From: Labia minor
Lineage: Eukaryota; Arthropoda; Insecta; Dermaptera; Spongiphoridae
Length of the DNA stretch: 64,000 nucleotides
Direction: 5' to 3'
NCBI GenBank assembly: GCA_963082975.1
Contig: OY720346.1
Span: forward strand, 22,128,720-22,192,719
Positions 1 through 64,000 of the stretch are shown here, in pieces. The notes below the pieces were generated by a model. It ran no database searches. It was not told the origin of the DNA and saw only the letters and a program-made list of their open reading frames with translations. Every line of letters starts with the position of its first letter. Position 1 is the first letter of the stretch. The position numbers were made by a program, and so were the translations under genes.

Positions 1-1143
1 ACAGCCCAAAATAGATTTTGGTTTGCCCGCTGACATTTATTTCGATCTTTAATTCCATGCCAATCTCGAACCGTCACAGATATCCCAATTCTTCGAGTTG
101 TGCTGAGTTGTGCCGATCGAGTACTAAAAGGAACTGCTGATAGTTGCACAATGTTTAGTAGCCAAGATAGTATACAGCACAATTTTTGTTTTTTTGGAAA
201 AACAAAATGGCGGTGCGAGCAAAAAAAAAATCGATTTTTTTTCCGGTTTGTTTTTTGAGATGGTCGACTGGCTTTTGTGGCACAACGTAACACAAACTTA
301 GCACAACATAGCACAATTGCGTTTTTTCGGGAATTATAAAAAATGGCGGTGCTAGCTTCACGCACATTCATCTTCAGTCTGGTCCTAAACTCTATAACTA
401 TTCAAGCGAATCTTATTTTCTTTTTAATTGTCATTTTTTTTTGAAAAACACTTTGTTTTAATAGGCTATTATTTTTTTTACTTTTACGGTTCTATTCATT
501 TTATTTGTTTCTTGAGTAAAAGTTGTTTTTTATTCCTTTTTTTTAAAGATTCATTCCTCATGTAATATTTTTATATATTAAATATATATATATATATTTC
601 TAACTTTATTAATCAATGGTTGTTTGATTCAATTTGATTTAGTCTTATTGATAAGAGGGTAATAAGTTGAATAAAAAATATCTAAATGGTTCACTTCTAA
701 AATGTTTTTTAATCATTTGTTTATTTTAACATTTTTATTTTTTTCAATATTTTTTCTATCTATATATATTATAAAAAAAAGTTCTTCAATCAATTTCAAA
801 ACGAAAAGCAATACCAAAAGATTGTCAGTTTTCAAAATTAGAGGAATAATTTCATGTTGATTATGAGTCCTTAACATAATCAAAGTTTGTTTTATCATTT
901 ATATATTTATTTATACTTTCTAGATTAATATCTATATATGAAAACAAAGAATTCTTTTTTTTTATTGATTTCCAATCTAAAGTATGAATGATTTTGAATG
1001 ATTGATCTAGAAATTTGTTTTTCCGGAGCTAGACCTTATCTACGAATAAAACTGATTTCTCTCGAATCTTTCAATAGAATGAATGGATCTCCTTAATTGC
1101 TTCTTTCTGGTCACATTTAGAAGAGAACTGAGTGGGCTCAACT

Positions 1144-1230
1144 ATGGCTACCGAAGGCGGAGCCCCGCCGGATGAGGCCAATCCGCCTATCTCGCAAATT
1201 CACTCCGGAATAGACTATAGAAGCAGATAA
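1144..1230 (+). other. 28-codon open frame in a GC-rich patch, function unknown
   Basis: An ATG at 1144 opens 28 codons, beginning MATEGGAPPDEANPP, and closes at TAA 1228-1230. An in-frame TGA lies just upstream. The patch is much richer in G and C than its surroundings and contains a short GGCGG...CCGCC hairpin. There is no GT donor before the stop, so it cannot simply be a coding first exon. It could be an upstream ORF in a 5' leader, or a transposon remnant. I do not recognise the peptide. Confidence 0.15.
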
Positions 1231-1739
1231 TATATATATATTATAAAAAGAGCAACTCGATTCTGTGAATCCTAATTGCGTTGCCTTTTATAGACTCGCC
1301 TACAAGAAATAGTTAACTATTTAAAATCTATACTTTTTCTATTTTATAATTATTTTATTCATAATCTATATAAAATATAAGATTACATATCTATATACTT
1401 GGGGGGTCCTTCAGCTACGCACCTGGATAGTAGAATTCTTTGTTAGAAAGTATTACAATGAATTTATTATTTATTAAGGTTTTGAAATTTGAAACCCAGA
1501 AAAATATTTTAAAACTACTAAGGAGACTGTAACGAATATGTATATTTATATAAAATTAATATTTAATCTAAATTTATCTACAATATTATAATAAAAAAAA
1601 TGTATTTTTATATCTTTCGTATGTTTTATATTATTATAAGAATTTAAGAATATATTTCGATATTGAATTTTTTATTTTGTAATTTATATATACAGAGTAA
1701 TGGAAAAATAGTTTTTAATTGAATTAAAATACTCAAATT

Positions 1740-2335
1740 TTCATCTTTTTCTACCATCTCGCCAGAGATAGTATTGCGATCACGAAAATTTTTGATGTTG
1801 AGATTTTGATGTTTTTATACGTTTTGAAGGTTCATGAATCATTTTCACTAAGGTTGAGAAAAATGTGTGTGTGTGTGTTAACCAAGATTACGCAAAAACG
1901 GTTTGAGCTAGAATGATGAAATTTGGTACATGGGCATTATTCAAAATTCGTAGTTTTCTCTCAACTTTTGAGAAATGTAGCTCAACCGGAAGAGTCATTA
2001 CCTACAACGTTTTGATTTTTTTCTTCTAAAGTGACCGTAAAAATAAAGATATATGTTTGATAATTTTTCACATGATTAATAATTGTATAAAACTGCTATG
2101 TATAGAATTTCAGCTTGATTTATTTGCTGAAAGTACCAGAATTAATTTTTTAACACTGCAAATCTCACGCGCCAACACGTGACGTGGTGCCATCAACAAA
2201 GAGTTTAATAAATATTAATAAATATTATTTATTAATTTTAATTTATAATTTAATTAATTTAATTTAATTTAAATTAATATTTGTTATTTAATCCAATTCA
2301 AATTTGCGAGATAGTCGAGTGGAGACACACCAGAT
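1740..2335 (+). repeat. Interspersed repeat family R2, copy 1
   Basis: This segment is repeated in inverted orientation at 40748-41332 and, truncated, at 46417-46665. Shared landmarks in order are the CTCGCCAGAGATAG start, a GATGAAATTTGGTACATG stretch, the block with CACGTGACGTGG, a very AT-rich tract, and the end GAGTGGAGACACACCAG. No protein is encoded. It looks like a non-autonomous element, but no clean target duplication could be assigned. Confidence 0.75.
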
Positions 2336-2881
2336 TTTTTATTTCATTATTATATTATTTGGAATTAAAAATAAATCATAAATTTTATTTTATATTTATA
2401 GGAATTTAATTAAATTCGCCTTCTATACGCATACACAGATACAATCTTATTTTCAATAAATAATTATTCAAAATATTCTTGACTGTATTTGTACTAATTA
2501 AGTAAAAAAAAATATTTTAAATAATCTTGTTTATCTATTTTATGAGAGTAAAAAAAAATGAAAATCTCCATTATACTTTTAATAAGCATGCATGATTTTT
2601 ATTATTCAATTAAAAATCATTTCTCTGTGAATTTTTGTTAAAAAAAAATGAAAATGATTCATTAAAATTCTTGTCATTTTTTTGAATTTTATTTATTTGA
2701 ATAACACAATTTTTGAATTCACTGATTTGTTTTTTTTAACAATTTTTACCAAAACGAAAAAAAATAAATAAATATTAATAGAATTATTGAAAACATTAAA
2801 TTTTCGCATTCAAATATTTTATTAATTAGAACTTATACTGTTTTATGAAGATTAATTATAAATATACTCGTATGATTTCAG

Positions 2882-7446
<4,565 letters not shown>

Positions 7447-9300
7447 TAATTTTATTTAAACGACTCATATATTAAATAAGTTTGATGATTAGTTCCTAGC
7501 AAGAAAGAAAAAAAAATTAATTAAACATCAAGAACTAATAAAAAGTAAAAATAAAATAAAATAGAACAAAAAATACATTATCAAAAAAAAAATGATTTTA
7601 AAAATGAACGGAATTTTAAAGGAATCAATCAATAATTAAATCAAAGGACTCGTTGAAATCAACAAAGTGACGTAGCACAAGAGATTCATAGCTTTTTCAT
7701 ACAAAATTAATATAAAGATTCAAAAAAAAACAAAAAAAAAACAAACTTTTTTTAAATAAAAAAGAAAAATATTTATTCTAGATTAAAATTAAGATTTAAT
7801 TCCATGTTAAACTATATGGAAAAAAATTATTGTCATATTGACTCTTGAATTCGTAACTTAATATTTATTGATTTAAAAAAATCGCGATTTATATTTTAAA
7901 AGCATCTTTTGTCAAGTATATATATTTTAATTATCGAATATTTTCATTTTAATTGTTTTTATTTTACAATTTTGAAGTAATTATTATCTTTTGCAAATGT
8001 ATTTTTTATATTGGCTTAAATATTCAATACAAGTAACCTATTTATTCTAAAAAATTATTTGATTTGAATATTTTTTATAATAATATATATCTATTATTAT
8101 ATAAATAAATATACATAAAATGATTATATAAAATAAAAATAATACTATAATAAATAGGGCCAAAAATATTTTAACCTTTTTTCAAGTGATATTTCATATT
8201 TATAATTTTTTTATATATAAGAAAATATAATTTAAAACAAATCAATTCATCATCAACAAAAAAGAAAAATACATTCCATTCATTCATTCATAAAAAAATC
8301 ATGATTTTAAAAATAAAGACTCAATATTTTGAAATATCACTGGAGTACGAATAGTATAAAACAAAAAAGGATTTACGTTTTTCGCCCATCAATTTATAAG
8401 ATTATTCATGTAATTATTAAGTATTATTATCATTTCTTAAAAATTCATGTATCATATGAATATCTACTTAAATTGTTATTATTTTTAAATTTCTTTTTTA
8501 TCAATGTTTATATTATATTTACATACACTAGCCACACACCCTTTGTGACTTAAACTATTTATAATGCGGTCAATGAAAGGGGTTGAAATATTTATTTTAT
8601 TATAATAATATCCTAGTCCAATTTTTGCCGAAACATCGAAAATTAAAATTAATCTAATTTTTATATTTTCTTAATCACAATTGGATAAGAATACAAACAA
8701 ATATTTTTCAAAATATAATATTAGAAAACCAAAAGGATCTAAAACGATATTCCTATATCTTTATATAATTATTTTATTTAGTAAGACACATCACTAATTT
8801 ATCAATTTCATAAAAAAAAACAATCATCAATTACTAATTAATTAATATTATTAAAAGAAATTGATGAAAAGAAAAAATATTCATTTAATTGATTTCTGGG
8901 CACGTTTGATAAGACAATTTTTATTTTGTAGACGTTTTTTAAGACATGTAAATATGTATTTTTGTAAAAATAATTTATATAAAAAACAAATATAAGATGC
9001 CTTTTCTCTAAACTTGATCTTTTACAAACTTAGAATACAACCTACAGATTTATATGTCATAAAAAAAAATCGATAACGTCGATATTGTCCTAATCTTCTT
9101 AGAAATCAATAAAACAAAAACAAAATGTTAAATATTTTTTTTAAACAACGATATATTTTTTTTTATTAATATTTTTTAAGAAACTAATAAAAACATATTC
9201 ATTCATAGATCGGCCTAATATATTTTGGTTTGATTTTAATTTTTCGAAATATTTCAACCCCTTATATAAATAGAAAAAAAATATTTATATATATTTTTAT
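7447..9300 (+). other. 3' UTR and downstream flank of ena
   Basis: This AT-rich stretch follows the ena stop codon. It contains many A-rich runs and several AATAAA hexamers (for example 7755-7760), so the transcript end cannot be fixed by eye. No coding exon is seen. A 17-bp inverted repeat lies at 8577-8593 and 9247-9263 and is listed separately. Confidence 0.5.
8577..9263. repeat. Possible MITE bounded by a 17-bp inverted repeat
   Basis: AAGGGGTTGAAATATTT at 8577-8593 is exactly complementary to AAATATTTCAACCCCTT at 9247-9263. The 687-bp span is AT-rich and non-coding. No obvious target site duplication flanks it, so this may be a degenerate inverted-repeat element or chance in an AT-rich background. 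Confidence 0.3.
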
Positions 9301-9385
9301 ACTTTCGGCTGTTTTTTTAGTTTTAGATCCCCTAGGGCTAGTTTCAGGATCCAAATCCCTAGTTAGTAGAAAAACAGCCGCAAGT
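9301..9385 (+). other. 85-nt imperfect hairpin
   Basis: The ends pair as ACTT/AAGT. An 11-bp perfect stem follows (CGGCTGTTTTT at 9306-9316 with AAAAACAGCCG at 9370-9380), and then an inner CTAGGG/CCCTAG stem (9332-9337 with 9357-9362). The internal loop between the stems is asymmetric (15 versus 7 nt), which is poor for a microRNA precursor. A structured RNA or a small foldback element remain possible. Confidence 0.3.
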
Positions 9386-11627
9386 ATGTTCTCCGAATGG
9401 ATATAGTCATGATGTTGTTGATGTTGTTGTTCAGCAAAAAAAGCCTTGATGAAGGTTATATTTTTGCTCTCTTTCTATCTATCTATCTCTCTATTTAGAT
9501 CTCTGCTTTGATATTTTTTTAACATAAAACATATCGAAATTGCTTTGGCATGGCAAAACGTTACTGCCTCTCCCGATCTCCATACCCTCATCCTTTAGTA
9601 GAATTCGATTTTAATAATATTTATATACGACATGTATATCGTTACGAAAATAAAAACTCAAATTCAAAATTTTTAAGAGTAAATTATAACATTCCATTTT
9701 ATTTTGATATTTATTTATTTTTTATATTTAAATAAATTACAGGTTTCAAAAAATATTAAATTGTATCTTAAATTACATGATATATATATATATATATCAT
9801 TTGAATATTTTAATTTTTTTTTATTTTTTATTAATTCATTGTGAAATATTAAAATTAAGTATTTTATTTGGTGAGAAAAAAAAATCTATTTTAATCAATA
9901 ATATTATTTCTCTTGATATAATTTTATTTTTATTTTATAATCATATATCCAAAGACTTTGTAATATCGAATAGAAATAAATTATTGATTGAGATTAATAA
10001 TCACAGACAACCGAATTTTAATATTTCTCAAAGTATTTTTAACTTTCTACATTCGTATAAAAAAAATATCCTCCCTTAGGCATTTACATAAGGTATTTTA
10101 TTTTTTATATATTTCTATTATTTAAATTGATCTCTTTGTGTGTTTTATTTAATTTAGGAAATTATCATTTTAAAATATCCACCCCTAATATAAATATATG
10201 TATATTATTATATTTCTTAATAATTATGTTTATTATTTGTAAATAAAAGATATCGTCTTTAGATAAATAAACAAAAATATAATGTATTTTATAATTATTA
10301 TTTTGTCTTAATATAAAACTAAAAGCATTGTAATGAATTTGAAAAACTAATTTACCTATAAATGAAATTAAAATTATGTACTATTCACAATTTAATAATA
10401 TTATAAAGGTTAATACTTTTGAATATTATTTTTTATATCTTTTCTTTGGAAATTATCTAACATAAATATTGTTGATTTTTATTATATTATTTATTTATAT
10501 TTTTTTAAAATTTGATTTTGGGCGAAAAAGTATTTATATAAAGAATGTTTTTTGAAAATATTTAAAAAAAATTAAATTGAGATTAGAATGAAAGAATCAA
10601 GTTAGAGACGTAATGATAGGGTACAACTTGAAATAGAAAGATATGATTCTAACTCTTGAATTTAGTGATTATTTAAATAGATAAAAATCTATATAAAAAT
10701 TAATATCCATTTTTGAAAATAAAAATCTTTTACTTAAATATTATTTGTCTTATATAATTAATATTTATATTTTTTACCACTAGTTTAATGACTAAAATAA
10801 AATTTTATACTTCTCATTAATGATATAATATCTCTTTCTTATTGAGTGCTAAAAAATTTGAAATAAAATTTCTATTAAATAAATTACTTTGTAATTTATT
10901 AGAATTTTAACTATTGGAAAATAATACATTAATATAAAAATTCAATATAACAAGAGTTGAAAGAATATCAATGACAATCAAATTTAATTTAAACGATCTA
11001 AATGAATATGACTAGTATTTAATTAATTTATGCACGATAATTATCTAATTAATTGAAATTCTTTTCGACAGCCAGGCAATCGAAATTGGTAAGTGATAAG
11101 TTCATACCTTGTTAAAATTATTGAATAATAAATTTAATTCAATGTAATTTACAAAATATTTATATTATATATATATTTCAATATTCATTTTTTTAAATTA
11201 TATATATCTTGAAAACTAATGAATGGAGGAATATAAATTTATGAAGTTTGATGAACAGTTACATTAAATAATTAAATTTAATAATTATTATTATAATATT
11301 CTGAGTAACAACAAAGATAAAAGATGTCTGGTGTATAAAATATAAAATAGAAATATTTGCAGAACAGTGTATATTACTAATTTATTATAATTTACTTTAA
11401 AACTAATCGATACAGAATATTATGGATAACAACATGCATTCCAGAGTTCGTAAAAGGTTTCAAATATCACTAAAGATTCTGTAAATTTTTATTATTAAAA
11501 AATCAGGGGTGATCTATCTATCGTCTCTACATAATTACTTGATTTGTCAATTATATTATTCAATTATATGTAAGAATAATAATATTCAAAGAGAATTTAA
11601 ATTAAGATTCTATAAGGTTGTTCATAG

Positions 11628-11755
11628 GGAAACTATTTGGAAAACGGCCGGTGGTTAGAACAAGGTCATAAATTATAAAAGTAGATATGAGAAACTTGGG
11701 AGAGGTTATGAATTGGATGGAGGTGACTCAGGAATTACGAGTCCAGTAGGGTCAT
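11628..11755 (+). mobile_element. Relic 3' coding end of a non-LTR retrotransposon
   Basis: Read in one frame with stop codons, this stretch gives GKRPVVRTRS, then KVDMRNLGEVMNWMEVTQ. This matches the tail of the reverse-transcriptase ORF seen at other places in the window (GKRPLGRPRTRWVDNV followed by an aspartate-tryptophan block). It is a short dead fragment. Its divergence from the copies at 25480-26160 and 48712-49600 suggests an older insertion or a related family. Confidence 0.5.
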
Positions 11756-12697
11756 AAATTTAATTCTTTTATTAAAAATTGAAGTAGAGATCAAATATTA
11801 TTCATTTTTGAATTAAAATAAATATAAATCAATAAAAATTTATTCATATACATTGAAATCTTTGTCAAGTTAACTATTGTTTTTTTAATTTAAATTTCTA
11901 CTTAAATTTCTGGTAATAGGTGAGTAAGTGAAGGAATAGAGGGTAGATATTTGTCTCATCGTAATTATTGGATTTGGGCACGTTGAGGGTCATGCGTCAT
12001 TCAATCCCTTGCAAACCAGAGTGGGGAGCAAGTAATAAAGGGGTGCTTTTAGACATTTAACTGTCTAGTTAGGGTGTGCTCGCTTGAAATAAGAAAACAA
12101 CGAATAAGGTATTTTATTTTATATCATATCAAAATTTTACATTTTTCCTTATTAATTTGACAATTTTCTGTAAAAATAAATGAAATTTTCCTTTATTGAT
12201 TATAATAAAATTAAAAAAAACATTTTAATCGTATTATCTGTCCTATATATTAAAAAGAATATTAGATTTCGATTGTAAATCGGATAATACATATAATATA
12301 TATAAAATTATATTATATAAAATTCAACAAATCATTAAGATCGTCTTATCAATTGAGACATTTCATTTATAAAAACAAATATAAAGAATAATCACAAATG
12401 ATGAAATATTCTTTATAATTGTATAAGTATAACTTTAATATAACAAATCATTATTTGTTTACTTATTTATTTATATTTTTAATGAATTTATTAAAGTAAA
12501 TTTCATCCCTTTTCTTTTAATTAATTAGTCAACCTATATTTAGAAAGTCAATATTAGATAAATAGTGTTTTCTTCTTATACATATTTTAAAAGTAAGTAA
12601 ATAAATAAATTCTGATAGATAAGAATTGCAATAATTCAAAATGCATTTATTCCTTTTATATAAACAAAAATAGAATATAAATAAATAGTCAGTAGGT

Positions 12698-12701
<4 letters not shown>

Positions 12702-12733
<32 letters not shown>
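12702..12733. repeat. (TA)n microsatellite
   Basis: About 16 uninterrupted TA dinucleotides. Similar runs occur near 28585-28620, 34129-34159 and 42450-42477. Confidence 0.9.
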
Positions 12734-12734
<1 letters not shown>

Positions 12735-13827
12735 CTGTTAATTATTATTAAACGAATGGAAAATAAATTAATTTTTTTTTTTATAATTTTACACTTTCAT
12801 CAATATCAATCTTTATTTTAACATTTATTATTGAATTATATTATTCTTTAAAACCAAATTCTTTGATGTAAATATTTCTTATTTTCATTATATATACTTA
12901 TATATTTAATTTTATATTTGTTATTAAATTATATTAATTATACAAAAACTTTAAATTATGAAAATTCAAAACCTGCTTTTTTCTCATAATATTTAAATAA
13001 ATAATATTAATCACTATAAATATATATATCAAAAAAATTAATTTATATTTCAAAAATCATTTAATTTTAATAATATAGACTTCATTAAATGAAGAAAAAT
13101 TATAATAAATAGATTTAAATTAAAATACCTGCTACAATACATTCCATTGTTGTTACTTCATTTTATTAGGTCTTCATATTAACAAAATTAACAAAATTTT
13201 TAGTTTTAATAGGCCAAAGTAGACAAAAAAAAAATTGATAAAATTATTTTATCAAATTTTAGTGATTTATTATCAAAATAAAAAATTTCTTACGTCTTCT
13301 ACTATGTTTGGATAATGATTATATTAATCAAAAAAGGTTAGATCATCTTTTAATTATTTATTTTTGGTCTTTTTACTATCTTCAATATTTATGGTTACTA
13401 AAAAATATATCCACAACATATTGCAAAAAAAATATAATATTATTACCTTCAATATATTCTTTAAGATTAGAAAATTACGCTATACATTAATTTATTTAAA
13501 TAATTTACTTTTTCTTTAATAATATAATTTATTTCTAAAACAATATTATATATACATTTTTAACAAAATTTCAAATGAAATATTTTCTCACTACAATTAA
13601 CAATATACTTTTTTACTATTAATTTTATTATAAATCCTATTGTATATAAGAAAAACAAAATATAATAAAATAACTAGTATACCCAAGGACTCTGACTGTT
13701 AATGTACTTGAATATTGAGTATTTATTATAATATATTTGGAAAATTGATACATATAATAATTGATAATATATATTTTTTAGGTCCAAAAAGATTTACCGT
13801 CCTTTCTTTTCTGATTAATTCAAAAGA

Positions 13828-16800
13828 ATGGGTTTACGTCTGAAAATATTATCCATTGCTATTTTATTAGGTTTTTATTCGCTCCACGTAGACACGTTTG
13901 TATTATTATTTATAACTCTAATACAATTCTAATTATCTAATTAATTGATATTTTATTATTTTTTTTTTTTAGAATTCTAAAAATATTTAAAATATTTGGA
14001 ATAAGTATTTTCCTGTTTCTCTTTATTATTCATCCAATTATTTTTAAATTATTTTATCCAATACAAAGAAGTTTATTCTTTTTAAGCTACAGTGAGTTCC
14101 ATTTTTCTTTTTCTTTTATAAAAATAATCATCTATTGTTTATAGTTAATATATATATATATCATATTTCATTTTTTATATCATATTATAATTTAATAATT
14201 ATTTTATCACATTTTCAGTCAATCGTCCTACAAAGCAACAACTCAATGATGTTAATAAAATAGGAATACCATTTGTAAGAAATTTCTATTTAACAACCGA
14301 CGAAAATATACGATTGGGAATTTGGTATGTTTTTCTCACATATTTATTATTTTTTATTTTTTATTTATTTATTTATTTTTTTATTTTTTTATTTTTTTTT
14401 TATTTTATAAAAATTATTACAAAAATGAAACGATTATAAAAATATAGATAAATCAATTTTTTATAATCGTTTTGTTTTTGATTTATTCATTTAAAATGAC
14501 AAGGGGGAGAGTTACTACAGTATAAGTATCTAAAATAAATAGTAGAATATTGACTTATGAAAGCCATGTTATCTCATCGAGTATTTTATTTATATAATTG
14601 ATTTATTAATAAGAGAAAGTATTTTTAAAGTGTTAAACATTAAGTAAAGTTTAAACATTAAAAATTGAAAAAATTAGTTTGAATTAAAATTAATGTTAAA
14701 AATTTATTACAAAACAAATATGAATTCAATAATTAATAAAATTATTATAATTTTATATAATAAGCATTGATGTATTTGAATTTAATTTCAAGACTTTATT
14801 ATTTGTTAATTATTGTTTTAATTGGGTTGGTTCTCCATTTTTAGTTATTCAAATTTATCATTAATGACTAATTATCATTTTTAAATGTTTTTATTTTTAA
14901 GTCATAAATTAGAGTTAAGATAAAAACATCCATTAAATATTTCAATTACTCTTTATAAATATAAATAACAATTCTTTAATATTATAAAAACAATTGTTTA
15001 GAATTTACTAATTAATTAGAAGATACTAATTAAATAAATAAATATTAATTTAAAATCTCAATATATAATTTTAGGCAAATATTACCAAATGTACCAGAAA
15101 TTAAAATTCCTGAATCAGAAGAAAATCAAGAAAAGTATTACGAACAAATGTTATCTTCAGGACGACCTATAATAATTTACATGCATGGAAATTCTGGGTC
15201 CAGATTAAGTGACCATCGGGTTCAACTTTATAAAGTGATATTAAATCTCAATTATCATCTCATAACGTTTGATTATAGAAGTAACTATATTATTTTACAT
15301 ACTTATAATATTTATTTTTAATTATATCAATTATTCAAATATAAAATATTATTACACTTTTTTTACAGATTATGGAGATTCCACTCGATGTACTATTACT
15401 GAAGATGGACTTGTCTCAGATGGATTGTATGTCTATAAATGGGTATATTCAAAAGCCAAAGGAGCACCTATTTTTCTTTGGGGGCATTCTTTGGGGACAG
15501 GGTATGTGATATGAAATTGTTATTATTATAATATTCGGTAACCATAATTATTTACTTTTAATAATTGACACTTAATATATATTATTCACAAACAAAAGAT
15601 CTTAATTATAAATTTAAAAATATGAGCTGTGGGCTGTGGCCAGTCACAGAACCGACCGACGATTTAAAATAAATTAATTTCCAAACAACATTATATATAT
15701 ATATATATATACAGTCCATCCATATAAAGGGTGTGTGTAGGCTTCGAAAAAAACATTTCAATCGTTGGCATAATGCAGAAACGATGCGATTTATCCGACG
15801 TCCAAAAGGGCATGATCATCATATATATATATATATATATATATTGTATATATAAAGTATAAAAAAAATATTTTTAAAAATGACTAAATTATATTATTTT
15901 GGTTTTTATTTTTAATTTAATTACTCAATTATTAATTACTACTATATTTTAAGTGAAATATTTTCCGACAATGAATATAAAATTAATACTTTGTAAACTA
16001 TGACTTCCGGTTTCCGGATATACACCAAAAGTTGATGAATTCATGGTATTGATGCATTAAGTAAATATACCAAATTTTATCAAAATCCGTTGAGCCGTTC
16101 AAGCTGTATACGACTATACGGACATCATGCTAAAAATACTTTTTTCTGTTAACAAAATGCATGATTCGTGGAGATATGTAAAAATCTCCACATGTGAAAT
16201 TTGGTGTGATAACAATACCTTCCCTTTCTACCGTCGGTCGGTAAAAATTGGGTAACAAAATTTTTTGACACTAACCCCAAATTTTATGTTCATTTTTACG
16301 CTCTTTTCGATTGTCCTATAAACGAAATTTTGAATAAACAAAATAGGAATAAAAAATCTCTTTTATTACTAATTTCTAAAGAGTAAATAAAAATATTTTA
16401 ATTTTCTTTTTTAGTGTATCATCACATCTTGTTGAGAAATTAGAAATGGAGGGATGTGATAATATCAAAGGATTAATTTTAGAAGCTCCATTTAATAATA
16501 TGAGAGCCGAAATTTGTGAACATCCATTTTCACTTGTATTTTCTTTTGTTAATTGAATAATATAAATGAATCTATTTTAATGTTAATAATATTTTTTCCT
16601 TTTAGATATATAGATATCTTCCATTTTTCGAGTTCTTCTTTTTGGAGCCTGTTCGATCGAATGGAATATGTTTTGAAAGTGATCGCCATTTAGCCAATTC
16701 TTCTTGTCCCATACTTATCCTTCATTCTGAAGATGATTTCATCGTCCCATTTGTTTTGGCAGAAAGGGTAAATAATATATCTATTTGAAAGTGTTTTACA

Positions 16801-18317
16801 TAATGTATCTAGTATTTCCTGTATATATATACGAGGTGTGTTCGAAAAGTAAGGTGACTTTTCAAATTTCACGGGCAACCTACTTTTGATTATCGATTTT
16901 TTTGTTTTGTTATGTTGGTACACTCTTCCCGAACATCTATACCAAGTTTCAAGTGTATAGCATTTTTTGTTTGGTTGTGAGAGGCGTAAAGGTTATAAGT
17001 GTTTTGAGTGCTCTGCGATTTTTTGCTATCGAAAAATATGGATCAAAGGATTTGCATCAAATTTTGTGTAAAAAATAAAATAAAGTGCTCCGAAACACTT
17101 GAAATGTTGACAGTGGCATACGGTGAAACTGTTCTGAGTAAAAAAAAATGTTTACAAGTGGTACAAACTCTGGCCTGGAAGATGCCAATGACGAGCCTCG
17201 TCCTGGACGCTTTTGCTCACTGTTTTCTTCGATTGTATCAGGAGTTCTTAACAGTATTATCTTGAAGTTATGAGCCGTTTGCGAGAAGCAATACCAAGAA
17301 AACGTCCAGAATTGTGGAAAAACAATTCATGGCTTTTGCATCACGATAATGCCTCTGCTCACTCATCTTTGCTTGTGAGAGATTTTTTGGCCAAAAACAA
17401 TACCATAATCAGGCCTCAGGCACCATATTCACCGGATTTGGCCCCATGTGACTTTCTCTTGTTCCCAAAACTAAACGGAGATTTGCAACGATTGAAGAGA
17501 TAAAGACTGCATCGCTGGAAGAGCTCAAGGCTAGACCGAAGAGTGCTTATGAGAAGTGCTTTGAGGATTGGAAAAACCGTTGGCATATCAGGGGGATTAC
17601 TTTGAAGGGAACAACATAAATATTGATAAATAAATAAATATTTTTTTCTTAAAAATACAGTCACCTTACTTTTCGAACACACCTCGTATAATATAATAGT
17701 AATAATAATAATAATAAGGTACGATTGTGGTACAAGTTTAAATTATACTTATCCGTTTAATTTTCCAATCAAAGGCTCAAATCCAAACAGATAGAAATTA
17801 AACTGATTTAATTATCAAGGTCCAAAGAAGAAACCTAAATAGTTTAATAAATATATTTATATATATTTCATTTTTATTTTTTTCAGCTTTATGAGTCAGT
17901 GAAGAAACACAGATCTGAATCAGCAGGAAAGATAGAATTTGTAAGATTTGATAAACGCTTTGGATATGGTCATATTAGTATTTATAAAGCCCCAGAATTA
18001 ACCAATTATATTTCGTAAGTTTATATTAACTTAAGTTACATCTTTAATATATTCTTAAATTTTAAAAATTTCATTATTAACAGTAATATATAAATGGTTC
18101 AATTATATTAAACTACTTCCGCTTTAAACATCTACTTTCTTTTTGGACCCTACTATTAGATTCTTCAGAGATAATTACACTTATCTTACTTTCATTTTTT
18201 TTAAGAATTTATAATTTGTCTTATGAATTTTTACTTTTTAGAACATTTGTTAACGAAAATATAGAGATGAAACCAACAAATAATGGAGTGCTTGGAATAA
18301 ATGAAAATAAATTGTAA
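13828..18317 (+). CDS. ABHD12: ABHD12-like membrane serine hydrolase, tandem copy 1
   Basis: ABHD12 enzymes are ER-membrane alpha/beta hydrolases that act as lysophosphatidylserine lipases and can hydrolyse monoacylglycerol. Nine exons join in frame: 13828-13895, 13973-14091, 14219-14324, 15075-15280, 15369-15501, 16415-16535, 16606-16767, 17887-18014 and 18242-18317, giving 372 residues (human about 398). Residues 1-60 hold one or two hydrophobic segments. The oxyanion motif MHGN is at about 134-137, the nucleophile elbow GHSLGTG puts Ser at 207, the Asp lies in HSEDDF (294/295) and the His in FGYGH (334). The ATG at 13828 was chosen because it opens exon 1, whose 68-nt length matches copy 2. 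Intron 5 holds an R1 repeat with a Tc1 fragment, and intron 7 holds a mariner element. The last exon adds a tail that copy 2 lacks. Confidence 0.9.
15622..16242 (-). repeat. Interspersed repeat R1, subtype B, in intron 5 of ABHD12-like copy 1
   Basis: The + strand reads from TATGAGCTGTGG...CAGAACCGACCGACG to CCGTCGGTCGGT, the reverse of the R1 consensus. It lacks the TGACGTCA-containing middle found in subtype A and is noticeably diverged. A Tc1 5' fragment lies within it. Confidence 0.8.
15712..15820 (+). mobile_element. 5' end fragment of a Tc1-like transposon
   Basis: This starts at a TA with CAGTCCATCCATATAAAGG, a typical Tc1 terminal repeat beginning. It runs into an ATG followed by MQKRCDLSDVQKGMII, which resembles the first helix of a Tc1/Tc3 transposase DNA-binding domain. 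It then stops abruptly in a TA repeat. Only about 110 bp remain, nested in an R1 repeat. Confidence 0.6.
16832..17686 (+). mobile_element. Internally deleted mariner element in intron 7 of ABHD12-like copy 1
   Basis: Inverted ends begin CGAGGTGTGTTCGAAAAGTA (16832) and close at 17686, flanked by TA on both sides. The 855-bp length is short for a mariner (about 1.3 kb). The transposase starts at 17038 (MDQRICIKFCVKNKIKCSE), shifts frame in a poly-A run near 17148, then lacks the segment between the DEPRPGR motif and the first catalytic Asp region. The C-terminal half is clear: HHDNASAH and SPDLAPCDF keep the second and third Asp spaced D-34-D. The copy cannot make a working enzyme. Confidence 0.92.
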
Positions 18318-21300
18318 GAGTATGTATTATACAAGGTTTAAAAAAAACAATAAAATTTAATATTTTTAATCTTAAAATATTAAAATAATTCCAATATATT
18401 TTCTCAGTCTTTATTACATAATGAACATATAGCAATAGTAATAATCTCCCATGATTTGTATTTTTTTAAAATTTATTTTCGTACAATTTTTAATAAAAAC
18501 TGTATATGTTATGTAATAAAAAAATATAATTATGTTTTTTTTGTACTTGATATTTTTTATTTTTCAAATTCCATTTATTTATTTTTTATAATTAAAACTC
18601 GAAATTTTAGGGGACATACTCAAGATCAAAACTATAGGATGGGTCAAGAATTGATCTTTCAAGTTGTAACATTTTAAGACAATTATTAACGATGAATTAA
18701 TGATCTCAAATTAATTTTAGTACGTTTTATCCTTTTATAACAATTTATTTATTATTTTTGCTATGGTCAGTTACGGACATGGTATAGAAATGAATTAATA
18801 GAATTAATTAATATGTATTAAAGAATTTTAAATTACTTGATATTAACAAGAATTAATTAATATGAAATATACTTTAGATTTGAATTATGGAAATGAAATA
18901 AATGAAACATTAAGTATACATGTGAGATTTGATTTAAGAGAAGTCGCCTTCAAAGTATTTACGGATACCTTCGTCTATTTTGTATTACACTCGTCTAAAA
19001 TTTGATTCAATATTTGAAAAAAAGATCAAATTGTTGGATAAAAAACAAAATTTATTTCCAAACAGATTCTTATTAGTTTTTAATAATATAATCAGTGTGG
19101 TGCAGTGTCTTAAAAGAAGATACCAGCTTCTGTATGTATGTAAATAATATATAAAGAGAGACAAAGAGTCATTGTCCATGATAATGGATCATGAGTCATT
19201 ATTATATCCTCTTATGGAAGGAGAGGGGTTCGAAGTAAAGTAAAGTACTGTACTATACAATAGAAAAACAGAGGTCAGTTATTACTTTGCAGGCGGACAA
19301 GTTTGACCTTAGTTCTCAAGAATACCACCAGAGGGATTCACGTATGTTTTTACTTTTTTCTCTTTCCTTCACCTGAATCTCCCCTACTTGAACACTTTCT
19401 CTTTAGTTTTCAATTTTTTTTTTAAATTAAGTTACGTGAATGAGTTTTTATCTCTTCACTAATTCCTAAATTCTGTCATATCTTGATTATGTTATACACT
19501 ATGTTTCAATCATTCTTTCCACTATGATTTCATTCAATTCTATCTGTCATCAAATCTATTTACATCCTCTGCAATGATTTATTCAAAGAGAAGATTTCTA
19601 AAAAGGTTAGAACATTTATTGTGATTTATATTATCCATCAACTAACTTTTGTGTTCTTAAATTATATTATTGCATTTGAAAAATAAAAAACAAAATTTAC
19701 AATTCATAAAATTTATATGAAAATTTAATTTTAATTAATGTATTTGTAATTAACCGGCTAAGAGATATCACTTTATACAATTAAATAATTTGAAACTAAT
19801 AATTTTATTTTTTTAAAAAAGAGATATTCTCTAAAATATATAAATATCGATAAAATATATTAATATGACAGTTCAGTATTTTTGTTTTGTTTTTTTCACA
19901 TTTTTTTAAAAAGAAAATTTCTTATATATATTCAAATCTTTAATCAAAATAATAATGCAAAATTTCTAAAAAAATCACTAAAAATTAAATGATTAAGTAT
20001 ATCTTAATAAAATATTTATTATATGTGTTCATATAAAAATATATATTTTTTAAAAGTTTAATTGATTAAAAAGAATTACTAAACTATTATTTCCTCTGTC
20101 ATAAATTTGACATTTAATGTCTATTGCTTTTGGATATATTACTAAAATACTATAAATTTATTTTGAATTAAATCATTCTTAAAATTAATACAATCACTAT
20201 AATTATACATAATAATATAATTAATTTAATATATATATTATATTAAAAACATACCTGATGATAAAAGTTGTATTTTCAAATCATATCTTTTAATTTCATT
20301 AAAATACTTATAAATGTTTCACTCTATTAAATATAGAATGGAGTGTGTCTATTAATTCAAATGAACTGTCTGGCATAAGTCTTTTAGTTTTCCATTTTAT
20401 TAATTATTATATTTAGGTATAAAAATTATAAATAATATATTAAATCGCCCAGATATTATCATAATTCAATAGATTTAGTTATTTATTGTATAAATATTTA
20501 AATAATATTGAATAATTGATGGACATAGGAATAAGACACTTTATTTGAGTTAATTTTTTCTATCCTGTATCAATTGATTTTGATTAGAATGCGTCCAAGA
20601 AAGGACACTCCTTCAGAAAATACCTGTCAACTTTTGGAAAATTAAAATAATCAATTGTTGACATTTTCCATATTATTTTTAAGATCAATTAAAATTATAG
20701 ATGGTTTATTGTGATTGCAATTCGAATTGGTAGTATCGATAGGTATATTCTTTGTTTGAAGAATATCGTCATTTTATCTATGACAATTTATTTCATTAGT
20801 CAGTTTTGAACTTTAACTAATTCAGAGAATGTAAACAACGCACTACTTCAGGAAGTCGACATTTTTTTAATCATAGCTGAAGTCATCCTTTAGATTATTT
20901 TTATTAAAAGTGTTTAATTGTTATTTAGTATAATATCAAAGATGAGATTGAATGCAAAAAAAAATTACATAAATTTATAATAAATTTAAAAAAAAAACTT
21001 CTTTGTAATCTGATAAATTTATAATATTTTTTAAGTATTTCAAAATATTGGCAAATAATAATTGAAAATTTTGGAAAAAAAAAATTATATATTAAACTTA
21101 AATTTAATCTATAAACTTCAACTTCACATAAAATTTTTTTTTAGTTTTACGAACAACCCATTTCTTATTCAGTCTCTATCAACAAATATTTAAAATTGAA
21201 TTATTATTTTAAGATTGTGGTGTTTTTCCTAATATATTAGTTATGTATAAAATTTGAACGAATTTTTTTGTTTTAAATTACTATTTACGAAGATATTCAT

Positions 21301-21562
21301 AAAAATTTTTATTCATTTTTTTATTAAATTGCAAACATTAACAGTAGAAAGTACACAAAAAATCAAAAAATACTCATTAGATAATAATTTATTAATGTTT
21401 TTTAATATTCTTTCCTTCCTACAATTTAGCACTTAAAAATCACAATTAAATATATTTTATCAAAAAAAATTTTTTTTTATTATCTTTTTATTTAATTAGG
21501 GAAGTTAAAATTAAATTTGTACCGAGTTCTTGTTAAACCAAAAAATCCAATATACGTACTTA
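18318..21562. other. Intergenic region downstream of ABHD12-like copy 1
   Basis: AT-rich and without a supported gene. The first 50 bp are the 3' UTR of ABHD12-like copy 1. A mildly GC-richer patch at 19190-19350 shows no coding signal. The open frames in this stretch are low-complexity K/N/I/F/Y-rich runs expected by chance. Confidence 0.5.
18349..18354 (+). promoter_or_regulatory. Candidate polyadenylation signal AATAAA
   Basis: A canonical hexamer lies 32 bp after the stop codon of ABHD12-like copy 1. In such AT-rich sequence it could be chance. Confidence 0.4.
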
Positions 21563-23250
21563 CAGTCCCTGGCCAAATTATTAGACGCACTGTATTTTTT
21601 TAATAATTTTATGATTCTTAAGAGTTTTTATACAGTCATTGTATATTTAAACTACAATATTATTGATTTTTATTTAAAATATTTGTCGTAGACTACCTAT
21701 TTGTATTTATTTTAAAAAAATGGCAACACTGTGTTGACAAAGTGATACATGAACGTAAACAAGTACAAACCTATATCAATCGTGATCGAGATCGCGGCAG
21801 GTACGTACGTGTTTCTGTGGCTTTATGGACTGTCATTGTTTGTTTAACTACTCAATTATAACTTTATTTTGTTTAGAGTGTTTGAAAAAAATATTTGGAC
21901 TATTTTTATTATGGGTAGAAAAGTCGATCATACACCACTTAAAAAAGCTGAAGTGAAGGCCCTTATACAAATACATTTACAAACCGGGAAATATCACGAA
22001 GATTGAAGGTTTCTGAAGCCAGTGTACGCCGCATAAAAAAGAAAATTGAGTCTGGGGAGGAATTAAGCTCAAAAAGAAAGAAAAGATGCGGTAGAAAACC
22101 AATTTTCACTCCACGGTCAGAGAGATGTTTGAAAAAAATTTGTCTAGAAAACAGATTTGCTACTACAAAGATGATAAAATCACAACTCCAGGATGCTAGC
22201 GTAAATGCTTCTGAACGCACTGTTCGAAGAAAATTAAAAGAATTAGATTTTAAGGCCTGTCGCCCTGCCAGGAAGCTCAAGTTAACAGCTGCCATGAAAG
22301 CAAAGCGCCTGAAGTGGGCCAAACAATGGAAAGACAAAGATGTGGGCTTCTGGAGATCGGTAAGATTTTGTAATTTTATAAAAAATTGATACATTATAAT
22401 CATTTTCAGTTAGATAAAGCAAAGAAACATGGAAGTTTATATATTTTGTCTATTTTTGACATGTCTGCTTCAGTGACGAAAGCACGTTTGAAATTTTGCA
22501 GAATAAAGCTCTGTATGTGCGTCGTCGTCATGGAGAAAAGTTTCATCTTGACTGTGTCGTTCCAACGGTGAAACATCCAACCAAAGTGATGATTTGGTCG
22601 GTCATCAGCGGCAAGGGTGCTGGACGTCTATACGTCGTAAATGGAATAATGAGGCAACACAAAGGAGTATTACAAAAGAAGTATTACAAAATCGGTTAAT
22701 TCCGCAGCTCAAAGAATTGTTTCTAAATGGGGAACCATTCACTTTCATGCAAGATGGAGCTCCCTGCCACACTGCTCGGTCTGTTAAAGCTTTTTTGGCA
22801 GAAGAAAATATCCCTCTGTTGGATTGGCCGGGTAATAGCCCCGATATGAACCCAATTGGAAATGTGTGGGAGCTAGTGAAAAGAGAAGTGGCTAAAGATA
22901 TGATCACCAACAAAACCCAGCTCCTAGAAAAAATTATTCATATGTGGAATCATCACCCTCAAATGCAGGAGACAGTACAGTCTTGCATTGAGAGCATGCT
23001 GCGCAGAGTTGAAGCTTTGATAGGGGCTAAAGGTGGCTCGACTAAATATTGACTTTTATTTACATTATGTATTTTCATTTTTCTTTAATACTTAATAAAC
23101 ATATAATTTTCTAAATTAATGCTATTTTATTTTATTTTCATTGATTAATATAAAAATAAAAAACAATTCAATTTATAAGTACAATATCACTCGGTAATTA
23201 ATATTTTACATGAAATCTTGCAGTGCGTCTAATAATTTGGCCAGGGACTG
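21563..23250 (+). mobile_element. Full-length Tc1-like transposon, transposase broken
   Basis: Perfect 30-bp inverted ends (21563-21592 and 23221-23250, starting CAGTCCCTGGCCAAATTATT) lie between TA dinucleotides, for 1688 bp. The transposase begins at 21911 (MGRKVDHTPLKK). A frameshift occurs near 21985, the helix-turn-helix region continues from about 21990 to 22359, an intron-like insertion follows at 22360-22470, then FSDEST at 22468-22485 and a second frameshift near 22650, ending GAKGGSTKY with a stop at 23050. Of the DD34E triad, FSDES and FMQDGAPCH are visible, but the Glu position reads NPIGNVW: Gly (22858-22860) replaces Glu. The intact ends suggest recent mobility, probably with help from another copy. 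Confidence 0.95.
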
Positions 23251-23818
23251 TATATTTCTAATTTCTTTTAATATTCATTATTTAAATTATAATTTTATCG
23301 ATAAAAACAATTCATTTTAAACTTGCATGTGACGACCCAAAAATTGAACCATGAAGGTAGGAGATATTATATTTAATTACTTAAAATACATTGATATTGG
23401 GTCATTTAATTTATGTGGATTGTGATAAACAAAAAAAATAATTGTTTAATTACGGAAGTTATACAATCGGGTGCGCTGTACTTGCAAACAACATCTCTTA
23501 GTTGTTAGTATTACTAAGTTATTTATGTTATAATTATAATAAGTTGAAGATTTATTTTCTTAAATAAATCAATTAATTTATAAAATCTTGATAGTGAGTA
23601 TATTTGCAAAAAAAATTTTAACATCTATCTTCAAATAGGGAAAGAAATAAATTATTTAATACATTTCATAATAAATATTTGTTTGTGGATTTAAAATTAC
23701 CTATATTTGGATATATGTCTAAGTAATTGTTTGGTAAGTTTAAGAAATAATTGCTATTTATTAATATATGTAAATGTAGATGAATCATAAATGAATCATA
23801 TATATATATGTTTTTTTT
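23251..23818. other. AT-rich intergenic spacer
   Basis: I see no gene, RNA or clear repeat here. A GC-richer patch at 23455-23500 has no coding signal. Confidence 0.4.
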
Positions 23819-24242
23819 ACCGACCGACGATAGTAAGGGAGGTATTGTTTTCACAACAAATTTCACATGTGGAGATTTTTACATATCTCTTAACAGAAAA
23901 AAGTATTTTTAGCATGATGTCGGTCCCTCCGTCCGTATAGATGTGTCCAGCTTGAACGGCTCAACGGATTTTGATGAAATTTGGTATATTTACTTAATGC
24001 ATCAGTATGATGAATTGATCAACTTTTGGTGCAAATCCGGAAACCGGAAGTGGTAGTATTAGCGATCGACGATAGGAAGGGAAGGGTTATTTTTACACCA
24101 AATTTCACACGAGCAGATTTTTTACATATCACCACAAATCATGCACTTTGTATTGGTTTCATCCTCGAGAAAAATCATCTATCATCCGGGCCAAATGAAT
24201 CCTGGTTTTTACCGACAGACGATAGTAAGGGAGGTATTGTTT
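23819..24242 (+). repeat. R1 repeat, truncated, with a second R1 head fragment
   Basis: The first 360 bp of R1 run from ACCGACCGACGATAG at 23819 to about 24182, with small deletions (the ATCTCCACGAATCATGCATT stretch is partly lost). After 28 bp a second short head copy begins at 24211 (ACCGACAGACGATAGTAAGG) and breaks off at about 24242. The 3' half of the element, including the TGACGTCA pair, is missing. Confidence 0.8.
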
Positions 24243-24285
24243 AACGAGGTTATTATCCTCCCAAGAAAGAAAGAAAGTAAAGAGT

Positions 24286-24579
24286 GTGTGTGAAAATGAA
24301 AGACCCTTTGCTCTCGAAAACCTAATAGCATCAGGGTCGGAAAAACAAGAGTTAGCCAAGGGAGGCCAATTAGGAAAGACAAAAGAGAGATATCTAGCTC
24401 AAGTAAGTGGAAAAAATACTAGATATGTCTCAGAACCTCATGGTTGCCAATCCATATGCTCACTAGTTATGAGCCCCTCAAGGGAACATGGCCCAGCGCA
24501 TAATACAGACAGCCCGACGCAAGCCCCTGATAGGATAAAGGAATTTGTTATTTACTTTGCTAATGTTAGTAAACATTAG
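24286..24579 (+). other. 97-codon open frame of unknown nature
   Basis: An open frame, MCENERPFALENLIASGS to YFANVSKH, lies in a GC-richer island directly after R1 fragments. I recognise no domain. No splice context or partner exon is evident, so it may be a transposon remnant or chance in a less AT-rich patch. Confidence 0.15.
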
Positions 24580-24740
24580 TTGGGATTAGATGTTATTATA
24601 AGTAAATAAATAAAGGATTTAATCTGGAATGGGAGCGGGGGAGAGGGGAGGAGTACTTGCTTGGGATGAAAGCTGGCTCAGGATTAGTTAGACAATTAAA
24701 ATAGAAGAGGATAATGATGATAATTAAAAAAACACTTACA

Positions 24741-24935
24741 TTAATATATGTTCATTAATGGGTTCATACACTCATCAATCTCAATCTTGAAAATTTCCAA
24801 TACAGATCCATCGCGCCCACCTTGGTAGTAAGAGATCTCAGATGTGCCCCATTGTAAAGAGCACATCAAGGCGAGTAAAATGATGTAACACTTACCACCT
24901 TTTTTAGCAAATACCCCCAGGAAATTGGATGGGAA
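24741..24935 (-). other. Orphan - strand open frame with a hydrophobic leader
   Basis: On the - strand an open frame runs from a stop at 24936-24938 to TAA at 24741-24743. It reads AKKGGKCYIILLALMCSLQW, a basic then hydrophobic leader-like stretch, followed by GTSEISYYQGGRDGSVLEI. The only in-frame ATG is at 24866, giving 41 residues. The composition is distinctly less AT-rich than the flanks, and donor-like GTAAGTG motifs lie near both ends on that strand. It could be an exon of an unknown gene or a piece of a repeat. Confidence 0.2.
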
Positions 24936-25479
24936 TCAGGAGCGGTGCGCCGCACGTCCGTCCATCACCAAATTCACTCACATATTAAAAATAAATTATA
25001 AATTATAAATAATTACCTATATTTTTTGTTGACAAATCATAATTTGTCCGTACTTGAAGAATGGACTCTACGTTTGTGAAATGTCTAATCGATTTCGCTC
25101 GTTTGTATACTGACTGTATGGTATATTAGAGAAAACCACTTACCACGAATAGCTGAAGTTTTGTTTCCGTTTAACGAAATTTGATAAATATTTAAAACCG
25201 GGCCAAAGACTGTCCTGATAACATTTTTCGGGATGACAGAGCACCTAAAATCGGGACAATCACGAAAAACCGGGACGTTTAGTCACCATATTTACACGTT
25301 AGTTTGCCAGGGATGATGATATTTACTTAAAAATTGTAAATTTATAAGAAAGTTCCAAAATCATCCTAATATAAAATAGAAAGATGATACTTTACACACG
25401 TATCTTTAAATTTACTTTTTTCATTTAAATCGTAGCAAGGACCATGATCTTAAAAATAAAATTATTGAATTACAAAATA
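24936..25479. other. Intergenic stretch with possible transposon debris
   Basis: No gene is seen. Around 25195-25290 are CCGGGCC and ACCGGGACGTTTAGTCACC motifs of the kind found at ends of DNA transposons, but no matching second end was identified. Confidence 0.3.
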
Positions 25480-26160
25480 TAAAATGCTAAGACAAAGAAT
25501 TTATTAACAGAGAGGGACAATATTAACACACAAAGTCTTAACATACAAAATGTAGAAAAATTTAAATACTTAGGTTCTGTAATCACGAAGGATAATAATA
25601 TTCGAGAAGAATTTAAAACGAGGTTGCAATTGGGAAACGTCTGTTATCATACAGTAAAGGGGCTTATCGCGACAAAATTATTATCAAAGCGATTAAAATA
25701 TATAAAACAATTATTTTGCCGGTTGTATTATATTGGTGTGTGGCATGGTCTATGACCTTAGGAGACGAGAGTACATTTAGAGTATTTAAGAATAGGCTTC
25801 TTCGCAACATTTATGGGCCAAAGAAAGATGAGGACACCAGGGAATTGCGGAGACTGCATAACGAGGAATTGCATGACCTCTATGCATCTCCAGAAATAGT
25901 TAGAATTATAAAATCGAGAAGGGGGAATGGGAGAAGAAACAATGGCGAAAAATATATTGGGGGAGGAGGGGGAGACCGAGTGGAAAACTCCCGCTTGGAA
26001 GACCAAGGACGGTGGGTGGATAATGTAATGGACGTGAAAGAGATGGGTGAGGGTAGGGATTGGATTGTTGTGGCTCAGAATAGGGATACTTGGAGAAGTG
26101 TGGTTGCTGCGGCCAAGAACTTTCGAGTTCCGTAGAGCCATAGAGATAGAAAGATATAAA
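25480..26160 (+). mobile_element. 3' end of a non-LTR retrotransposon (reverse-transcriptase ORF tail)
   Basis: This encodes, with frame breaks, the region after the polymerase fingers/palm: [15 protein letters not shown], then TLGDESTFRVFKNRLLRNIY, then [17 protein letters not shown], and a tail ending AAAKNFRVP with a stop near 26134. It is followed by a GATA-like run. The same block occurs on the - strand at 31672-32330 and 48712-49600, and its last 90 bp at 47185-47280. All copies share the 3' end and lack the 5' end, the usual result of aborted target-primed reverse transcription. The clade (RTE-, Jockey- or R1-like) cannot be fixed by eye. Confidence 0.85.
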
Positions 26161-26467
26161 ATATAAATTACATTTTGCATCTATATTCAACTAAACTGCA
26201 TACAAATAGAAATTTACTTTAAAATAATTATTTATCATTTTTTCAAAAAATTTGTAAATAGTTTCATGGTATTTAAGCCGCTCTTTTAACATGTTTATTC
26301 TAGATATATTATTAATATTATATTAAATTATATATTAATTAAATTTCATTTAAAAGTTGATGGATAATTATGTAATTTGGTACATATATTTGTAACTTTA
26401 AGATTTATTTATTTATTATTCTTTTCAGGTAAAAACGACTAGTATCTAACTCTCAACCTGACAAGTT

Positions 26468-28584
26468 ATGACATCCTTTATAAAATTAATATTAATCATT
26501 CTAGTCATTTATTTATTTATTTTATACTATGAAACGTATGTAATCATTAAAAAATTTCAATATAAAATATAAAACATTTGTCTTAGATAAAAATAAGAAT
26601 TATAATTAATAATTTAACTCGTTTATTTTTCATTTTATTATTATTATTATTGTTGTTACTATTTCCAGAATTTTTAACTTCTTTAAGACATTTGGCTTCA
26701 CAGTTTTTCTTCTTCTATTTGTGATTATACCAGTATTTTTTAAATTTAATTATTCTTTACAAAGAAGTTTAATCTTTTTAAGTTTTGGTGAGTGAACATA
26801 TTTTTCTTTTATATTATTTATTTAATATATATATATATATATATATATTAGAACAACTAAAACCTCCCTGAAATCTCAGGATTCCAAAACTGACCTTTGT
26901 ACACGTATATGAATTCTCAGCCACACTGAAAATAAGTCAAAAAATAATAATTGTAATATGAATAAATTAGTATGTGGGCGATTTTAACCTTTAATATAAA
27001 TTCATTCAAAAATATAATGATATTTTATAATAATAATAATAAAATTTACTTATATTTTTCTTGCAGTGAAATAAACATTGTTATCTTTTTTCTGTTAAAA
27101 TAGTAAAGACAATAGTTGTTTCATCCTCCATCTAAGTACTAAATTGCATTATTACAATTTGTTCTATATTTTATTATTAACTATATGTGAATAAAAAAAA
27201 AAAATAAATATAGTATATTTTTAAATATAAATTTATCTTTTGTTTAGTCATTGATATTTAAATAATATTTTATAAAGATTTATTACATTTATTTAATTTT
27301 ATTTTATCAAATATTTTAATTATTTTTTTTTTAATTTTTTAAATGTTTTAATAAATATTCTTTAATAAATTTGTTTACGTATTTTAAATTTTTTTTAAAA
27401 AATAAACTAAAATAATCAAAAAGGGTTTTATCTTTCATTATTCTTGATTAAAATATATAAATAAATTATACTATCACTTTACTATATTACAACTTGTTAT
27501 CAATATTATTATTATTAATATTATTTGCAAATTGTTTCAAATAATTTATTGTCTTTGCTTATTTATAGTTAATAGGGCTTCAGAGAAAGAATTAAGAAAC
27601 GTTAATAAAACAGGAATACCTTATATTAGAAACTTTTTTCTTACAACAGATGAAAATATACGTGTGGGTATTTGGTAAGTAAATTTTATAACTTTCATGA
27701 TAAACATTTGAAATTATACTAAGTTAAATTTAAGAATAGAATTTTATATTAGTTTTTATTTCTAATTTTTTCATCAAAAATATAAAACTAGTCAAATCCT
27801 ATTTTTCTTTATTTAAGGTTGTATTCATAATTCGAATTATATTTTTTCAGGCATATTTTACCAAATATTCCAGAAATTAAAGTTCCTGAAGTAGAAGAAC
27901 TACAAGATCAATATTATGAACAAATGTTGGGAACGGGTCGTCCTATAATAATTTATATGCATGGTAATTCAGGGACACGAGCGAGTGAGCATCGTGTACA
28001 ACTTTATAAAGTGATATTAAATCTCAAGTACCAAGTTATTACATTTGATTATCGAAGTAAGAATACTTCTAATAATTTTATTCAATATTAATAAGGGTAA
28101 ATTAAAAAGTGGATTTTTAAAATATTTAAACATTTTAGAAATTTTCTCCAAAATATTAATATATTAATTCTTGAGAATACTTTTATTAATTTTTTTTTCA
28201 TTTTTATAATTTTATTCTAGATTATGGAGATTCAACACGTCACGATCCAACAGAAGATGGATTGGTATCTGATTCAATGTTTGTTTTTAAATGGATCCAC
28301 TCAAAAGCCCAAGGATCACCAATATTCATTTGGGGACACTCTTTAGGAACAGGGTAATTAATATTCTTGTAAAGAAATTAATAGTCTTCTTCATTTTATA
28401 AATAACTTATTGAATAGAATAATTCCTGTTAGTTAACCAAAGAACTGGTCTAAGTAGGATCTCCCTTAATTGGAATTGAAATAGTTAATCCCATTACTAA
28501 TAGTCGCCTCAAACATGAACTGGTTATTATTCGTTAATTTAAATTCTTTTCATCATTCTATATTTCCATTTAAAACTTTATGTT

Positions 28585-28624
<40 letters not shown>

Positions 28625-30315
28625 TTATTGTCAACTTATATTTTTAAAATTTAATTATAGGTGATCAATTTATTATATTAGTTTTATTAAAGATAATTTA
28701 TTTTCTTTATTGATTATTTTACAAGTGAAATTTACAATCAAAGAATTATTTTATTTAAAAAAAAAATGAATATGATATATAATTAAAAATTATATTTTTT
28801 CTTTAAACAATTTTGATAAGATTTTTATAGAACAAAATAAAGCAGGTTTTGAAAAACAATCAATGAATTAAAAACAATATTTATATATTTATAATATTAA
28901 ATAATACAAAATCGTTTAATTGGATTTCATTATCTAATAGTATTATTATAATTATATTATATAAAATATTAATATTATGATATCAGCTAAATAGATATTT
29001 ATTAAAACTTTTGTGGTTTTTGTTATAATTATTAAAGGGATTTTTAATTAAAGACTACATTATTTGTAAATATTATTTATTAATTTAAAATAATAATTGT
29101 ACAACGTTTCGATTGCTTATTTTGCAATCGTTCTCAAGTACTGTGCCTTTGCTCCGACTCAAGCGAACTATCGCACAGTACTTGAGATAATTGTACAACG
29201 TTTCAATTACTTATTCTGCAATCGTTCTCAAGTACTGTGCCTTTGCTCCGACTCAAGCGAACTATCGCACAGAACTTGAGAACGATTTCAGAATAAATAA
29301 TATTTACAAATAATGTAGTCTTTAATTAAAAATCCCTTTAATAGATAATAGTACATTAAAAAAATAATTTTTGTTAAATATTGGATATATATTTAAAATT
29401 TTTCTTTTTTCGCTTCTCTTCAATTTAAATATCTCATTAGAAAATTATCTTATTTGTATGTTTATTCTTTTTTCCTATCTTTATTTATTTAAATTGTATA
29501 TAATAAAAATATTAAATTTCAGGGTTTCCTCTCATGCAATAGAAAAATTGAACGCAGAGGGATTTACAGATATCAACGGATTGATCCTTGAATCACCATT
29601 TAATAATATGCGAGATGAAATTCGCGAACATCCATTTGCACTTGTATGTCTCTATATATATAATATTTACAAAACCTTTAATATATATTTTGATAATTTT
29701 TTTTATTTTATTTTTAGATATTTCGTCATCTTCCCTTTTTTGAATTTTTCTTTTTGGATTCTGTAAATTCGAACGGAATTTATTTTGAAAGTGATCGCCA
29801 TTTAATTAATTCATCTACACCTGCAATGATTCTTCATGCTAAAGATGATTACATTGTACCATTTATTTTAGGAAAAAGAGTAAACCGAATTAATCAATAT
29901 TTAATAAAAAAAATGAACGTTTGATGAAATTTTAGATAAAATAAAAAAAAAAACAAAATTTAAAAATAATTTTCTCTGTTAAAATATTACAAGAAAATAA
30001 CAATTGGAATTAGTGGCATTAATATAATTATTATAATTTCTTCAAATATTAATTATAAATATTATTCCATTTTAGCTTTATGAAACAGTCAAAAGATTAA
30101 GACCGAGTAATGCCGGCGAGATTGAATTTGTTGAATTTGAAGAACAATTTAAATACGGTCATAAGTGTATATATAAATCACCATTATTATCAAATATTAT
30201 TTTGTAAGTTCTAATGTATATTAGACAAATAGTTAATCTTAAAATTTTTTTAAAATATATTTAATGAAAATTAATTGAATTTTTTTTTAGGAAATTTATA
30301 GAAAAGTATATTTAA
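26468..30315 (+). CDS. ABHD12: ABHD12-like membrane serine hydrolase, tandem copy 2
   Basis: This paralog of 13828-18317 lies in the same orientation about 8 kb downstream and should have the same lipase-type role. Exons: 26468-26535, 26669-26787, 27569-27674, 27851-28056, 28221-28353, 29523-29643, 29718-29879, 30076-30203 and 30291-30315, giving 355 residues. The first eight exons match copy 1 in length exactly (68, 119, 106, 206, 133, 121, 162, 128 nt). An N-terminal hydrophobic segment (FIKLILIILVIYLFILYY) precedes a second one. YMHGNSG, GHSLGTG (Ser207), LHAKDDY (Asp294/295) and KYGHK (His334) supply a full catalytic set. The C-terminal motif KYGHKCIYKSP is close to that of vertebrate ABHD12, more so than in copy 1. 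Intron 5 contains a foldback element (29031-29342). Confidence 0.9.
29031..29342. mobile_element. Foldback element with 51-bp perfect inverted ends
   Basis: Inverted ends 29031-29081 and 29292-29342 are exact complements (outermost ATTAAAGGGATTTTTAATTA). Inside are two tandem copies of a roughly 90-bp unit starting GTACAACGTTTC. Each is a hairpin: CTCAAGTACTGTGC pairs with GCACAGTACTTGAG in the first, with one mismatch in the second. It lies in intron 5 of ABHD12-like copy 2 and encodes no protein. TTAA occurs at each outer edge, but the target duplication is uncertain. Confidence 0.85.
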
Positions 30316-31412
30316 ATAACAAATTTTTATATAAATTCACGATTTAAAAAAACAATTTGAAGAACAAAAACACTCAATTTAATTTGAAAGATATTCATGT
30401 GATCAAATTTGTGATTGGATCTTTTTAAATATATATATATTTAATTTTAATTATAATATTTCTTTACTTTTTCTAAATTATAAAATTATATTTACCAGTC
30501 TTAGGTTTTATTATAATCTTTTTCATATATTTTATAGATAGGTTATTTAATTCTATAATCCTAATTCAATTCAAAAACATCAAAACTACAGTATATTTAA
30601 TATAGTGAAGTAACAATTTATAAATCAAAGGTAATTACTAACTTTGAGAGGCGAAATTATTTTAATTAAGAATTAAAAATCTAAATGAATATAAATAATA
30701 ATTTGAAATTTTCTGTCAAAGAATCATATCAAAATTTTCAAAAATCAATAATTAATTATTTTATTTGAAATAAATTATTTTCAATAGATAAAATTTGATT
30801 AATTCTTTTAATTATAAATATTTATAAAGTTTAATTAAATTTCTTATTAAATAGTATATATAAAAAGCTATACTATTCTATCTAAAACTTAAATCTATTT
30901 TTTTAAATTTTTCTAAATTTGCATGAATTTATTATTTTTTTTTTAAATTTTTATTTCAAATTAAAATGATGCTCATTAATCATACTTAATATACATTATT
31001 CAAACCCGATCTATAATGAAATTTCTATTTATTTTAACAAAATTGAAATACAAGTTAATTATATTTATTAGTACTTTGCAAATTTCCCAGAGAAATTTTA
31101 ATTATAGTATTTAGTAACAACAAGTAATAAAAAAAACATCTTGATAAAATTAATATTAATTTTGCAATAAATGAATAAGATATATTCATTACTTGACAAA
31201 AATATTCTTTGTCATTGCAATAACAATAAATAATGAAGAATTTTCAAATATAAATATAATTGATTGTTTGGTCGAGTTTTCTATAAATATAGTTTACATC
31301 AAAAAAGCAGCCTCATCATTCTAATTAAAAGAAACAAATAATAAATACTATCATTAAATAAATATAAAACAATTAGCTACATATTAATGATGAGACTACC
31401 ATCAAGCGAAGA
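30316..31412. other. Convergent intergenic spacer
   Basis: This separates the ends of ABHD12-like copy 2 (+) and IYD (-). It is AT-rich and presumably holds both 3' UTRs. No further gene is seen. Confidence 0.5.
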
Positions 31413-33676
31413 TCAAAATTCAACAAGTATCTCATTTAATGGTTTCCTTTGTAAATCCGGTACTGAAGCATCCTCAGCGGGATAACCGACAGGAAGTAAC
31501 AACAATAATTTCTCATAATTTGGTCGGCCTAAAAGATTACGAAGCGCTGGGCCACTGTTCATAGGAGTTGAAATAAGTGTCACAAGTCCAGCATACTGAA
31601 ATAATACATTAATATTATGATTAGCAGTGAGAAGGTATTTTAAATATAAAATATAAATATTTTTTTTTTTTGCATATCTATCTATCTTTGTTGCGGAACT
31701 CGAGAGTTCTTGGCCATAGTAACCACATTTTACCAAGTGTCCCTATCCTGAACCACAACTTCCTCTTTCTCTCATCTTTCTCACATCCCTTCCTACATTG
31801 TACACCCACAGCATCCTTGGTCTTCCATGCGGACGTTTTCCAATAGGTCCCCCCACCAATATCTTTTTCCTCTCCCATTCTAGACTCGTGCTTTGCCCAT
31901 CGCATCCTCCTCGTTTTTTAATTCTATGTCTGGAGATGCATAGAGGTCATGCAATTCCTCGTTATGCAGTCTCTGCCATTCCCCGGTGACCTCATCTTTC
32001 TTTGGCTCATAAATGCTGCGAAGAATCCTATTCTCAAATACTCTAAATCTACTCTCGTTCCCTAGGGTCATTGACCATGCTTCTCACCCATATACAACCT
32101 GAAAAATAATTGTTTTATATATTTTAATTTTGATTCCCTTTGATAATAATTTTGACGCGATAAGACCCTTTACTCCATGATAACAGACGTTACCCGATTG
32201 CAACCTCGATTTTAATTCTTCTCGAATATTATTATCCTCCGTGATTACAGAACCTAAGTATTTAAATTTTTCTACATTTTTTTTCCTAGTTATAATAAAT
32301 TCAAAATTAACATTAATTTCTTTAGATTATTTATTTTTCTTGATTTTAAAACAACACTATCCAAAATACCAAAATAATTATATAATCATAAAATGCAATA
32401 CATTAACATTGAGAAAATAATTGAATTCTTAATAATCATTAAGTATATTTACATGAATGGCTGTAAGTAAAATACCCGATGCTATGGAGACGCTCATATC
32501 ATTGTAATAATGAATTTTTTTAGTTCCATCTGGTAAATAGCTATATGTTTGTTTGAATACCAATAATAAATAAGGAGCTGTTGTTAAGTAATCCTTAATA
32601 AATGAAGTTTTTGCAAATTTAATATCGGAAATCCACTTATCACCTAAAAGATCAACAAAAATATTATTTTAATCAATTTCCTTTATTTAGAAAATTCTTA
32701 AAAATAAATAAAATCTGTTTTCTACTTTAAATATTAATTTTGTATTTCATTTTAATATCTTCATTTACTTACCCATTCTTTTTTCATAATTTGTTTCTTC
32801 TTCTTTTTCAACAATATCGCGTATGTCTTGTTTTGTCTTACTATCCGAAATAATAACAAATGTCCATGGTTCTGTGTGAGCGCCACTTGGCGATGTCCCC
32901 GCCGCCATTATTATATTTCTTAAAATATCAATCGGCACAGGATCCGAACTGAATTGTCTTACAGTTCGTCTTTCATTCATGAATAGAAAAAATTCTTTTG
33001 AACGTTGTAGAGAGTCATCAAGTGGTAGCCGAGAGAATTCTAATGGTACATGATCCAGATCCCAAGGTAGTGGGGTATTCAAATCACCAACATTTCCAGA
33101 CTCAACTTCAGCGCCAAATATGTTCTCGTCCATGCTGCCTTTTCTCAAAGAATCTAAAAAGAATATATACCATATATATATTTATATTATTAATATTATT
33201 ACATTATCAATGACAGACACATCTTATCATATATGAATTTATAAATAAATAATCTAATTCTAAGGTGGCTGTAAAAGGGCCATCTGAATCTTAAACTTAA
33301 GATAAATAAATATTAAAGTTTATGATCATAGCAACTTTATAAATCACTATGAACTAGCCACATACCACTATTAATGGTATAACTAAAACTTTTGCACTGA
33401 ATTTTAAGAGACCAGCCGACTTAAATCTAAAATAAATAAATATTAACCCTAATAACCAAGGCAATATTGGAAATCCCATTATAGTTTATCATAGTTTAAT
33501 TAAAATGAATTACCTTCATTTTTGTTACTTCTTTGTTTATTTGCTTTCTCTTTGGACCAATGATTCTTAATTACAGAGCTGGTTTGAAAAATAAGCCTAG
33601 CTGCCAAATAACAGATAATTCCTGTAGCAATAACATGCCAATATTGGCTTATGAAAGGCATATAAGGCAACGACAT
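31413..33676 (-). CDS. IYD: Iodotyrosine deiodinase (FMN nitroreductase family)
   Basis: IYD is a membrane-anchored flavoprotein that reductively dehalogenates halotyrosines using FMN. Four - strand exons: 33676-33514, 33153-32773, 32643-32453 and 31595-31413, in frame for 305 residues (human 289). The ATG at 33676 precedes an N-terminal hydrophobic anchor (residues about 13-30), then a linker and the nitroreductase fold. Family signatures include [10 protein letters not shown] (114-123; FMN phosphate binding), [15 protein letters not shown] (139-153) and [11 protein letters not shown] (172-182). By alignment to the human enzyme from memory, the substrate-lid residues correspond to Glu173, Tyr177 and Lys198 (SFIKDY). 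The C-terminus [30 protein letters not shown] is also typical. The last intron contains a - strand LINE fragment. Arthropods lack thyroid hormone synthesis, so halotyrosine salvage is the likely role. Confidence 0.95.
31672..32330 (-). mobile_element. Non-LTR retrotransposon 3' fragment in the last IYD intron
   Basis: The same family as 25480-26160, inverted. The - strand encodes [37 protein letters not shown] and, after a frame change, the tail block. A TATCTATC run marks its 3' end at about 31676. It is inserted in the host transcription orientation (host gene also -). Confidence 0.85.
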
Positions 33677-34126
33677 TTCAGAAGACGATTTTTGGTGTGA
33701 ACAACCTCCGCCACTGAATCAATAAAAGGTAAAAAAAGATCAATAAGATATATTATACAAAAACTTCCGCATTGAATAATAATAACAACGATACAAACAT
33801 ATTACATACTATGAATTGTTTATATATATATATATTGGGTTTAATTATTATGGATTTTTCTACTTTAAGCTTCAATGTGCATAATAATCTACAAGGATAT
33901 TATAAGAGGATAATAATAAATAAATTAAAAATAAATTATGAAATATTTTTTATATTATTATATGTATTATATTTTTTTATTAAGATTAATAATATATGCA
34001 TATATATATAATTTAAAGTTCATATTAATTGATTTATTATTCAATAATTAGTAATTTAAATTTAGGTAAATAATAAAGTAAAATATATATCATTTTATAC
34101 ATTGTCTATAATTAATTGTTTTATTT

Positions 34127-34162
<36 letters not shown>

Positions 34163-35773
34163 TTATTGGCATCTGTAAATAAAGTCAAAGAGCGCGCAAA
34201 AGATTCAGGTCAAATGTGATCGATTATGATATTGAATAAGTCATACTAGAATCACTGTTCAAATATAATATTTATGAAGCAGATTGTAAAATTATCTACC
34301 CATCAATTTACAAAGTAAAACATTAGAATAATAGATTTTAGAAAATCATATGATTTTTTAAAATTTTTGAAATCGCATTTAGGGATGATTACTTAGATTC
34401 CCCCCGTTCATTATTCTCTAATCTTCGTCAATGTCATAAATATTTATTTATAAAATAAATAAATACTTTAAAATTTAATCCCTGAGGGAAAAAAATAATC
34501 ATATAGACTTAATCAAATATTATGTTCTTTATCTTCTAAAATTGATAAAATAATTGCCTAATTTGTTTTGAATATTATAAAGAATTTAGTATTAATGATT
34601 GGCAAATGTAATCTTCTCATTGAATGAAATCAGAACAGATAAACATTATTCTAAATTCAACTTCATTATTTATTGTCGATTTATCAGATATGTTATATTT
34701 ACATATATTTTAATTTAATTTTTCATATTATTTAATATTATATTGGTCATTTAAAAATCTTGATCATTTTTTAAATAAAATGAGAATATATTATAACTTT
34801 CTTATATCAATTTATTCATAAATTCTTTCTAATTAAATTTTATGTCATATTATATCATATTATTATATTCTATTATATGTATTATTATTTTAAACTCCAT
34901 TTTATTTTCGCCATAATGAATAAAATGAAACTTATTTCCTATTGGTTGTTTTATTTTGTTTGATGTCAATTTCCATTATGCCCCTCTCTGTTGTGACTAG
35001 GAAAAATAGGGTCTCTCATTCGTTTGAAAGAAAGCAATAAAAATTTTTATAGATAATACTTTTTCAAATATAAATAAGACCAATAGAAAAAATGATATAT
35101 AAAAGAAAAATATAACCAATCCGAATGTGTAAATCTAGAAAATGGCTGATAATATTTTATTAAAAATTAAATAAAGGAAAATGAAAAATAAATATTAGAA
35201 ATAGAAGAAATTGGGTATAATATTCAAAGAAATTATTTCAAATTTAAATTAGATTAGATTTCTCATATATATATATATCAAATAAATTTAAAATATTTAA
35301 ATATCTATAGTTGGCATTCAGTCTGTAGAAGGCGGGTTTCCCAAGATAATCGAGCTTGACATTTGATAAGCTAATCTATTTTTCAAGATTCACATAATTA
35401 TATAAATAACAGTTTTCCAATATATATAATTATATTAACAAATTATAATTAAAGTCCTTACTATGATTGTAATGGCATAGAAAAATTAATTCATATTTTT
35501 CTATTGTCAATAAATAATATGTAAAGAATTTTTTTAATAAATTTATAAAGTAATTATATATATAATTGAAATTTAGTCAGATTAATCGAGATGTGTTTAT
35601 TTCATCATCTAATTTACAAATTAGACAAGGATTATAATTGCTAAACAATTAATATTATCTAAAAAGTTCGTAACATAGACACATTTTTTTACTAAAATAT
35701 TAGAAAAAAATGGTTCCATTGTCAATTAAACAATTAAAATGTTACTCCAGGTGAAGACTTTCGAAGGTATATA
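33677..35773. other. Intergenic region upstream of IYD
   Basis: This probably contains the IYD promoter, which cannot be located by eye. AT-rich, with a TA microsatellite at 34129-34159. No other gene or recognised element is seen. Confidence 0.5.
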
Positions 35774-36208
35774 CGAGAGCAGGTCAATATGTCCGTGACC
35801 TTTTGAATTAAGTCTCTTAAAGGAAATGGCAACACTGCTCTTGTCAGCAGGCAATTATCAGTTGACTCCTTTCGAAATTTGAACCAGCTGGGTCTTTTAG
35901 TTTTTGTTTGACATCCATTAATAGCCTCTTGATTTGAGAAGAAAATGGAAAAAAGTGAATTTCCATAAATTGGGATATGAATTGCTCCCTCATCCGCCCT
36001 ATTCTCCAGGTAACTATTTATTGTTTCCAAACCGAAAGAAATGGCTCGGTGGAAAGATAAAATCATCTCACAAACAAATCTATTTTGATGTCCTCGACAA
36101 ATTTTACTTTTTGTAAGGGATAAAATAAATTGGAGAGAAAAATAAAATAATTTTTTATCCAAAAACTTGTTTCATTCAAAAAGTTACGGACTTATTGACC
36201 TGCCATCG
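35774..36208 (+). mobile_element. Short internally deleted mariner element
   Basis: Imperfect inverted ends (CGAGAGCAGGTCAATATGTC at the left; complement of GGACTTATTGACCTGCCATCG at the right) sit between TA dinucleotides, 435 bp apart. The interior keeps only the transposase C-terminus: HKLGYELLPHPPYSPG, LLFPNRKKWLGGK, LDKFYFL. The catalytic SPD-LAPSDY segment is damaged. Deletion removed the N-terminal half. Adjacent 36209-36496 is unassigned. Confidence 0.85.
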
Positions 36209-36496
36209 TACATAGTGCGGCTATTGATTTCCAGAACTGGTCTAATAACTCCAGAACAGAATATGTGGAAAACGTAAACTTTGTGTTTCGAAGTAATCTC
36301 TATATGCCCTACTACACCTCTGTACTTGGTATAAGTTGGGGAAACAAGTTTTAAAGTCTTCATTTTCGCTGTCCCGTTTTTTTTTGTCTTCTTTAACATC
36401 CACAAAGCTTATTCCTTTGAAAGCTCATTGCCATTGTCCGCCAAAATGGCGATAACATTTTTCCGTTACTATACATTGGTTTATATGTATATATAG

Positions 36497-38272
36497 TAGA
36501 GATGCAACGAATAGTCATTTGGCCGAATACCGAATACCGAATATTCGGCCAAAATGAAGGCCGAATATTCGGCTATTCGGCCGCCGAATAGTGAACTCAT
36601 TTTTGCCTAGAAACAAAATACTGTATATACTATATGTACAATTATAGTACATTTCACAATTAAAAGTATCATTTTCTAAAAAAATATGCAAATTTTTATT
36701 TTTGAAAAGCATTATTTTACTCCAAAAAAGTATTCGGCTATATTCGGCCTAAAAATTGACCAAAAAAGAAGTATTTTTCATAGCAATATATCCTCATGAT
36801 CAAAGTTTTGTAAATAAACTTTTTAAACAGTGTTCTGTTTCATTAGAATAATTATTTCATGGAACTTCTGAAGTAAATTAAGATAGAAATAATTCAAAAT
36901 AAATCAAACCTAATAAATTAATTGTGGAATTGCTTCATTTCAGTAGAATCTTTAAGATGCTATCTTAAAGATGTACTCAGTATAATGTTTAAGCTGATAA
37001 TTTTGATATATTACATATACATATAGCAGAGGAATATTATTTGTAATAAACAGTATCCTTCATTTAATTGTTACCGACCGACGATAGTAAGGGAGGTATT
37101 GTTTTCACACCAAATTTCACATGTGGAGATTTTTACATATCTCCACGAATCATGCATTTTCTTAACAGAAAAAAGTATTTTTAGCATGATGTCTGTCCGT
37201 CCGTCCGTCCGTATAGATGTGTACAGCCTGAACGGCTCAACCGATTTTGATGAAATTTGGTATATTTACTTAATGCATCAGTGGAATGAATTGATCAACT
37301 TTTGGTGCAAATCCGGAAACCGGAAGTGGTAGTATTAGCGATCGACGATAGGAAGGGAAGGGTTATTTTCACACCAAATTTCACATAAGGAGATTTTTTT
37401 ACATATCACCACGAATGTATTGGTTTTATCCCCGGGAAAAATCATCTTCATTATGTTTTTCTTAATTTAAAATTATATGACGTCACCCAGCCCTTCATGA
37501 CGTCACAGCCTCGGGTAACGCCGGCTACTTCAGCTATATATTATAAATAAAATAAAATTAAAAATATTTATGTTTTATCCATATCTGTTTTTTATTACAT
37601 TAATAGATATATTAAAATTATTTGAAATTGTTTCTGTAGCTGGAAATTAATTTACTTCAAACCGTCGGTCGGTTCAGACCTGGCCACAGGTCAACTTATT
37701 TTTAATTTCTATAATAATTGGTTGTAATATTTATTTGAAATGAAATACTTGGTTGAAATATTTGAGAGTTATATATTTATGTGAAAACTGACATCTTAGT
37801 TATTTATTCTATTGAATTAAATATAATTAAAAAATCATTGCAAGCTTTCTTTTTTATTATAACAAGGCATAAGTATTAACCTTCCTATTTTGCTTAGAAA
37901 AATTAGAATTTGCTCGAAGACCAGTTTTGAATTGGATTAATTTTAAGTATTAGGCTAGCTTATTACAGATATTTTAGCACTTATTCATATAGATAAATGC
38001 TGTAATAGGATTCATAATTTACATCTTTTATCTATAGGAATAAGTTCTTTTATAGAAAATGGTTGATAAAACCCATTTAGGGCATAAAAGAAAAACAAGT
38101 TAACTAACAATAAATACATTTCTACGTACCTGTAACTATAAATACGTTTGTAATGGTACTATTCGGCCTAAGGCCGAATAGTTGATTTGATATTCGGCCG
38201 AATCCGAATATTCGGCAGACAGGCCGAATAGGCCGAATATTCGGCTTCGGCCGAATATTCGTTGCATCTCTA
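36497..38272. mobile_element. Non-autonomous hAT element with CCGAATATTCGG iterons
   Basis: Ends TAGAGATGCAACGAATA (36497) and the complementary ATTCGTTGCATCTCTA (to 38272) lie between perfect 8-bp duplications ATATATAG (36489-36496 and 38273-38280). Both subterminal regions are packed with GGCCGAATATTCGGC-type palindromic repeats, likely transposase binding sites. No transposase frame is present. An R1 repeat (37073-37700) is nested inside, so the hAT insertion is older than that R1 copy. Confidence 0.92.
37073..37700 (+). repeat. R1 repeat, subtype A, nested in a hAT element
   Basis: A complete copy from ACCGACCGACGATAGTAAGG to GGCCACAGGTCAACTTATT. The order is head module, CCGT microsatellite, conserved GATGAAATTTGGTATATTTA block, a second head-like module (GACGATAGGAAGGGAAGGG), two TGACGTCA sites about 20 bp apart (near 37490-37512), an AT-rich tract and CCGTCGGTCGGT near the end. 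Confidence 0.9.
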
Positions 38273-38280
38273 ATATATAG

Positions 38281-39231
38281 TGTAATATATAAGCATAAAA
38301 ATGTATTTTAATATACAATGGTGGGTCAACCTTCTATTTTTAGATATTTTTAACACATGTGGATGATATAAAAAAATTTTGCTAAATTGGAGAATGAAGG
38401 ACATTTGGTCATAAAACATGTAGACTACAGATATACAGAGACCCATCCGTGTATCCAAGGTGGGGGAAGGAATGAAGAGTTTTCATTATTGGTGAACAAT
38501 AATGTTTGAATCAGTCTTGATCAGAATTGGAGAAGGAGACACCAAATCCCGGCCATCCCTTTTTGAGGAACGCCGCAACCCACGAGATGTTCCAGAGAAA
38601 TTCGCAGGACGACACAAGTCTCTAAGAATTCTCCATTCCTTCCTTTCACATACAGCTAAGTGGTCGACCCTTGGTTATTAATAAATATTGGAATTGCTTG
38701 ATGAAGTTAAATTTCATTTAATTTATAATATTTCTATTTAAAACAGTACCATATCTTTATAATTTCTTTGTTATCTACTTTTTTATACTATTAATTCTTT
38801 TATTTTATTAAATACATAATTTTAGTTTAATTTTATATATACATTTTTTAATCTGAACGAATTCAATTTCATCATTTCCCTTATCAACCTTCGCGGATTC
38901 AAGACCCAATTATTATTCTAAATTTAATCAGAGTGCTACCAAATTAATTTAATCTTATTTTCAACCCATTTTTTTTATAAACCACCATACCTAAGTCATC
39001 CAATATACGACAATAGCTATAGATTATATACAATAAGAATTTTATGAGAATCATCGCTGTTAAGTCTATTGAGGTGAATGGGATGTACTTAGAAAAATAT
39101 TAATAGATATTTTTGTGTTCGATCAATAACTAGTGAAAAAATAAGGCTCATTACTATCCGGACAAACCATATAAGTACGTGATACTAGTATATATATATT
39201 TATTTTTGCAAACTGTAAACTAAGAGAGACG
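38281..39231. other. Intergenic, AT-rich
   Basis: No gene is seen. A GC-richer block at about 38440-38680 has only short broken frames and may be a decayed retrotransposon. The rest is AT-rich. Confidence 0.4.
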
Positions 39232-39239
39232 GTCTAACT

Positions 39240-39539
39240 TAGTGTTTTTGGACCAAACGCCCACTTCGTAAGACCAGCTTCATAATTCGCCCCCCCCCCC
39301 CCTATAAATTTTAAAAGATAAAAATTGCATGATAATCCCTAATATAAGGTAGGTACACTTGGTGATACTTAGAGCCACATTGAAAAATCGAGTTTCAGAA
39401 CCTGATCGCAAAATCATTTTACCTTTTTTTTAAGAGTTGAAAATGATTTCGCCCCCCAAAAGTGTATAGTCAAATAATCGCCCCCATTTAAGATGTCGAT
39501 CGCCCCAGGGGGCGATATCGTCGAGGTTGAGAATCACTA
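39240..39539. mobile_element. 300-bp hAT-type MITE
   Basis: Ends TAGTGTTTTTGGACC and GGTTGAGAATCACTA are imperfect inverted repeats. Flanking octamers GTCTAACT (39232-39239) and GTCTAACC (39540-39547) match at seven of eight positions. The interior has C-rich runs (about 39289-39302, and GCCCCAGGGGGC). Confidence 0.75.
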
Positions 39540-39547
39540 GTCTAACC

Positions 39548-40747
39548 ATATCGTTTACATATATTGTAATATTTTTTTATAATAGCAAAAGCGGCTAAAC
39601 CAATAATTTTAAAAAAATTATATAATAAATGCAGTGTTGCATTAGAGATTACAAACTAATTGTTTCGATTCAACAGTAAAATCATTCAATTAAATTATTA
39701 CCTTTAGAGGCGGTTGATGGGCGCACTGAGAAAGGACATACTATATATATTTAAATAAATTTTATTTATATTAAAATAAATCAAATAAAATTTATACTAT
39801 ATTATACTGTGTGTATAGTGTATATTTAATTTAATATAAGTAAGTAGGTTAGATTTGGAAGCAAGTGCTGCTACAGGTTGCCTAAATATCAGGGGCTTAA
39901 TGGAGAGCATACTATATACTGTACCGGTGTGAGTGTGTGTGTACATATAGTCTGGCAACAAATGCTAATCAACAGTCAAATCTTTAATTTTAAAATTTTT
40001 TTATTAATGGATATGGAAGCGTGATACACGATAGCACCTATTTATGTGTATTAATTATATACATATATTTAATATTTATTATTTTTTTCTTAGGAAATAT
40101 ACATAAATAAAATACAAATCTATATTAATTAATAATTATAATTGTGGATATATTTACGTTTAATTTTTTATCTTGTATATGAAAAATATATTTGTTCTAT
40201 TAATAAACAAAATTTATCAGTTGAAATTATCTAATGAGATGAAATATGTATAGTTTATATATAAATAAAGTAAACATTCTGAAAAAGTATCGAACTTTAA
40301 AAAAACTAGAACAAGAAAAAGGAAGAGACGACATCACTAAGATAACATAATTATGAAATATAAGATTTTAAATTTATCTAAAATAAGAATATTAAATTTT
40401 CGGAGTTTTCAAATTATTATTTTTTTTTTTTTTTTTTTTGTTAATTTTTAATCTTATGTTTTGACATATCATTTGAAAACATTATTGTTCAAAAAACATT
40501 GAATAAACAATAATTTTGTTCTAAATATTGTCAAAACAATTATAAATAATAGCGTGCAAATTTTAAATTATAAAAATATTTGTTTAAAATTATAATTTTT
40601 ACTTATTAATTACAATTAATATAAAAACTTAGTCATAAATAATATATAGACATAAAAATGTTAAAAATCCTAATAAAATACAAAATTTTTTAGTATTTTT
40701 ATTATTTTTTTTTAAGTCAAAAACAGAATGTTAAGTATTAATAAAAT
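39548..40747. other. Intergenic, AT-rich, with a 20-bp T tract
   Basis: No gene is seen. A T homopolymer occupies 40420-40439. A slightly GC-richer patch at 39700-39960 includes a GTGTGTGT run. Confidence 0.4.
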
Positions 40748-41332
40748 CTGGAGTGTCTCCACTCGACTATATCGCGAATTTGAATGCGATTAATTAACAT
40801 ATATTATATTTAAATTTAATTTAATTAATTAAATTATAAATTAAAATTAATAAATATTATTTATTAAACTAGCGCGTGTTTGGCTCTTTGGTGATGGCAC
40901 CACGTCACGTGCTGGCGCGTGATTGCCAGTTAACGGTTCCGGTACTTTCAGCGATTCAATCATGCTGAAATTTTATATATAGAAGTTTTATACAATTTTT
41001 AATCATATGACAAACTATCAAACATATATTTTTATTTTTACGGTCAGTTTAGAGGAAAAAAATGAAAACGTGATAGGTTCCGAAAGAGCTACATTTCTCA
41101 AAAGTTGATAGAAAACTACGAATTTTGAATAATGCCCGTGTACTAAATTTATGATTCTAGCTCAAGTCGTTTTTCCGTAATCTTGTCTACATACACACAC
41201 ACACAGAGACATTTTTCTCAACCTTAGTGAAAATAACTCAGGGACCTTCAAAACATATAAAAACATCAAAATCTCGACATGGAAAATTTTCGTGATCGCA
41301 ATACTATATATCTCTGGCGAGATAGTAAAAAG
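40748..41332 (-). repeat. Interspersed repeat R2, copy 2
   Basis: Inverted copy of 1740-2335. It starts CTGGAGTGTCTCCACTCGAC, carries GCACCACGTCACGTGCTGGC, and ends TCTCTGGCGAGATAG. It spans the same full length as copy 1, with many substitutions. Confidence 0.8.
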
Positions 41333-42444
41333 TAAAAAAATTCTTACTCAAAATTTTTTTACCTACTGCCATCAAATCAAAAACATATTTTTACAATAAT
41401 TGTTATAATCACTAGAAACACAAAGAATGTATATAAAGAATATTTTACATTTGTGATTAGTCTGTTAATAGTTGATTTATGAGATTAAATATATTTACTT
41501 AATTATTTGTTTATATAAATATATTAAAAATTAGTAGCGTTCGTTCATTCATTAGAGAATTATTAAATATTTTAATATTAGTAAATATTAAAGATTTTGC
41601 AAATTTTTCACATGCTACACACAAATAATGATAAAAAAAGAAAAAATTACCTTTCTATATACACACCGATTATAAATAGTGTTTTTCTAAACTAATCTAT
41701 GCTCGAATACAACAATATATGTTGAGATTTTTTATTTTAAACTTGCCAGCAAGTAGATTTTGGTTGGTGCATCATTTTTGACAAAATCAGAAGTTTCTAT
41801 GACGACAAACAGCAAACAAATATCTTTGACCAGACAAGTGACCGCTTTAACAGAACATATGAAGGGGAATAAAAAAAGATAGTCTGGTGGGGGAATTCGA
41901 TCAAAATCACCCTGCGTGTATTTGCTTAGGCTTTCACTTCCACATTAATCTCAATATACATATTTATATTTAAAAGATAAATTTGTTTTTTGTTTTTATT
42001 AAATTTAAGCTTTTTAACTGAAGATGAAGAAAATTTATGAATTTTAATTTTTGATTTAAATCTTATTTTATGTTTTTTTTTAATTTATAATTATAAATAA
42101 AACAAATTTATGATGAGGAAGAAATTATTCTTCTTCAAGTTCATTTTTTTAATTTTAAAAATAATATATATATATATTTTCAACTGTTGAATAAAAATAA
42201 ATTCATTTTTATTGCTAAATTATCTTTAATAAATAAATTACTGATCCAATTTAGTAAAAATTTAGTAATACAATACAACCCTTACTTGACCTATTATTAA
42301 CATCTATTATTAATAGGTAGTAAGATATATTTATAAACATTAGTGTAGTATTTATCTATTTTTGGATTTGAAAATTAATGTTATGATATATTATGTGATT
42401 ATTTTAAAATAAAAATAAAAATAAATTCTTATATATATAAATAA

Positions 42445-42480
<36 letters not shown>

Positions 42481-42690
42481 TTTGTGCTTATCTATAGTTT
42501 TGATTCAAAATAAAAGTGACCTTAAGTAATGTTTTTTTTCTTTAACCATTGTATCTTTAGTTGGTAACATGAACAAGGCATTCTAACAGAGAAAATACAA
42601 AATTAAACTATGTGACATTATAAGGCAGATGTATACATACATTTAACTTTTTGAAAATAAATAAATAAATTTTTATCTTTCAATCACTTA
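41333..42690. other. Intergenic, AT-rich
   Basis: No gene is seen. A GC-richer patch at about 41745-41945 shows no open frame of note. A TA microsatellite occupies 42450-42477. Confidence 0.4.
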
Positions 42691-43544
42691 TCTATATATA
42701 TATAAAAAAAGAGTTTTTGTCTGCACATTGCTCAGAATTTAAAATTTTTTGCAAATCTTCGCGTTTTATAACCTCTAGAATCCAAAAGTGACTAGAATTT
42801 TTCATGTCTGTCTGTCCGGAAAATAAGGATGTTATAGACTCAGAATTGGCTGAAACGATTTCTATGAAATTACATCACAATATTCTTATATACCTCTATA
42901 GTAACATAGGCTATAAATTTTATTAATATCTAATCAATAACCGCATAAATTAATTTTTTAAAGTTTATATAATTCTCCGTGTTGTTCATTCAAGAGCATC
43001 TCGCGGCTCATTTTCACAAATTCACAATGAATATAAATGAATTATTATAGCAAGACCCAAACAAAGAATTAATATAATATTTTATTTTAAATTCTAATAT
43101 TCAAATGTCATTTCAATTAGATAACTTGTTCTAAAACTTCTCATTTTAATTAATTTAATAAAATATTTTTATCTTAAATTATTTATTTGATTGGTTCTTC
43201 TTTTCTATAATTTATAATAATATATACATTTTATATCAATGTCTAATAAAAAAAAATATTATTTAGTATTTTATGAAGTCAAAATGATTCAGTGGCGCAA
43301 CCAGGGGGGGGGGGGGGGTTTGGGGGTCAAAACCCCCCCCAGGAGGGAAAAAAATATAAATTGCTGTATATTATGTACTATATTACAAATAGAAAAGAAA
43401 AAAAAATTCTAAAAGTATAACTTAGTGTATAATAAGTAAGTTTATTTTATTTTAAAAAAATTTTAACAAAAATAAAAATTGCTTATTTTTTCGTACAGAA
43501 TTAAATATAAGAAATAAAAAAGTATTTTATTATTTCTCCTAAAT

Positions 43545-44011
43545 CAGAGATTCTTAAACTTATGTACTCCGCGAACCCCCACTTGAAAAAAATTTTTTTG
43601 ACGGACCCCATCCCAACTTTAGGTACTTTACGACATTTTATTAGTTAATTTCTGGCTTACGATCTCATAAGAACAAGGATATATGATGAATATTTCTAAC
43701 AGTGATTGGTGAATAACGATTTTTTTGCATATTGTAGAACACATTTTATTAGAAATTATAATATTGAAGAAAGAAAATTCAGCTAAATATGAAGATGGAA
43801 ACGGTAGCAATAGTTTTCTTGCACATTTCGTTGAATTTGGGTATTTGATCTCTGTTTCCTCACAAAGCCATGCCATCGTTCCTTTTATATTAAATAAAGT
43901 TTTAACGGAGAATCATCATTTTCTCGTGCACCTGTACGATGGCTTTGTGGATCCACAGTAAAGGCTTCGCGGACCCTCAGGGGTCCGCGGACAACAGTTT
44001 AAGAACCTCTG
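43545..44011. mobile_element. 467-bp hAT-type MITE nested in the larger hAT element
   Basis: Ends CAGAGATTCTTAAACTTATG and GTTTAAGAACCTCTG form inverted repeats. The flanking octamer TCCTAAAT is duplicated exactly (43537-43544 and 44012-44019). CCGCGAACCCCC / GGGGTCCGCGGAC subterminal motifs are typical of this MITE type. The 78-codon frame inside is not recognised. Confidence 0.92.
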
Positions 44012-44206
44012 TCCTAAATCATAAAAAACAAAAGACTTAATATAAGAATACTAGATGATTGTGAAATTTTCCAATTTGACTATTATTTAAATATAAAATA
44101 AATAAAAATATTACTCAAATTCTAAATATTTTTTATTAATAATACATTAATTGCTAATTTCATAAAAATTATGAAGTGAAGACTAATTTTTTCAAAATGG
44201 AAACGG

Positions 44207-45396
44207 GTAAAAATCCCCAAAGGAAAAAATCCATAAAAGTCAAAAATCCCTAAAACCGAAAATCCCCAAAAGCGAAAATCCCTAAATAAAAATATCGCTG
44301 ACTGAAAAAATCCCTAAAAGAAAAAATCACTAAAAACAAATTTTTCATTTTTGTATTAATTTTAATTGTGACTCAAAAAATTAAATCACAAGGTGAGCAT
44401 GACACCCAGTTGCCTGAGACGATCTCCCAAGGAGATAATCGGGCCTGGGCCGAAAGTTGGGAAAAATAGGTCAAAAAATACATACATTGGGCCCACACAC
44501 GTGATTTTTCCAAAAAAATAGGGGTGTCAAATTCGTATGTAAAATAATGGGAATTTACTCAAATTCCGTTTATTAGCTTACGTTTTAATAGCTTAATGAT
44601 TCCAAATACAAAATACACCATTTGTATATTTCCCGCAATTTGTGAAATTTACTATCATCAGAGGTTGTCTTTTTCATTTTTCTCAATGCATTTATAGAAA
44701 CATCAAATCAATGCCAGAAGTTTTGAAGCTCTATAATGATATAGATAATCCTGACAACTCCACTCATTTACGAACTCTTGCAGCTTTGGTTTTGGTACCA
44801 CCATCAAAAGTCAATGTAGCCTACCAAGCATTAGCTGGACGACAAACAGGGTAAAACTTCGTGATCTTTTTTCTTACTTCGAGCGCACTTGGCTAGGTGA
44901 ACAATTTTTGGCTGGCTTTTATGACCCCGAATTCGACATTGGAACATTGGAACATCTACGATGCCACTTTGATGGGTTTGCCTCGAACAAACAATGCATT
45001 GGAAGGTTACAACAATGCTCTTCGTTCACGCTTAGGAGGTTACAAGACATCAGTATGGGACCTGATTAAGCAAATCCATATTGAACATAACCTTATCTCT
45101 TTGGAAATCTGTCGTAATGTTCGTGGTAAGAAGCCTGATCCACCAAGGAAACGATTCAGCGACTCGCATGATGAGCTTCTGACCATAATGAAGACAAACC
45201 ATGAAAAATGGGACGCTAAAAAACCAGATGGAACAGATGTGATGACACCAAGCATGCTGTATAACTACCTCATTCAAGTCTCTTCGGCTATTCATTTAAT
45301 TAAATAAGTAAAAAAAAAATTCGGGAAATTTTTTATTTAGGGATTTATTCTTTTAGGGATATTTGCATTTAGGGATTTTTTCTTAGGGATTTTTAC
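44207..45396 (+). mobile_element. Decayed MULE transposon with iteron-type inverted ends
   Basis: Both ends consist of repeated AAAATCCCTAAA-type units (GTAAAAATCCCC at 44207; complement near 45396). The interior encodes the C-terminal part of a MULE-type transposase in three frames: RGCLFHFSQCIYRNIKS (44642-44854), then FSYFERTWLGEQF (about 44860-44910), then GLPRTNNALEGYNNALRSR (44897-45307). At least two frameshifts are present and the N-terminal half is missing. No clean 9-bp target duplication was found. Confidence 0.8.
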
Positions 45397-46416
45397 ATGA
45401 TTTCTTCCAAAATAGACGAAAAGCTTTCGAAATCTTAAAGTAGTTTTTTATAAATAACTCCTTTATTATTAAGTTTAGGTAAAAATGAATATAATGAAAC
45501 TTTTAGTAAATTCGATTCCCTATAAATTTAATACGATAGTATGATAATTCTCATAAAAATCGGTATTTATTGAGAAAATCAATAAAATCTGCTTTAACAC
45601 CACTTTAAACTACCCTTACTTATGGTCCAATCTTGTCCAAAAACAATCCAATCCCCGCCCATCATTCCCAAAAAAAAAACATCTAAATATCAAATTTCAA
45701 GACAATATCTCATTTTGTTTAGACGTAATCTCGGTAACGAGCCGGTTCAAAAATTTTTTTTTAAAGTTTTGTATTCAGAACCGTCTGAAAAGTGGAAATC
45801 TCGAAGAATCACGGAGCAAAAATTTTCAAAATTTTCCGATCATCATATAAGCTATCCTTATTTCATGAGGAAAGCTAAAATGATTTACTTATACCCGGAA
45901 AAAATATTTTCTTTCTAAAACTGTGAATATGAGTAAATAAAATACAAAATTACATTTTTTGCCAGATTTTGTAAAATTAGTGTTTCATTACAAAACTTTT
46001 TTAAATATTTAATATAAAAAAAAAAATCTTAATGAAAATTTGTCTTTGAGAGAGCCCCGGGGGGGGGGGGGCGCCATAGGAAGGTGGAGCGGCTAGTCAA
46101 AACCCCTCCCCAGGATCAAAACCTGGTTGCGCCACTGAAATGATTTTTAAAACGTCAATTAAAATGTCTAAATTATATTAACTTTGTTTTTGAGTTTAAT
46201 TTAATTACTCAATTATTAATTACCTAATATTATATAAAAATTAAAATATGATGATATAAAGTTGTTTTAAATTTTTGACTTTTTTAAATTGGGTAGATTT
46301 TTAAAATTTTTTTTAAATCCAGATGATTAAATTCTATTATAATTTATTAAAATATTTTTTTTATTTATTATGTTTAAAAGATTCTTTTTTATGATGTGAT
46401 ATTAATAAAAAATTAG

Positions 46417-46665
46417 CTGGAGTGTTTCCACTAGACTTGAATTTGATTAATTAACACATATATTATATTTAAATTAAATTTAATTAATTATAAATTAAAA
46501 TTAATAAATAGTATATATTAAACCAGCGCATGTTTGGCCTTTTGTTGATGGCACCACGTCACGTGTTGGCGCGTGAGATTTGCAGTGTTAAAAAATTAAT
46601 TCTGGTACTTTCAGCAATTCAATCAAGCAGTTTATAAAATTTTATAAGTTTTATACAAATTTCAT
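46417..46665 (-). repeat. Interspersed repeat R2, truncated copy 3
   Basis: Matches the first part of the 40748-41332 copy: CTGGAGTGTTTCCACTAGAC, the AT tract, and GCACCACGTCACGTGTTGGC. The homology fades after TTTTATACAA, near 46660. Confidence 0.75.
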
Positions 46666-46769
46666 TATAATTAAAAATATTCAATAAAAATCAAGCAATG
46701 AAAATAAAATATCAAAATTAAATGATCATGAAATATTATACTCTATTTCTCTAACATTTACAATACTAA

Positions 46770-47150
46770 CAGTGGTGGATTAAGTTGATTGGGGGCCCCG
46801 GGCGGTAAAATTGAAATGGGCCCTCTGTTATTTACAATTATAATTGAAAGACAAATTTTGTTTATATTATAATTTAGGTTGTTTTATACTTACATATATA
46901 GTACTTATGTAAAAAATACATAATTTTTACTGTGGTCGCCGAGACCCAAAATTGATTATTTTTTCTTAAGTTAGTCGGGGTTCAAACACGACCGAATAAA
47001 GATTTGTTGTTCAATAAAGATCTGTATCAAGAATAACTTGTTTTATTTAAACTCCGATTATCCAAAAACTCAACAGTTTTTTTAAATTTTTTTTAAGGAA
47101 ATATTTTTATTTAGGTTTCGGTGGGCCCCTCGGGCTGGTATCAAAGGGGT
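46770..47150. mobile_element. Truncated hAT-type element
   Basis: Starts CAGTGGTGGATTAAG followed by a GGGGGCCCCGGGC block, a common hAT end. GTGGGCCCCTCGGGCTGG at about 47127 looks like the opposite subterminal region, but the final inverted repeat is lost where the LINE tail begins. Confidence 0.5.
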
Positions 47151-47184
47151 AAGCCAAGGACTCGTAGAAAGGAACGTGAGAGAT

Positions 47185-47280
47185 GGAACAGGGGCTCAGG
47201 ATAGGGACATTTGGAGAAATGTGGTTGTTGCGGCCAAGAACTTTCGAGTATCGTTGATCCACATAGATAGATAGATATAA
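47185..47280 (+). mobile_element. LINE 3' tail fragment with GATA run
   Basis: Only the last 90 bp of the retrotransposon family are present (from GGCTCAGGATAGGGACATTT through GCGGCCAAGAACTTTCGAGT), ending in ATAGATAGATAGATA. Confidence 0.8.
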
Positions 47281-47489
47281 CATATATATACAATAATAAT
47301 ATATATAATTAATTTACTGATTAAATTAAAATATATTTTAAATAATCATACAAAAAGGAATTAATGTTTTATGTTATATACCGATTGAAACAAAATGGAT
47401 GAAAACCTTTTACTACTTCCAACCAAATACTATGTACCAATGGGGTTTACAGGGGGCGGAGCACCCGTCTAGGTGTGAAGAGCAGCTAG

Positions 47490-48249
47490 TATATCCATAA
47501 ATGCTAATGGATACTTTAATCTGTTAACAATTAGTTAAAGATTAGTCATTGATGATGAAAGATTGTGTGCCATTTTAATCGAGGTGAAACCTTGTAATAT
47601 AAAAATTATTCCAAATCACCATTTATACACCATAATTATCATAGAACGTAATATTTGACACTGATAATGTATTTTAATGCGCTTGAACGCAGCCAGGAGG
47701 TGGAAGCCAATTCTACAAGTCAGCTTATTAGTCACCACTGAGTTCTGTAGCAACAGATTGTAACAACGCACTACATTTGACAGATGCAGTCGGGTAATCC
47801 ACTGCAATTGCCTGAATGACTATCTTTGGATTATTATATATTGTGTATAGGTATAAAATAAATAATAATATTAAAAAAATAATACAAATAACGAATAAAA
47901 GACAAAAAAAAGAACTTAAAGAAAAGAAAGAAGAAAAATGTTTAAATAAATTTTATTTATAAAACTTGATAAGATAATTATATGTAAGTAATTTAAATGT
48001 ATTTCCGTTTTAGTGAAGAGTAAAAAATTAAAAAAAAATAACTATCAACTACATTCACATCAAAGATTTAATAATTATAAATTAATTTTTTCTACCATAT
48101 ATAATAATTTTAATAATCAATAAAAAAATATATAAAAAGTTTAATTTTAATAATATTAACATACAAATTCAATCCTAAATAAAAATTTAAAAAAAAATAA
48201 ATATTAAAAGAATGAGTAAATAATTTTTTTAACCCTTTTTTTATAAATT
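47490..48249. other. Spacer after the possible Helitron end
   Basis: AT-rich. The 3' UTR of the zinc-finger gene probably lies in its right part. A GC-richer stretch at about 47590-47820 includes a 63-codon - strand frame (MQWITRLHLSNVVRCY...) that I do not recognise and do not call a gene. Confidence 0.35.
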
Positions 48250-51200
48250 TTAAATATAATGTAAATTATAATGTTGCAACATATCAAATGAATTAACAAA
48301 TTGTAAATTACACAATGTACATAAAAGTGAATTATTTAAATTGCATGAATGCTTGCGGAGTTTTTCAGCTTCTTTCCCTTCAAGTGGATTGATGCCATTT
48401 TTCCTACGTCTAAAAATAAAAATTTAAATTATTAATTATTTAATTATTAACTAAACTAGTTAGTTCTTTTATAAACTATTATTTGATCTTTATTAATTTT
48501 TTTTATTTAAAAATAATCATAAATTTATTTAACCAAATTAGGAAAATTTTATATTTTCGATCGTTTTAATAAAAAAAGTCATTTTTGTCCCGTTTTTAAC
48601 AAACTATATTTTATTAAATTATTTTATAATAAGGAGTTGAAAGATGGAAATTTGTTGCTTAAGATACCTCATCGAAGATAACACCCATCTAAATCTATAC
48701 AAATGTTTGTATCGGATCTATCTATCTCTGTGACTCTACGGAACTCAAAAGTTCTAGGCTGCAGCAACCACACCCCTCCAAGTATTCCTATTCTGAGCCA
48801 CAACCCTCCAGTCCCTATCCTCTCCCATTTCTCTCACGTCCTTTCCCACATTATCCACCCACCGTGTCCTTGGTCTTCCAAGTGGACGTTTCCCACTCGG
48901 TCTCCCTACCGATATATTTTTTGCCATTCTATCTTCTCCCATTCTAGCCACGTGACCTGTCCACCGTAGCCTTCTTTAATTTATAATTCTAACTATATCT
49001 GGAGATGCATAGAGGTCATGCAATTCCTCGTTATGCAATCTTCGCCATTCCTCGGTGACCTCATCTTTCTTTGGCCCAAAAATGCTTCGCAGAACCCTAT
49101 TCTCAAATACTCTAAATCTACTCTCGTCACCTAAGGTCATAGACCATGCCTCACATCCATATAATACAACCGGTAAAATAATTGTTTTATATATTTTAAA
49201 CTTTTATCCTCTTTTATAATAATTTTGATGCATGATAAAAGGCGTTCCCCGATTGTAACCTCGCTTTAAACTCATCTCGAATATTATTATCTTTCGTTAT
49301 CACAGAACCTAAGTATTTAAATTTTTCTACATTTTCAAATTCTATATCTTGTATATTAAGATTTTGTGTGTTAATACTATTTTCCTTTCTGTTACTAAAT
49401 ACTTTGTCTTAGCATTATTAATTTATAGTCTCACCTCTTTCCTGCTTCAATTAATTTTTCTACACTATCACTAACTGCAATTGCCGAATCTCCTATTATA
49501 TTTAAGTCGTCTGCGTAACTTGAATTTTTTTGTTTAATTCGATTCCGTTTGACCTCTCCCCAATTTGTCTAATTACATATTCCAGAACTAAATTAAATAT
49601 TATTTATTCATAATTTACATAAATGTTATAATGACACACAACCAAAATCTAATAAAAGCTAATCTTCTAATTCCCAAATCTTCATTTTATAACAATGCCC
49701 CATTTTTTTGTAACTAGACAATATGGTCACCTTAACTATAAATGACATATTTAATAAAATTTTTGTTTTGATCTCATCTTGAAAAAATTTGTATCATGCA
49801 CTTTTTACCGACCGACGATAGTAAGGGAGGTATTGTTTTCACACCAAATTTCACATGTGGAGATTTTTACATATCTTCACGAATCATGCATTTTCTTAAC
49901 AGAAAAAAGTATTTTTAGCATGATGTCTGTCCGTCCGCCTGTCCGTCCGTATAGATGTGTACAGCCTGAACGGCTCAACCGATTTCGATGAAATTTGGTA
50001 TATTTACTTAATGTATCAGTGGGATGAATTGATCAACTTTTGGTGCAATTACGGAAACCGGAAGTGGTAGTATTAGCGATCGACGATAGGAAGGGAAGGG
50101 TTATTTTCACACCAAAGGAGATTTTTTTATATATCACCACGAATCATGCACTTTGTATTGGTTTTATCCTCGAGAAAAATCATATTTATTAGTTTTTTAT
50201 TGATTTAAAATTATATGACGTCATCCAGCCATTCATGACGTCACAGCCTGGTCTTTCATATATATTATAAATAAAATAAAATTAAAAATGTTTATATTTA
50301 TTATTTATGTATCCATATCTGTTTTTTATTACATTAATAGATATATTAAAATTATTTGAAATTGTTTCTGTAGCTGGAAATTAATTTATTTCAAACCGTC
50401 GGTCGGTTCGGACCTGGCCACAGGTCAACTTATTTGTTTATAAATTTAAAGAATATTTCAATCCAAATAATAAAATAAAATATGAATATGTTAATCATTA
50501 GTTGGTTTTATTTGATATTTCTATAAAACCGTTCAATTTTATAACTTTGATTTTAATACTAAAATATTTTCATTTTTACTACAAGTATACAGAATAAAAT
50601 AAATATGCAGGCGAGTTTATTCAGTTATTAGCATAGACAAACTGTGCACTTTAACTTAATGCATTTTGTACCTATTATATTATATTACCTTGCTCAGGAA
50701 ACTATCATCATTGTCTAAAATATCCACATATATTAAAGATATCTTTTCAAAAAATATTCTGATTAAAAATTAAAAATTTTTATTACTCACTATCTAGCTG
50801 AAATAATTAATTTTATTAATATTAAATTTTGATTTTAATTTTAGATCAATTTTTTTTAATTAAAATTAAATTTAATATAATTTTGAATGTAATTTTAATT
50901 AATCTTAATATGTCTATTTAATTTATTTGATTTTCTTAATAAATCAAATATGACCATGGATATATGTATTAAAAAAAATATGAGCTGTGGCCAGGCACAG
51001 AACCGACCGAAGATTTGAAATAAATTAATTTCCAAACAATTTTATATATACATATATAAAGTATAAAAATAAATATTTTTAAAACTCGAATTAAAATGAC
51101 TAAATTATATTATCTTGGTTTTTATTTTTTTAGTTTAATTAATCAATTATTTATCAATACTATATTTTAAGTGAAATATTTTCTGACACTGAATATAAAA

Positions 51201-54200
51201 TTAATACTTTTTAAACTGCCACTTCCAGTTTCCGGATATACACCAAAAGATAATGATTTCATGCTACTAATTCATTAAGTAAATATACCAAATTTTATCA
51301 AAATCCGTTGAGCCGTTCAAACTGTACACGTCTATACGGACACACGGATGGACAAAATGCATGATTCCTGGAAATATGTACCGTAAAAATCTCCGCGTGT
51401 GAAATTTGGTGTGAAAACAATACCTTCCCTTCCTATCGACGGTCGGTAAAAATGTTTTAAGTTAAGCAACACTTATAAGTTTCTATTTAATTCTACAAGC
51501 TAATATGTGCTCACCGAATGTGTATATGCATATCAATATATTCTGATTGAAAGGAAAAATAAGCATTTTAGCCCTTTTTTTTTATTTAAATAAATAAACA
51601 TTTCTATTATTTTGAAATTGAAATTAAAGGAAAATAATAATAATAATTATACTTTTTACGTGGTTTATGTGGGTACATTGTCCAGCAGTTGGTACAGAAA
51701 CTTGCTAATTCTTTTTCTTCACATTCATGCATAACAAAATCGTACTGATATCGAAAACACATTAAACATTTCTGACATCCGTATTTTGCTATATCAGTGC
51801 AGCTTGCCTTTGGATCCCAACTTAGTTGATTCATCAGAAGTGGTAATTTTTCACTAAAATAGATTTCAAGAAGAATAATAATATATAAAACTAAAATAGA
51901 ATATATAATATTATTTAAAACTTACGGAAAGCCCAAATTTTTCCGGAGATTTGGAAGATCGGTAATTTTAAATTCGAAATTATAGTCATTTACAATTGTT
52001 TCTGCTAATGCTTTAATAGATCTAAAATGTTTTAAAATGGGATTTTTTTTTTTTTTAATAATATATTAAAAATAAATTTCATGTATTAAAACAAGTTTGT
52101 TGTGAATAAATATATTATTACCAATTTCTTTATAATAAATATTTAAATCTGCATATAGAAATATTAGTTATAATTAAAAATTATGGTAAATTCTAACCGT
52201 AAATTTTTTTTGGGAAAATTTAGAAAATTTTCTGTTGGCAATTTGAGAATTGGCAAGTATTCTTCATCAAATTGTCCACAAATTGTTTTAAATTCTTGTT
52301 CTGGAGGTACTGTAATTAGAGGATCATCTTTTGTATTTAAAGATTTTTTGTTTCCGGACTGTTGATTTTTATTAAGTCTTGGGCGACCCACTCTGCGTTT
52401 TTGAGGTGTTATACCAGATCCACTTGCAATTGGTTCGTTTTTTTTATTACGACTTGATTTGGATGAAGTTTTATTTGTTTCAGACTTTTCCATTTGCTTT
52501 TGACTTTGATCTTTTCTGGGTCGACCCCTGCGTCTTTTGGGTGGTGGAGGTGTTGGTTCATCAGAATCTAATTCAGTAATTATCACGCTGCTCGATGTTG
52601 TCGGTTGATTTGAATAAAATACATCAGGAGAAATGAATGAATTAATACCAAAAGGTGGGGGTGGAATCCATGGTTCGTTCATATTGGAAAATACATAATT
52701 CAAATTATGAGGAAATGGTGGTATATTATTAGGAAAAGGTGGCATATTATTAGGATAGGGTGGTATATTATTAGGAAAGGGTGATATATTATTAGAAAAT
52801 GGAAAATTATTAGGAAAAGGTGGGATATTATTAGGAAAGGGTGGTATATTATTAGGAAAAGGTGGTATATTATTAGGAAAGGGTGGTATATTATTAGGAA
52901 AAGGTGGTATATTATTAGGAAATGGTGGTATATTATTAGGAAATGGAGGTATATTATTAGGAAATGGTGGTATATTATTAGGAAATGGTGGTATATTATT
53001 AGGAAAATTATTTAAATAATGAGGAATAAAATAAGGATTTCCGTTATGGTATACATTTTTTGTTAATTGGTCTACTAGATAGATATCATGAAAAATATTC
53101 GGATGATACAGAGGCTCTGGTGATTCCACGCGATACAATTCTGAATGAACGGGCATTTCAATATTTGGTTCATCTTTTATCTCTAAATTCATATTTGTTA
53201 TAAAATTGGATAAAAAACTCTCCCTTGTATTCTTATCTAGAAATCATATATATTCTCATTAATAATAGATTCACTATTAAAGAAATTTAATAATATTGGT
53301 TTAAAATATTACCTGAATGTAGATTGCTCCAGGCATTATTATTATTAGGATTGTTTGCTGGGTCAGGCAATATATCTGGAATAACAACTTCCTGTTTCGA
53401 ATCCAAATCTAGAAATAATTTAAAAAATTAAAATAATATTTACATATTTAATAATATATTTAAAATCATGTTAATGTGAATTATAAATAATGAATTTTCT
53501 AGAACAGTATCAGTAAAATGGGCACACACACACAAAAATTTGAATTTAATTTAATTATTATTATTATTATAAGTATATGTAATTTCGATTAATTTAAAAT
53601 TTTGCTACACCCTCAATTAAAAAATAACTCTTTATTAAATATAATCTAATTTTGTTAAAATATCATCTAATTTAAGATCAATTTATTTAGTCATTAACCT
53701 AAAATAATAAGGACTAATTAATTAGCTATTTACCACTTTGGGAATAACCATAATGGAAAAACAAATATACTAGTTATGATCGAGATTGGGTTTATTGTTT
53801 TTCAATCAATTTTTGGAGTACATTTTCCACTTGAATTGAGGTAACTTCAAAAATATGCTTTATGGATTCATCAACCGCTTCAACATAAATAATAATATTT
53901 TAATAATTAGCCAATAAATATTCTGTGTATGTCTCTTTGAGATAACTTATCATTTTTTTTTTTTGGAATGAAATTATATGGTAGAAAAAAGAGGTTAGGT
54001 TTCTTAATTTATTTTTCTTATTGTTTATATATATACTTAAATCATTTTAATTTTATTATTTATTTTTTGTAATTATTTATTTATATTATCTTAAAAATGT
54101 ACATGTGTAGTTGTAATTTAAAAAAAATTTTAATTGTTACTACTAATTTTTATTTGTCTTGCAAATTATTATATTTTATGTCACCCTGAGAGCTTTAGTG

Positions 54201-55058
54201 TTAAAAAAACTCACTATATAAAGTTAAATTGGTTGAAAAACCAAATAAACTGAACCAACTACAAATGTCTCTAAAGAAATCAAATTGATTGTAATTAATA
54301 ATATAAAAAAAATTGTCATTGTTTTATTGATACAATTTATTGACATGATTCAGTAAAACTAATAGAAAAACAAAAAATAAATGCCGAGTATATTTAAGTT
54401 AGAACTCTCAATGTATTTTAGAATCACTCTATTTTCTATATATTATATATCTCAACTTTTTAATATTTTTCATTAATTAAGTGATTTTAAATAATTTTTC
54501 GCTTGAATAATATTTTTAAAATATTAGAGAATTTCTTTATTAAAAAACAAATGAAATTATAATATAACTTATAATTGTATACTAATTTATATATATAAAT
54601 GAAAATCAACATTAGAACAATACTTATTACTAAAACCTCCAAATGGAAAGTTTATAAACAAAACATAAAAATACTATGATAACAAGATCAACTCATAATT
54701 ATTAAATTATAGCAATAGATTTTTTTTTTAATTTAAATTATTATTATATTAAAATGGATTAAAATTAATCAATCATTAATCCTATTTTTTTTTTAATTAC
54801 AAATCAAACTAACATGTACGATTTTCAAATAATATACTCAGGATCTTTGTAAAATTTCAAGTTTAATATGTAGAAATTAAAATTATTAGATCAGTTAAAT
54901 ATATAAAAATTTCATAAATTTAGTTCATACTTTGAATAGATATAATCAAATAATTTTATTGTATAAGGTGATTTTAAAAAAAATAGAGATTTTGAAAAAT
55001 AATAATAATAATGGAATAATAATAATATATACTTACCAATAATTACACGTGAAGACAT
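48250..55058 (-). CDS. AT-hook and zinc-finger protein with a PFPNNIP repeat array
   Basis: Unrecognised gene, probably a DNA-binding nuclear protein by its motifs. The - strand exons join in frame: 55058-55037, 53408-53313, 53236-52198, 52021-51926, 51853-51653 and 48409-48250, for 537 residues. In order: an acidic N-terminus with an IKDE motif fitting a SUMO site (58-61), about 14 heptads of NNIPPFP type (about residues 118-217), two AT-hooks (RRRGRPRKD and KRRVGRPRL, about 270-325), a cluster CQKCLMC...HEC...CTNC, then a C2H2 finger (CTLC, HYNLH; C-x2-C-x12-H-x3-H) near the C-terminus. The last intron is inferred: if GTATAA at 51652 is not used, exon 5 reads on into YNYYYY-rich sequence and stops at 51607, giving 499 residues without the finger. 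That intron holds a LINE fragment and two R1 copies. Confidence 0.7.
48712..49600 (-). mobile_element. Non-LTR retrotransposon fragment retaining the YADD motif
   Basis: The longest copy of this family here. On the - strand it encodes FNLVLEYVIRQIGERS, a frameshift, then SYADDLNIIGDSAIAVS with the catalytic YADD at 49506-49517. The downstream segment ends with GKRPLGRPRTRWVDNVGKD and the shared tail. A TCTATCTATC run marks the 3' end at about 48716. Several frame breaks make it inactive. It lies in the last intron of the zinc-finger gene. Confidence 0.9.
49807..50434 (+). repeat. R1 repeat, subtype A, complete
   Basis: Near-identical layout to 37073-37700, including the CCGT microsatellite and the TGACGTCA pair (near 50217-50240). 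One gap in the second head-like module loses the AAATTTCACATAAGG stretch, and the same gap occurs in the 60057-60667 copy. Confidence 0.9.
50980..51447 (-). repeat. R1 repeat, subtype B
   Basis: The + strand reads from ATGAGCTGTGGCCAGGCACAG to TCGACGGTCGGT. Like 15622-16242 it lacks the TGACGTCA middle and starts ATGAGCTGTGGCC rather than AAGTTGACCTGTGGCC, so these two copies form a distinct subtype. Confidence 0.85.
52709..53006 (-). repeat. Coding 21-bp minisatellite
   Basis: About 14 units of a 21-bp repeat, GGTGGTATATTATTAGGAAAA on the + strand, encode NNIPPFP heptads in exon 3 of the zinc-finger gene. One unit is shortened to 18 bp (encoding FPFSNN), keeping frame. The units nearest the protein N-terminus are almost identical; those on the C-terminal side are more diverged. 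Confidence 0.97.
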
Positions 55059-55676
55059 TTTGTTAATTATTAATTAATAAGAGAGATTCTTTAATGAATT
55101 ATATATTTTGATGGATAATGTTGAGGCTTTTTTTACCAAATGAATTTTATATTTGTTAATACTAAGTAAGTTGAAGTAGGGATGAGTAGGGGACACCAAA
55201 TAAACCCTCCAAGCTTGAATTTTTATAACTTTGTATTGAATTAGACACTGTAGAGATAATTTGAAATATAAAACTGAATAAAACATATCCACCCATATTT
55301 ATAAATATATAATAAAATTAAAATCGAAAATTTATTTTAATTAATTTTTAAAATTTTTAAATTAAATTAATTAAATAAGAACATATAAAAGGAATATAAA
55401 TTATATTTTTAATCTATTTATATATTATCATGAATAAATATAATATATAATATAATTATTAAATAATATCAATTTATTAATTTATTCTTCGCTTGAACTG
55501 TTATATAATATAAAGTGTTTATTGAATTATCATTTATAGAAATATCTTATATATATATAATTAACACTAAATTTTATTCAAAATTATAAATGAATTCAGA
55601 ATAAAAATATTTTTAATAAACTTCAATTTTTCGTCAAAATTTTAAAATCACAATTCATAAGACCTATGTTCTAATG
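55059..55676. other. Upstream flank of the zinc-finger gene
   Basis: AT-rich and presumably containing the - strand promoter. No element is recognised. Confidence 0.4.
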
Positions 55677-56082
55677 CAGGGGTGGCCAACCCGCGGGCCG
55701 CATGCGGCCCGCCGTAAACATTTTTGCGGCCCGCGAGATTCATCACACTTTTATATTCTGCGCCCTCATGAAACAAATATCGCACTAGTGAAATAAATAT
55801 GAGTTCATTTTTTTTTATTTCGTTGTTTCTTTTTTTTATTTTTAGTATTATATATTTTTTACAAAGTGCATTCAGTATCATTATTATATATTATTATATA
55901 TGTTTATATGTAAAAATAATAGTAAACATAATAAAAATTTATTATTTTTCAATTTGTCACACCAAACAATATCTATAATGGGTCTAAATCTAATATGGGT
56001 ATGTATAATTTTATATGCGGCCCGCGAAGTTATGATGCATTTCCAAAGTGGCCCGCAAGATCATTTGGGTTGACCACCTCTG
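55677..56082. mobile_element. 406-bp hAT-type MITE
   Basis: Ends CAGGGGTGGCCAACCCG and GGGTTGACCACCTCTG form inverted repeats with GCGGCCCGC subterminal motifs on both sides. Flanking octamers TTCTAATG (55669-55676) and TACTAATG (56083-56090) match at seven of eight positions. Confidence 0.88.
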
Positions 56083-56159
56083 TACTAATGAATATGTTTT
56101 AAATATTTGTTCGATAACCGTTTATTAAAATATTTCCATTTTAAAATATTGGATCTGGT

Positions 56160-57030
56160 AAAAAGTTCGCAGCCTTTTTTCCTATAAAGAAATGCAAATT
56201 AATCCGGAAAGACAGATCTTAGCGACATTATTAAATCCACATTACTAAAGTTACACTTCGAACGTTAGATTGTATGTCAAAAAATCGAAATTGGTTTAGT
56301 AGTTAAAAAGTTATTTGTGTTTGATCACGGAGAAAAATAATGAAAAAATTCGCCATATTTTGCAATATTATTATGACAAAGGCAAGAATTTTTCACAGGC
56401 TTATGTATTTTTTCTTTACGGTGAAGGTATCTTTCAAAAACTACTGTATTCTGGGCACTCGCTATCGTTCTGAAAGTTCTGAAAGATGAGTCGCGCTTGG
56501 GTCGCTCAGTCATTAAAAAATTTGAAAAAGTCGATCAATTAGCAGCGTCGATATTGGTAATGAAATGAACTTAACATTACCCTCAAAATGGTTTTAAAAA
56601 ATTTACATAAAGCTGATTACAAAAAAATAGATGTTTGAGTTACCCATGATTTGAAGATGAAAAAATTTTTATATCGCTCCTAAAATGAAATAAAATCGAA
56701 CATTTTCTGAAATATATCATTATGGGTGAGGGTGATCATAAGAGCTATATTTCAATGAATATGTTTTAAATATTTGTTCGATAACCGTTCGGCTCACGTA
56801 CGACAATCGAGAACGACAAAGGTTGTGGTCAAGGGATGATGAGCCGAGTCAACAGTTTGCAAAATATGGATTGACATCCAATACGTGTACCTAAATGTAT
56901 GGTGTATGTATCGGCTACTTCCATCAGGTGAGAATGCTTAACAACTTTTATGTGAACAGGTAGAGAAATTACGCGAGGCAATTGAAAAAGAATGACCCGT
57001 ATTAAATAATAGGAAAGACGTCTTTCATCA
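56160..57030 (+). mobile_element. Heavily decayed mariner transposase
   Basis: Fragments in changing frames match a mariner transposase: EKFRHILQ-like near 56340, KDESRLGRSVIKKFEKVDQ near 56485-56540, LTYDNRERQRLWSRDDEPSQ near 56793-56855, and a QVEKLREAIEKE-like stretch near 56957. Many stops and small indels are present. The catalytic HHDNA segment is lost where an R1 fragment begins. No terminal repeats were recovered. Confidence 0.7.
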
Positions 57031-57039
57031 TATCATCAA

Positions 57040-57227
57040 TATACCAAATTTCATCAAAATCGGTTGAGCCGTTCAGGCTGTACACATCTATACGGACGGA
57101 CGGACAGACATCATGCTAAAAATACTTTTTTCTGTTAAGAAAATGCATGATTCGTGGAGATATGTAAAAATCTCCACATGTGAAATTTGGTGTGAAAAGA
57201 ATACCTCCCTTACTATCGTCGGTCGGT
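57040..57227 (-). repeat. R1 5' fragment, inverted, head-to-head with the next R1
   Basis: Reads from AATATACCAAATTTCATC to CTTACTATCGTCGGTCGGT, that is, roughly the first 190 bp of R1 on the - strand. Confidence 0.9.
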
Positions 57228-57746
57228 AAAAGTATTTTTAGCATGATGTCTGTCCGTCTGTCCGTCCGTATAGATGTGTACAGCTTGAACGGCTCAACTC
57301 ATGAAATTTGGTATATTTACTTAATGCATCAGTATGATGAATTGATCAACTTTTGGTGCAAATCCGGAAACTGGAAGTGGTAGTATTAGCGATCGACGAT
57401 AGGAAGGGAAGGGTTATTTTCACACCAAATTTCACATGAGGAGATTTTTTACATATCACCACGAATCATGCACTTTGTATTGGTTTTATCCCCGAGAAAA
57501 ATCATCTTTATTAGTTTTTTCTTAATTTAAAATTATATGACGTCATCCAGCTATTCATGACGTCACAGCCTGGTCTTACATATACATTATAAATAAAATA
57601 AAATTAAAAATATTTATGTTCTATCCATATCTGTTTTTTATTACATTAATAGATATATTAAAATTATTTGAAATTGTTTCTGTAGCTGGAAATTAATTTA
57701 CTTCAAACCGTTGGTCAGTTCGGACCTGGCCACAGGTCAACTTATT
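57228..57746 (+). repeat. R1 repeat lacking its first ~130 bp
   Basis: Begins at the AAAAGTATTTTTAGCATGATG point of R1, directly abutting the inverted fragment, and runs to the normal end GGCCACAGGTCAACTTATT. The TGACGTCA pair is intact (57538-57562). Confidence 0.9.
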
Positions 57747-59800
57747 CTTCTCAACAACAACTTTACAATCACATGCTACTCCAATTGAATTCTATATATC
57801 AGTTACTTCCCAAAATTTCGTATTATTTTCTAAAATAGTTGATTGTTTTTATTATAATGATTAAATTTCAAGGTAAAAAAAAGTGTTATGTAATATAAGA
57901 TTATGTAAGTAAAATATTTACATTAGAAATATCAATATGTCCATAATTAGGTAGATTCTAAACGACAACTGTGCTAAAGTTGAATGATAAACTACATAGA
58001 TATACTAGGCACTAGGGGAATATAAATGAAAATAATGTATAATAAATTAACTAATCAGAATAATTGATAAATCTTTCAATATTTTAAAATAAAATAGAAA
58101 GAAAGCAAAATATTAGAATAAAAAAATAATAAAGTTGGATTTTTTTTGTAGCTTTCATTAAAAATTTACAATGAATATAATTAATTAAGGATTAAATTAA
58201 AATTTATAAACATATTAGTTCACATTTTTAGGATTAAAGCAAAATAAAATTTCAATGAAATAATGGGGAGGCCAAAATTCATTTTCAAACTATGGTTCTT
58301 GGTGCAAAGCTGTTTAAAATAAACTATAGTATCAAGGCATTACATAAGATTTGTTTAAAAAAAATCAACGATCCCCCTTATGCAATTTCTATCAAATTTG
58401 AAAAAATTATTAAATATTAAATTTAATTTAAAATTTTTCATTATTCTATTTTAAAAATTTTATATAAACATTAATCTAGGTATAAAATAATTTAATTGTA
58501 TGATTATATGTAGTATTAAATAATAATTAATTAATTATTTTTTATATTTACAAGAGTTTACTTAATTATATATCCCCAATATATATATAAAATATAAAAT
58601 AAATCTTAAAAATAAATTATTTATTTACTAATTATATTTAATTTATATTGAATCTTGATTTTAAGGGGTAGCGGGTAGATACTCTTCCACAATCCCGGTG
58701 GAAGGCAGATCTACTTCAGTGGATGACGCCCACTGCCCTACGCACAAGTCCATACATTATCTCTCATTCTTTTACCGAGGGAATGTATGTCCCACCCAAA
58801 TTTTCCGTCCAACCTATAATCCTTTATTCTTATACTTTTTTCCGAAGATGAAGTATCGCTGGGTATTCGTTTTAACCAGGTTAACCCTTGATCCAAGTTA
58901 ACCATAACCATAACAACAGGAAAGGTGGTGTAGTAGCTATTTAATTACTGTATTAAAGCCATTATTCTATTACTTTAATTAAATCATGCATTATTAAATA
59001 ATGAATCATAATTATCATAAGTTATTATATATAATATTGTTTTTAAGAAATATTAACAAATTCTCACATTTTTATGAATTTGCCAACAAGCTTCCAATGA
59101 TGTTTGAATGTGTTTTCTCTTTGATTTATTAATTAATTATTACTTTTATTACATTTATAATTTATTAATATTTGTTTTCAATTTGAATTTATGCCCTTCA
59201 CAGAAAGAAAATGTTAAAAAAATGAGAATAAAATATATTAATATTATTATTTTATATCCAGATATGTGCCTAGTATGGCAAGCACACGTGCCATGGGCAC
59301 CAAATGAAGAGGGGCGCGAAAAAGCACCTAACATAAAAATATTTATATAGATATAAATATGAGTATTAAAAACTACGTAGGCAAAAGAGAGGTATTACAA
59401 GAAATGGAAAAATATAAGATGAAATATCTTGTTTCAAAAATAAAAACAATATACACTCCCCGCCCGAGACAGCGCAAGCAGGACTGGGACGTGCGCCTCG
59501 TCGGTGATCCGATCACCCTAAGACCTAGATGGCATATTTTTATTGCAGTGAATTTTTCATGGGGTATTCTACTTTTTAAAAATTATTATATTGTTCAAGT
59601 TTTCACCGATTCTTAGTTCTACCTTCTACTTCTATATAAAAGATGTCGTCCCAGCCTCCCGACTCAAATACCATAAGTTGTAAAGGGAGTATTTACAGAT
59701 AGGGATGGGCAAGTTTCTCAATTTTGAGTATCGAGTAACAAGATTCCAATTTACTTCAGTTTTGTGTAACGAAATACAAAAAAACAAAAATATATTAATA
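57747..59800. other. Intergenic region with unclassified repeat debris
   Basis: No gene is supported. A GC-richer block at 58660-58930 and GTGCCATGGGCACC near 59290 resemble transposon pieces. An 85-codon frame at 59359-59613 sits in a short GC-rich island with a GGTGATCCGATCACC palindrome and is not recognised. An AGGGATGGGCAAG motif near 59703 resembles a hAT end. Confidence 0.35.
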
Positions 59801-60005
59801 CAGTAATTCCCAAAGTATGCGCCGCGGCTCCCCGGGGGGCCGCTAATTAGCTATTTTATATTATCCCAAGGAAAATAGTAGTTTCGCTATTAAATGGGTA
59901 ATCGCTTTTAAAAAAGGAAAGTTGTCCAATTTTTAAAGAAAGTCAAAAATTTAGAAAAAAATATTATTTAGAGAGTCGCAAACTGGAAAAGATTGGGAAC
60001 CTCTG
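59801..60005. mobile_element. 205-bp hAT-type MITE
   Basis: Ends CAGTAATTCCCAAAGTATG and GATTGGGAACCTCTG are imperfect inverted repeats. Flanks TATTAATA (59793-59800) and TATTAACA (60006-60013) match at seven of eight positions. A GCCGCGGCTCCCCGGGG block follows the left end. Confidence 0.8.
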
Positions 60006-60056
60006 TATTAACAAATAATATGTATTTCAAATACATTTTTCGATACCAATTATAAA

Positions 60057-60667
60057 AATAAGTTGACCTGTGGCCAGGTCCGAACCGACCGACTGTTTGA
60101 AATAAATTAATTTCCAGCTACAGAAACAATTTCAAATAATTTTAATATATCTATTAATGTAATAAAAAACAGATATGGATACATAAATAATAAATATAAA
60201 CATTTTTAATTTAATTTTATTTATAATATATATGCAAGACCAGGCTGTGACGTCATGAATGGCTGGATGACGTCATATAATTTTAAATCAAGAAAAAACT
60301 AATAAATATGATTGTTCTCGAGGATAAAACCAATACAAAGTGCATGATTCGTGGTGATATATAAAAAAATCTCCTTTGGTGTGAAAATAACCCTTTCCTT
60401 CCTATCGTCGATCGCTAATACTACCACTTCCGGTTTCCGGAATTGCACCAAAAGTTGATCAATTCATCCCACTGATGCATTAAGTAAATATACCAAATTT
60501 CATCAAAATCGGTTGAGCCGTTCAGGCTGTACACATCTATACGGACGGACGGACAGACATCATGCTAAAAATACTTTTTTCTGTTTAGAAAATGCATGAT
60601 TCGTGGAGATATGTAAAAATCTCCACATGTGAAATTTGGTGTGAAAACAATACCTCCGTCGGTCGGT
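60057..60667 (-). repeat. R1 repeat, subtype A, inverted
   Basis: Reads AATAAGTTGACCTGTGGCC to ACCTCCGTCGGTCGGT. A short gap near its head removes CTTACTAT. The TGACGTCA pair lies near 60246-60275. Confidence 0.9.
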
Positions 60668-62170
60668 AATAAAATTTCTTAAATTTATAATTTCTTTCTG
60701 CATTTGGGAATCCTAAATAATTTTAGTTAAGAAAATTTTTTAAGATGATGATCCATTTTAAATATTTTTAAAATCAGTTGTTGCTAAGAGATTTAGAGTG
60801 TGACAAGCATTTCGAAGATTTAGAAGAAATTCAATATCTATAGCATAAGTTTTTTCGAAATCAAAAATTTCCAAAATTAACTCATCCCAAAATCTACTTA
60901 TAAATCCTTATTTGTTTGGGTATCCTTTATAAAAACTCTAATTTTATATCATACAACCACTTGTACGCATACTAACATGCTATTTTATAAAATTGGCAAC
61001 GAATTCATTATCAGTATATCACACTCATCCCATCATTAGTTCGTGTATGTTTTCCTGTAGTAAATTATCTGCCTATTATATATATATATAAAATAAATAC
61101 AATTTATGAGAAGGGGTCTAATTTTATGATAATAATCAAGAGTTTATAAGGAAAAGTTTAACTGACTTTTATTTAATATGTTTTAACATAATCATTAAAT
61201 AATATTAGCGAAAATATAATAAGGTAGTACCAAATATTTGAAAAAGGGAAATCTTTCAATTTCAATCTTGAATTGTGCATTTACTGTTACTTATAACTTA
61301 ATTGTCTATAATTGACTGAATTTCGAAATTTATTTCTATTTTTAAAGAGAGTAATCACTAATTATTTTTAATTTCATTTGCTTATCGAATTATCATGTTA
61401 ATTAAAATTTAATGTATTTAAACATATTTTCAATATTTTAATTTATTTAATTATCTGTGATAATGAATAGTGGGTTAACATTTTAGATTTAATCATTCAA
61501 AGTTTACAACCTATGGTAGGGAAGTCTTGTTGAATTAAAGAATTAAGTTATAAAATTTATTTTATATTTATTTCATTATTGTGTGTGAAAATAAAAATTG
61601 ATTTAAAATAAACATAATAAATAATAATCGTAAGGAGGATATTTTGCTAATTTAATTTCCTAAATTATCACTAGGAAAGGCTAAAACTGAATGTTTCTTT
61701 CTCATGATATAAGTTTATTAAAACTCTTCAAATACAGTCATTATCAAGTTTCATCATTGTTAAACACAGGTTTTACTATATTTTAAAAGTTTATCCCTTG
61801 TAAATAATCTATATAAACTTTTTAATAATGAATTTTTCAAAAAGAAAACATTTTGTAAAATTTCTACTTTCGCAAATCTCTTTTTTGCTCAAATCAAATT
61901 TCGGGATAATTGACTTCTTCACAATATTTTAATAGTTGAATATGACTAATCAAGGAAATATAAATTCAACTATAGGATACTACTTACATATATAGGATAT
62001 ATATATCAAAGAGCCAAAAATGATGTCCAAAAATGCTGATAATATAATATGGAATTCATTTAGCTTAAATTAAAGTTTTTTATATGTAGCAATAATAGCT
62101 ATATTGAAGGTTATTTGATATAATGATAAATTGACTTTCAAAATTTATAAAAATATATATCCAATATTAA
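60668..62170. other. AT-rich spacer before the piggyBac-like element
   Basis: No gene or repeat is recognised. It ends in TTAA (62167-62170), the target site of the piggyBac-like insertion. Confidence 0.5.
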
Positions 62171-62293
62171 CCCTACACTGCTATTTGTATCATATATGAT
62201 ACGCCTAAAAAACCATCCATATATTAATACATATAAGAGGTATATTGTGTTTAAACGCGTTGTAGCTTATTTGCTACATCCTTGTGCACAACC

Positions 62294-62300
62294 TATATAA
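62294..62300 (+). promoter_or_regulatory. Candidate TATA box of the piggyBac-like element
   Basis: TATATAA lies in a GC-richer setting (CACAACCTATATAAGTTAC), 78 bp before the first leader unit. It is plausible for transcription starting near 62325. Confidence 0.35.
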
Positions 62301-62371
62301 GTTACTTTGGCTTGTAGCTCATAGATGTAGCTACGTGCATCCATCTACCTGTTTGCTGTCATAACATAAAG

Positions 62372-62991
62372 TTACATGTCAAACAGCGCTTAGAAAAATT
62401 AGAAATTGTCAATTTTTTATTGCTCCAATCACTATAAATTTGTGTCTTTAGTAAGTATAAGGTAAGTATTTATGATTTGCTACATAAATTTGTACAATTC
62501 TTCACACGTAGCGTGAAGAATTGTCAAATAAATTCGATGTAGCAAATCTGATACATAGAGCATAATCATTTCTTTTAGTTACCTGTCAAACAGCGCTTAT
62601 TAGAATTAAAAATTTGGTATTTTTTATTACTCCAATCAATATAAATTTGGGTCTTTATTAAGTATAAGGTAAGTATTTATGATTTGCTACATAAATTTGT
62701 ACAATTCTTCACACGTAGCGTGAAGAATTGTCAAATCAATTCGATGTAGCAAATCTGATACATAGAGCATAATCATTTCTTTTAGTTACCTGTCAAACAG
62801 CGCTTATTAAAATTAAAAATTTGGTATTTTTATTGCTCCAATCAATATAAATTTGGGTCTTTATTAAGTATAAGGTAAGTATTTATGATTTGCTACATAA
62901 ATTTGTAAAATTCTTCACACGTAGCGTGAAGAATTGTCAAATAAATTCGATGTAGCAAATCTGATACATAGAGCATAATCATTTCTTTTAG
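62372..62991 (+). repeat. Three tandem 207-bp leader units, each with splice signals and a hairpin
   Basis: Copies occupy 62372-62578, 62579-62785 and 62786-62991. Each starts TTAC(A/C)TGTCAAACAGCGCTTA. Each has AAG|GTAAGTATTT (donors at 62462, 62669, 62875) and ends TCATTTCTTTTAG (acceptors ending 62578, 62785, 62991), defining three 117-nt introns and 89-90 nt mini-exons. Each intron contains a hairpin: GATTTGCTACA pairs with TGTAGCAAATC, and CAATTCTTCAC with GTGAAGAATTG around a 7-nt loop (the third copy has one mismatch). The mini-exons have no ATG, while the introns do, so splicing would clear upstream start codons before the ATG at 62999. Confidence 0.9.
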
Positions 62992-62998
62992 GAACATC

Positions 62999-64000
62999 AT
63001 GCCGATTCCAAAGCCTAGGTTTAAATATTATACGGCTGAGGAGTTGAGAGATATTGTTGCAAATTTTTCTGATAGTGAAGATGATTTGGACTTATCAGAG
63101 GATGACGAAAAAGAGTCAGAGACTTTTAATATGCCTCTTGAAAATATGACAATACAATTTGAAGATGGAGTCATTTGTGAAGCTTCGACATCAGCTGTAG
63201 AGGTAGAAGAAACTCTAGAAGAAGAATCTTTAGAAGATGAGGAAACTGTAGATGAACAAATTATTAATCCGGAAAACAGAAACAGTATTCAAGAGTTACG
63301 TGAGCTCAAGCAAAGATATTCAAAAATAATCTGGAGACAGAAAAATTTAATTTTAGAAGAAGAGAGGAAGCATTTTATTTCAGATGGTTCTTGTAGCAAT
63401 ATCTTTGAAAACATCACAACCCCATTCCAATTCTTTACTTATTTTTTTGGTGACGACATTCTCACCAAAATCATTGAGGAGTCAAATTTATATTTAAGGC
63501 AAAAAGATCCGAATAATACATTTAAACTCTCTTCAGACGACTTAAGAAAGTTTTTGGGCATATGTATTTATATGTCCATTGTCCATATGCCTAATGTCAG
63601 AAGTTATTGGTCCAACACTTTAGGCTATCTCCATATCAAAGAAGTAATGAGCTACAAAGACTTTGAAAAAATTCGTGCTTCCCTTCATTTTAATAATAAT
63701 GAGAAAATGTTCGGCAGGGATCACCCGCAACATGATCGCCTTTACAAACTTCGACCTATTATTGAGTACTTAAATTTGAAATTTCAAGGTATTCCTCTAC
63801 AGGAATACCTTGCAGTAGATGAACAAATGTGTGCAACGAAAGCTCGAAACTACTTGAAACAGTATCTCCCAGCAAAACCACACAAATGGGGTTACAAATT
63901 ATTTCTTTTATGTGGTTCAGATGGATTTGCTTATTCTTTCGAAATTTATTGCGGTGCAGGCATCGAACAGAAACTAAAGCATGATGAACCTGACTTGGGT
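62999..64000 (+). CDS. piggyBac-type transposase, N-terminal 334 residues
   Basis: The protein would cut and paste DNA at TTAA using an RNase-H-like DDD core. The frame is open from ATG 62999, eight bases after a strong splice acceptor, to the window edge, with no stop in 334 codons. Residues about 1-110 are acidic (SDSEDDLDLSEDDEKE-like), as usual for the family. The DDE_Tnp_1_7 domain follows: FFTYFFGDDILTKI, LGICIYMSIVHMPNVRSYW, DRLYKLRPIIEYL and EYLAVDEQMCATKARN, with the first catalytic Asp in LAVDEQM, then KPHKWGYKLFLLCGSDGFAY. The remaining catalytic Asp residues and any Cys-rich C-terminus would be past 64000. The absence of breaks suggests a young copy or a domesticated gene. Confidence 0.92.
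   Translation, partial: MPIPKPRFKYYTAEELRDIVANFSDSEDDLDLSEDDEKESETFNMPLENMTIQFEDGVICEASTSAVEVEETLEEESLEDEETVDEQIINPENRNSIQELRELKQRYSKIIWRQKNLILEEERKHFISDGSCSNIFENITTPFQFFTYFFGDDILTKIIEESNLYLRQKDPNNTFKLSSDDLRKFLGICIYMSIVHMPNVRSYWSNTLGYLHIKEVMSYKDFEKIRASLHFNNNEKMFGRDHPQHDRLYKLRPIIEYLNLKFQGIPLQEYLAVDEQMCATKARNYLKQYLPAKPHKWGYKLFLLCGSDGFAYSFEIYCGAGIEQKLKHDEPDLG

Follow-up and report, generated by a model that had tools for sequence, protein, structure and literature searches.

Why would a DNA transposon carry three consecutive copies of what looks like an exon and an intron in front of its transposase gene? This question is raised by positions 62372-62991 of the window (the whole 64-kb stretch analysed here, with 26% GC, on contig C4 of the 604 Mb genome that was searched), where three units of 207, 207 and 206 bp lie between the left end of a transposable element and its transposase ATG. 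TRF confirms the three-unit tandem array of the original prediction (62370-62991, period 207, 3.0 copies, 95% matches). Judging from sequence, we consider it probable on balance that this is a piggyBac-type transposon and that the mRNA of its transposase carries a spliced 5′ leader.

The element is a member of the piggyBac superfamily by its TTAA flanks, CCC-type ends and DDE transposase. It is 2,887 bp long (region L021) and starts at 62171; the window holds the first 1,830 bp (62171-64000, plus strand). TTAA target-site duplications lie on both sides, the left one at 62167-62170 and the second after the right end, beyond the window, and flank three copies with different surroundings. Terminal inverted repeats of 12 bp, CCCTACACTGCT, begin with CCC and occur at both ends, the right one in inverted form. 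The transposase frame starts with the ATG at 62999 and is open over 628 aa, 334 codons of which are inside the window (62999-64000, plus strand), and it matches Pfam PF13843 (DDE_Tnp_1_7) at E 6.7e-80. By sequence, the closest proteins of solved structure are the piggyBat transposase (9c0f, 4.5e-34) and then 6x67, titled Transposase (1.3e-22). In an alignment with PDB chain 6x67_C, residues D274, D358, D473 and D476 pair with aspartates that occupy the same motifs and that we take to be the catalytic ones. The C terminus is visibly Cys/His-rich, and zero Pfam zinc-finger models match it at E 0.01. The coding part ends at element position 2715, and an AATAAA at 2770 places a polyadenylation signal 55 nt past the stop codon, which argues for a transcript with a spliced leader.

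Each unit consists of an exon-like half followed by an intron-like half, all on the plus strand. The exon halves span 62372-62461 (90 nt), 62579-62668 (90 nt) and 62786-62874 (89 nt), and the intron halves, each of 117 nt and with a hairpin, span 62462-62578, 62669-62785 and 62875-62991. The predicted junctions 62461/62579, 62668/62786 and 62874/62992 coincide with these boundaries, and the donor AAG/GTAAGT and the acceptor TCATTTCTTTTAG are present in all three units. Every exon-like half ends in AAG, and every intron-like half opens with GTAAGT and closes with TTTCTTTTAG; in unit 3 this acceptor, TTTCTTTTAG, is followed by 7 nt and then the transposase ATG. With near-consensus donors and acceptors and the last acceptor this close to the ATG, the array appears splice-competent, as had been proposed. 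Exon 3, at 89 nt, lacks one base relative to the other two. When spliced, it would provide 29 open codons in frame with the transposase ATG, which chance may explain; the same spliced frame is interrupted by a stop in each of exons 1 and 2.

The splice signals are rare in this DNA. MAGGTRAGT occurs three times on both strands of the 64-kb window, always as a unit donor, against a shuffle mean of 0.87, and 5 of 100 shuffles of the window contain it three or more times. The donor AGGTAAGT followed by CTTTTAG 90-118 nt later also occurs three times in the window, against a mean of 0.00 and a maximum of 0 in 100 shuffles. The three matches are not independent evidence because the units are one ancestral unit repeated. 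A spliced leader is nevertheless favored because the donor-acceptor pairs far exceed chance.

Transcription may start below TATATAA (62294-62300, plus strand), a candidate promoter element of a kind that is frequent in AT-rich DNA. Before splicing, the leader contains eight ATGs between 62300 and the start codon: 62325 (ATG TAG), 62376 in exon 1 (five codons, then TAG) and two in every intron half, where one per intron had been predicted. The spliceosome would remove the three 117-nt introns, with the hairpins bringing donor and acceptor nearer to each other, and would thereby take out six of the eight ATGs together with three strong hairpins that may hinder translation. Full splicing would leave the ATG TAG at 62325, if transcribed, and the five-codon frame at 62376. 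The mini-exons had been described as free of ATGs, which holds for exons 2 and 3 but fails for exon 1, and the clean leader envisaged after full splicing is lost with it. The upstream ATG that exon 1 retains weakens the case for a spliced leader.

The long two-part hairpin predicted for every intron half is found in all three, each half forming a single such structure. Their folding energies are -38.2, -36.4 and -33.8 kcal/mol (z -7.1, -6.1 and -6.0), and 0 of 200 shuffles are equally stable for each of the three. Stems this stable, with z of about -6 to -7, could be a source of diced small RNAs acting on the element, an explanation that we consider the least probable of all, as zero Rfam families come near their gathering score. 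The six weak Rfam matches to the hairpin, at E up to 1, are all far below it, and the miRNA-type ones score 20.6 to 23.6 bits where 75 to 101 would be required. The hairpin was rejected as a known RNA family on the same grounds.

An acceptor directly upstream of a piggyBac-type transposase has precedents. In PGBD3, a 3′ splice site is located 7 nt before the transposase ATG, T. ni piggyBac has a potential acceptor before its transposase, and piggyBac was proposed to act as a 3′ terminal exon trap, according to the part of the study cited here (Newman et al. 2008, PMC2268245). A spliced leader in the present element is favored because its 7-nt acceptor-ATG spacing equals that of PGBD3 and is kept in two decayed copies (L025 and L030). 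The likeness to PGBD3 and T. ni piggyBac extends to both landmarks, an acceptor just before the ATG and a polyadenylation signal soon past the stop (PMC2268245). PGBD3 and T. ni piggyBac are described there with one acceptor, whereas the present element has three, interspersed with three matched donors and mini-exons. Inserted in an intron of a host gene, the element could capture host transcripts by means of these acceptors, in the way published for PGBD3; in sequence, it resembles such an exon trap.

Related elements in the same genome were surveyed for acceptors. In a sister family with ~50% amino acid identity, AAATTTTTAG occurs one base before the ATG in two members (L039 and L040), and L040 has a possible donor, AAAAG/GTGTGT, 252 nt upstream of the acceptor. 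A spliced leader is favored because this family has both the acceptor and a possible donor, and is weakened because the putative 252-nt intron of L040 is not unusually structured (z +0.82), leaving the hairpin without a counterpart in the sister family. The survey covered 22 piggyBac-type sequences, a small part of the matches listed (72 and 117), that were grouped by eye into 18, and the start was guessed as the first in-frame ATG. L038, L050, L052, L060, L061 and L062 were left out because they have no upstream ATG in frame, and L040, L053 and L063 because another member already represented their groups. YYYYAG, one of three patterns tried, lies within 27 nt of the ATG in 4 of 18 groups, compared with 11 of 162 control windows (P 0.03). 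The three simple acceptor patterns, each counted in a single sequence per group, are found in 4/18 (P 0.03), 2/18 (P 0.07) and 7/18 (P 0.002). The excess is absent with a frequency-based weight matrix, by which 1 of 18 groups scores 2 or more compared with 9.7% of 176 control windows. A general rule of an acceptor before the ATG in piggyBac-type elements of this genome was rejected; the acceptor-like motif is a minority feature among the 18 groups, which weakens the case for splicing here.

Individual relatives show variations on the motif. L056 has TTTTTATTTTAG 15 nt before its ATG. In L054 (C5, 16.7 Mb), which belongs to a different piggyBac-type family, bases 1291-1326 consist of three tandem 12-bp copies of ATTTTATTTTAG, which is acceptor-like, ending 18 nt before the ATG, and the last 70 nt before the ATG are the same in L053. 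This family possibly multiplied an acceptor independently, judging from these repeats.

The units could also be repeated promoter or factor-binding DNA that is read as DNA, comparable to the monomers of mouse L1, in which case the splice signals would matter little. We regard this as unlikely, although it is the chief alternative to splicing. TGTAGC/GCTACA is present at 30 sites in the 64-kb window compared with 9.66 expected, and 10 of the 30 are within 62261-62956: four upstream of the units, surrounding the candidate TATA box (62261-62331), and two in each unit. These sites fit a DNA-binding role equally well and to that extent weaken the case for a spliced leader. TATAAA occurs in every exon half, but is frequent by chance at 26% GC. 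The 11-mer ATTTGCTACAT is common to the units and the region upstream, at the array spacing, yet alignment of this region with the whole unit is non-significant, with 115 of 1000 shuffles equally good. The corresponding count is 59/1000 for the intron half, and with softer scoring 312/1000 for the intron half and 724/1000 for the exon half. The 11-mer and the common TGTAGC may point to a decayed fourth unit ahead of unit 1, but the overall alignment is non-significant. A role as regulatory DNA also leaves the perfect donor-acceptor pairs and the 7-nt spacing between acceptor and ATG unexplained.

The closest parallel to such upstream repeats is Pokey, a member of the piggyBac superfamily in Daphnia that has 2-5 repeats of ~200 bp upstream of the transposase, which undergo concerted evolution (PMC3849761). 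The likeness to the present array lies in repeats of ~200 bp upstream of a transposase. In the part of that paper cited here, the authors prefer a transcription role for the Pokey repeats, which favors a regulatory function for the units and weakens the case for splicing. The Pokey repeats are not described there as carrying splice sites, whereas the leader units do carry them, and the known intron of Pokey is in the coding part. The Pokey repeats derive from an rDNA spacer, whereas the present unit is without listed matches outside its own family in the assembly. Unit 1 has 25 listed genome matches, all in this family (14 on the same strand and 11 inverted-repeat echoes), in a search that leaves very common words aside and scores the best candidates only; rDNA may be missing from the assembly. 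As far as searched, this distribution of the listed matches speaks against a unit that moves on its own, and that reading was rejected.

Alternatively, the array could bind the transposase, with the hairpin palindromes assembling the left end or repressing the element's own promoter. The units are palindromic and close to the left end, and another family, L064 (reverse strand, C4 38.85 Mb), has three 45-bp repeats directly behind its terminal repeat, within the first 144 bp. Each of these holds a palindrome GTCGCC..GGCGAC with one variable letter, and they likely form a transposase-binding array, judging from sequence and position. For the present units we consider such a function improbable. 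The TGTAGC motif has zero occurrences past position 1481 of the 2,887-bp element and is thus missing from its right third, whereas a different palindrome, GTATCA..TGATAC, is common to both ends and occurs once near each of them. These copies, GTATCATATATGATAC at 62187-62202 and its counterpart GTATCAAATTTGATAC near the right end, are likely to be the better candidates for transposase sites.

Other copies of the element bear on the history of the array. Three full copies were found, A in the window (C4), B on C1 and C on C2, and all carry three units. The sequences of B and C (L022 and L023, at C1:53.06 Mb and C2:70.74 Mb) match each other throughout the 2,887 bp; A departs from them at 6 of 2,887 sites, none of which is in the leader. 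A, B and C appear to have transposed recently, because their flanks differ and the copies are nearly identical. A chance array or an assembly artefact was rejected, as the array is found at three places with different flanks. B and C have in common a premature transposase stop that is absent from A. They were probably moved in trans, by transposase made elsewhere, because identical copies on different contigs share this stop.

A match reaches the left end at seven places, and at least one unit is present in five of these (A, B, C, L024 and L026); L031 is without element positions 123-2029, and the match of L032 comprises positions 1-58 only. L024, which is ~5% diverged, has two full units and ~20 bases of the third exon, followed by a deletion into the coding part. 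The decayed L026 has one unit, then TTA, then a deletion, and it holds a single unit because the deletion follows that unit. Single-unit copies with mutated splice sites had been named as evidence against splicing; the unit of L026 retains AAG/GTAAG and TTTTAG. These signals are kept in all six complete units examined (two in L024, one in L026), a retention at 5-8% divergence that is weak evidence taken alone. Of the last intron half, only the end remains in the decayed L025 and L030, with the acceptor and the 7-nt spacing intact. No relatives elsewhere were confirmed among 14 viral-contig and 78 genome-contig pattern matches.

The array is older than the latest burst of transposition because L024, at ~5% divergence, holds two units and the start of a third. 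This bears on neutral duplication, by which one ordinary leader intron was copied by slippage or unequal exchange and unit number has no effect. Drift is easy with only three full copies found, all nearly identical, and units 2 and 3 differ at just 3 of 90 sites in their exon halves and 2 of 117 in their intron halves. We nevertheless give this a low probability, as at least the beginning of a third exon was present in the decayed L024 too, meaning that several units persisted.

The intron halves of copy A differ from one another at 1, 1 and 2 of 117 sites. Between exon 1 and exon 2, 13 of 90 aligned columns differ, and between exon 1 and exon 3, 12 of 90; pairwise alignment gives 9 substitutions and 2 indels for the first pair and 7 and 3 for the second. 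Exon 1 divergence exceeds that of the intron halves (Fisher P 1e-4 for exon 2, 2e-4 for exon 3), whereas exons 2 and 3 do not stand out in this way (P 0.65). In the second exon of L024, the left part is exon 1-like and the right part exon 2-like. Exchange between units would account for this mosaic and for the pattern of similarity among the halves. The intron halves may also be under selection, but the pattern is explicable without it, and between copies A, L024 and L026 the intron halves are not clearly better conserved than the exon halves. In the spliced-leader reading, the cassette would have multiplied via tandem duplication, and unequal exchange or conversion would have kept the units alike. 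Tandem duplications that include splice sites are known from lancelet 'mirages', among them one in the PGBD5 gene, in the cited part of PMC3902484. The mirages affect coding exons of host genes and a domesticated piggyBac gene, whereas the present duplications lie in the leader of a mobile element.

A stronger version of the spliced leader is that the array serves as a splice gate and unit number as a heritable dial for the transposition rate. We consider this doubtful. If true, translatable transposase mRNA would fall as the number of introns that need removal increases, three acceptors would raise the odds of catching a host transcript, and unequal exchange would alter unit number and hence the transposition rate. 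The exon halves end in crowded donor-like sequence, AA/GTATAAG/GTAAGT, and exon 1 holds a further, complete GTAAGTAT (62451, 11 nt before the donor), the first base of which is altered in units 2 and 3. These crowded ends could compete for U1. In the Drosophila P element, retention of the intron IVS3 decides transposase production, and pseudo-donors are located in a silencer upstream of the true donor, as summarized in the cited part of a review (PMC7776569). The donor-like sequence upstream of the donor in exon 1 resembles this arrangement (PMC7776569). The P element retains one coding intron, whereas the putative introns described here are in the leader.

The leader had been put forward as a form not previously described. 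Each half has a precedent, as an acceptor before the transposase and ~200-bp upstream repeats are already known separately, but the combination was not found in the open-licence literature: no report of a repeated leader intron in piggyBac was found in open-licence PubMed Central papers, and by word search the main text of two insect piggyBac surveys (PMC10140906, PMC12732532) is without the terms tandem, intron, UTR, untranslated and splice. What is new, as far as searched, is that matched donor/acceptor units have been multiplied in tandem in a piggyBac leader. The idea of piggyBac as an exon trap is based on elements with a single acceptor in front of the transposase. A family with a multiplied acceptor and a matched donor, and with several units that persisted over no fewer than two ages of copies, would allow a direct test of splicing control over piggyBac activity and would show whether unit number tunes a DNA transposon. 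Transposase regulation in natural relatives is of practical interest because piggyBac is a widely used gene vector.

The window contains other features. A 359-aa open frame on the minus strand (52167-53243) has ~14 copies of a 7-aa repeat of the FPNNIPP type, encoded by a 21-bp DNA repeat at 52704-53006, along with a KRRRGRPRK stretch and zero Pfam matches. Two similar exon-like frames on the plus strand (15049-15318 and 27831-28088), ~12.8 kb apart, share IIIYMHGNSG and VQLYKVILNL, and zero Pfam matches were found to these short frames. They probably represent a duplicated hydrolase-type gene, a label that is a guess. Tc1-type transposase remnants are present at 21952-23049, with HTH_Tnp_Tc3_2 and DDE_3 in two adjacent plus-strand frames.
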